Shown: piece after piece, positions 1 to 33,428 of the stretch
Position numbering within the stretch: the first letter of the stretch is position 1
Layout: each line of letters starts with the position of its first letter
From: a virus
Virus record (IMG/VR): IMGVR_UViG_3300043466_001330
Span: 1-33,428 of that record
Reading direction: 5' to 3' (one strand)
DNA: 33,428 bases
Translations under genes and position numbers: made by a program
Notes under the pieces: generated by a model
Seen by the model: the letters and a program-made list of their open reading frames with translations, nothing else
The model's database searches: none
What the model was told of the DNA's origin: nothing

Positions 1-127
1 ACTCGTCAAAGTCTAAACCCTTTTCATCCACATCAATAACCTTAAAATAATCCTGAACAAATGGGTAAACATTGTGAAGTTCCTTTTCGCTTATTTGATA
101 GTTAATTGAGCGTTTGTCAAATGTCTT
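1..127. repeat. 127-bp terminal redundancy, left copy
   Basis: Bases 1-127 are identical to 33302-33428. The length equals a common maximum assembler k-mer and the repeat lies in the middle of the helicase coding frame, so this most likely marks a circular assembly rather than a physical terminal repeat. Confidence 0.97.
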
Positions 128-418
128 CCCAGTCAAACAGTGAATAATCTCAGCGTAAATTTCGTGCGCTGAACCAGTTTCAGGAGTATAAATAAGGCAT
201 TTTTTATTGTGTTTAGTTGCTAATGCGCAAAGTGTTTGAATTAGGAATTGACTTTTACCGCTTGTTGGATGTCCATAAATGATAGTTGAGCGACCTTCTT
301 TGATAGAGTATAACTTGTCTAAGTTGTTAAAACCTATTTTTAACCCTGCATTCTGTCCGTATTTGTGCAAGTGGAATAACTCCTCTTGGACTTGGTTAGC
401 TTGTATAATCTTTCCCAT
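1..418 (-). CDS. DnaB-like replicative helicase, N-terminal part (cut by window edge)
   Basis: First 139 codons of a RecA-fold replicative helicase. The ATG is at 418-416, two bases after the stop of the initiator gene, so the two are coupled. Walker A is GHPTSGKS at residues 49-56, and YTPET (Glu80) fits the DnaB H1a glutamate. The reading frame leaves the window at base 1 and resumes at 33301, because the window is a cut circle; joined, the protein is 305 aa. There is no helical N-terminal domain as in DnaB, so it is a core-only helicase, perhaps loaded by the adjacent O-like protein. Role at the phage replication fork is inferred from motifs and neighbours. Confidence 0.88.
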   Translation of the reverse strand, partial: MGKIIQANQVQEELFHLHKYGQNAGLKIGFNNLDKLYSIKEGRSTIIYGHPTSGKSQFLIQTLCALATKHNKKCLIYTPETGSAHEIYAEIIHCLTGKTFDKRSINYQISEKELHNVYPFVQDYFKVIDVDEKGLDFDE

Positions 419-420
419 AG

Positions 421-1083
421 TTACCAAATTACTTTTGAAGGGTCAAACGGTTTAGGTGCATTTTTTAGCACTGGTTTTTCAACTCTTAATATCCAGTTAG
501 CTACTGCATGAGTTACTGATTTCATTTTGTTTTTACCTACCATCCAATTATTTGATGAGTAGTAGTTAAAGAATTTCTCAGCCTCTTTTAAAGCAAAGTC
601 TTTTGTCCAGTCTGTATCAGTCTTAGAAATAAAAATAGATTGGATATTCTCTATACTATTATTTATTTTACTTTCCTTTCCTTTCCTTTGCATAGCATCT
701 GCATTGCTTTCGCTATGCGGTCGCATTGCGTTCGCATCAGTTTTATGTTTATCCCATCTTGTTTTAGCTGCTTTTGAGGCACTTGCAGAAATACCTAATC
801 TTTTCTCAATTCGCTTTTCAACTGATAAACTTTTGAAAAATTCCCCTTCAATGACAAACAAATTAAAATCATTAATGATACTTTTTACCAAAATTTCATC
901 TGTGCGTAATTCGTATGCAATGCGTTCGTAATGCACTTGCAATGCGTTCGCATTATTATAAAGGTCTTCAATGATTGCCCAGTATATACCATAACCAGTC
1001 ATTCCATGCCTCATCAATAAGTTTTTAATCTTTTCATCAGTACGGCAATTATAATCGTGACTGAAATAAAATGTACTATCCAT
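421..1083 (-). CDS. Phage replication initiator (DUF4373 / O-like)
   Basis: 220-aa protein with the N-terminal winged-helix domain of the DUF4373/Lin1244 type (about residues 5-95; the opening F-S-H-D-Y and the G-Y-G-I-Y-W stretch are typical), a low-complexity Asn/Ala/Lys linker (about 105-140) and a C-terminal helical region that in relatives serves helicase-loader contacts. It lies directly upstream of the helicase gene with a 2-nt gap, as in lambda O-P type modules. Two clusters of 11-bp tandem repeats lie inside the gene, so it probably binds its own coding sequence as origin. Family assignment is from sequence memory; origin function is inferred. Confidence 0.82.
   Translation of the reverse strand: MDSTFYFSHDYNCRTDEKIKNLLMRHGMTGYGIYWAIIEDLYNNANALQVHYERIAYELRTDEILVKSIINDFNLFVIEGEFFKSLSVEKRIEKRLGISASASKAAKTRWDKHKTDANAMRPHSESNADAMQRKGKESKINNSIENIQSIFISKTDTDWTKDFALKEAEKFFNYYSSNNWMVGKNKMKSVTHAVANWILRVEKPVLKNAPKPFDPSKVIW
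705..737. repeat. Three tandem 11-bp iterons (origin candidate, cluster 1)
   Basis: Units at 705-715, 716-726 and 727-737 follow TGCKKTCGCWW on the plus strand (TGCGTTCGCAT is the best copy), with exact 11-bp spacing. Because 11 is not a multiple of three, the periodicity cannot come from a repeated peptide. An AT-rich stretch and a TTTCC-repeat pyrimidine tract (641-690) lie next to it and could be the unwinding element. Confidence 0.7.
910..953. repeat. Four tandem 11-bp iterons (origin candidate, cluster 2)
   Basis: Units at 910-920, 921-931, 932-942 and 943-953; the last is TGCGTTCGCAT, identical to the best unit of cluster 1, and 921-931 differs from it at two positions. Same 11-bp spacing, same orientation. 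The clusters lie 172 bp apart in the initiator gene. Confidence 0.7.
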
Positions 1084-1085
1084 AA

Positions 1086-1298
1086 TTAAGCTTGTAAAAA
1101 AGAAATTTGTTTCCTTAATTCTTTTGATAACTTAATAGCTGTTTCTTTGTCTAAACAGATGTACTGATAGTTTAAATCATGTTGAGCCTCTGTATCTTTA
1201 ATTTCAATGTAAATTTCATTAAAATCAGTAGCTTCAACTGTTAATGTTGCTGGACATTTACTTCTTGTAGTTGAGTGAAATATTATTTGATAACTCAT
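1086..1298 (-). CDS. Hypothetical 70-aa protein
   Basis: Small acidic-to-neutral protein of unknown function, no membrane segment or signal peptide. A beta-strand rich first half (IIFHSTTRSKCPATLTVEA) is followed by a Lys-rich C-terminal helix. The gene is just upstream of the initiator gene (2-nt gap) and just downstream of the 1299-1474 regulatory stretch, so it may be the first gene of a separate replication transcript. Start ATG at 1298-1296. Confidence 0.65.
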   Translation of the reverse strand: MSYQIIFHSTTRSKCPATLTVEATDFNEIYIEIKDTEAQHDLNYQYICLDKETAIKLSKELRKQISFLQA

Positions 1299-1305
1299 AA
1301 TTTTG

Positions 1306-1326
1306 TAATTGGATGCGCACCAATTA
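1306..1326 (-). promoter_or_regulatory. Perfect 7-bp inverted repeat over the ribosome-binding zone
   Basis: Arms TAATTGG (1306-1312) and CCAATTA (1320-1326) around ATGCGCA. It starts 8 bases upstream of the ATG at 1298, so it could be an operator or an RNA hairpin that hides the start region of the 70-aa gene. No protein ligand is identified. Confidence 0.45.
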
Positions 1327-1333
1327 GGCGTTA

Positions 1334-1399
1334 ATAAAAAAACCGACCAACTAAAGACTTCGCAAGGGTGAATGTAAAACCCAGTCTTTAATCAATCGG
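1334..1399 (-). terminator. Rho-independent terminator downstream of the HTH gene
   Basis: 17-bp stem with G-U pairs (1343-1359 / 1383-1399) followed on the minus strand by seven T residues (1342-1336 region). It would end the transcript of the early operon or of the candidate small RNA. Confidence 0.75.
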
Positions 1400-1440
1400 C
1401 AAATATTTTCTTTTGTAATACATTCTTTGGCTGCGAAACC
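1334..1440 (-). ncRNA. Candidate structured small RNA ending in a terminator
   Basis: No gene occupies 1299-1474. Read on the minus strand, a TATGTTTG -7 element (1452-1445) is followed by about 105 nt ending in a long hairpin and a T7 tract. Bases 1383-1399 pair with 1343-1359 over 17 positions without mismatch (including G-U pairs), an inner GGGT/ACCC stem (1379-1382 with 1366-1369) caps it, and a leader segment (1419-1425) is complementary over 7 nt to the apical loop (1370-1376), which would give a pseudoknot. It could equally be a plain terminator with a leader; the -33 element is poor. Confidence 0.45.
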
Positions 1441-1444
1441 GATA

Positions 1445-1452
1445 CAAACATA
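1445..1452 (-). promoter_or_regulatory. Possible -7 element TATGTTTG
   Basis: Matches the Bacteroidota TAnnTTTG -7 consensus on the minus strand. The nearest upstream TTG is only 13 nt away instead of 17-23, so the match is half a promoter. It lies 22 nt after the end of the HTH_55 gene and would start RNA near 1438. Confidence 0.4.
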
Positions 1453-1474
1453 CCTAATTAAGTTGCAAGGTTTT

Positions 1475-1738
1475 TCACGACTTTTTCACATAGGTTTTAC
1501 AAAGTTCCTTACTTGCCTTGTTTGGTTTCATTGAATATTCCATGTACTTTCCAGCTGTTCCAAACTTGGTTTTAAAGTGCTTTACCTCGCCAGTTATGTT
1601 GCAACCTAAGTTTCTAAATTCGCTAACTCTTGCTGCTAATTTCATGGTGCCAGTTAATTTAAAAGCTTTGATTAGGTCAAGTTTAATACCTGAATTTAAT
1701 AGGTGGAATATTGCCGCCTTTTGTGATTTTGGTTTCAT
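1475..1738 (-). CDS. Small HTH_55-type DNA-binding protein
   Basis: 87 aa. The core (about residues 5-65: K-A-A-I-F-H-L-L, then A-F-K-L-T-G, A-A-R-V-S-E-F-R-N-L-G) is a helix-turn-helix of the HTH_55 type common in Bacteroidota phages, where it is annotated only as a helix-turn-helix protein. Strongly basic C-terminus. Start ATG at 1738-1736 overlaps the preceding stop as ATGA and has a perfect GGAGGT six bases upstream. It lies just before the candidate small RNA and could regulate it, but no operator is proven. Confidence 0.75.
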   Translation of the reverse strand: MKPKSQKAAIFHLLNSGIKLDLIKAFKLTGTMKLAARVSEFRNLGCNITGEVKHFKTKFGTAGKYMEYSMKPNKASKELCKTYVKKS

Positions 1739-1764
1739 TTGTTACCTCCGTATGTTTCGTTGTA
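1735..1764. repeat. 30-bp exact direct repeat, copy 1
   Basis: Identical to 2189-2218. It spans the end of one small gene, the embedded Shine-Dalgarno and the start codon of the next. A shorter 14-bp part recurs near 4592-4605. Confidence 0.93.
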
Positions 1765-1953
1765 CCATTTATCAATCACATCATGATTTAATGGTTTATC
1801 ACCATGCATATATCCGTCTGTAAAATCTTTACGTTTTTGTTGCCTCTCCATTTCTTTGGCTTCTTCAACCTTTTTTGCGAAATAATGATAAGACACCCCA
1901 GTGTCTAATCCTCCAATTTCACATGCTAACCATTCTACTGCTGTTTGTTTCAT
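1735..1953 (-). CDS. Small paralogous early protein ending in YNETYGGNK
   Basis: 72 aa, charged, no known domain. It shares its start (K-Q-T-A-V) and its end (Y-N-E-T-Y-G-G-N-K) with the 76-aa protein at 2189-2419; the middle differs. The last codons carry the GGAGGT of the next gene, and the stop overlaps that gene's ATG (ATGA). Function unknown; start ATG 1953-1951 overlaps the previous stop. Confidence 0.68.
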   Translation of the reverse strand: MKQTAVEWLACEIGGLDTGVSYHYFAKKVEEAKEMERQQKRKDFTDGYMHGDKPLNHDVIDKWYNETYGGNK

Positions 1954-2192
1954 CTGTATTTCCTTATTATTCTAAATGTATGTTTAATATCTGGCCAGTT
2001 AAGGTGTGGCTCACTACCGAGTCTTACTCCGCTCCAAGCAACGCAGTAACCGTGGTTGGCATTGATCCAATCTTCAATCATAATCTTGTTGCCGTTTACC
2101 CTTTCAAGATAAATCCACGGGATGTTACCTACTAGTTCAATTTCGATGCCAATCTTTTTTAGTCGATTGACGAATACTTCTATTTCACTCAT
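1950..2192 (-). CDS. Conserved phage hypothetical protein, 80 aa
   Basis: Resembles a small family often seen in flavobacterial phages: an amphipathic N-terminal helix (FVNRLKKIGIEIEL), a W-I-Y-L-E-R-V-N-G-N-K core and a C-terminal F-R-I-I-R-K-Y-R. No catalytic motif is visible. The ATG at 2192-2190 overlaps the previous stop and has GGAGGT upstream. It sits between two paralogous small genes, which suggests it was inserted between duplicated copies. Confidence 0.7.
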   Translation of the reverse strand: MSEIEVFVNRLKKIGIEIELVGNIPWIYLERVNGNKIMIEDWINANHGYCVAWSGVRLGSEPHLNWPDIKHTFRIIRKYR

Positions 2193-2218
2193 TTGTTACC
2201 TCCGTATGTTTCGTTGTA
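2189..2218. repeat. 30-bp exact direct repeat, copy 2
   Basis: Second copy of 1735-1764, with the same position relative to gene end and next start codon. Confidence 0.93.
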
Positions 2219-2419
2219 ATATTGTTCTGCATCTTCTTTATATCTGTTTGGGTCAACTGCTATGAACTCCATACCTGCTATAAAGTCATTCATCTTTTGT
2301 TCTTTCTCCATTTCTTTGGCTTCCCGATATGCTACAAGATTTTGATATTCCTTGTAAACTAATAATCCTTGACTTGCTAATGTTTCAAAAGCAAAATCTA
2401 CTGCTGTTTGTTTAGTCAT
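2189..2419 (-). CDS. Small paralogous early protein ending in YNETYGGNK
   Basis: 76 aa, function unknown. Same opening (T-K-Q-T-A-V) and same last nine residues as the 72-aa protein at 1735-1953. Also shares the A-K-E-M-E-x-E/Q-Q-K segment in the middle. The Gly-Gly codons are the Shine-Dalgarno of the downstream gene. Start ATG 2419-2417 preceded by GGAGGAAAAC. Confidence 0.7.
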   Translation of the reverse strand: MTKQTAVDFAFETLASQGLLVYKEYQNLVAYREAKEMEKEQKMNDFIAGMEFIAVDPNRYKEDAEQYYNETYGGNK

Positions 2420-2588
2420 TGTTTTCCTCCTTTTCTAAATTAAATTTTTCAATATTTTCTTGAATTTGTTTATTTATGAATTCGTATTGTTCAGGTGATA
2501 AAGGATATTTATTTAATTGTTGAAAATAAATTACCCAATAAGTTTGACCATTTACATAGTTTACTAATTCTTCTTGAATTTTAGGCAT
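2412..2588 (-). CDS. Hypothetical 58-aa protein
   Basis: Acidic, helical small protein with no recognised domain (PKIQEELVNYVNGQTYW at the N-terminus, Glu/Asn-rich end). The ATG at 2588-2586 is preferred over an in-frame GTG at 2594 because AGGAGGTG ends five bases upstream of it. Its last codons include the Shine-Dalgarno for the gene at 2419. Confidence 0.65.
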   Translation of the reverse strand: MPKIQEELVNYVNGQTYWVIYFQQLNKYPLSPEQYEFINKQIQENIEKFNLEKEENND

Positions 2589-2751
2589 TTTCACCTCCTT
2601 TTTCTGATTGTAATAACTTTATTTGTTCAATTATTTTTTTTAATAATTCATAGGAATAAGATTGGTTGTGATACAAAAGACTTCTACCATCATCAAATTG
2701 AGTATCTGAAACTTCTATTTCAGTTCCCATGTGTTTAACTATTATCTTCAT
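2581..2751 (-). CDS. Hypothetical 56-aa protein
   Basis: Found by hand; fills the gap between 2594 and 2735. It starts at ATG 2751-2749 behind GGAGGTGTCAA and ends K-G-G-E-N-A before TAA at 2583-2581, again with the next gene's Shine-Dalgarno inside the Gly-Gly codons. It overlaps the MazG-like gene by 17 nt and the next gene by 8 nt. No domain recognised. The good ribosome site and the exact fit make it likely real. Confidence 0.68.
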   Translation of the reverse strand: MKIIVKHMGTEIEVSDTQFDDGRSLLYHNQSYSYELLKKIIEQIKLLQSEKGGENA

Positions 2752-3190
2752 TTGACACCTCCTTTACAAAAGTTCCGTTTACTAACTTACCTTGTCTGTT
2801 TTTGATTTCATTGTAGGCGCATTCTAAGCACTCAACTAAATTAAATCCTTGCTGGTGACAAAGTGTATCCAAACAATCCATAGCCATCGGATTAATGAAA
2901 TCAGGCTGAACCCTACGAACTAAATCGCCAAAAGTCCAGTTGCTAGAGTGACCATCGTAAGTTCTGAACTCACTTATTGACCTAATTTGCAAGTTAAGTA
3001 CTATCATTGTTACTGCAATATCCCCAAATCCATCAATCATTGCGGGTTTATCTTGTTTTAGAATTGCTCGGCAAGTTTCGCCTACTTCTTCTAAGAACTT
3101 AAGGTACTGTTTCTCGTTTAATTCAAGCTTATCTAAGCCTCTTTCTTTTGCCCAGTCAATTACTAAGGCTTCTAATTTATTTAGTGTCAT
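2735..3190 (-). CDS. MazG-like nucleotide pyrophosphohydrolase
   Basis: 151 aa with the all-alpha NTP-pyrophosphohydrolase signature: E-E-V-G-E at residues 34-38 and D-G-F-G-D-I at 53-58, which together bind Mg2+ and the nucleotide triphosphate. Phage MazG-type enzymes hydrolyse (d)NTPs to monophosphates and may also act on ppGpp or non-canonical dNTPs; the substrate cannot be told here. It is longer than the minimal domain, with an extra C-terminal half (about 75-151) of unknown role. Overlaps its upstream neighbour by 14 nt within the early operon. Confidence 0.8.
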   Translation of the reverse strand: MTLNKLEALVIDWAKERGLDKLELNEKQYLKFLEEVGETCRAILKQDKPAMIDGFGDIAVTMIVLNLQIRSISEFRTYDGHSSNWTFGDLVRRVQPDFINPMAMDCLDTLCHQQGFNLVECLECAYNEIKNRQGKLVNGTFVKEVSNEDNS

Positions 3191-3581
3191 AGTTTATTTG
3201 TTTTACAATTTCAATTAACTTATCAATACAAGCATCTTCTGCTTCTTCAAAAGATTCAATTCTAAGATTTTCATCTTCAGAATGATACAAATAATCATTT
3301 TTAATTATATCATCTATTCTGAAAAACCAATGGGCAGGTTCACAGCATTGTAAATCTATACATCCAAATAAATTATGCTTATCTCTAAACCATCTAAATA
3401 CTTGTTGTTTAAGTGGTGCTGAACAAGATGCTGCATCCAGTGGTTGATTACAAAATGTTCCATATTGATTTTTATTATTTGGAAAGTATAAACTTTCATC
3501 ATAAAATGCAAAACAAGGCTCATCAAATCCAAGCTCTTTTAATTCTAATGCTTGTTCGTATGTTGCAAATTCTTTTTTCAT
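3177..3581 (-). CDS. Conserved phage hypothetical protein, 134 aa
   Basis: Belongs to a family widespread in Bacteroidota phages and prophages, recognised by the opening K-x-L-x-x-L-G-F-D-E-P-C-F and the later A-P-L-x-Q-Q-V-F-R-W-F-R-D-K. Function unknown; soluble, acidic C-terminus. ATGA overlap with the DnaA-domain gene. Confidence 0.75.
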   Translation of the reverse strand: MKKEFATYEQALELKELGFDEPCFAFYDESLYFPNNKNQYGTFCNQPLDAASCSAPLKQQVFRWFRDKHNLFGCIDLQCCEPAHWFFRIDDIIKNDYLYHSEDENLRIESFEEAEDACIDKLIEIVKQINYDTK

Positions 3582-3979
3582 AGTGTGTTGTTTAAAAGGT
3601 GTTTATATTTTTCAAAAGTATTTAAAAATGATTTTTGTTTGATAGATAACATACTGTCCACGAAATCTCTGGAGTGTATTACTGTTGAATGGTCTTTATA
3701 CCCAAATGCGTGTCCGATTTCTGATAGTGAACCTAACTGATTATTCCAAGCTATATAGCGGCCAATGTGTTTAACCTCTATTAGCTCTCGTTTTCTGCAA
3801 GTTCCTCTAATATCTTCAAAGGTAAAACCGCTAATCTTGGCCAGTTCGTAAATCATCATTTCAATTTCGTTTAGGTTGTCTTTGTCTTTGGCATCTTGTA
3901 TGTATATTGCCCACTCAGCAAGCACATTGAAGTTATACTTTTTGGCAAGTGTTTTTAAAAAAGGGTTATCAAATTTCAT
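3578..3979 (-). CDS. DnaA domain IV-like DNA-binding protein
   Basis: 133 aa. The C-terminal half (about residues 40-120) is the DnaA domain IV fold: R-E-L-I-E-V-K-H-I-G-R-Y-I-A-W and the signature G-x-x-F-G-Y-K-D-H-S-T-V-I-H-S (about 89-103), which in DnaA reads the DnaA box. There is no AAA+ ATPase domain and the first 35 residues are unlike DnaA. It could bind DnaA boxes in phage or host DNA, as an origin helper, competitor or regulator. It lies directly before the exonuclease gene with ATGA coupling. Confidence 0.85.
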   Translation of the reverse strand: MKFDNPFLKTLAKKYNFNVLAEWAIYIQDAKDKDNLNEIEMMIYELAKISGFTFEDIRGTCRKRELIEVKHIGRYIAWNNQLGSLSEIGHAFGYKDHSTVIHSRDFVDSMLSIKQKSFLNTFEKYKHLLNNTL

Positions 3980-4587
3980 TTAAAGTTTTGGATTAAGTTG
4001 TTATAAAATTCGTTTCTCATTTGGATTACTGGTTCCCCTCGCTCAATAAGTAAGTCGCTCCAGCCTTCCTCTTTTTTTACCTTAGTTACTATCATGCGTT
4101 TGTCGTAATCAACTGGGTAAGTTATACCATTGTCACTCATTCGGTTGGTTTCTAACAAGTAGGCGCAAATATGCCATTCAGGACGGTCATAAAGGAACAT
4201 ATACATCTGAGATTGGTGGTACTGTTGCTCGTCAATTCCTTCGTGTAGGTAATCTAACCATCCTTCTAAACTTGTAGGACATTTAAAGTCAACTCCCCAA
4301 TCTTGAGCAATGCAATCTGCTGAACCTCCGAACTCCATGTACATTTCAAATGGTGGTTGGTATTCTGCATCTTTACAAAAATGCTGCTGATAATACTCAA
4401 ACGCTGAACTTTCAGCTAAATGTCCATGTTCAGTTTGCCAAGTACCTTTCTCATCATAAAACTTGAAATACATTTGATTAGCTAACTGTTTAGCGTATGT
4501 GCGTTGTCCTTTTTCGGCTGATCTCTTTGGGAATAGTACTGAGCATTTACTACCCGTAATTAATCCGAATCTATTGTTATCAAACAT
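3976..4587 (-). CDS. YqaJ/RecE-type recombination exonuclease
   Basis: 203 aa when started at ATG 4587-4585, chosen over GTG 4593 because GGAGGTG lies just upstream. The PD-(D/E)XK nuclease of the YqaJ/lambda exonuclease type is clear: G-x-x-x-E (Glu59), G-G-S-A-D (Asp91), V-D-F-K (Asp100, Lys102) and the Q-Y-H-Q-x-Q-M-Y motif (about 122-129). Such enzymes resect 5' strands for annealing recombination. No standard annealase is recognised nearby, though the 111-aa protein at 5409 is a candidate partner. Confidence 0.87.
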   Translation of the reverse strand: MFDNNRFGLITGSKCSVLFPKRSAEKGQRTYAKQLANQMYFKFYDEKGTWQTEHGHLAESSAFEYYQQHFCKDAEYQPPFEMYMEFGGSADCIAQDWGVDFKCPTSLEGWLDYLHEGIDEQQYHQSQMYMFLYDRPEWHICAYLLETNRMSDNGITYPVDYDKRMIVTKVKKEEGWSDLLIERGEPVIQMRNEFYNNLIQNFK

Positions 4588-4831
4588 TTTCACCTCCGTA
4601 TGTTTGTTTATAATAACCTTCCCCCCACATAGCTATAAATCCAGTTTTGCCTTCATCTAATTTAACACCTTTTAATGTTTCATCAATAGCTGTAATTATT
4701 TGTTTTTTTTCAATATCTAAATATTTACTAAAATTATTTAAAAAATCTCTACCTTTTGGTGTATGAACATTAAATAGTTCTGGATGTAATTCGTTTAACT
4801 CATTCATTAAGTCCTGTATTGCTGTATTCAT
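4580..4831 (-). CDS. Small early protein ending in YYKQTYGGENV
   Basis: 83 aa, helical, no known domain. Its tail resembles that of the 72- and 76-aa paralogues (Q-T-Y-G-G) because the codons contain the Shine-Dalgarno of the exonuclease gene. N-terminal I-Q-D-L-M-N-E-L-N-E-L looks amphipathic. Overlaps the next gene upstream by 32 nt. Confidence 0.65.
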   Translation of the reverse strand: MNTAIQDLMNELNELHPELFNVHTPKGRDFLNNFSKYLDIEKKQIITAIDETLKGVKLDEGKTGFIAMWGEGYYKQTYGGENV

Positions 4832-5060
4832 TTGTAAATTTATCTTTTAATATTTGACGTAATCCATTGTAGCTAAAATCATTTTTAATAGCAGCTTCTT
4901 CTGCAACTTCAACATATCCTTCAACTTCCATTTCTATGGATGTTAAATATATTGAGAGTTGCCCATCAGTTAATTGTTCATACCATTTAGGCCCAAAGCA
5001 ATTAACAACAAAATAATCAACTGCTAATAATCTTTTTTTATTTAATTTTTCAAATTCCAT
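4800..5060 (-). CDS. Hypothetical 86-aa protein
   Basis: No family recognised. Tyr/Phe-rich helical protein with one Cys and no membrane segment. ATG 5060-5058 behind GGAGGTTCAAA, where the Shine-Dalgarno lies in the last codons of the preceding gene. Overlaps downstream gene by 32 nt. Confidence 0.62.
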   Translation of the reverse strand: MEFEKLNKKRLLAVDYFVVNCFGPKWYEQLTDGQLSIYLTSIEMEVEGYVEVAEEAAIKNDFSYNGLRQILKDKFTNEYSNTGLNE

Positions 5061-5406
5061 TTTGAACCTCCAATTCTTCTCCAGTTAATGCGAAGTACAA
5101 GTTTTGAATTTGATGCACATATTCAGGCATTTTTTGTAAAATAGCCCACGAGTTAAAATAAACTCTGCCATAAGGGTACATTGGTTCTTTATGGTGTATG
5201 CATAATTTACCAAAACAAGACGTAATACCTTTTCTTTCAAACCCAAACTTAATTAACCATTCTTCTGTTAGTGGTAGTGCTTTGTAATAATCGTCTATTG
5301 GGTCGCTATAAAGTTCTAAAATGTCTTTTGCTGTAATTTTAGCATAAGCATCTCCATCTACATCTGGATAAAAAAAGTTCCCAATTCTTAGTTCATTTGC
5401 TTTCAT
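5050..5406 (-). CDS. Conserved phage hypothetical protein, 118 aa
   Basis: Member of a very common Bacteroidota phage family: opening M-K-A-N-E-L-R-I-G-N, middle P-L-T-E-E-W-L-I-K-F-G-F and ending Y-V-H-Q-I-Q-N-L-Y-F-A-L-T-G-E-E-L. Function is not known to me; the N-terminus resembles a small beta-barrel-like surface. Part of the early operon. Confidence 0.8.
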   Translation of the reverse strand: MKANELRIGNFFYPDVDGDAYAKITAKDILELYSDPIDDYYKALPLTEEWLIKFGFERKGITSCFGKLCIHHKEPMYPYGRVYFNSWAILQKMPEYVHQIQNLYFALTGEELEVQNGI

Positions 5407-5408
5407 AT

Positions 5409-5744
5409 TTATGATTTTTGATTTTTAACTCTAAGTGCCTCTACCATTTCGCCAAATGCACGAACTTTAGCTGCGTAGATAATAATTGATTTGCCTGCCC
5501 ATTGTTCAATATAAGGAGTGTCAAGTACCTTAGTGATAATTTTAGCGTTTGTCTTGTTTATTATCATTCCTTTTTGACCACCTTTGAAGTATGCAACAAT
5601 ACATTCTTGAGTGCCTTCAGCGGTTTTTACTTGCTCCTTTTGCACCTTCTCAATAGTTAGTTTTAATTCTTGATTTGGTTGCAGGATTTCTGACCCGATA
5701 TAGTTCGGATTAGTTAGCTTCTTCCAGTGTGTTAAGTTTTCCAT
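5409..5744 (-). CDS. Conserved phage protein, possible OB-fold recombination partner
   Basis: 111 aa. The opening H-W-K-K-L-T-N-P-N-Y-I-G-S and the later T-P-Y-I-E-Q-W-A-G-K-x-I-I-I-Y are hallmarks of a family that in Bacteroidota phages and prophages stands next to YqaJ/RecT or initiator genes. The alternating beta pattern suggests an OB-like fold and ssDNA binding; that is inference. Stop at 5409, 2 nt before the next ATG. Confidence 0.75.
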   Translation of the reverse strand: MENLTHWKKLTNPNYIGSEILQPNQELKLTIEKVQKEQVKTAEGTQECIVAYFKGGQKGMIINKTNAKIITKVLDTPYIEQWAGKSIIIYAAKVRAFGEMVEALRVKNQKS

Positions 5745-5976
5745 AGTGAATTGGGTTTTTGAATTGGTTTACTTTGATTTTAATTGAGTCGTATTCCTCT
5801 GTTTTAATTGTCCAGTTGTGATTTGCCTCAGCCATTTGTAAATAATTTTCTTCAGTTCCGAATTTTTCTGCAAATTTGCGGGCTTGATTGTAATTTTTCC
5901 AAGCTAAAATTAATTCATCTTCAGCTTGTTTGTACTGTGTTAATAGTTCAATTCGCTCTGGGTGCTTTATTCTCAT
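5710..5976 (-). CDS. Hypothetical coiled-coil protein, 88 aa
   Basis: Mostly helical (about residues 8-65) with heptad-like leucines and aromatic residues; no known domain. It overlaps the downstream gene by 35 nt and the upstream small gene by 29 nt, so the start at ATG 5976-5974 is likely coupled. Confidence 0.62.
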   Translation of the reverse strand: MRIKHPERIELLTQYKQAEDELILAWKNYNQARKFAEKFGTEENYLQMAEANHNWTIKTEEYDSIKIKVNQFKNPIHYGKLNTLEEAN

Positions 5977-6121
5977 AGCTAAAGTGGGTTAAGTAGTTGA
6001 TTTGCTCAGATACTTGCCTAATTAATAGGTCGGCTTGCATCTTTTTTTCAATATTGTAATCTTCAATTGCTAATTGTCTAAGTTTGATTAGCCTTTGTAA
6101 ACGGCTGATAAATAGTGTCAT
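5948..6121 (-). CDS. Hypothetical 57-aa protein
   Basis: Found by hand in the 5977-6117 gap. ATG 6121-6119 overlaps the preceding stop as ATGA; TGA at 5950-5948. Helical and basic at the start (SRLQRLIKLRQLAIEDYNIE), coiled-coil-like. The exact coupling and the filled gap support it. Confidence 0.65.
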   Translation of the reverse strand: MTLFISRLQRLIKLRQLAIEDYNIEKKMQADLLIRQVSEQINYLTHFSYENKAPRAN

Positions 6122-6312
6122 AGTTCAAATGAGTTTAAATTGTTTGATTTTGAATTTGTAAATCCTTTTAAGTAGTCTTCTTTTGTTTTTAGTTCTTCTA
6201 ATTTTTTGGCCTTTTCAACCAGTTTATCTAAAGCTGGTTTAAGGTATGGTGAAACTAATGAGTAGGATTTAATCTCATTAGCTAACCATTGTACTGGTGA
6301 GTTAGTATCCAT
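6118..6312 (-). CDS. Hypothetical 64-aa protein
   Basis: The opening S-P-V-Q-W-L-A-N-E-I is similar to A-V-E-W-L-A-C-E-I of the 72-aa protein at 1735-1953, so it is probably a distant member of the same small family. Lys-rich helical middle, Asn/Ser-rich end. Function unknown. Confidence 0.62.
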   Translation of the reverse strand: MDTNSPVQWLANEIKSYSLVSPYLKPALDKLVEKAKKLEELKTKEDYLKGFTNSKSNNLNSFEL

Positions 6313-6526
6313 TGTTTGAAGGGTTTGCGGTGTTATAAAGTAATTCTCTTAATGCTTGATCCTGATCATTTCGGTTTTGTTGGTTTACTTTTTCCATTAG
6401 TTTAAGTTCTGCTGCGAAGTTCCAAAGTCCTAAACTCTCGGCAAGTTCTAAACAGGTAGGAAAGTCTTTCTCTCCCATAGCATACCAATTAGTTATGGTA
6501 TCTTCTGCAAATTGTTCAAGTGTCAT
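6302..6526 (-). CDS. Hypothetical 74-aa protein
   Basis: Acidic helical protein (LEQFAEDTITNWYAMGEKDF) with no known domain. Start ATG 6526-6524 behind GGAGGAAGAATT; the Shine-Dalgarno is encoded by the last Leu-Glu-Glu codons of the previous gene. Overlaps next gene by 11 nt. Confidence 0.62.
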   Translation of the reverse strand: MTLEQFAEDTITNWYAMGEKDFPTCLELAESLGLWNFAAELKLMEKVNQQNRNDQDQALRELLYNTANPSNNGY

Positions 6527-6747
6527 AATTCTTCCTCCAATTTTTTATTAAATTTAATTATTAATTCTTCATTTTTATAAAATAAAGTTTCATTGATATT
6601 ACTTTTTTGATATAATTTAAATTTACGATTATATGTATATAAATTTTCATTAATCCAATTAGTATAGTCAATAGCAAACTTATTTTGATTTTCTTTAATT
6701 TGATTTTGTATTTGAAATTCTAATGTTTGTTCGTTTTTATTGTTCAT
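6523..6747 (-). CDS. Hypothetical 74-aa protein
   Basis: Very Asn/Lys-rich (AT-rich codons), helical, soluble; no family recognised. ATG overlaps the stop of the lipoprotein gene (ATGA) behind GGAGGTAACAA. Its own end L-E-E-E-L holds the ribosome site for the next gene. Confidence 0.62.
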   Translation of the reverse strand: MNNKNEQTLEFQIQNQIKENQNKFAIDYTNWINENLYTYNRKFKLYQKSNINETLFYKNEELIIKFNKKLEEEL

Positions 6748-6926
6748 TTGTTACCTCCTTTATGTATAGGATTATTACAGTTTCCTTTGTGTGTTAAAGT
6801 TACTGTTTGTGTATTAATTGAATAAGTTTCAATATATTGACATCCATCAATAGTTTTTATTGAATTCATACTACAACTACTTATAAATAAAATAAGGAAT
6901 AATGCTACTCCTGTGTGTTTAGTCAT
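6744..6926 (-). CDS. Small predicted lipoprotein
   Basis: 60 aa with a short basic start, a hydrophobic stretch (residues 7-15) and the lipobox F-I-S-S-C (Cys18), so signal peptidase II processing and membrane anchoring are expected; the mature part is about 43 residues with two more Cys. The mature sequence (D-G-C-x-Y and L-T-H-K-G-N-C) is typical of a small lipoprotein family in flavobacterial phages. An envelope role such as superinfection exclusion is possible but unproven. Its first codons resemble those of the unrelated 76-aa early gene, as if the start had been recombined. Confidence 0.75.
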   Translation of the reverse strand: MTKHTGVALFLILFISSCSMNSIKTIDGCQYIETYSINTQTVTLTHKGNCNNPIHKGGNK

Positions 6927-7108
6927 TGTTCACCTCCTAACTTTTCTACTTCGTTTTCTAAAGCCTCTAAAATTGAAGAATCCCCATAAGTCATTGAACG
7001 CATCATTTGTACTAAAATTCTTGCAATTTCATGACTGGTTGCATCGTCATCCATTTCTACTGAGTGCTTAATTCCGTAAGCTTCACAAGTGATTTTAATT
7101 TTATCCAT
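6923..7108 (-). CDS. Conserved phage hypothetical protein, 61 aa
   Basis: ATG 7108-7106 is preferred to an upstream ATG at 7138, as it falls one base after the preceding stop and gives the usual opening M-D-K-I-K-I-T-C-E-A-Y-G. Acidic, mixed alpha/beta; function unknown. Ends L-G-G-E-Q with the next gene's GGAGGT. Confidence 0.68.
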   Translation of the reverse strand: MDKIKITCEAYGIKHSVEMDDDATSHEIARILVQMMRSMTYGDSSILEALENEVEKLGGEQ

Positions 7109-7109
7109 G

Positions 7110-7361
7110 TTATTTAGTTTTAAGGTTAATAATTTCAATAGCCCCTTTTATTGCGTTTATTTCATCTCTATAAACTCCAATTGTATTTCTTGAATGTGCA
7201 GCCCTTTGGGTTTTTCCTTTGCCTGATTCAATAGTTTTTAAGTGATTGTGAGTTGATTTGTCAAGTTTATACTCTAACTCATGTAATCGCTTATTTAATT
7301 CTTCAATTGGTTTATTTGATAGTCTTATTGACCAGCGTGAATAATATTCATCAATTATCAT
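7110..7361 (-). CDS. Hypothetical coiled-coil protein, 83 aa
   Basis: Basic helical protein with leucine heptads at about residues 17-35 and a Lys/Arg-rich middle (SGKGKTQRAAHSR). No domain recognised. Follows the ribbon-helix-helix-like gene with a 1-nt gap. Confidence 0.62.
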   Translation of the reverse strand: MIIDEYYSRWSIRLSNKPIEELNKRLHELEYKLDKSTHNHLKTIESGKGKTQRAAHSRNTIGVYRDEINAIKGAIEIINLKTK

Positions 7362-7362
7362 G

Positions 7363-7533
7363 TTATTTAGATTTTAAAAAGTGGTTTAAAGCATCGCTAA
7401 CTAACTGGTCTTTTGTATAAGTACCCTCATAAGCTGTGCGAGTTTGATTGATTTTGTCCTGATAGATACTAATTTGTCTGATTAATTCTTCGCTAAGCCT
7501 AAAGCTTTGTAGTCGTTTTTTTTCTGTTATCAT
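7363..7533 (-). CDS. Ribbon-helix-helix-like small protein
   Basis: 56 aa from ATG 7533-7531 (a longer frame would need TTG at 7560). The pattern basic strand (KRLQSFRLS), helix (EELIRQISIYQDKIN), turn, helix (TKDQLVSDALNHFLKSK) is that of a CopG/Arc-type ribbon-helix-helix protein, which would bind DNA as a dimer. It is the third gene after the early promoter, so autoregulation through the repeats at 7971-8000 is a reasonable guess. Confidence 0.6.
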   Translation of the reverse strand: MITEKKRLQSFRLSEELIRQISIYQDKINQTRTAYEGTYTKDQLVSDALNHFLKSK

Positions 7534-7666
7534 AAAAATAAAGGTTGATTTGTGTAACAATAATTAATATTGAGCCTACCATTATAGGTAAAAAAAACTT
7601 GTAAGGTAGGTAAGCTGTTGACTGAAATAAGGCAAAAGCTAATAAAATGTAAAGTAGTTTTTTCAT
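7499..7666 (-). CDS. Small membrane protein, 55 aa
   Basis: ATG 7666-7664 chosen over GTG 7693. Two hydrophobic segments (about residues 2-17 and 23-43) joined by a short Pro-containing turn, then a basic tail (DNRKKTTTKL): a two-helix inner-membrane protein. Function unknown; an early envelope-acting protein is possible. Overlaps the next gene by 35 nt. Confidence 0.6.
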   Translation of the reverse strand: MKKLLYILLAFALFQSTAYLPYKFFLPIMVGSILIIVTQINLYFYDNRKKTTTKL

Positions 7667-7704
7667 GTTAATTTGTGCGTTGGTGAGTCGCACCCCTCAG
7701 TTGA

Positions 7705-7926
7705 TTATCTTAAATTATATTTAAATCTTTGAATTAATACACTAACTGAACTTCTAATACTTCCAGTTAAATAATCTAATAAGCTTTCTGCATCTTCGTC
7801 TGTTACTTCTTCATAAGCTTGCTCAATTGAAATTCCATAATGATTTGCGATGTTTGTAAGAATTTCATTTTTAACTTTTAAATCTGTTGAGTTTAAAAAT
7901 AATGAAGTTAATGTTGCGTTTTTCAT
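7705..7926 (-). CDS. First early gene, conserved hypothetical 73-aa protein
   Basis: Leader gene of the early operon, 32 nt downstream of the promoter's -7 element. The N-x-x-G-I-S-I-E-Q-A-Y-E-E-V-T-D-E-D-A-E-S-L-L-D-Y-L part is typical of a small family in Bacteroidota phages; acidic centre, basic C-terminus. Function unknown, but the position suggests an immediate early host-acting product. Confidence 0.7.
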   Translation of the reverse strand: MKNATLTSLFLNSTDLKVKNEILTNIANHYGISIEQAYEEVTDEDAESLLDYLTGSIRSSVSVLIQRFKYNLR

Positions 7927-7957
7927 AAGTGGTTACTTTTAAGTGGTTATCTGAGTA

Positions 7958-7987
7958 CAAATATACAACCATTGTAAACAAATGCAA
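7958..7987 (-). promoter_or_regulatory. Early promoter, Bacteroidota consensus
   Basis: On the minus strand TTG (7987-7985), a 19-bp spacer, then TATATTTG (7965-7958): an exact match to TTG-N17-23-TAnnTTTG used by the primary sigma factor of Bacteroidota. It lies in the 7927-8060 gap and faces the early genes, so the host polymerase should start the early transcript near 7950. Confidence 0.88.
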
Positions 7988-8017
7988 GCAATTGCAAACA
8001 AAATAATCAAAATAATC
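7971..8017. promoter_or_regulatory. Operator-like repeats around the early promoter
   Basis: ATTGTAAACA (7971-7980) and ATTGCAAACA (7991-8000) repeat with a 20-bp period, on one DNA face, within and just upstream of the promoter. Beyond them is a tandem 9-mer AAAATAATC (8000-8008, 8009-8017). They look like binding sites for a repressor or activator. The rest of the 8018-8060 gap holds only a weak 5-bp hairpin. Confidence 0.55.
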
Positions 8018-8060
8018 CCCTAACTTTTTGTAAAGTGCTATAAATCAGTAAGATTAATTT

Positions 8061-8402
8061 TTAAAAAATAATGATTAGCCCTAAAATAATTGCTGAAGTT
8101 GTAGCAATTAGGCTAAGTTTTTGAAGTCTTTTGATTTTTATTTGAGCTTCCCAGTTTTCTTTTTGTAAACTTTTATTTTGTAAGTGGTATTGCTCGGCTA
8201 TATCTCGGTAGTTCCCAACCTTTCTTTCAAGTATTTCAATGACTTCTTTTTGTGTATGAGCAATGATGCTGTTACTTCTGTTCTGTTCCATTATACTTAA
8301 GATTTTTCGCATTTCCGATGCTGTCAAAGTCTTGCAGTCCTGACTTGATGCTGTCAAGCAAAACACTATCAGGCCACATATAGATAAAAATAATTTTTTC
8401 AT
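8061..8402 (-). CDS. Secreted, tail-anchored coiled-coil protein, possible spanin partner
   Basis: 113 aa: cleavable-looking signal peptide (residues 1-20, S-S-Q-D after the hydrophobic core), a long helical region with heptads (about 28-90) and a C-terminal membrane segment (about 95-112). It starts inside the preceding gene, overlapping 131 nt in another frame. This layout and its place after the endolysin suggest a host envelope fusion function like Rz/Rz1, but no lipobox is visible, so the classic outer-membrane lipoprotein form is absent. Last gene of the late transcript. Confidence 0.6.
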   Translation of the reverse strand: MKKLFLSICGLIVFCLTASSQDCKTLTASEMRKILSIMEQNRSNSIIAHTQKEVIEILERKVGNYRDIAEQYHLQNKSLQKENWEAQIKIKRLQKLSLIATTSAIILGLIIIF

Positions 8403-8595
8403 TCGTTTTTACTTTTGTTTTGTAAATTAAAGAATCGTATCTCTTGAGTATAGTATCAATTCTAAGGTTATCGTTTAGCCTATTCTGGATGGTTGTATCA
8501 CTTATCTTTTGAGCTGGCTTAAACTTATACCAGTTAGTATAGAATAACGCAATAGACAAAGCTAAAATGATAAATAGACTATTTCCTTTTCCCAT
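8272..8595 (-). CDS. Rz-like inner-membrane protein
   Basis: 107 aa with one N-terminal membrane anchor (about residues 5-22) and a periplasmic part of mixed charge and helical character. Topology and place match an i-spanin (Rz-like). It overlaps the following gene by 131 nt, as spanin pairs often do. Start ATG 8595-8593 lies within the last codons of the 51-aa gene. No sequence family recognised. Confidence 0.58.
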   Translation of the reverse strand: MGKGNSLFIILALSIALFYTNWYKFKPAQKISDTTIQNRLNDNLRIDTILKRYDSLIYKTKVKTNEKIIFIYMWPDSVLLDSIKSGLQDFDSIGNAKNLKYNGTEQK

Positions 8596-8734
8596 TCTTT
8601 AAATACTCTCCGCTTTTTTGTTTTACTTCCCATTCTTTTTGCACTTCAGCGACTAACTTTTTACGGTTCAATTCGTGTTCTGCAATCGCTTTTAGCTGTT
8701 CTGGTGTGGCCTTATACTTTAATAAACTTCTCAT
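8579..8734 (-). CDS. Hypothetical 51-aa basic protein
   Basis: Found by hand. ATG 8734-8732 inside the endolysin end (23-nt overlap), TAG at 8581-8579 overlapping the Rz-like start. Soluble, Lys/Glu-rich helix. It fills the only gap between endolysin and spanin-like genes. Function unknown. Confidence 0.6.
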   Translation of the reverse strand: MRSLLKYKATPEQLKAIAEHELNRKKLVAEVQKEWEVKQKSGEYLKNGKRK

Positions 8735-9167
8735 ATAGGTTGGCTTCTGCTTGTCTTCTGTTTACTAATCCCATTAAGGTCTTTCCGTTCGCTTTAGTCC
8801 ACTTTAAAAACTCATCACGAATAGTTTTGTCATTAGGGTTGGCATTGACTTTTTTTAGTAAGGTAGAGTTTTTTAAATTAACTGGCCCAACATTGTAACA
8901 GAAAGAAACAAGTGCATCAAATTGGTTTTGCTTAACTTCAATCGTATATCTATCCACATATTCGCCAAACTTTTCTAAATCAAAAGCAAGTAATTCCATT
9001 GCCCTTTCTTTAGTTATTGGTTTGTCGGTTAATTTAACTTTAGTACCATTCTCATACATAGTCGCACCAACTCCAATAGTTGGAATTTTAGCAGGGCAAA
9101 GATATGGTTTTAAACTTACCCCTTCAAACTTTATTATTAAATCTAAACAATCTTGACTTGGTTTCAT
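8712..9167 (-). CDS. Endolysin, GH24 lysozyme
   Basis: 151 aa when started at ATG 9167-9165, which overlaps the stop of a 27-codon ORF as ATGA; an upstream ATG at 9191 is less likely. The muramidase core is clear: K-F-E-G with catalytic Glu15, then Cys24 in P-Y-L-C-P-A and Thr30 in T-I-G-V-G. A Cys replaces the T4 Asp, as in several lambdoid-type GH24 endolysins. C-terminal N-R-R-Q-A-E-A-x-L-Y is also typical. It hydrolyses the N-acetylmuramic acid-glucosamine bond. No signal peptide, so a holin or pinholin should release it. Confidence 0.93.
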   Translation of the reverse strand: MKPSQDCLDLIIKFEGVSLKPYLCPAKIPTIGVGATMYENGTKVKLTDKPITKERAMELLAFDLEKFGEYVDRYTIEVKQNQFDALVSFCYNVGPVNLKNSTLLKKVNANPNDKTIRDEFLKWTKANGKTLMGLVNRRQAEANLYEKFIKV

Positions 9168-9247
9168 AACATAACAGAAATTAAATAGCAAACAAAAATA
9201 ACAACTAAAAGTAAACCTATATATTCTTCTTGTTCATCAATCTTCAT
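9164..9247 (-). CDS. 27-aa single-span membrane microprotein
   Basis: Found by hand. Acidic start (KIDEQEEY) followed by about 18 hydrophobic residues to the end. The TGA (9166-9164) overlaps the endolysin ATG, and its ATG (9247-9245) overlaps the previous stop region by 11 nt. Position, size and topology suggest a pinholin, antiholin or lysis regulator; no homologue is known to me. Confidence 0.5.
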   Translation of the reverse strand: MKIDEQEEYIGLLLVVIFVCYLISVML

Positions 9248-9452
9248 AATTTTCGTAGTAAATTTCAGTTAAAAACCCCTCTGTTAAAATCAAAGCCATT
9301 CGCCTAATATTGTCTATTCGCTCTTTGTCTTCTCTGCTCTGCATTGAATAGTCGTAAGCATCACAAACCGAAAGAGCTACTGAGCAAATATGTATAATTT
9401 CGCCCCTTGTTTCGGCTGCCTCATACTCCATTTCATCAGATAACTGTTCCAT
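9237..9452 (-). CDS. Hypothetical 71-aa acidic protein
   Basis: Helical, acidic, three Cys-free core helices with alternating hydrophobics (IIHICSVALSVCDAYDY); no family recognised. Overlaps the phosphoesterase gene by 17 nt and lies in the late lysis segment. Confidence 0.62.
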   Translation of the reverse strand: MEQLSDEMEYEAAETRGEIIHICSVALSVCDAYDYSMQSREDKERIDNIRRMALILTEGFLTEIYYENYED

Positions 9453-10401
9453 TGATAACTTCTTTTTGATAGACTTGACCTTGATTAATTAAAATAAACC
9501 CATGCACCCAGTCATTAATCGGCATATAAGCAGGGGATAAATCGCAAAGGCATCCACTTGAATAAGCATAATAGTAAGGTTTTCCAAGTATCATTCCAGC
9601 ATCTTTACTTTGTCTGTGAAAATGCCCTATAATTAAAGGTCGGTTTATCTTCATTCTGGCCGTTCGTGCTGGGTTAATTCCTCCACTTTTCATTGGTAAC
9701 TCATGACCATGTAAAACAGCTATGTCCCACATATAACACCATTGAAGTGAATCAAGTTGAATTATTTCTAATTCCCTTAATCCAAGTATCTCAGCTAAGT
9801 TTATGTTTTCAATGTCTAAAAGTTCTGGAGCTTTTAACCTGATCCACTTATCAAATCTTAAATCATGGTTTCCATACTTATAAATAATCAAAGCTTTTGG
9901 AAACATTTCTCTAAGCCCTTTTAAAAACACCTTAGCGCAATCCAACTCGTACTTAACTGAATGTTTAGTAGTGGTGTTTTCGTGCTTACTAATTAACGCA
10001 AAGTCAAGTAAATCCCCATTGATATAGATAGTATCAACTTGTTCTTTTAAACCATACTCTAAAGCAGCAAATAAAGCTTTATCATCGTGGTAAGGTAAGT
10101 GAATGTCAGATATTACTAAAACTTTCTTTCGGTCTTTTGGTAGATAGTAAGGTTCTACTTTTTCAGATTCTCCTTTTGGAAGTTCAGATTTTAATTTAGC
10201 GAAATAATCAATGTGAGGCTGTGCAGTTTTTTTATCTTTTTGCCCTCTTGTTCCTTTATAATACCTAATAATTCCTCTTATTTCTTCAACACTTTTAAAT
10301 TGTGCAGGGTTATCTGAATAGATTTTTTTAGCTAAAGTTAAATTAGCTGTATTTGGGAAGTCTTCAAGATACTTATAAATTATGGGGTTTGGTTTTTTCA
10401 T
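9436..10401 (-). CDS. Calcineurin-like metallophosphoesterase
   Basis: 321 aa. All five metal-binding motifs are present: D-I-H (Asp99, His101), G-D-L-L-D (129-133), G-N-H-D (177-180), H-G-H (231-233) and G-H-F-H (259-262). An N-terminal part of about 90 residues carries a Lys-rich helical segment like a DNA-binding or helix-turn-helix element (LTLAKKIYSDNPAQF). Such phage enzymes can be phosphodiesterases, phosphatases or nucleases; the substrate is open. It stands between small membrane proteins and the endolysin, an unusual place. Confidence 0.85.
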   Translation of the reverse strand: MKKPNPIIYKYLEDFPNTANLTLAKKIYSDNPAQFKSVEEIRGIIRYYKGTRGQKDKKTAQPHIDYFAKLKSELPKGESEKVEPYYLPKDRKKVLVISDIHLPYHDDKALFAALEYGLKEQVDTIYINGDLLDFALISKHENTTTKHSVKYELDCAKVFLKGLREMFPKALIIYKYGNHDLRFDKWIRLKAPELLDIENINLAEILGLRELEIIQLDSLQWCYMWDIAVLHGHELPMKSGGINPARTARMKINRPLIIGHFHRQSKDAGMILGKPYYYAYSSGCLCDLSPAYMPINDWVHGFILINQGQVYQKEVINGTVI

Positions 10402-10670
10402 ATATAAAGGCTAATAAATAACAAGCTCATTAAGGTAGTCACAATCGGAAAGGCTAAACTCTTAACAATTAAAAATGCAACTATGTTATACTGAATAAAT
10501 TTAGCTAAGTGCCAAGCATCCCAGAACATTGGGAAGTATTGAAAGAACAAAGGTTTTAGCATCTCGCTGCGTTGCCTTGAAAAGAAATTCCCTAATTTTG
10601 AATAAGCATCGTGATGGGCAATTGAATCCCGAATTGCATCAAGCCAAACATAAAGTAAAAGTAAAATCAT
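10398..10670 (-). CDS. Membrane protein, 90 aa
   Basis: Short N-terminal hydrophobic stretch with D-A-I-R-D, a soluble basic loop with Trp-rich F-W-D-A-W-H, then two hydrophobic segments (about residues 58-88). It resembles a membrane protein family known next to metallophosphoesterases in Bacteroidota phages. ATGA overlaps on both sides. A holin role is possible. Confidence 0.62.
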   Translation of the reverse strand: MILLLLYVWLDAIRDSIAHHDAYSKLGNFFSRQRSEMLKPLFFQYFPMFWDAWHLAKFIQYNIVAFLIVKSLAFPIVTTLMSLLFISLYI

Positions 10671-10906
10671 TCACTCTTTTTTTGAATTATTCTTCGCAAA
10701 GCTCCTTTTAAATCATCGGGAATAACCAATAGGCATAAACCAACAATTCCAACACCAATAGGATAGTAAATATCAATTTCACTTTTGGTTTCATACAGCA
10801 AAGGAAAAGCCATCAAAAACAATGAGTAAAAAAACAAAATAAACCCACATATAGTTGTGATTGGATTTTCTAAAACTGAAATATTTTGCTTTATTTTTTT
10901 AACCAT
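10667..10906 (-). CDS. Holin-like two-span membrane protein, 79 aa
   Basis: Basic N-terminus (VKKIKQN), two membrane segments (about 16-35 and 46-62), and a C-terminal D-D-L-K-G-A-L-R-R. This fits a small phage membrane protein of class II holin size. Family is recalled from Bacteroidota phages, function inferred from place near the endolysin. Confidence 0.62.
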   Translation of the reverse strand: MVKKIKQNISVLENPITTICGFILFFYSLFLMAFPLLYETKSEIDIYYPIGVGIVGLCLLVIPDDLKGALRRIIQKKSE

Positions 10907-11055
10907 TTCTTAAACATTTGGGATAGTTGCCAAAGTGAAATTATAACCGATAGCGTAAACGAAAGAAACTGAACAACTGGCAACCAATGAGCCATCATTC
11001 CAACAAATGCCAAAGCCCAGCTAACTATATTAAGTTCTATTATTTTTGAATCCAT
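10891..11055 (-). CDS. Small holin candidate, 54 aa
   Basis: Found by hand in the 10907-11054 gap. ATG 11055-11053 shares a base with the stop of the upstream tail-tip gene (TAATG); TAA 10893-10891. Two hydrophobic segments (about 9-24 and 28-45) and a strongly basic tail (FKKWLKK) are classic for small holins. First of three consecutive small membrane proteins. Confidence 0.68.
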   Translation of the reverse strand: MDSKIIELNIVSWALAFVGMMAHWLPVVQFLSFTLSVIISLWQLSQMFKKWLKK

Positions 11056-11852
11056 TATAAAGCGTTAACAGCGGTTATATAATTTTGAATAGTTGTACTG
11101 AAAGTAGCGGCTTCACTCGCTAAATTACCACCAATAAATGCCATTTTAATTTGTGAAGTTCCATAAGACGCCAAATCACCATATCTTAAAACAGCCCAAT
11201 TAGATGTATCGTCAGCACCCCAAGATGCATAAGTACCATTTGTTCCAACTCCATTTTTATATGCAGTCATTACAGTACCATTAACATTTAAATGAATTAC
11301 GGAATTCGAACTATAATTAGTAGTAATTGTTGAGCGAGCAATTAAATTAGTTGATGCTGTTGGGCTTTGATTTCTAATTCTATTTATTGCACTACCCGCA
11401 CCCATTATTGGGGAGTTATTAGTTGAGATTGTACCAACAAAAACGCCAAATGAGCCGTTTGGATTTTTAAAATTCGCCCCAGCATTAGCAGCTAAATTTA
11501 AATTTAACCCCTGATTATTCCCATCACCTGTAAACCCTGATTTGTTAGTTATTGAAGGTAAATTGACAAATGCAGTTGCATAATTAGCTGATGGATTTTT
11601 CCAATTTATTCTTGCGTATGCTCCAGTTGAATCAGTTATATTATTTGCAAACATATAGAACCCATCCAACTTAGACCAGATGCCAGCGGATTTTAAATCT
11701 ACTATTAACTGATTTTGTATAACTTGTTCTGAAGCGTTTGGTAACGCTGCTCCTCTGCTTATTGCATTGGTTAAAATGGCTTGGTAGTCAGCATCAAAGC
11801 TGGCTGCAACAACACCGCCACCAATTACTCTGCCTAATCCTAAACTAATCAT
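11055..11852 (-). CDS. Tail tip / receptor-binding-type virion protein
   Basis: 265 aa, rich in Asn, Thr, Ser, Gly and Ala with few charges, typical of beta-rich phage surface proteins. N-terminal glycine-rich start (SLGLGRVIGGGVV) followed by a helix with D-A-D-Y-Q-A-I-L and W-S-K-L-D, a pattern I know from Bacteroidota phage tip or fibre proteins; the later part resembles a LamG-like beta sandwich. Last virion gene before lysis genes. Receptor binding is inferred. Confidence 0.65.
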   Translation of the reverse strand: MISLGLGRVIGGGVVAASFDADYQAILTNAISRGAALPNASEQVIQNQLIVDLKSAGIWSKLDGFYMFANNITDSTGAYARINWKNPSANYATAFVNLPSITNKSGFTGDGNNQGLNLNLAANAGANFKNPNGSFGVFVGTISTNNSPIMGAGSAINRIRNQSPTASTNLIARSTITTNYSSNSVIHLNVNGTVMTAYKNGVGTNGTYASWGADDTSNWAVLRYGDLASYGTSQIKMAFIGGNLASEAATFSTTIQNYITAVNAL

Positions 11853-12127
11853 TAGCCCATTATGTTATAACCGTAACCAATAACTGAACCACTTGAAGGA
11901 GTTACATTTGCAATCGGGTCACCGTTAAATAAAGGAATTAACGTTCCTTGTTTTAAAGTTTTTCCGCTCAATCCGTATTGAGTTAGTAAGTTCTGTCCGC
12001 TAACAGTTGTTAAAGTAGTTAAAACGCAATCAGCATTAACTACTATACAATAAAATGTATTTCCAGTTGAAGCAGCATCAATGAATTTGCATCCGTTACC
12101 GCCTAACATTCTTTGCTCTAAAATCAT
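11852..12127 (-). CDS. Virion protein, 91 aa
   Basis: Beta-rich, Gly/Thr-rich small protein between the connector genes and the tip protein, with paired start/stop to the latter. No fold recognised. Probably a small tip or decoration component. Confidence 0.6.
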   Translation of the reverse strand: MILEQRMLGGNGCKFIDAASTGNTFYCIVVNADCVLTTLTTVSGQNLLTQYGLSGKTLKQGTLIPLFNGDPIANVTPSSGSVIGYGYNIMG

Positions 12128-12156
12128 ATCTTTATATATTAATTTTTATTTTTATT

Positions 12157-12603
12157 TTAATTTGTTGGAACTAAGCACGAATCATACGGATTAGCAATAT
12201 TTAAAGTAAAATTACATACCCAACCAGCCACTTCATCTCCGTAGCTATCTTTTATCGGTGTACATGAAATGTTTTCTTGCATTTCAAAATAACTTCCGTA
12301 GTAAGTTGACTGCTTAATTTTAGCAATTACGTCAGAGATAATTTGCAGCGTATCACTCAACACATCTCTTTCATTACTCAAGTCTTTTAATACAATGTCT
12401 ATTGCAGTTAATTGTAAGTTAAGACTAAATACCTTGCTGCCGAAATTAGATGGTCTTACATCGCCCCACAAAAGAGGGTAAGATAAAGGCGCACTCGCTC
12501 CCAAATCAGCGACATCACAAAAAGTAAAGTTCCCATTTAGAAATTTATTACTTGTTGCTATCTCTTGTAATAGGTTGACTATCTTGTTTAGGCTGGTTTG
12601 CAT
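12157..12603 (-). CDS. Tail completion / terminator-like protein
   Basis: 148 aa. Helix-rich middle (L-K-D-L-S-N-E-R-D-V-L-S-D-T-L) and a beta-rich C-terminus ending D-S-C-L-V-P, similar to tail terminator or completion proteins of Bacteroidota siphoviruses. Placed after portal and connector genes. Assignment is tentative. Confidence 0.55.
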   Translation of the reverse strand: MQTSLNKIVNLLQEIATSNKFLNGNFTFCDVADLGASAPLSYPLLWGDVRPSNFGSKVFSLNLQLTAIDIVLKDLSNERDVLSDTLQIISDVIAKIKQSTYYGSYFEMQENISCTPIKDSYGDEVAGWVCNFTLNIANPYDSCLVPTN

Positions 12604-12661
12604 TTAAATAGATTCTTAATTTTTCTAAATTCGCTTTGTTTTTACTTCCTTTTTTTCTCAT
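12548..12661 (-). CDS. Possible 37-aa basic peptide
   Basis: ATG 12661-12659 three bases after the connector stop, TAA 12550-12548, overlapping the next gene by 56 nt. Lys/Asn-rich start (RKKGSKNKANLEKL). It fills a 60-nt gap, but the long overlap and lack of a ribosome site leave doubt. Confidence 0.35.
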   Translation of the reverse strand: MRKKGSKNKANLEKLRIYLNANQPKQDSQPITRDSNK

Positions 12662-12663
12662 AG

Positions 12664-13242
12664 TTATGTTCTTCGTCTAAAGTTTCCTTGATATTTTACG
12701 CTTGGTGGTACTAAATCCCAATCAATGTCTGGACCTAAATACATTCCGTTTTGGTAGTTATTATCATTCGGGTAAATAGTATCAATATTTGCATCAATTT
12801 GTGTCAAATATAACGGATAAGTTGTTTGATTTGCTAACAAGAAATTAGTTAATCTTTCAGCATACCACTCAGCTCTGTTTTTTGTGTAGTCAAGTAAGTA
12901 TCTCAAGTCATCCATTGAAGCCTGATTGCTAAATTCTGAATTCTTAGTAGCGATATTTTTGTTTTGAAACTTGAAACTCAACGGCAAAATTGATTCATAA
13001 ACGCAATATTTTACGAGTGTTGGCGTAATATAAGTGTCCAATAAGGTAACATTTGCTGCGCTTACTGTATTACTTGATACTTGAGTAACCAACTGATTGT
13101 ATAAAGACGTACCTAATATTGGAAGTAGGTAAATATTTTGCGCTTCTTTGATAGTTGGCACTAATAACTTCGGGTCAACGTTTTCAGAAATTATAGTTTC
13201 CTGTTTTAGAGTTTCCTCTGATATAAATAATACTGTTGCCAT
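12664..13242 (-). CDS. Head-tail connector-like protein (gp6 / DUF6712 type)
   Basis: 192 aa. The opening with I-K-E-A-Q-N-I-Y-L-L-P-I-L-G-x-x-L-Y and the helical centre (Y-I-T-P-T-L-V-K-Y-C-V-Y) match the DUF6712 group, the Bacteroidota counterpart of HK97 gp6 connectors. It follows the portal gene with no gap (TAAATGG), as expected for a connector. Confidence 0.72.
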   Translation of the reverse strand: MATVLFISEETLKQETIISENVDPKLLVPTIKEAQNIYLLPILGTSLYNQLVTQVSSNTVSAANVTLLDTYITPTLVKYCVYESILPLSFKFQNKNIATKNSEFSNQASMDDLRYLLDYTKNRAEWYAERLTNFLLANQTTYPLYLTQIDANIDTIYPNDNNYQNGMYLGPDIDWDLVPPSVKYQGNFRRRT

Positions 13243-15075
13243 TTACTTCTTTTTAACTAAAATTGATGCCCATTGATGTCTGCAATAAGGTAAGTGAATA
13301 TCTGTGTTTGGCTTAGTGTACCAACCGCCTCTTTTTGTCCAAACATTACGCCCTACACGTTGAGAGATTTTGCTAATTTCATCTCTTGTATATAGTTTGT
13401 TTAAGTTCAATAAAGCCTTGCAAAACGCTCTATTTTTGCTGTCGTTTGGACCTTGATACTTATACCTAACCTCATACTTTTTTAACTCCTCTGCTATCTT
13501 TCCAATCGCACTTTGAGTTGGTAATACGTTTATGACATTCCAAGCTCCTTCAGTCAACGCTAAAACCTTTTTATCTTTCAAAGATTTGATTAACTCATCT
13601 AATTTACCTTCGCTTATTTCTAAGTTTACAGCTAAATCTTTCTTTGAAATTAAAGGGTCTTTCTTAACTTGACTTAAAAGTTTCTTTTCTTCTTCAGTAA
13701 GTGACTCAATTGCAAAAGCTAATTCGTGTAATTCTTGCTCGTTAAATTCTAAATGAGATTCAAAACTATAATGGTCTTCAAATACTTCTAATCTTCTACT
13801 TTCAAACTCTAAATAGTCCTCAGCATTAACCCCGTATTCTGCAAAAACTTCAATTTCTGAATCTTCTGAAAAAGCTTGTGGTGTTATTGGTGTTGGTTCT
13901 TCAAGTTTTGGTAAACCAGCCATTTCCCTTAATTCGTTTTTAGTAGCAATCTGAATTAAAGTTTGTTCTGTAAATTCAGGGCTAAATGGTTCTAAAGGTT
14001 GTACTTCGTATGGCTGATTAATTCCGTTTAATCCTATAATGTAGTTGAATAACTCTTCAAAATGTTGCTGGTCTGGTTTGATTTCGTTTTGTTCAAATAA
14101 CTTGAAAGCATCTACCATTTCATTACGTCCACCTAATTGACCTTCTGTACGAATACCCATAAAAATAGGAGAAGTAACACGATGCGCAACGAATATTTCT
14201 TGCTGAATTGTATCGTTTAGGATGTCAAACTGCTTGTCTAATTCACTTGGCTGAAGACTAATTACATTAGGGGCTTTATCTGAACCATCCGAAAAGTTAA
14301 TAATCCATCTGCCTGCGTTATCGGTGCTGCCATGTTTGTTATTAATTCTGCGGACTAAAGCACGTTGCTCCTCATCAGTTGGGATTCCGTTGTTAAAGTT
14401 TAAAATCCCACCGAAGAAAAAGTTATTTTGAAGGTTTGCTCTGTGAAAATTCGCTACTTCAACATCACTTTCAATATACGGAATCGCTCCGATATAATCA
14501 GGCAATGGATAAGTACTTAAATTCGGTCTGTATTCACGATAATAAAGAATCTGAACACCCTCTCTTTTTTCAGGGTTGAATGCTTCAAACTCGGTTACTT
14601 TCGGACGATAATCTGACCAGTCATCTGAATAGTAAAAACAAGTATTGTCTACATTAGAACGTATTTTAGCAAAGTCCATGTGGTAAACTTGCGCAACTTT
14701 ACCCGATAACTTAGACCATACTATTTGAAGAGCATAGCCTCCGTATAAACGCTTATCAAGTACAGCTTTATTGAATATATCACTTAATGTTTCAAAGTTG
14801 TTTGGACGAACTAAAAACGCCTGAGCCTTTATTGCTTGGTCAGTTACTAAACCTTCTTTGATTTTTAAACCACGTCCGTAGGTGTATTTTTGTTTAGCAG
14901 TTAAAATAGCGTTGTGTTTAGCTGACCTATTAAATAGATTAACTAAGTACTGCGGATAGTTATTGTCCTCGCCATACTTTACATAGTCCTTGTTTTTTTC
15001 TTTTTCAAAAACTGGTACTGTGTAAGTGCTTAAAGGTTCGTTATAAAAAACAAATTTACTTTTACTGTCTGTCAT
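13243..15075 (-). CDS. Portal protein fused to winged-helix and minor-head C-terminal domains
   Basis: 610 aa from ATG 15075-15073; a longer frame would need TTG. Residues about 20-400 are a HK97/SPP1-type portal: Y-G-E-D-N-N-Y-P near the N-terminus, Y-T-Y-G-R-G clip entry, and I-R-T-E-G-Q-L-G-G-R-N-E-M-x-D-A-F at the stem. Residues about 460-520 look like a winged helix (L-S-Q-V-K-K-D-P-L-I-S-K-K-D-L-A). The end has the Cys/His pattern of minor head or MuF-type C-termini (A-F-C-K-A-L-L, K-R-G-G-W, Y-C-R-H-Q-W). It forms the dodecameric vertex for DNA entry. Confidence 0.82.
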   Translation of the reverse strand: MTDSKSKFVFYNEPLSTYTVPVFEKEKNKDYVKYGEDNNYPQYLVNLFNRSAKHNAILTAKQKYTYGRGLKIKEGLVTDQAIKAQAFLVRPNNFETLSDIFNKAVLDKRLYGGYALQIVWSKLSGKVAQVYHMDFAKIRSNVDNTCFYYSDDWSDYRPKVTEFEAFNPEKREGVQILYYREYRPNLSTYPLPDYIGAIPYIESDVEVANFHRANLQNNFFFGGILNFNNGIPTDEEQRALVRRINNKHGSTDNAGRWIINFSDGSDKAPNVISLQPSELDKQFDILNDTIQQEIFVAHRVTSPIFMGIRTEGQLGGRNEMVDAFKLFEQNEIKPDQQHFEELFNYIIGLNGINQPYEVQPLEPFSPEFTEQTLIQIATKNELREMAGLPKLEEPTPITPQAFSEDSEIEVFAEYGVNAEDYLEFESRRLEVFEDHYSFESHLEFNEQELHELAFAIESLTEEEKKLLSQVKKDPLISKKDLAVNLEISEGKLDELIKSLKDKKVLALTEGAWNVINVLPTQSAIGKIAEELKKYEVRYKYQGPNDSKNRAFCKALLNLNKLYTRDEISKISQRVGRNVWTKRGGWYTKPNTDIHLPYCRHQWASILVKKK

Positions 15076-15472
15076 AAACAATTATTTCAATGTCGGGATT
15101 ATAGGTGCTTAAAGTAGCTTCATTAAATTCTAATAAACACTTTCCTCTTTCAAGTAAAGTATCATTTGTTGTAGGTGCATTTTCGTTGTTGTAATTAGTC
15201 CAAATTGAATACTCGTAAAATCCATTTTCTTTTAAGTAAACAACTCCATTTTCTAAGTCTTCTTCGTTTGGATTATTAACCACTTCAATAGTAAAATTGT
15301 CGCAGCGAGGAAAATAGTCATAATCATTTACAACTTGAACCCATTTTGTCTGCTTAGTTACTTGCGAATAGATGCCGAAAAAGCCACCACTAAAGTCAGT
15401 GAAGTTGGGATTTGTGACATTTTCAGATGCACTTACAAGAATTTCGTTCACTCCATAAGTAAGGTTGACCAT
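15062..15472 (-). CDS. Virion-associated hypothetical protein, 136 aa
   Basis: Beta-rich, acidic protein, no domain recognised; a family seen near capsid genes in Bacteroidota phages. It overlaps the portal start by 14 nt and follows a terminator, so a new or read-through transcript serves it. Start region TATATACAAATATG is SD-less and resembles that of the nested scaffold start at 17706. Confidence 0.62.
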   Translation of the reverse strand: MVNLTYGVNEILVSASENVTNPNFTDFSGGFFGIYSQVTKQTKWVQVVNDYDYFPRCDNFTIEVVNNPNEEDLENGVVYLKENGFYEYSIWTNYNNENAPTTNDTLLERGKCLLEFNEATLSTYNPDIEIIVYDRQ

Positions 15473-15504
15473 ATTTGTATATATAAAAAAGTGATTTTAT
15501 TATA

Positions 15505-15534
15505 AAATAGAAAAGGCAACCATTTCTGATTGCC
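15505..15534 (-). terminator. Rho-independent terminator after the tube-like gene
   Basis: Stem GGCAATC (15534-15528) with GGTTGCC (15521-15515), one G-U pair, loop of six, then TTTTCTATTTT on the minus strand. It lies in the 15473-15566 gap and should reduce transcription into portal. Confidence 0.82.
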
Positions 15535-15566
15535 CATTTCTACCTATGAAAAAACTCTACCCGAAG

Positions 15567-16073
15567 TTATTGAATTTGAAAAGCACCCGGCAATACTATT
15601 TGAGCTGGTTGCGGTTCCATTCCAGTTAAGGTAAGCTGAACGCCGTTGAAATCTCCCATTGCAGCACCTGAAGTGTGCGAACCTGCACTAACTTCTAAAC
15701 CATTGGTTTCTCCTAATAACCAAAATGTTCCGTCTTTCTTCTCAATAATAGTAAGTAAACGAGCTTGTGCTATTGTGTACCATTTATTTCTTTGTTCTTG
15801 GCTCATTTTAGCAAAGTTTGCTACTACTGTTTGAGTGTAGAAAACTGTTCCGTTTGCTGGAGTTGATGTGATTTCTTCAGTGAATGAATCTGCTGCTTGT
15901 GGCATTAACTCATATCTGTAGAAAAAAAGACCTGTAATTTCTGAAATTCCACCACTTACTGAACTTGTGAAAGTTGCATTTACTATGTTATTATCTGCAA
16001 AATAAATATTTTTTAAACCTCCAACTGCATCTTTGCAATCTAAGGTATATCCTGCTGTTACTGCGCACGCCAT
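15567..16073 (-). CDS. Major tail tube-like virion protein
   Basis: 168 aa. The opening M-A-C-A-V-T-A-G-Y-T-L-D-C-K-D-A-V-G-G, the T-x-F-Y-T-Q-T-V middle and the G-V-Q-L-T-L-T-G-M-E end mark a family found just after the capsid gene in Bacteroidota phages. Its beta-rich pattern and its own AAGGAGATAAAAAT ribosome site plus flanking terminators point to an abundant product, so tail tube is the best guess; a capsid decoration protein is the alternative. Confidence 0.65.
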   Translation of the reverse strand: MACAVTAGYTLDCKDAVGGLKNIYFADNNIVNATFTSSVSGGISEITGLFFYRYELMPQAADSFTEEITSTPANGTVFYTQTVVANFAKMSQEQRNKWYTIAQARLLTIIEKKDGTFWLLGETNGLEVSAGSHTSGAAMGDFNGVQLTLTGMEPQPAQIVLPGAFQIQ

Positions 16074-16096
16074 ATTTTTATCTCCTTATATTTTTT

Positions 16097-16138
16097 ATAA
16101 AAAAGGGGATAAGGCTTGAACTCTCAAACCCCACCCCC
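16097..16138 (-). terminator. Terminator directly after the capsid gene
   Basis: Two-part stem on the minus strand: outer CCCC/GGGG (16134-16138 with 16105-16108) and inner 7-bp stem (16124-16130 with 16113-16119), loop of four, then T6. The 80-nt gap 16074-16153 holds this and the next ribosome site. Partial read-through would make capsid the most abundant product. Confidence 0.78.
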
Positions 16139-16153
16139 TCTTAAGTTAATTAA

Positions 16154-17110
16154 TTAAGCACCTACGAAATAAACAACCTCAGCAGGGAATGCGATTTGAA
16201 CACCAGCTTTGAACTCAGCTACATATCTAACTTCCATTGCTTCTTGCGCCCAGAACATTTCAAACTTGCTTTCTTCGCCCAAAACGTCACAACCGAAGAA
16301 CATATTTGAAGTACGCAATGCGTAGATTCTATTTGTTCCGTTCAAACCATTTACACCAACAACTTTAATGTTAGTACCCGGCAATACGATTTCAAAATTG
16401 CTATTTGAAGCATCTGTATTGTAATGGAAAAGATTTGCGTTTGTTAAAGCTAATTGGTAAGTTCTGAAAGTGTCAATACCTACGAAAATAGTTGTATCAG
16501 CTTTGTCAACTAAAGCAGCTGGAATAGCTCTGTAAACACCTTGCAAAATGTTAATCACGTTTGATACAGTGATACCGCCCGAAGCTGAATAAGGCGCACC
16601 AGTCATAAATGCTGAGCTATTTGCAGCAATTGCACTACCTGAAACAGAAGTAATGAGTTTTACTAAACCATCAAATTGAGCTAAAGCATTGTCACCTGAA
16701 CTGGTGTCACCTTGCCAGAAAGCTCTCTCCAAGTTTTGAGCAATCAAACCAGCTTTTAAGTCTGTAAATTGTTGTTCAAATGGAATTGATTTTGGATTAG
16801 AACCATTTGGCAATACCAACTGAAGGTATTTAGTTTCCAAAGTTTTTGGACATAAAGCCTCATGAACTCTGATTGGATAAACTGTCATTGTTCTATTTGA
16901 AAAAGTTGTAGTACCCGAAGCACTAAAACCACATGAAGTACCAGACTGAAATACTGCATCAGTGTCCATGATGTTTACTTGCTCAGCTGATTTTACGCCA
17001 GGCATCTTAGTTGCCAAGCTGATTGATTTTGCAGAGAATAAAGACTTAGTCAATAACTCTCTTTCGTTAGCTTTTGTGTAGGAAGCTAAACCCGTTACAT
17101 TAAATGCCAT
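16154..17110 (-). CDS. Major capsid protein, HK97 fold
   Basis: 318 aa. The N-terminal arm and E-loop region (about 1-110), P-domain helices (L-K-A-G-L-I-A-Q-N-L-E-R-A-F-W-Q-G) and A-domain (A-D-T-T-I-F-V-G-I-D-T-F-R-T-Y) follow the HK97-type pattern of Bacteroidota phage capsids. It lies 2 nt after the protease/scaffold gene and before a terminator. No delta-domain is needed since a scaffold is fused to the protease. SD-less A/T-rich start (AAATAAATAAACATG). Confidence 0.85.
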   Translation of the reverse strand: MAFNVTGLASYTKANERELLTKSLFSAKSISLATKMPGVKSAEQVNIMDTDAVFQSGTSCGFSASGTTTFSNRTMTVYPIRVHEALCPKTLETKYLQLVLPNGSNPKSIPFEQQFTDLKAGLIAQNLERAFWQGDTSSGDNALAQFDGLVKLITSVSGSAIAANSSAFMTGAPYSASGGITVSNVINILQGVYRAIPAALVDKADTTIFVGIDTFRTYQLALTNANLFHYNTDASNSNFEIVLPGTNIKVVGVNGLNGTNRIYALRTSNMFFGCDVLGEESKFEMFWAQEAMEVRYVAEFKAGVQIAFPAEVVYFVGA

Positions 17111-17112
17111 GT

Positions 17113-17706
17113 TTATTTATTTAAATAAGTTAAAATTTCGTTTAATCTGTTGTATTTGTTTTCTTTTTCTTGAGCAAAGTTTACATTGAAAGGCTTAGCT
17201 TCCACTTCAGCACTTGGTGCATCTGCTAACTTTTCTACGATTTCAACTAACTTAGAAAAAGCCTCTTTTTGTGAGTTCATTTTTTCTTCAGTAGTTCCCA
17301 TCTTTTCAGCAATCTTAGCCTCTAATGCTGCAACAACTTCTTCCATTTTAGCAACCTTAGCTTCCATAGCCGAAAGCATTTCTTCAACTTTAGTTTCTGA
17401 TGCTGCCTCAATTTCAATTTCAACTGGAGCTTCTGGAGTTTCAATCGGAGTTTCAGGCATAACCAAAGCGGTTACTTTTCCATTCTCAACTGTGATTTTT
17501 CTACCATCTTGTAACTCGTGTTCACCATCTGGTGCAGGAACTTCTCCTGATTCACTTACTACTACAACACTTGTTCCTTCAGCCAAAGGGCCTTCCCACT
17601 TTACAATGGTTATTCCATCTGCTAACTTTGCCTCTTCAAAAGACATTGTAGATTCTTCAGAAAAGATTTCTTTTAATTTGCTTAATAGCTCTTTTACATC
17701 GCTCAT
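17113..17706 (-). CDS. Nested scaffold protein from internal in-frame start
   Basis: In-frame ATG at 17706-17704 (Met343 of the protease) would give a 197-aa scaffold with coiled coil at about residues 100-175. The upstream TATATACAAATAATATG resembles the start region of the virion gene at 15472 (TATATACAAATATG) and sits in an Asn/Tyr/Thr linker. Nested scaffold starts are known in lambda C/Nu3 and others; here it is an inference. Confidence 0.5.
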   Translation of the reverse strand: MSDVKELLSKLKEIFSEESTMSFEEAKLADGITIVKWEGPLAEGTSVVVVSESGEVPAPDGEHELQDGRKITVENGKVTALVMPETPIETPEAPVEIEIEAASETKVEEMLSAMEAKVAKMEEVVAALEAKIAEKMGTTEEKMNSQKEAFSKLVEIVEKLADAPSAEVEAKPFNVNFAQEKENKYNRLNEILTYLNK

Positions 17707-18732
17707 ATTATTTGTATATATATTTTGTTTGTTCAATTTTAATTTATCAACAAGGGCAATGGCTTGTTCTACATTGCTAACTAATTCTACTTTTCTATCA
17801 GTGAAAAGTCCCTCAACAGAAAAGCCTTTGAACTTTCCGCTTTTGATATAGTCATTCCAAATTTCCTCATTGTCAACCTTGCATGATATAAACCAACTAC
17901 CATCGGGTAAATCTTCAAATCCTTCAGGGGCTTTAATACCTCTCATTGAATCAATAATAAATGACTCAATCAAGTAAACCCCTTCAGCTAACATATTCTT
18001 TTTGTGCTGAAGATTAAAGTTACTGTTGTATTGGTTTTTGAAATATCTCTCAACTATTTTTTGAATGGTACTCTTAGTGAAAACCACATTATATTCCTCG
18101 CCATCTTTGCCCCTTCTGTAAATTGGCTGGTCAGGAATCATTGCTGGGCCAGAGATTATTTGTTTGTCAGTAGTTTTAAAGCTAAATCCTTTCTTTTCCC
18201 ACTTAGCGTAACAAACCGCTGCGGCCTGCTCTTGACTCATTCCGCCATTAACTTCAATTCCAATGCACCTACTTACAAACTCGTTTTCTGATTCTCCTGC
18301 TTTTGGTTCAACTACAAAATCAATCTGTTGTAATTTTCTACTTGCCCACTCTATTCCTTCATCGCCTCCCCAAGCTAACCACATCAACGCTCCGCAGTCT
18401 TCTTTAGGGTCGCCCTTAGAGTTTTCTCTGTGGCGTTCAAAGCCTGACATTCTTGCTATGGTTTCTCTGCTGATATTCTCTCCATTAGCCAATTGATTAG
18501 CTCTTGTCCATCCAACTGGAGTGCCACAATCTAACTTATATTCATCTCTAAGTTCTAATGCTCTCTTTGCGTTTTCACTCGCTGCTTTAGGATAGTCGCT
18601 ATAAGTTTCAAATTCACTTTTAAAAGCTACCCAATCATATTCAATTGCAGGCGCATCTACCAAAGCAATAAAATCAACTCCAGTTTCCTCGTCTTCGTTA
18701 ATAAGTAGTTCGTATAAAGGTAATTTAGCCAT
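17113..18732 (-). CDS. Prohead protease (XkdF type) with inserted domain and C-terminal scaffold
   Basis: 539 aa, four parts. N-terminal V-D-F-I-A-L-V-D-A-P-A-I-E (18-31) is the XkdF opening. Residues about 45-137 form an extra domain (Y-P-K-A-A-S-E-N-A-K-R-A, G-A-L-M-W-L-A-W-G-G), and 146-181 a short Cys-containing segment. Residues about 190-320 are the S78-like serine protease with likely His243 and Ser305 (G-F-S-V-E-G). From 343 a Glu/Ala/Lys-rich, coiled-coil scaffold region runs to the end. The protein should build the prohead core and then be cleaved. Confidence 0.85.
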   Translation of the reverse strand: MAKLPLYELLINEDEETGVDFIALVDAPAIEYDWVAFKSEFETYSDYPKAASENAKRALELRDEYKLDCGTPVGWTRANQLANGENISRETIARMSGFERHRENSKGDPKEDCGALMWLAWGGDEGIEWASRKLQQIDFVVEPKAGESENEFVSRCIGIEVNGGMSQEQAAAVCYAKWEKKGFSFKTTDKQIISGPAMIPDQPIYRRGKDGEEYNVVFTKSTIQKIVERYFKNQYNSNFNLQHKKNMLAEGVYLIESFIIDSMRGIKAPEGFEDLPDGSWFISCKVDNEEIWNDYIKSGKFKGFSVEGLFTDRKVELVSNVEQAIALVDKLKLNKQNIYTNNMSDVKELLSKLKEIFSEESTMSFEEAKLADGITIVKWEGPLAEGTSVVVVSESGEVPAPDGEHELQDGRKITVENGKVTALVMPETPIETPEAPVEIEIEAASETKVEEMLSAMEAKVAKMEEVVAALEAKIAEKMGTTEEKMNSQKEAFSKLVEIVEKLADAPSAEVEAKPFNVNFAQEKENKYNRLNEILTYLNK

Positions 18733-18761
18733 ATATTTAGATAGTTTATTTTAATTAAGTT

Positions 18762-20492
18762 TTAACCTATAACCGCCTTTGCCTTAATAGCGTCAACTTT
18801 CTTTTGAGTATTAGTGATGTCGGTTTCAGTTACATATACCTTAGTAGCTCCAGTGTTGTTCACGTCTAATGGTGTTGAGTTGTCAATACGAGTAAATGAA
18901 CTTGATGGGCGTGTCATTGGTGGTGCTGAAGGAACAGAACCACCCCCTGAACTATTTGGAACTTGTACGCTTAGTATCTTATTAACTGTTGCCAATCCAC
19001 TTGCTATTGCTGCGGCTGCGGCTGCTGCTCCTAAAGCTGGTCCAACAACTGGAATTCCAGCTAAACTTGCGTAAGCACTCTGAGCAGACTTATAAGTATC
19101 AATCGTAGCGGCTGCAACTGCTAAGGCTTTTCCTTCTGCTGTTGTTTCGCCTAATACGCTTGCAAATGTTTTTAAGGTATTTGATGCTGACTCTAAAGAT
19201 TTAACCCTATTGGCTGCTACATCTTCATCAATTTTCTTTTGGGCTTCTGCTGCATCTTTATTAATGCTTAATTTTTTCTGTGCAATTTGATACTCTAAAT
19301 CAGTTGTACTTTGTCCGTACATTTTGGCGTTTTCAAGTTGCTGATTTAGCCTTTTTAAATCTAAGTCATCCTGCTCTTTTTTAAGTTGCTCAGTTGTTAA
19401 ATTGCTTTGAAGTAATTTAGTAGCTTCTTTTTTATAGTAGTCTTCTGTAATTTTAGAAGTGTTATCAAATCCAGTTTTTACAGCATCTTCTCTCTCTTTT
19501 TGTGCCTTGTCAAAGTCATCAAGTTGTTTTTGTTGACGCTCTAAACTCTTTTTTTGTTCTTCTTCAACTTTCTTTTGCCTTGCCTCCTGAGCTGATTTAT
19601 ATTTAGCATCTTGCGCATCTTTTACGTTTTGGATTCTTTCGTATTTCTGCTCATATCCACTTACCGCATTTTGTCTTTTTTCATAATTTTGTTGCAATGC
19701 TATTAATGCAGCATCAAGTTTCTCATTTCCAGTATTTAATTCGGCAACTGATACTCCTTTTGCAATAGCTAAAATCTGCCTATAAGAACCATCATATGCT
19801 AATACACGTTTTTTAAGCATAGCTGTTTCTTCAATTTGTGATTTTTGGGCTTCATCAACTTGAAGTTTTTGCAGTCTTATAGTTTCTTGTATAATAGCAT
19901 TGCTTTCCTTTTCAGTAATATTTTTGTTTTTAAGTTTCTTTAAGTTTACATCAATTTGCCTTTCATATTGCGCCTGTCTTAAATTAACTGCTGATAATGA
20001 ATCCTCATAATCTCTTGTCATTCGTTCAGCCTCTTGCATGGCTAAGGCTTGTTCCTTGATTTTTTCGGTACTAAATCCAGTTCCCTGAATAAAGCTAATT
20101 ACTTGGTTCTGTAATCCTGAAAATGCCCCACTTAGTAAAGCAATCTTGTCAGATAAAAAGTCAACTATTGGGCTGAACTTTGAAAATATAGCAACTAAAG
20201 AACCAACTACAACCGCAACCGCAGCCAATACCATTCCAACTGGTGATGCAATAATAGCTTTAAAAGAATTAACCATCCCTTTGAATCCATCCACAGCAGA
20301 ACCAATTGGGCCAGGCATCCTTCCAACTGCATCGGTAGCTTTGTCTAATTTCTTCTCGGTTTCTTTGGCTTCCTTTTGGGTTTCCTTTAGATTGTCATTG
20401 AGTTTATCGGTTGACTTACTGACTTCTTCAATTTTTGCCGCACTGTCACCAGTTACGACTTTGGTTTCTACTACTACTTCATTTTTAGCCAT
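18762..20492 (-). CDS. Tail tape measure protein
   Basis: 576 aa: long N-terminal helix rich in Lys/Glu/Asp (1-60), a Gly/Pro turn, a hydrophobic segment (about 83-110), then a very long charged coiled coil (about 150-430) and an Ala/Gly-rich hydrophobic region (about 450-510), as in tape measures. At about 1.5 angstrom per residue the length predicts a tail near 85 nm. Ribosome site GAGG before the ATG lies in the small upstream gene. Confidence 0.88.
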   Translation of the reverse strand: MAKNEVVVETKVVTGDSAAKIEEVSKSTDKLNDNLKETQKEAKETEKKLDKATDAVGRMPGPIGSAVDGFKGMVNSFKAIIASPVGMVLAAVAVVVGSLVAIFSKFSPIVDFLSDKIALLSGAFSGLQNQVISFIQGTGFSTEKIKEQALAMQEAERMTRDYEDSLSAVNLRQAQYERQIDVNLKKLKNKNITEKESNAIIQETIRLQKLQVDEAQKSQIEETAMLKKRVLAYDGSYRQILAIAKGVSVAELNTGNEKLDAALIALQQNYEKRQNAVSGYEQKYERIQNVKDAQDAKYKSAQEARQKKVEEEQKKSLERQQKQLDDFDKAQKEREDAVKTGFDNTSKITEDYYKKEATKLLQSNLTTEQLKKEQDDLDLKRLNQQLENAKMYGQSTTDLEYQIAQKKLSINKDAAEAQKKIDEDVAANRVKSLESASNTLKTFASVLGETTAEGKALAVAAATIDTYKSAQSAYASLAGIPVVGPALGAAAAAAAIASGLATVNKILSVQVPNSSGGGSVPSAPPMTRPSSSFTRIDNSTPLDVNNTGATKVYVTETDITNTQKKVDAIKAKAVIG

Positions 20493-20613
20493 TCAGTACC
20501 TCGTTTTCTGTTTTTATGATTATACTTAATATAGTGGAATCAGCCGAATCAATTAATTTAACTAATTCCGCTAATTCGCATTTTTCTATTACTTCTTTGA
20601 ATTTATCAAGCAT
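20485..20613 (-). CDS. Hypothetical 42-aa protein between tail genes
   Basis: Found by hand. ATG 20613-20611 overlaps the stop of the 876-aa tail gene, TAA 20487-20485 overlaps the tape measure start. Helical, acidic, hydrophobic second half (STILSIIIKT). It fills the 20493-20605 gap exactly. Confidence 0.62.
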   Translation of the reverse strand: MLDKFKEVIEKCELAELVKLIDSADSTILSIIIKTENEVLNG

Positions 20614-23236
20614 TTGTGTTGTTATTAAATATTACTGTCCAGTTGCCCGAATAAGGCACGAACCAAGCAGTGTGTTTTGTTTTTAATTTGAATGAACTTT
20701 CCCCACTTATCAATTGGTCAGCTATCGGGTATATGTCAATATCAATTCCGTTTTGGTTGTGAATAATTATAAACGGATAACCAGTCAAAGGCTTAGAGCT
20801 TGTCGCATCAGGCAAGTATGTTCTGCTTGAACCATCAACTAACCAAATCTTTTGAGCGAAATCGGTAAAAACAAACGTGTCGTCAGTGTAAACTATGTCC
20901 GTATAAATCTTTTCTCTGTCATCTAAAAACCCACTGTTACTTGTTTTGTCTAAATTAGGCAAAAGTATTTCATCCAAATTGGGTTGCTCAGGGTCAAAAA
21001 TTGCATAACCTCCATTGGTTGTGGTGTTTTCTGCAATGAAATCAGGCGCAACCTTTAGTTTTAAGAACTCAATCTTAACTGGCTCATTGGAATTTAGGTC
21101 ATATTCAACTTGATGCAATCGGTAGTACTGCTGGTCTATTCGGTAAAAGTTCCTGAAGGATAAGTTAGCCAACTGATTTGGGCTTAAATGAAAATACCCA
21201 CTAACTAATTTTGAATCTTTGTCCGTAATCTCGGTAATGGTTTTAAGCCAATACGAATTGTAAAGGTTAGCCGTAGTAATTGCAGGAGTATTTCCATAAA
21301 AATAAGCCTTTGCAGTTGTGCATTCTAAACTAAAAGTAGGCGTATCAATACTATCAAGCATCCCTGCGTAAGGATATTCAGTGTAATTCTGAATGGCTGT
21401 TCCGTTATAGTTTAAATTCCAACCTTGTGATGTGGCTACTAATCCACCATATTGAAGAATTCTAATGTTGTAAACTGGCAAATTTGTTGAACCAGTCGAA
21501 GGATCAAGCGGTCTTATTTTAGGGATTATCCTATCGTTAGTAGTAGCATCAACTGAAGGAGTTGGACTAAATCCGATTTCAACTACTTTTGAATCACGAA
21601 TAAAATCATTGTTAATATTGAACTTCTGTTTGCTAAATGGTTCACGATAAACCATTTCATAGCGTTGATTGAACTCGTCTGAATCAGATTTATATGACAT
21701 TTCAAAAACTCTGAAGTCAAGTAAACCCATAGGTTTAATTTCAAGTTCTTGCGATACGTCTAAGTAGTCAGTAAGGTCAACAAGCGTATTTGTGTAAAAC
21801 TCATCTCGTGGTTCAATGATTAATTTTTTCGGGTCTATCTTGTCAACTTCAACATATAAGTTGAACATCTTAATCAAGTACTGAAGAAACTCTGTTTGTT
21901 TTGTCTTTTCTGGAAGTGCTGCTGCTATGTCAATTGTTTGCCCTTCTTGGTAATTAGCGTCAGGGTTTGAGTAAAAATCAAATCCAGTGTCAAATGTTAT
22001 TGTAAAATTTCTTGCATCTGCTGTAACCCCTAAAATAGTTAATGCCCCATAGTAGCAGTCAACATAAACTTTATCCCCTGCTTGAATATCAATTAAACCA
22101 GTTTCAATTTTAAGAGGTGAACTTACTCCAGTGCCTGAGGAGGTTCTATAAGTTATTGAGAATCTATTTATTTGAGTACCCCTTTTTCTTGTAAATGCAA
22201 ATGCAAATCGGCAAACCTCATCAGGATTACCACTATTAGTAATTGTGATATTCCCATCTAAAGCGAATCTGTAATTCCCATTTAATCCACTTGGGCAAGT
22301 CCATTCATGGTTAGTAGTGCTTACCCCACTCGGGCTGGTGTCATTGCCATTAACATTAAACCCAATTTTAAATACTTCTGAGTTATATTGGTAAGAACTT
22401 GTATAACTTAACCCAGTTGAGTTAGTCATTAAGAATGTCCTATCCTCAACTTCTAATGCTGTCATCCTAAACTCACCACCGCAATAAGGAATAATTAAGT
22501 TCTTGAATCTTTGTGAGTTGAAAAAGTTTGATTCATACCTATACCCTGCATTTAAAAAAATACTATCTACTACTTGCTTAGCATAGACAGCAGGGTACAT
22601 TGTGCCAAAGTTGTAATCATTCTCGGCCGCTGTAACTGAATTGCCTCTGTCAATTAATGGGTAAACATATCCAGCCCCGTTAGGTTGTCCGCTTGCGTTG
22701 AAATTTACATAGGTTGTGCCGTTCTTTATTATTGACGTTTCCCAGCTATTCTCAACATTGGTTTTGTTCCAAACGTGGTTATAGTCCGATAGGTCTAATT
22801 CAGTTAAGCTCAACTCCCCTAAGTCTTGAAATAGGTTAGCAAACTTCCCAATAATTACACATTCATACTCTATTGCCCCATCTACATTCTTAATACTTAC
22901 TAACTGAATGTAACCTCTCATTTGCTCAATGCCTTTTCGGTATAGTATCGCATCAGCTTTTAAGTTCGGGTTAAAATCAGGATTAAAGTTTAAAGTAGAA
23001 GTGTTTATTGTGGCTCTGTCTAAATTGAAGATAGCAGAGAAAATAGAATGGTTGTTAGCTGTGCCGGGTATGGTTAAACTCTTAGTATAGTCGCTCTGTC
23101 TTTTGTCAGGTTCTCTAATATCAACTATTGATTTATTAATTGGCATCGGGACAGTGTCGTACAAATCAACATCCCAAGTATTACTAACAATTCCTGATGC
23201 GTTGTAAGCTATTATTTTTAGTTCGGTCTGGTTCAT
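20606..23236 (-). CDS. Large tail / baseplate protein, 876 aa
   Basis: Large beta-rich protein before the tape measure gene in transcription order. The first 130 residues (L-Y-D-T-V-P-M-P-I-N-K-S-I-V-D-I-R-E-P-D-K-R-Q-S-D-Y-T-K-S-L-T-I-P-G is read in parts) resemble the Dit/Tal-like start of Bacteroidota phage tail proteins. Further features are not assigned; the C-terminal about 120 residues look like a separate fibre-binding domain. A tail tip hub role is likely. Confidence 0.7.
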   Translation of the reverse strand: MNQTELKIIAYNASGIVSNTWDVDLYDTVPMPINKSIVDIREPDKRQSDYTKSLTIPGTANNHSIFSAIFNLDRATINTSTLNFNPDFNPNLKADAILYRKGIEQMRGYIQLVSIKNVDGAIEYECVIIGKFANLFQDLGELSLTELDLSDYNHVWNKTNVENSWETSIIKNGTTYVNFNASGQPNGAGYVYPLIDRGNSVTAAENDYNFGTMYPAVYAKQVVDSIFLNAGYRYESNFFNSQRFKNLIIPYCGGEFRMTALEVEDRTFLMTNSTGLSYTSSYQYNSEVFKIGFNVNGNDTSPSGVSTTNHEWTCPSGLNGNYRFALDGNITITNSGNPDEVCRFAFAFTRKRGTQINRFSITYRTSSGTGVSSPLKIETGLIDIQAGDKVYVDCYYGALTILGVTADARNFTITFDTGFDFYSNPDANYQEGQTIDIAAALPEKTKQTEFLQYLIKMFNLYVEVDKIDPKKLIIEPRDEFYTNTLVDLTDYLDVSQELEIKPMGLLDFRVFEMSYKSDSDEFNQRYEMVYREPFSKQKFNINNDFIRDSKVVEIGFSPTPSVDATTNDRIIPKIRPLDPSTGSTNLPVYNIRILQYGGLVATSQGWNLNYNGTAIQNYTEYPYAGMLDSIDTPTFSLECTTAKAYFYGNTPAITTANLYNSYWLKTITEITDKDSKLVSGYFHLSPNQLANLSFRNFYRIDQQYYRLHQVEYDLNSNEPVKIEFLKLKVAPDFIAENTTTNGGYAIFDPEQPNLDEILLPNLDKTSNSGFLDDREKIYTDIVYTDDTFVFTDFAQKIWLVDGSSRTYLPDATSSKPLTGYPFIIIHNQNGIDIDIYPIADQLISGESSFKLKTKHTAWFVPYSGNWTVIFNNNTNA

Positions 23237-24441
23237 AGTGATTGTCTGTAATTATCAAAGGTGTATTCAAGAGTTAAACTTAAACTGCTTATTTGTCTAT
23301 CGTTTACGTATTGCTTTTCTTCGTAGTTGGTTTCCTTAATGTTTACGGGAATGTAAGTCGCTCCGTATTCCATCATAACAACTGGACTAAGGATTAACTC
23401 TTTTAATCCTATCCATTCAGCATCGGTTAAGCCATCTGAGTTGATTTGTATCGTATCGGTGAATTTAGTGTAATAGTCGGTTTTAGCTCGGAAGGTCTTA
23501 GGGTAGTTCAAAGGTTGGAATTTCTTAAACATCTTGCGTTCAATGTCCGTAAAGTTTCGGCTAACCTTAGTAAAAGTATAAGCATCAAATCCCCCCAAGT
23601 TGTTTAACCAATGTAATCGGATTGGGTTGTACTTTTGACAACTTGTATCAATTAAAAAAGTGCGACTAAAATAAGTAATAGCTCCACTTCCACTTGTATT
23701 TTGTCCGTTCACTCGGTAGTAGTAAGCATCGGGGTCACTAAAAGCAGTGTCATAAACAGTTTTATAAACCCCACTTGCATTGCCAGAATTAGCCACGTTG
23801 ATTGATACGATTGAACCAATTGGTGTATATGCTGCATTTGATTGTGTAATCACGCTCAAATTCTTGTCAAGTACTTGTACATTTATGTTTGAGAAAACAC
23901 CATCCTTATCAAATACAGTTAAAAACCTTTCTTCACCATATCTTAATTTTTCTTGATAGGTTGTCTGGTTCAAAGTTTTTAAAGAACTTTCAGGAGCGTT
24001 TATGTTTAAGTCAGTGAAGGCTGTTTTGCTCCAATCCAAAAAGTCAAATACCGCATTAGTAGAATGTGCGTTACTACCACTTGAATAGAAGTTAGCTAAG
24101 TTCGGGTAAATTGTCGGGATGCCTGAAGCGTTATTCCTTACCTCTCCGAAGTCAACCCAATAATCAACCTTTGAGTTGGTGCAATGTTTAATGCCTGAGC
24201 TGTTATAACTTTGAAAGTCATAAGTAACGTAATTACGCAATACTTCGCTTACATCCACATCCACTGTATTTACATTGGGTTGTTTAGGAAAAGTTAGGCG
24301 AGCGACTGGGTTTGTCTGTCCTGAGACGTTAATATCTACTAAGAATTGAAAACCCGCTGCTGAAGCGTTGGTACTTTCCAATCCGAACACTAACTCATTA
24401 TACACGTTTTGCCAGTTATTTGGCTGACTGTTTATTATCAT
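23233..24441 (-). CDS. Tail protein, 402 aa
   Basis: Beta-rich protein with N-terminal W-Q-N-V-Y-N-E-L-V-F-G-L and later Y-P-K-T-F-R-A-K, family seen in tail modules of Bacteroidota phages. ATGA overlap with both neighbours indicates tight co-expression with the 876-aa protein; they may form a baseplate complex. No enzymatic motif. Confidence 0.65.
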   Translation of the reverse strand: MIINSQPNNWQNVYNELVFGLESTNASAAGFQFLVDINVSGQTNPVARLTFPKQPNVNTVDVDVSEVLRNYVTYDFQSYNSSGIKHCTNSKVDYWVDFGEVRNNASGIPTIYPNLANFYSSGSNAHSTNAVFDFLDWSKTAFTDLNINAPESSLKTLNQTTYQEKLRYGEERFLTVFDKDGVFSNINVQVLDKNLSVITQSNAAYTPIGSIVSINVANSGNASGVYKTVYDTAFSDPDAYYYRVNGQNTSGSGAITYFSRTFLIDTSCQKYNPIRLHWLNNLGGFDAYTFTKVSRNFTDIERKMFKKFQPLNYPKTFRAKTDYYTKFTDTIQINSDGLTDAEWIGLKELILSPVVMMEYGATYIPVNIKETNYEEKQYVNDRQISSLSLTLEYTFDNYRQSL

Positions 24442-25058
24442 TTGAATTTATTTATTATTGTTACTTCAATAGAACGCCCTAAAGCATCGGCTAAGCTCTG
24501 GGCAAATGTCTCAATGCTTTTTTCGCTTAGAGCATCGTCAATAAAGTGAGTTGGCTCTATACCTTCCCTTTTTATTCCCATCCCAATAGCATATGCCATT
24601 TTGGTTTTTTCGTCTATTTGTTTTTTAGCCCTTGCCGATTTAGTTAAGTTGCGAGTATTTGAATATCTTGACTGAATCGGAATACCCCTTTTAGTTATCC
24701 ACTTTCTAAGTGACTTGTTAAACGCTGGACTAACTGATTCTTTTTTGAATGAGTACGGAGAATTGAACTTGTTTCGTGTACCACTTACCCCTTTATTCAA
24801 AAAGTCACCATAGTAATTCATGTCAATAGCCATTGAAAAAGTAGTTCCATTTGATTCAAGCGGTAAGGTGATAATTGACTGAACCAATTCCGAATCCGCA
24901 TAGTACCCATCCTTTTCGGTTAGGTTTGATTTCATCGCATCGGACAAGCTATTGACAAAACGAATTACTGCCTGCTCAATTAACGAATCAAACTTGGCTG
25001 GCTCGGTTAAGTCAGTGCCTAAGTCGCTCAGTAAGTTAGTGTAGTCTTGTTCCTGCAT
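24438..25058 (-). CDS. HK97 gp10-like tail completion protein
   Basis: 206 aa. N-terminal helix, a beta region, then Lys/Arg-rich linker and the G-I-E-P-T-H-F-I-D-D-A-L ending common to gp10-type head-tail joining proteins (P-x-x-F...A). It overlaps the frameshift product by 23 nt. Assignment rests on this end motif and on position. Confidence 0.6.
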   Translation of the reverse strand: MQEQDYTNLLSDLGTDLTEPAKFDSLIEQAVIRFVNSLSDAMKSNLTEKDGYYADSELVQSIITLPLESNGTTFSMAIDMNYYGDFLNKGVSGTRNKFNSPYSFKKESVSPAFNKSLRKWITKRGIPIQSRYSNTRNLTKSARAKKQIDEKTKMAYAIGMGIKREGIEPTHFIDDALSEKSIETFAQSLADALGRSIEVTIINKFK

Positions 25059-25293
25059 TCTGCCTTTTAATCTCCTCTGTATGGTCTATGTGATAGCTTA
25101 CTACGTTTAAAAATTCTTTTAGCCCTAAGTTAAAAAAGTAATCCCATTTGGTCTTATCATGTCCTGCAAGGTTATCTATTGTCGCAATCCATCCCCACTT
25201 TGTGTTAAAGTTCTGAGCTGGTTCTCCATCGTTTCCGCTTGACTCAGGAAAAAGTTTAGGATATTGTCCGATAATTTGCTTGATAGATTGCAA
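25036..25293 (-). CDS. Tail assembly chaperone T-part, reached by -1 frameshift
   Basis: 85 codons plus stop with no ATG or good ribosome site; the frame begins at a TTG inside the slippery run. It reads W-G-W-I-A-T-I-D-N-L-A-G-H-D-K-T-K-W-D, typical of the second part of tail assembly chaperones. Joined at 25293-25299 to the upstream frame the product is 243 aa, versus 196 aa for the unshifted form. It overlaps the zero frame for 118 nt. A miscounted T-run is the alternative explanation. Confidence 0.72.
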   Translation of the reverse strand: MQSIKQIIGQYPKLFPESSGNDGEPAQNFNTKWGWIATIDNLAGHDKTKWDYFFNLGLKEFLNVVSYHIDHTEEIKRQNAGTRLH

Positions 25294-25766
25294 AAAAAAA
25301 GCATGATAGGGTAAGCATCTTTGATTTTCATTTTATTCAGGAGTAGTTCGCTTATCTCGTCATGTTCATCCCCGTTATACTTTCCTGCCTTTCCAAATCT
25401 CCAGCTTATCGGTCTAACACAACTTGCAACAATTCGGTGTATATTGTCCAATGGATTAGACTTAGCGAAGTGGGTGATGTCAATAAACTGAGCTGAGCTT
25501 ATTTGACTCAATCGGTAATCAACAAAAAACCACTTACCCCCCACCTTTACTTTACTTTTGTAAACTGCCTTAATCGGTTGGGCTTCCAACTTCTCAAAGT
25601 CTGAGTATAGCTCAATTACTTGCGCTGAGGTCATACCATCAAAGAACTCCTTTTCCACCTTAAACAGAATTGAAAGCTTTTGTCTTTTCGCTTCCAAGTC
25701 GTTACCCTTCACTGAGTTTAGCTCAATAAAGTCCTTTAAGGTTAAATTGTAGTAAATGCTTTTCAT
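25176..25766 (-). CDS. Tail assembly chaperone G-part (zero frame)
   Basis: 196 aa. N-terminal three quarters (to about residue 158) is a compact helical protein (T-L-K-D-F-I-E-L, S-I-L-F-K-V-E-K-E-F-F-D-G) with features of the chaperone that coats the tape measure. After the slip site the zero frame continues 38 codons to TGA. It lies just after the terminase and a few genes before the tape measure. Confidence 0.7.
   Translation of the reverse strand: MKSIYYNLTLKDFIELNSVKGNDLEAKRQKLSILFKVEKEFFDGMTSAQVIELYSDFEKLEAQPIKAVYKSKVKVGGKWFFVDYRLSQISSAQFIDITHFAKSNPLDNIHRIVASCVRPISWRFGKAGKYNGDEHDEISELLLNKMKIKDAYPIMLFFCNLSSKLSDNILNFFLSQAETMENQLRTLTQSGDGLRQ
25293..25299 (-). other. Slippery heptamer T_TTT_TTT for -1 frameshift
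   Basis: Run of nine T (25300-25292, minus strand), zero-frame codons CTT TTT TTT TGC. The heptamer 25299-25293 allows both tRNAs to re-pair after a -1 slip, and the new frame opens into the T-part. No strong downstream hairpin or pseudoknot is seen within 40 nt. Confidence 0.68.
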
Positions 25767-25784
25767 TCTATCTAATATATTTTT

Positions 25785-26798
25785 TTAAGCCCTGATTGTA
25801 ACATATTGTCCCCGTCTATGTTCTTGCAGTTTCATTAATGCCAAATAGCGTGTGGCATCAATTAAGTGGTTGTTAAAGTCCACTGGCTCATTGACTATCT
25901 TGCCAGCTTTGTCCGTTTTCCACTTGTACGTTCTGAACTCCTTTTGTAGGTTATTGCCTATCAAGTTAAGTCGGTAACGTCTAAGAATGTCAATTGAGTT
26001 TATAATACTATCCTTACCCTTTTGAGTTGGCTTGATGTTAAAACCTAACCTATACACCTCCTCAATACTTTTCGGTTCGGCACTATCTGCATAAATCTCT
26101 TTCCGAGCTATGCCCATATCCTTTAACCTTTCGGCTATATCTTGATTGGTTAACCCTCTTTCGTAAAGCTCCTCTCTAATGTAAAGTTCCTGCTCATACT
26201 TCCAAACTGAAACAAGTGCAGTTGGATCAGCTGAGAATCCCCAGTCTAACCCGTATCCAACAAAATTGGCGTTATCGGGTACAGTAAGTTGATTTGTCCA
26301 ATTGTTAAAGACTAAGCCCATCAATTGACCCCTTTCCCCTAAACCAAAGATTTTCCAATATTCAGGGTCTGCCTGTTCTAAACTTTCAATCTCTTTTTTA
26401 AGTGCATCGGGCAAGTGTGGATTGTCCTTATAGGTAGTTATAATCAATCCGCAATCGTCACGAGTTAGCACTTGGTCATAAATCCAATGTTCAAAGTCTG
26501 AAGGGTTGTAGTCAATAATAACCTTGCCAGTTGTTCTTAAAAGTAACTGCCTCCAGTCTTCTAAATCAATCTCATTGGCTTCATTCACAAATAGGATGTC
26601 ACGCTTTCTCCCACGAATTTTTTGTGCATCGTCCACGCTAAAAAACTCAATCAAGTTTTTATTTAACTGATAAGTATTTTCTGACTTGTTATGGTCAGCC
26701 TCGTTATAGTAACCGATTGAAGTTAATATCTCTATAAAGTCACGCATTGCAGAGGACTTCAAAGCTGGAAGGGTTTTCCTAACTATTGAAATAGTCAT
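25785..26798 (-). CDS. terL: Terminase large subunit, main fragment (ATPase B motif and nuclease)
   Basis: Frame carries Walker B (D-I-L-F-V-N-E-A-N-E), the coupling motif (T-T-G-K-V-I-I-D-Y-N-P), and the C-terminal RNase H-like nuclease with G-L-D-W-G-F, E-I-Y-A-D-S-A-E and H-L-I-D-A-T-R-Y: Terminase_3 family. The frame continues upstream of the ATG at 26798 through K-T-Y-S-A-L-Q-W-L-I and into Gly-Lys-Thr at about 26845-26855, but then leaves the N-terminal frame. With the disruption repaired, the protein would be about 383-384 aa. As given, ATG 26798 would make a protein without Walker A, probably inactive for packaging. Confidence 0.9.
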   Translation of the reverse strand: MTISIVRKTLPALKSSAMRDFIEILTSIGYYNEADHNKSENTYQLNKNLIEFFSVDDAQKIRGRKRDILFVNEANEIDLEDWRQLLLRTTGKVIIDYNPSDFEHWIYDQVLTRDDCGLIITTYKDNPHLPDALKKEIESLEQADPEYWKIFGLGERGQLMGLVFNNWTNQLTVPDNANFVGYGLDWGFSADPTALVSVWKYEQELYIREELYERGLTNQDIAERLKDMGIARKEIYADSAEPKSIEEVYRLGFNIKPTQKGKDSIINSIDILRRYRLNLIGNNLQKEFRTYKWKTDKAGKIVNEPVDFNNHLIDATRYLALMKLQEHRRGQYVTIRA

Positions 26799-26857
26799 GC
26801 CCTGATGTTTTAGACATAATCGGATAAGCCATTGCAGAGCTGAGTAGGTCTTTCCAG

Positions 26858-26941
26858 TCAGGAACGTGTGCCACCTTGTAAGGCAAGCACACGCTTTGTA
26901 TTTATATTTTTTTCTAAAAAAACGAAGTTAGGGTTAAACAT
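26858..26941 (-). pseudogene. terL: Terminase large subunit, N-terminal fragment, ends inside Walker A
   Basis: 27 codons from ATG 26941-26939 (overlapping the small-subunit stop, TAATG): ending V-L-A-L-Q-G-G-T-R-S then TGA at 26860-26858. The next nucleotides in another frame read G-K-T-Y-S. Removing the five bases 26856-26860 (TGACT on the minus strand) restores G-G-T-R-S-G-K-T, a normal terminase P-loop. Bases 26799-26857 are therefore coding sequence of the broken gene, not a spacer. Confidence 0.82.
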
Positions 26942-27375
26942 TATTCAATTGGTTTGGTTAGCCATTCAGGCAATTTATTGACGTTTATGTTTTGCTCTGT
27001 TTGTACCTTCTCAGTAAGTCCGTTTAGTCGTTGGGTTATGCTCGGATTGTACACCCCAGCTAACCCTCCTTGAATTTGGTCTTCTCTGACCTCTTTGCGT
27101 ATATGCGTGCAGATAGCGACATAGTCAGTGTATCTTTCATCCTTATTTGAAAAATAATGGCTCAAATCGCTTATAATGCCCTTCTTAAATAAATACAATT
27201 CAAAACCCTCAATCGTCAAAGCTCTTTCCCTTTTTTCATAAACTGACTTTCCGTCCTTGCCCACAAAGGTATGTTTCAAAATGGGATTGGCTTTCGCCTC
27301 CTCTCTGTACTTTTCAAAAAGCTCATACATTATCTCTGGGCTTTCTATTGCTTTTGGTTTACCTATTTTTGACAT
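26941..27375 (-). CDS. terS: Terminase small subunit
   Basis: 144 aa. The opening K-I-G-K-P-K-A-I-E-S-P-E, then R-E-R-A-L-T-I-E-G-F-E-L-Y-L-F and H-Y-F-S-N-K-D-E-R-Y match the DNA-packaging small subunit family found in Bacteroidota phages. It binds the pac/cos site and stimulates the large subunit. The stop overlaps the terL start (TAATG), and it overlaps the glycosyltransferase gene by 17 nt. No cos site is identified. Confidence 0.82.
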   Translation of the reverse strand: MSKIGKPKAIESPEIMYELFEKYREEAKANPILKHTFVGKDGKSVYEKRERALTIEGFELYLFKKGIISDLSHYFSNKDERYTDYVAICTHIRKEVREDQIQGGLAGVYNPSITQRLNGLTEKVQTEQNINVNKLPEWLTKPIE

Positions 27376-28417
27376 TTTTAAATAACTCCTTTCTTAACTC
27401 GTTTATCTTTAATATATTAAAATTGGTGTAAATTTCTTGATATAGGGCTTCGCCTAAGTCTTCCCTTAACTCTTTACTGTCTATTAGCCTTTTTATGTTT
27501 TTAAACCAAGTGTTCTTTTTAGCTACTAAACTATTTATTCCATGTTTAGCAATGTTTGTATAAGGGTACTGGTCTGAAACTACAACGGGAAGTCTTTTTG
27601 CTCCCATCTCCATCATTTTCAATTCAGACTTGCAGCGGTTAAACTCGGTGTCCTTTAAAGGGATTAAACCAACATCCATTAAGTCGTAAGCACTTGCGTA
27701 AGTAAATACGTCCATTCCGTTTATCCTGCAATATTGGTCTTCTGCTATCTTGTAGCCTGAAGTAAAGATTTTTTGGTATTCGTTCCATACTTGGTCACCT
27801 TCAACAAATCCGCTTAAAACTACCCTATATTTTTTACTCGTGTCAGGGTTAGAGTTTAACTGCATAAAAGTATCGGTCAGCATCATAACGTCATGAAAGT
27901 GGGTTACGCTACCACTCCAGCCAATGTGCACTTTATCGGTTTTTAAGTCCTTAATTTTTTGGTCAGGTTTAAACTGGGGTTGGTTAAAATCAATAGCGTT
28001 CGGTATAACAAACACATTAGGGTTATATTGTTTAACTTTTTGAGCAAGATACTCGGTTGGTACTGTTACAGCATCAGCCATTTTTAAGTTGTACACTATT
28101 TGTTCAGCTGTCTTATTTTTTACCCAGTCCCTTTTCATTAAATGGTCATGTGGTAACTGCCAATCATCGTCTCTGTCAATTATTACGGGGATGCCTAAGC
28201 GTTTAAGTTGTGACCATAGAACTTCCTGAAATCCAAACTTTGAAACTACTGAGCTTGTATAGATTAGGTCAAATTGTTCAAAAAAAGAATCCTGTTGCTG
28301 GTCTATTGTTTCAACTGCGGTCACTTCGTAGCCTTCTCCCATATTCTCAAAGGGCATTAGTAAGCGGTGATATTCAACACCCGTTATTGGCTTTGGTATA
28401 ATTACAAGTATTTTCAT
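27359..28417 (-). CDS. GT4-type glycosyltransferase
   Basis: 352 aa with the two Rossmann-like domains of GT-B enzymes: N-terminal V-I-I-P-K-P-x-T-G-V-E-Y-H-R; central V-I-P-N-A-I-D; W-S-G-S-V-T-H-F-H-D; and C-terminal donor-site E-x7-E region C-K-S-E-L-K-M-M-E-M-G-A. Related phage enzymes transfer sugars to virion proteins, host surface glycans or DNA bases. It is the third gene of a glycan cassette (with methyltransferase and GT-B-like protein), coupled by ATGA. Confidence 0.85.
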   Translation of the reverse strand: MKILVIIPKPITGVEYHRLLMPFENMGEGYEVTAVETIDQQQDSFFEQFDLIYTSSVVSKFGFQEVLWSQLKRLGIPVIIDRDDDWQLPHDHLMKRDWVKNKTAEQIVYNLKMADAVTVPTEYLAQKVKQYNPNVFVIPNAIDFNQPQFKPDQKIKDLKTDKVHIGWSGSVTHFHDVMMLTDTFMQLNSNPDTSKKYRVVLSGFVEGDQVWNEYQKIFTSGYKIAEDQYCRINGMDVFTYASAYDLMDVGLIPLKDTEFNRCKSELKMMEMGAKRLPVVVSDQYPYTNIAKHGINSLVAKKNTWFKNIKRLIDSKELREDLGEALYQEIYTNFNILKINELRKELFKNVKNR

Positions 28418-29064
28418 TTTTCAGCTACTATTTGTTCGTGACCTACTTTCCATCTCTCAACTGAAATAGGAATGAATCCAGCATCTACTAACATATGTTT
28501 CATGTGTTGTATATCGTAAATCCAAATGTGTTCTATTTCGTGAAACATCCTTTCATCCATTATCCCATCCTCTAAAATCATTGGAGCTTGAATAATTAAC
28601 CTTCCCCCATTAACTAAAAGTCTGTGGCACTCTTCAAGGAATCCTTTGCCATCCTCAATGTGTTCAATGACATCAAGTGCGATTATGTTTGAGAATTGCT
28701 CACTTTCCCAATTACCCGTTACTTCAGGAAAGAATCCGAAGTGTAAGTCTGAATCTTTAGCAAGTCCTTGTATATCGGTTCTGTATCTTTCGTCTATCTC
28801 AATTCCAGTGCATTGAAACTCTCCGCTTAAATCTCCCAAAAGTATTCCTGGTGCGCAGGCTATTTCAAGAACTTTTTTTGGTTCAATTTTAGTCAATGCG
28901 TTTTTTACAAGTACATTCTTTTCTACCACGTTCCCAACTTGCTGGTGAATAGTTGAATGGTTCATGTTTGGTGACCAGTAGTCATTGAAGTAAATGTCTT
29001 CAGGTTTATGGAAGTAATTGCTTTTGAAACTTCCGTTCTCTAATTGTGTATAATGACTTTTCAT
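28414..29064 (-). CDS. Class I SAM-dependent methyltransferase
   Basis: 216 aa. Motif I V-L-E-I-A-C-A-P-G (65-73), acidic end of strand 2 I-E-I-D (88-91), and D-V-I-E-H-I-E-D (131-138) place it in the Methyltransf_11/23 group, which usually methylates small molecules or sugars rather than DNA (no target recognition region, no DPPY). Coupled by ATGA to both glycosyltransferase-like neighbours, so O-methylation of a glycan is the best guess. Confidence 0.85.
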   Translation of the reverse strand: MKSHYTQLENGSFKSNYFHKPEDIYFNDYWSPNMNHSTIHQQVGNVVEKNVLVKNALTKIEPKKVLEIACAPGILLGDLSGEFQCTGIEIDERYRTDIQGLAKDSDLHFGFFPEVTGNWESEQFSNIIALDVIEHIEDGKGFLEECHRLLVNGGRLIIQAPMILEDGIMDERMFHEIEHIWIYDIQHMKHMLVDAGFIPISVERWKVGHEQIVAEK

Positions 29065-29816
29065 ATTAAATTGTTTAAAGCGTGTTTAAATCCGTTTTGG
29101 TTAAATACATCGTAGAACTCTCCCCCAGCAGGAATAACGTTTGGACAACCGAAGTAAACCTCTAAGATTCGCTCGGTTTGAAGTTGTTCAGCTATCGCAA
29201 AACACATTGATTGATTGCCAATAAATACTTTACTTGATGCAATCCAGTCTTTGAGTTCTAAAAAATTCTTTACTTTTAAATGCTCAAGCTTTGGCAAAGT
29301 CTTTTTCATTACTTCAAATTCATCCTTAGTTCCTGCAAACATTTGCTTTAAGTCGTAATCATTCAAAATAGAATAATCTATTTGCCCATTTTGATATCTA
29401 TTAGTCCTATTGATAAGTATATAATCTTGGTTAGGTTTATTCCAATCAAATATAGGAGCTTCAATATCAAATGTTAATTCAGGGTAAGCGTAATAATACC
29501 ACTTCTTAATATCTCCAGCACCTAAATTTAAACCAATTTGTCTGAACTTGTCTAAGTCGTAATCAATCTTTTGCCCATTGTAAACCATTACATCAGCAAT
29601 AAAGTCACAATTAAGAAGTAAAGGTCTAAGCATCTTATACATATACTCGTTTAGCATTACATTCCCAACTGGGTGTCCTACCATCATGTGTTTTAAAGGC
29701 TGGTCTAAGTGTAAGTAAAGCACTGCCTCAGTTTCATTATCTTGGCAAGCCTTCCTAATTGCGTTTAGTGAGTAGATAATATCGCCAGCGTTTCCACTAT
29801 GTTTAAACTTTAGCAT
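29061..29816 (-). CDS. GT-B-like (GT9-related) glycosyltransferase candidate
   Basis: 251 aa from ATG 29816-29814, giving M-L-K-F-K-H-S-G-N-A-G-D-I-I-Y-S-L; a longer frame needs TTG. N-terminal G-N-A-G-D-I-I-Y-S-L and C-terminal F-I-G-N-Q-S-M-C-F-A-I-A-E resemble the donor-binding halves of heptosyltransferase-like GT-B enzymes, in which the latter segment (x-G-x-x-S) contacts the nucleotide sugar. Same cassette as the methyltransferase. Confidence 0.65.
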   Translation of the reverse strand: MLKFKHSGNAGDIIYSLNAIRKACQDNETEAVLYLHLDQPLKHMMVGHPVGNVMLNEYMYKMLRPLLLNCDFIADVMVYNGQKIDYDLDKFRQIGLNLGAGDIKKWYYYAYPELTFDIEAPIFDWNKPNQDYILINRTNRYQNGQIDYSILNDYDLKQMFAGTKDEFEVMKKTLPKLEHLKVKNFLELKDWIASSKVFIGNQSMCFAIAEQLQTERILEVYFGCPNVIPAGGEFYDVFNQNGFKHALNNLI

Positions 29817-30054
29817 TTCTTTTCTTTTTAGGTTGGATAGGAACAAACTTATCAAATTGGTTGAATACTCTACTTAGTAACTCCTGAACACATGATTGGC
29901 AGCCTAAGTTTCTTGGAGGTGCGCCAAACATTTTTGCCCAAGCAGATTGCACAATGTGAAAATCTATGTTTGTAAAAGTTGAATGATGTTCAGTTTTGTA
30001 AACTTCCCATTTTGACTTTAAAGGAAGTAGCATATCGTAAATCTCTTGATTCAT
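29803..30054 (-). CDS. Conserved phage hypothetical protein with CxxC, 83 aa
   Basis: Contains F-T-N-I-D-F-H-I-V-Q-S and L-G-C-Q-S-C-V-Q-E-L-L, typical of a small family in Bacteroidota phages, usually near glycan genes. C-x-x-C could bind metal or be redox active. Basic C-terminus. ATGA overlap with the next membrane gene. Confidence 0.7.
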   Translation of the reverse strand: MNQEIYDMLLPLKSKWEVYKTEHHSTFTNIDFHIVQSAWAKMFGAPPRNLGCQSCVQELLSRVFNQFDKFVPIQPKKKRNAKV

Positions 30055-30296
30055 TGAGTAATTTTTTTAAAGATAATAGAAGATAACACCGCACATAAAC
30101 AAGCGTAACCAAACGCATAAAAAGCAGGTTCTTTGATAAGGAAAGTAATTAACCCAATCCAAAACGATAGGCAGTAACCACAACTCAAAGGTTTTTTAGG
30201 ATAAGTATTAAAATTCTTCCTCCAAATCTCGATTATCGTTTGGCTCATCACATAACCTACCGAACCAATCAAAATGCAGATTATTAAATTGTTCAT
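30051..30296 (-). CDS. Membrane protein, DUF1360-like, 81 aa
   Basis: Three hydrophobic segments (about 3-20, 42-57 and 60-75) with the central P-L-S-C-G-Y-C-L-S-F-W motif of DUF1360-type phage membrane proteins. Function unknown. It starts inside the sigma factor gene (89-nt overlap). Confidence 0.7.
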   Translation of the reverse strand: MNNLIICILIGSVGYVMSQTIIEIWRKNFNTYPKKPLSCGYCLSFWIGLITFLIKEPAFYAFGYACLCAVLSSIIFKKITQ

Positions 30297-30804
30297 TGTG
30301 TTTTGTTTTTAAATAGTTTATTGTTTGTAAAATTGAATGCCTAACTGCTCCGTATTTGATGTCTACAAGGTTGCTGATTTTTCTGAAATCCCCGAATTGG
30401 ATATAAAGTTTAAATAACTCTCGGTCGTATTCTTCAAGTTCTTCTATTGAGTTTTCAATGTCCTTAGTAAATTTCTCATTCTCATTTTCAAAATCGTTGC
30501 TCTCAAAATCACTTTCCGTTTTAATCTTGTTAAAGTTGTTGGTATTAAATTCAAAATGTTTGTATTTTTTAGCAAATGGACTGGTGTAAGATATGTAAGA
30601 GTTGTAAACTATCTTGTAGAAAAGGTATGTAAGGTAGTTGTTATTGTAAGCATCAAGTATTTTGTTTTCGTCTAAGTCGTAAAGAGTTAATATACATTCA
30701 TGCAAAAGATCGTCAGTATAGTATTGATGCGAAATTTTCTTGCAAATCTGCATCGGGTTTGGGCTATTGTAGAACTGAAGTATTATTTGTTCCTTACTCA
30801 GCAT
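30208..30804 (-). CDS. Phage sigma-70-like transcription factor
   Basis: 198 aa from ATG 30804-30802. Residues about 25-85 match sigma region 2 (D-D-L-L-H-E-C-I-L-T-L-Y, N-Y-L-T-Y-L-F-Y-K-I-V), followed by an acidic linker (about 95-125) and a region 4-like helix-turn-helix (Y-D-R-E-L-F-K-L-Y, I-S-N-L-V-D-I-K-Y-G-A-V-R-H-S-I). Regions 1 and 3 are missing, as in small ECF or phage sigma factors. It probably redirects host polymerase to late genes; I found no clear set of its promoters. Confidence 0.78.
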   Translation of the reverse strand: MLSKEQIILQFYNSPNPMQICKKISHQYYTDDLLHECILTLYDLDENKILDAYNNNYLTYLFYKIVYNSYISYTSPFAKKYKHFEFNTNNFNKIKTESDFESNDFENENEKFTKDIENSIEELEEYDRELFKLYIQFGDFRKISNLVDIKYGAVRHSILQTINYLKTKHNEQFNNLHFDWFGRLCDEPNDNRDLEEEF

Positions 30805-31453
30805 AAATTCCAATAAACTTGTTACCCATATTTCTTAAGTAAATTCTTTGACTTACTAAAATTTGATTCAAGGCCTTATACTCTTTGACTATTTTCAAAA
30901 ACTCTTTAGCCTTGAATATAAACTCCTTTAAATCTTCTTTATCCAGTTTCATTTCTCGGTAAACTTCAGGCAACTTGGTGACTAACTTTAGCCAATCAGC
31001 TCCAAAAACATCTATTAAACCCTTTGTAAATCCTATTGGATTGCCTGACTTGTAGAGATTGTCCGCTACCGATTGAGAGTAAATGTTGTGAAGGTTAAAT
31101 CTTAAACTTGGATAAGCACCTACTGAGTAATAATGTCCAGCTTGGTCGTTTGATTTGTATGGCCTACCAGAACTAATGCAGTTATGCCCTGAATCTATTT
31201 CACGAATGATTGAGTTGATAACTACTTGTAAATCTTTTCTGTAATCGGCTGAACCTTTAATCTTTTCCTTTAACTCCTTTTTAACTTTTTTTCGTTCATT
31301 CTCCTTCAATTTATCGGTCAATTGAATAGCGCAAGCAGGCGAACATACTTGTTGAAGTGGTTTGAATGGTTCAAATTTGACCTTGCATATTTTACAGCTT
31401 TTTTGCTTCACTTTTAATTCTTTTTTCTTGTTGCAAAATCCATTTGTAAACAT
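30794..31453 (-). CDS. ninG: NinG-like recombination protein
   Basis: 219 aa. N-terminal zinc site C-x2-C...C-x3-C (Cys20, 23, 37, 41) with F-E-P-F-K-P-L-Q-Q-V-C-S, a basic helical middle (about 45-72), then C-I-S-S-G-R-P and A-G-H-Y-Y-S-V-G-A-Y-P-S-L-R-F, the HNH-like core of NinG/Rap. Lambda NinG (Rap) is a structure-specific endonuclease acting in recombination. The start at ATG 31453 gives 14 extra residues; a GTG at 31411 would begin K-Q-K-S-C, the usual family start. Confidence 0.83.
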   Translation of the reverse strand: MFTNGFCNKKKELKVKQKSCKICKVKFEPFKPLQQVCSPACAIQLTDKLKENERKKVKKELKEKIKGSADYRKDLQVVINSIIREIDSGHNCISSGRPYKSNDQAGHYYSVGAYPSLRFNLHNIYSQSVADNLYKSGNPIGFTKGLIDVFGADWLKLVTKLPEVYREMKLDKEDLKEFIFKAKEFLKIVKEYKALNQILVSQRIYLRNMGNKFIGIYAE

Positions 31454-31505
31454 AATTATTTACCCATTCTTTTAAGCTAACTACTTTTGTTGATAGCTTT
31501 TTCAT
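31392..31505 (-). CDS. Hypothetical 37-aa protein
   Basis: Found by hand: ATG 31505-31503 overlaps the preceding stop (ATGA), TAA at 31394-31392 lies inside ninG. Basic, Trp-containing helix (SLKEWVNNYVYKWIL). It fills 31454-31501. If real, ninG more likely starts at GTG 31411. Confidence 0.48.
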   Translation of the reverse strand: MKKLSTKVVSLKEWVNNYVYKWILQQEKRIKSEAKKL

Positions 31506-31741
31506 AGCTTTTCAATTTCATTTTTAACATTTTCCCAGAAATTAATTCTTTCAATTTCAAAAGGACTTGAAGGATCACAGTCATTTAGCATCTCATAAAC
31601 TGCAATCAAAGCACATTGTTTAGCATTCATAATAATTACTGTGTCATCGTAACTGTTGCTCAACATACCACTGCCCATATAGCAATAAACATATGGTGAA
31701 TATTTATTTACCAACTCTTTTGCTTTTTCTTTTGGTGTCAT
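31502..31741 (-). CDS. Small paralogous protein, AKQCALIA family, copy 2
   Basis: 79 aa: opening T-P-K-E-K-A-K-E-L-V-N-K-Y, middle A-K-Q-C-A-L-I-A-V-Y-E-M-L, end F-W-E-N-V-K-N-E-I-E-K-L. A widespread small family in Bacteroidota phages; function unknown. Tandem paralogue of 31738-31974, with ATGA overlap. Confidence 0.75.
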   Translation of the reverse strand: MTPKEKAKELVNKYSPYVYCYMGSGMLSNSYDDTVIIMNAKQCALIAVYEMLNDCDPSSPFEIERINFWENVKNEIEKL

Positions 31742-31974
31742 AGCTTTTCAATTTCTTCTTTTACTCTTTTCCAATATAATTTAACAGAATTTACTGCCCA
31801 ATAATTTATTTGTATAATTATCTCATCAAGTGCAATTAATGCGCATTGTTTAGCTTCATTTAAACTTAATTGTGTACATTTAATATCACAAAATGGCATA
31901 TTACAATCTTTGCAATTGAATGAAGCGTTAATATACTTATCAACTAATTCTTGCGCCTTTTCTTGTGGTGTCAT
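31738..31974 (-). CDS. Small paralogous protein, AKQCALIA family, copy 1
   Basis: 78 aa with the same start and end as copy 2 but a Cys-rich middle (N-C-K-D-C-N-M-P-F-C-D-I-K-C) that could bind zinc, absent from copy 2. Function unknown. Confidence 0.75.
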   Translation of the reverse strand: MTPQEKAQELVDKYINASFNCKDCNMPFCDIKCTQLSLNEAKQCALIALDEIIIQINYWAVNSVKLYWKRVKEEIEKL

Positions 31975-31977
31975 AAT

Positions 31978-32229
31978 TTAAAATGGCAAATCGTTTTTCT
32001 CAGTTAAAGCAGTCTTTTTTAAGTTCTTTGCAGTACCAATAAACTTTCTTGGTTGTTTTGCTTCTCTCTCAGCTTGTGACTGGTTAATATAAGCAGTCAA
32101 GTCATTCCCGAATTGGTCAGGTTCTTTTCTATCAGTTACGCAAATTGAAAGGTACTTCTTGCCGTTCTTTGAAGTGAAGATTTTTTCTTGTGGTATGTCG
32201 CTTAGACATAAGTTGATGTTAATTAGCAT
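31978..32229 (-). CDS. Small SSB-like protein with C-terminal DLPF
   Basis: 83 aa. A beta-rich N-terminal part (about 1-60: L-S-D-I-P-Q-E-K-I-F-T, K-K-Y-L-S-I-C-V-T-D) and an end N-D-L-P-F, the acidic tip that in SSB proteins docks exonucleases, helicases and repair proteins. Shorter than bacterial SSB (about 110-178 aa), so a minimal OB-fold. Most likely the phage ssDNA-binding protein of the replication fork. Confidence 0.75.
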   Translation of the reverse strand: MLININLCLSDIPQEKIFTSKNGKKYLSICVTDRKEPDQFGNDLTAYINQSQAEREAKQPRKFIGTAKNLKKTALTEKNDLPF

Positions 32230-32290
32230 AAGTGGTTTTAATTATTAATCAAATTTAAATTTATTTGTGTCGTAGTTTTTAACTTGTTTT

Positions 32291-32665
32291 TCACAATTCA
32301 AGCACATTTATTCGTGTTGCTAAATCGTAATTGATTTGTTCAAGTTCTAATATCTTTTGTTTAGCCTCGTCAAGTTTAGCCAAAGCATACATTTCGGCTG
32401 TCAGCATTTGAGTAATGGTATCGTGTACTTTGTAAAGTAACTTCAACTGGTCAAGTTTAGCGTTCCTTAATCTTTCATCAGGTATTTTTGAGATTTTGTT
32501 TTCGGAATCATTAAGGAAATTTTCCAAGTCAATTACGGCTTGAATCCGTTGTGGTCGCCTCCCTATTCGTCTTTCTATATCAGCCATTGCGTGATTGGTT
32601 AAAGTAAAATTAAATTGTCTTTCTTGTTGTTGCTTGTAGTATTCGTAGCGTTCTAAGTGGTTCAT
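32291..32665 (-). CDS. Hypothetical coiled-coil protein, 124 aa
   Basis: Basic N-terminal half (R-R-I-G-R-R-P-Q-R) and a long C-terminal coiled coil (about 75-122). No family recognised. It follows the helicase segment and precedes the SSB-like gene, suggesting a replication-linked role. The 32230-32290 gap after it holds a 12-bp AT palindrome and a lone TAAATTTG element without a -33 partner. Confidence 0.65.
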   Translation of the reverse strand: MNHLERYEYYKQQQERQFNFTLTNHAMADIERRIGRRPQRIQAVIDLENFLNDSENKISKIPDERLRNAKLDQLKLLYKVHDTITQMLTAEMYALAKLDEAKQKILELEQINYDLATRINVLEL

Positions 32666-32670
32666 AGTTT

Positions 32671-32799
32671 TTATTTTTTAAAACATTCATAGTAAAAAAC
32701 AACCAATTCATTAGCTATTTTATCTAATCTTTGATAATATTCGTTTTGTCTTTTTATTTTAGTAATGAATACCCAATGTTTGAATTTAATTTTTTTCAT
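32671..32799 (-). CDS. Hypothetical 42-aa protein
   Basis: Found by hand between the helicase stop and the 124-aa gene: ATG 32799-32797 lies 2 nt after the helicase stop, TAA 32673-32671 precedes the next ATG by 5 nt. Basic, aromatic helical peptide (KKIKFKHWVFITKIKRQNEY). Function unknown. Confidence 0.6.
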   Translation of the reverse strand: MKKIKFKHWVFITKIKRQNEYYQRLDKIANELVVFYYECFKK

Positions 32800-32801
32800 A
32801 G

Positions 32802-33428
32802 TTAAAATGGTGTTTTAATTTCTAATCCGTTAAATGGTGTTTCTAAGTAGTGTCTTTCGCCTAAGTTCTCATAGTAAGCGTTTCTGAAGACATCAAAGGT
32901 AAGCTTAGCAGTTCCTTTTTCGCCTTCTGCCCTCTTTTTAATCTTGCGAATTATTATTTGAGCCTCGCTGGATTGCCTCCAACCTTCCCCATGTTCTTCG
33001 TAATCCCTATGAACACAGATAAGATTTAAAGCCTTAGCGTACCATACTGAACCGCCTTCAATTTCATCAGGTCTTGGTGCAGGTGGGTACTTATCCCCAC
33101 CTCGCATGTCAGGGTTTCTTGCATGGGCTACTATAAAATTGTGAGTATTATTTTTGCGAGCGTGTCGGTTTACTCTTGGAAGTTGCTGTTTAAGATATTC
33201 GCTTATAGTGTTTGAGTATTTGTGCTCTATGTCATTCCAGTTGTCTACTGAGCTACTGAAAATCCCATAGTCACGAATAGCCTCATCAGTCAAATTTAGC
33301 CACTCGTCAAAGTCTAAACCCTTTTCATCCACATCAATAACCTTAAAATAATCCTGAACAAATGGGTAAACATTGTGAAGTTCCTTTTCGCTTATTTGAT
33401 AGTTAATTGAGCGTTTGTCAAATGTCTT
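32802..33428 (-). CDS. DnaB-like replicative helicase, C-terminal part
   Basis: C-terminal part of the helicase begun at 418; codons are open to the window end, and the first 127 bases repeat the left end. Contains the DnaB H3/H4 pattern: N-F-I-V-A-H-A-R-N-P followed by G-G-S-V-W-Y-A-K-A-L-N-L-I-C-V-H-R, whose last Arg would be the arginine finger. Ends with the stop TAA at 32804-32802. An internal ATG at 33332 is not a true start, since the frame runs on. Confidence 0.88.
   Translation of the reverse strand, partial: KTFDKRSINYQISEKELHNVYPFVQDYFKVIDVDEKGLDFDEWLNLTDEAIRDYGIFSSSVDNWNDIEHKYSNTISEYLKQQLPRVNRHARKNNTHNFIVAHARNPDMRGGDKYPPAPRPDEIEGGSVWYAKALNLICVHRDYEEHGEGWRQSSEAQIIIRKIKKRAEGEKGTAKLTFDVFRNAYYENLGERHYLETPFNGLEIKTPF
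33302..33428. repeat. 127-bp terminal redundancy, right copy
   Basis: Exact copy of 1-127, showing that the window closes into a 33,301-bp circle. Confidence 0.97.

Follow-up and report, generated by a model that had tools for sequence, protein, structure and literature searches.

The large terminase gene (terL) of the viral genome analyzed here is split inside its Walker A motif by a 5-nt insert that begins with an in-frame stop codon. Judged from sequence comparison, the best explanation is probably (at a probability of about 0.8) that this insert belongs to a mobile, endonuclease-associated element over which ribosomes hop. We refer to the whole analyzed stretch, all 33,428 nt of IMG/VR record IMGVR_UViG_3300043466_001330, as the window. 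Rereading of this sequence confirmed the split described in the original prediction (Table 1): the first frame runs into TGA directly after QGGTRS, and a second frame opens at GGA 26855 with GKTYSALQW and continues for 356 aa. The bases TGACT are the exact separator of S and GKT, and without them terL reads through an ordinary GGTRSGKT P-loop. The downstream frame matches the Pfam families Terminase_3 (1e-17) and Terminase_3C (2e-19) and is also assigned to TerL by PHROGs. The contig contains only this one copy of terL, and it looks complete because it carries a terminal direct repeat of 127 bp. A search for a phage tRNA able to read the stop found none. Two open reading frames therefore encode pieces of one essential protein, with an in-frame stop in the gap near the putative take-off codon, as in a programmed bypass.

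Table 1. Features of the interrupted terL region, in window coordinates
Feature	Position	Strand	Details
terS, gp3-like small terminase	26941..27375	-	no HNH endonuclease between terS and terL
terL 5' ORF	26858..26941	-	ATG 26941; 27 aa MFNPNFVFLEKNINTKRVLALQGGTRS, QGGTRS at the end, then TGA 26860-26858
Stem-loop	26863..26895	-	10-bp main stem 26895-26886/26872-26863 plus 4-bp inner stem; -18.2 kcal/mol
Putative take-off codon TCC (Ser)	26861..26863	-	codon abutting the in-frame stop
5-nt insert TGACT	26856..26860	-	TGA 26860-26858; putative landing codon ACT 26858-26856
terL 3' part	25785..26855	-	GKT of Walker A, Walker B, nuclease domain

TerL relatives in IMG/VR, supplemented by two DNA-pattern scans, gave 81 distinct P-loop sequences, of which 48 are uninterrupted and 33 are interrupted within the Walker A codons by inserts of 5 nt (28 sequences), 6 nt (4) or 8 nt (1). 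The 5-nt inserts read TGACT, TGACG or TGAGT, the 6-nt inserts TGAGCA, TAAGCA or TGATTA, and the 8-nt insert TGAATGGT. They occupy one of two positions, either after QGG[T/A]RS or after QGG, and the N-terminal peptide of terL is conserved among the bearers. In all 33 cases an in-frame stop (TGA in 32, TAA in one) opens the insert and abuts the last sense codon. Since such stop-initial inserts, in several variants, recur across many independent contigs and in 33 different terL sequences, we can exclude a sequencing accident or an assembly consensus error, the latter being one of three options offered initially. Homologues that carry the same extra residues in frame, named at the outset as a possible refutation, were not found; even the in-frame 6-nt versions keep the stop. 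A further claim did not hold: the TTCC and GGAA flanks of the insert are not conserved, as bearers also have TTCA or TTCT upstream and GGC, GGT or GGG downstream, and we rejected this symmetry as a functional stem. Among the annotated GenBank relatives examined no interrupted terL was found, the closest being 38-42% identical and intact, and the bacterial genomes searched yielded a single distant match. One candidate bearer (L166) was dismissed as a chance pattern match.

The stem-loop directly upstream of the stop, absent from the original prediction, is separated from it by two unpaired nucleotides (26862-26861). Of the 475 ORF ends in the window, the terL stop was the only one with a strong hairpin (MFE <= -15) ending 1-3 nt upstream, so that no further interrupted gene with this geometry emerged. 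In bearers, the hairpin forms within the 48 nt preceding the stop. Between its main stem and the stop lie two nucleotides in 14 of 15 distinct bearers and three in the other (L118), and the stem sequences are unrelated between the two insertion-position types. Mean MFE values are -18.6 and -23.8 for the two types of bearers versus -6.6 and -5.6 for sequences without an insert, and near relatives without an insert have no such hairpin. A strong hairpin also occurs in one distant uninterrupted terL (L167, 42% identity). Compared to synonymous recodings of the same peptide, bearers reach z-scores of -4.2 to -5.4, versus -1.5 to +0.5 in the uninterrupted relatives tested; 0-1 of 1000 recodings fold as well as the native bearer sequences (0 of 1000 for the window terL). 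In the stem alignment 95.5% of the cells are paired, and one U-A pair is replaced by C-G through a double change. Rfam contained no match to a known structured RNA or intron. The take-off site is thus accompanied by a conserved 5' stem-loop, a second hallmark of programmed bypassing.

Among bearers, dN/dS is about 0.1 in the aligned codons of the downstream part and about 0.12 in the 20 upstream codons, compared as stretches of equal length. These ratios indicate that both halves of terL are under purifying selection, and we conclude from them and from the recurrence of the inserts that terL is in all likelihood a live gene and its interruption no artifact of assembly. Together with the hairpin, these observations favor the last of the three initial options, an as yet unknown recoding or bypass event.

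How might such a bypass work? While the ribosome stands at TCC and its A site holds TGA, the hairpin that was melted during its passage would refold behind it, pull the mRNA from the exit side and thereby drive the ribosome forward. The peptidyl-tRNA would release TCC and land again 5 nt on (at ACT here; 6 or 8 nt on in relatives), and translation would restart at GGA to give an unbroken GGTRSGKT Walker A motif. The fixed spacing may follow from this geometry, since a ribosome that has hopped 5 nt would have the end of the hairpin immediately behind its E-site codon. If the consensus P-loop is taken as the product and landing codons are assigned accordingly, the triplet preceding the point of resumption is similar to the take-off codon. 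The 5-nt pairs are UCN to ACN (ACT or ACG) and GGY to AGU, with position 2 always shared; the 6-nt pairs are UCN to GCA or UCA to UUA, and the 8-nt pair is GGU to GGU. All short-insert pairs share the middle base except TCA to TTA, in which bases 1 and 3 agree. Most 5- and 6-nt variants mismatch one of three landing pairs, and in some the third-position pairing is imperfect (TCA to ACT, TCT to ACG, TCT to GCA). The match is graded: identical in L125, two of three bases or fewer in the 5- and 6-nt variants, and bases 1 and 2 in a class of longer inserts described below.

The genomic surroundings of the inserts point to a mobile element. A gene for a NUMOD4-HNH endonuclease (Pfam NUMOD4 and HNH_3) lies between terS and terL in six contigs, all of them bearers (L004, L024, L053, L069, L070, L155), and ends about 80 nt upstream of the GKT codon. 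Counting distinct sequences with enough upstream DNA, this gene directly precedes terL in 5 of 31 bearers versus 0 of 39 non-bearers (Fisher p 0.014), a modest association between related sequences that are not independent. Most bearers, the window genome included, do not have the endonuclease; in the window it was presumably lost. On a tree built from the part of terL that follows the P-loop, 12 changes of the insert label are needed, with at least 9 of them forced by well-supported branches, and by this tree repeated horizontal movement of the insert is required. Bearers close to the window share a cassette that is 97.8% identical versus 62% identity in terS and 83% in terL. Tree and cassette identity together indicate horizontal movement with co-conversion of flanks, as for a mobile cassette. 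One bearer (L053) sits within an uninterrupted clade with SRS P-loops, yet its 5' part is of the TRS type, which is the pattern that co-conversion would give. We propose that uninterrupted terL genes would be cleaved close to the P-loop by the free-standing endonuclease, that the insert would make this site uncuttable, and that gap repair would copy the insert and its flank into new phages. Such a context explains why a bypass insert should exist in the first place. In L242 and L243, endonuclease relatives adjoin an uninterrupted terL with the Walker A sequence GSRSSKT, which may be a change by which the site escapes cleavage.

Through relatives of the endonuclease we reached a second lineage of terL genes, about 40% identical to the window terL, in which nine contigs carry inserts of 36-41 nt at the same P-loop motif. 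Here the 5' hairpin stops 1-3 nt short of where the putative take-off codon ends, and a second hairpin lies inside the gap. Landing codons share bases 1 and 2 with the take-off codon (TCC to TCA, GCT to GCA, TCG to TCA, GCT to GCT, GGT to GGC). These long inserts span all three frames, a stop abuts the take-off codon in only four of the nine contigs, and six of the nine contain the same endonuclease family. As a separate observation, the gap hairpins of L316, L297, L307, L333 and L364 have recurrent loop sequences (TGAGNAATTG; ATGAATTAAGTAGT), perhaps the remnant of a mobile element. TerL P-loops are a known hotspot for inteins (PMC5050341), and three contigs (L248, L257, L281) appear from VHNS junctions upstream of the GKT codon to contain such P-loop inteins; they also carry relatives of the same HNH family. 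For the window terL we discarded an intein, as its insert is only 5 nt long.

Several explanations other than a ribosomal hop deserve consideration. Ordinary -1 frameshifting across the 5-nt inserts, combined with stop readthrough of the 6-nt inserts, would add two residues to the P-loop, and both routes lead through open frames (TCC-CTG-ACT-GGA or TCA-stop-GCA-GGC). However, closely alike cassettes hold TGACT, TAAGCA or TGATTA, so that a single event of either kind cannot serve both lengths and nearly identical cassettes would need different ones. Moreover, the GxxxxGKT spacing of an essential motor would be broken, the long inserts in three frames would be left unexplained, no slippery heptamer is conserved, and the hairpin lies upstream, whereas stimulators of -1 frameshifting are normally found downstream. 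We therefore regard this combination as unlikely. Removal of the insert from RNA or DNA before translation, by a mini-intron or by excision, would also restore the consensus P-loop, and stem-loops do adjoin the insert; nonetheless, the missing Rfam match, the stop that opens all 33 short inserts and the resemblance between take-off and landing codons speak against it. We know of no bacterial system that removes 5-8 nt, and consider this reading quite improbable.

Even less credible is a TerL made as two polypeptides, by termination and then reinitiation at an NTG codon overlapping TGA. Where the stop is TGA, the -1-frame codon at this place is indeed always NTG (ATG, CTG or TTG), but this follows trivially from TGA itself, an in-frame start is missing here in the 6-nt variants, and the P-loop would be divided between two chains. 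Finally, a stop within an essential motif could mark a terL pseudogene or, as initially suggested, contigs from defective phages. The number of distinct bearers, the strong purifying selection on both halves, the conserved hairpin, and an apparently complete window genome without a second terL contradict this suggestion and make it the least probable of all.

A ribosomal hop over a mobile insert has a precedent. To our knowledge, efficient natural bypassing in viruses that infect bacteria amounts to essentially one case, T4 gene 60. According to the model for this gene, a stop follows the take-off codon and a 5' stem-loop that completes behind the ribosome serves as motor (PMC5009743, PMC11194080); its insert and a homing endonuclease are reported to form a mobile cassette (Bonocora 2011). 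The terL inserts resemble the T4 gene 60/mobA system in the stop right after the take-off codon, the 5' stem-loop, the proposed forward skip in an essential phage gene, the neighboring HNH homing endonuclease (in some bearers), and the proposed mobile cassette. In contrast to the 50-nt skip in T4, the short terL inserts span 5-8 nt, their gap contains no hairpin, the putative landing codon would often pair at two of the three positions, and the 5' peptide measures only about 27 aa. In addition, gene 60 encodes a topoisomerase and its bypass belongs to one lineage, whereas terL is interrupted at the P-loop in many lineages. Synthetic +5 and +6 hops over a stop in E. coli (Weiss et al. 1987, cited by PMC10274946 and PMC5009743) are similar in that the P-site tRNA leaves its codon ahead of a stop and lands again 5-6 nt downstream; the terL inserts differ from these constructs by being natural and by having a conserved hairpin. 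The mitochondrial bypass elements of Magnusiomyces capitatus are also short inserts that are skipped with two-of-three landing pairing tolerated, but they reside in yeast mitochondria and are reported to be independent of mRNA context, whereas terL has a fixed hairpin and belongs to bacterial phages. A short bypass proposed previously in the same gene family concerns a sense UUA codon and is tied to host UUA usage; unlike for the terL inserts, no mobile cassette was described. TerL P-loop inteins, in mycobacteriophages and in the three contigs above, use the same hotspot and are linked to homing endonucleases, but they are rescued by protein splicing, the short inserts presumably by the ribosome.

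We found no report of such terL stop-hop inserts in the open-access literature, and a 2016 review knew of no natural in-frame stop hop (PMC5009743). We lean towards viewing the inserts as widespread mobile "translational introns" of bacterial phages, that is, hairpin-driven stop hops of 5-8 nt that tolerate mismatched landing, plus relatives of 36-41 nt at the same site, which hide a homing-endonuclease insert from the gene. If correct, the first natural in-frame stop hops would be among them. Dozens of natural variants in skip length, landing codon, stem sequence and frame constitute a ready experiment on how ribosomes leave and regain frame, and bear on how little signal bypassing needs. Mobile endonucleases would be linked to recoding more generally, and annotation software may take essential phage genes for broken even though they are probably functional.

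Three minor observations concern neighboring or related genes. Two unrelated types of terS, gp3-like and Sf6-like, precede related terL genes (window 26941-27375, L046, L055, L125), which is module swapping. In one contig (L311:3540-3620), a terL adjoining an HNH endonuclease reads CGG-CT-CGT-AGC-GGA, which could be a +5 hop with no stop codon involved. On the minus strand of the window, a run of nine T (CTTTTTTTTTGC, 25292-25300), kept in the relatives checked, lies at the overlap of ORFs 25176-25766 and 25036-25293, which are in different frames, and is probably a second recoding site, acting by frameshift or transcriptional slippage.
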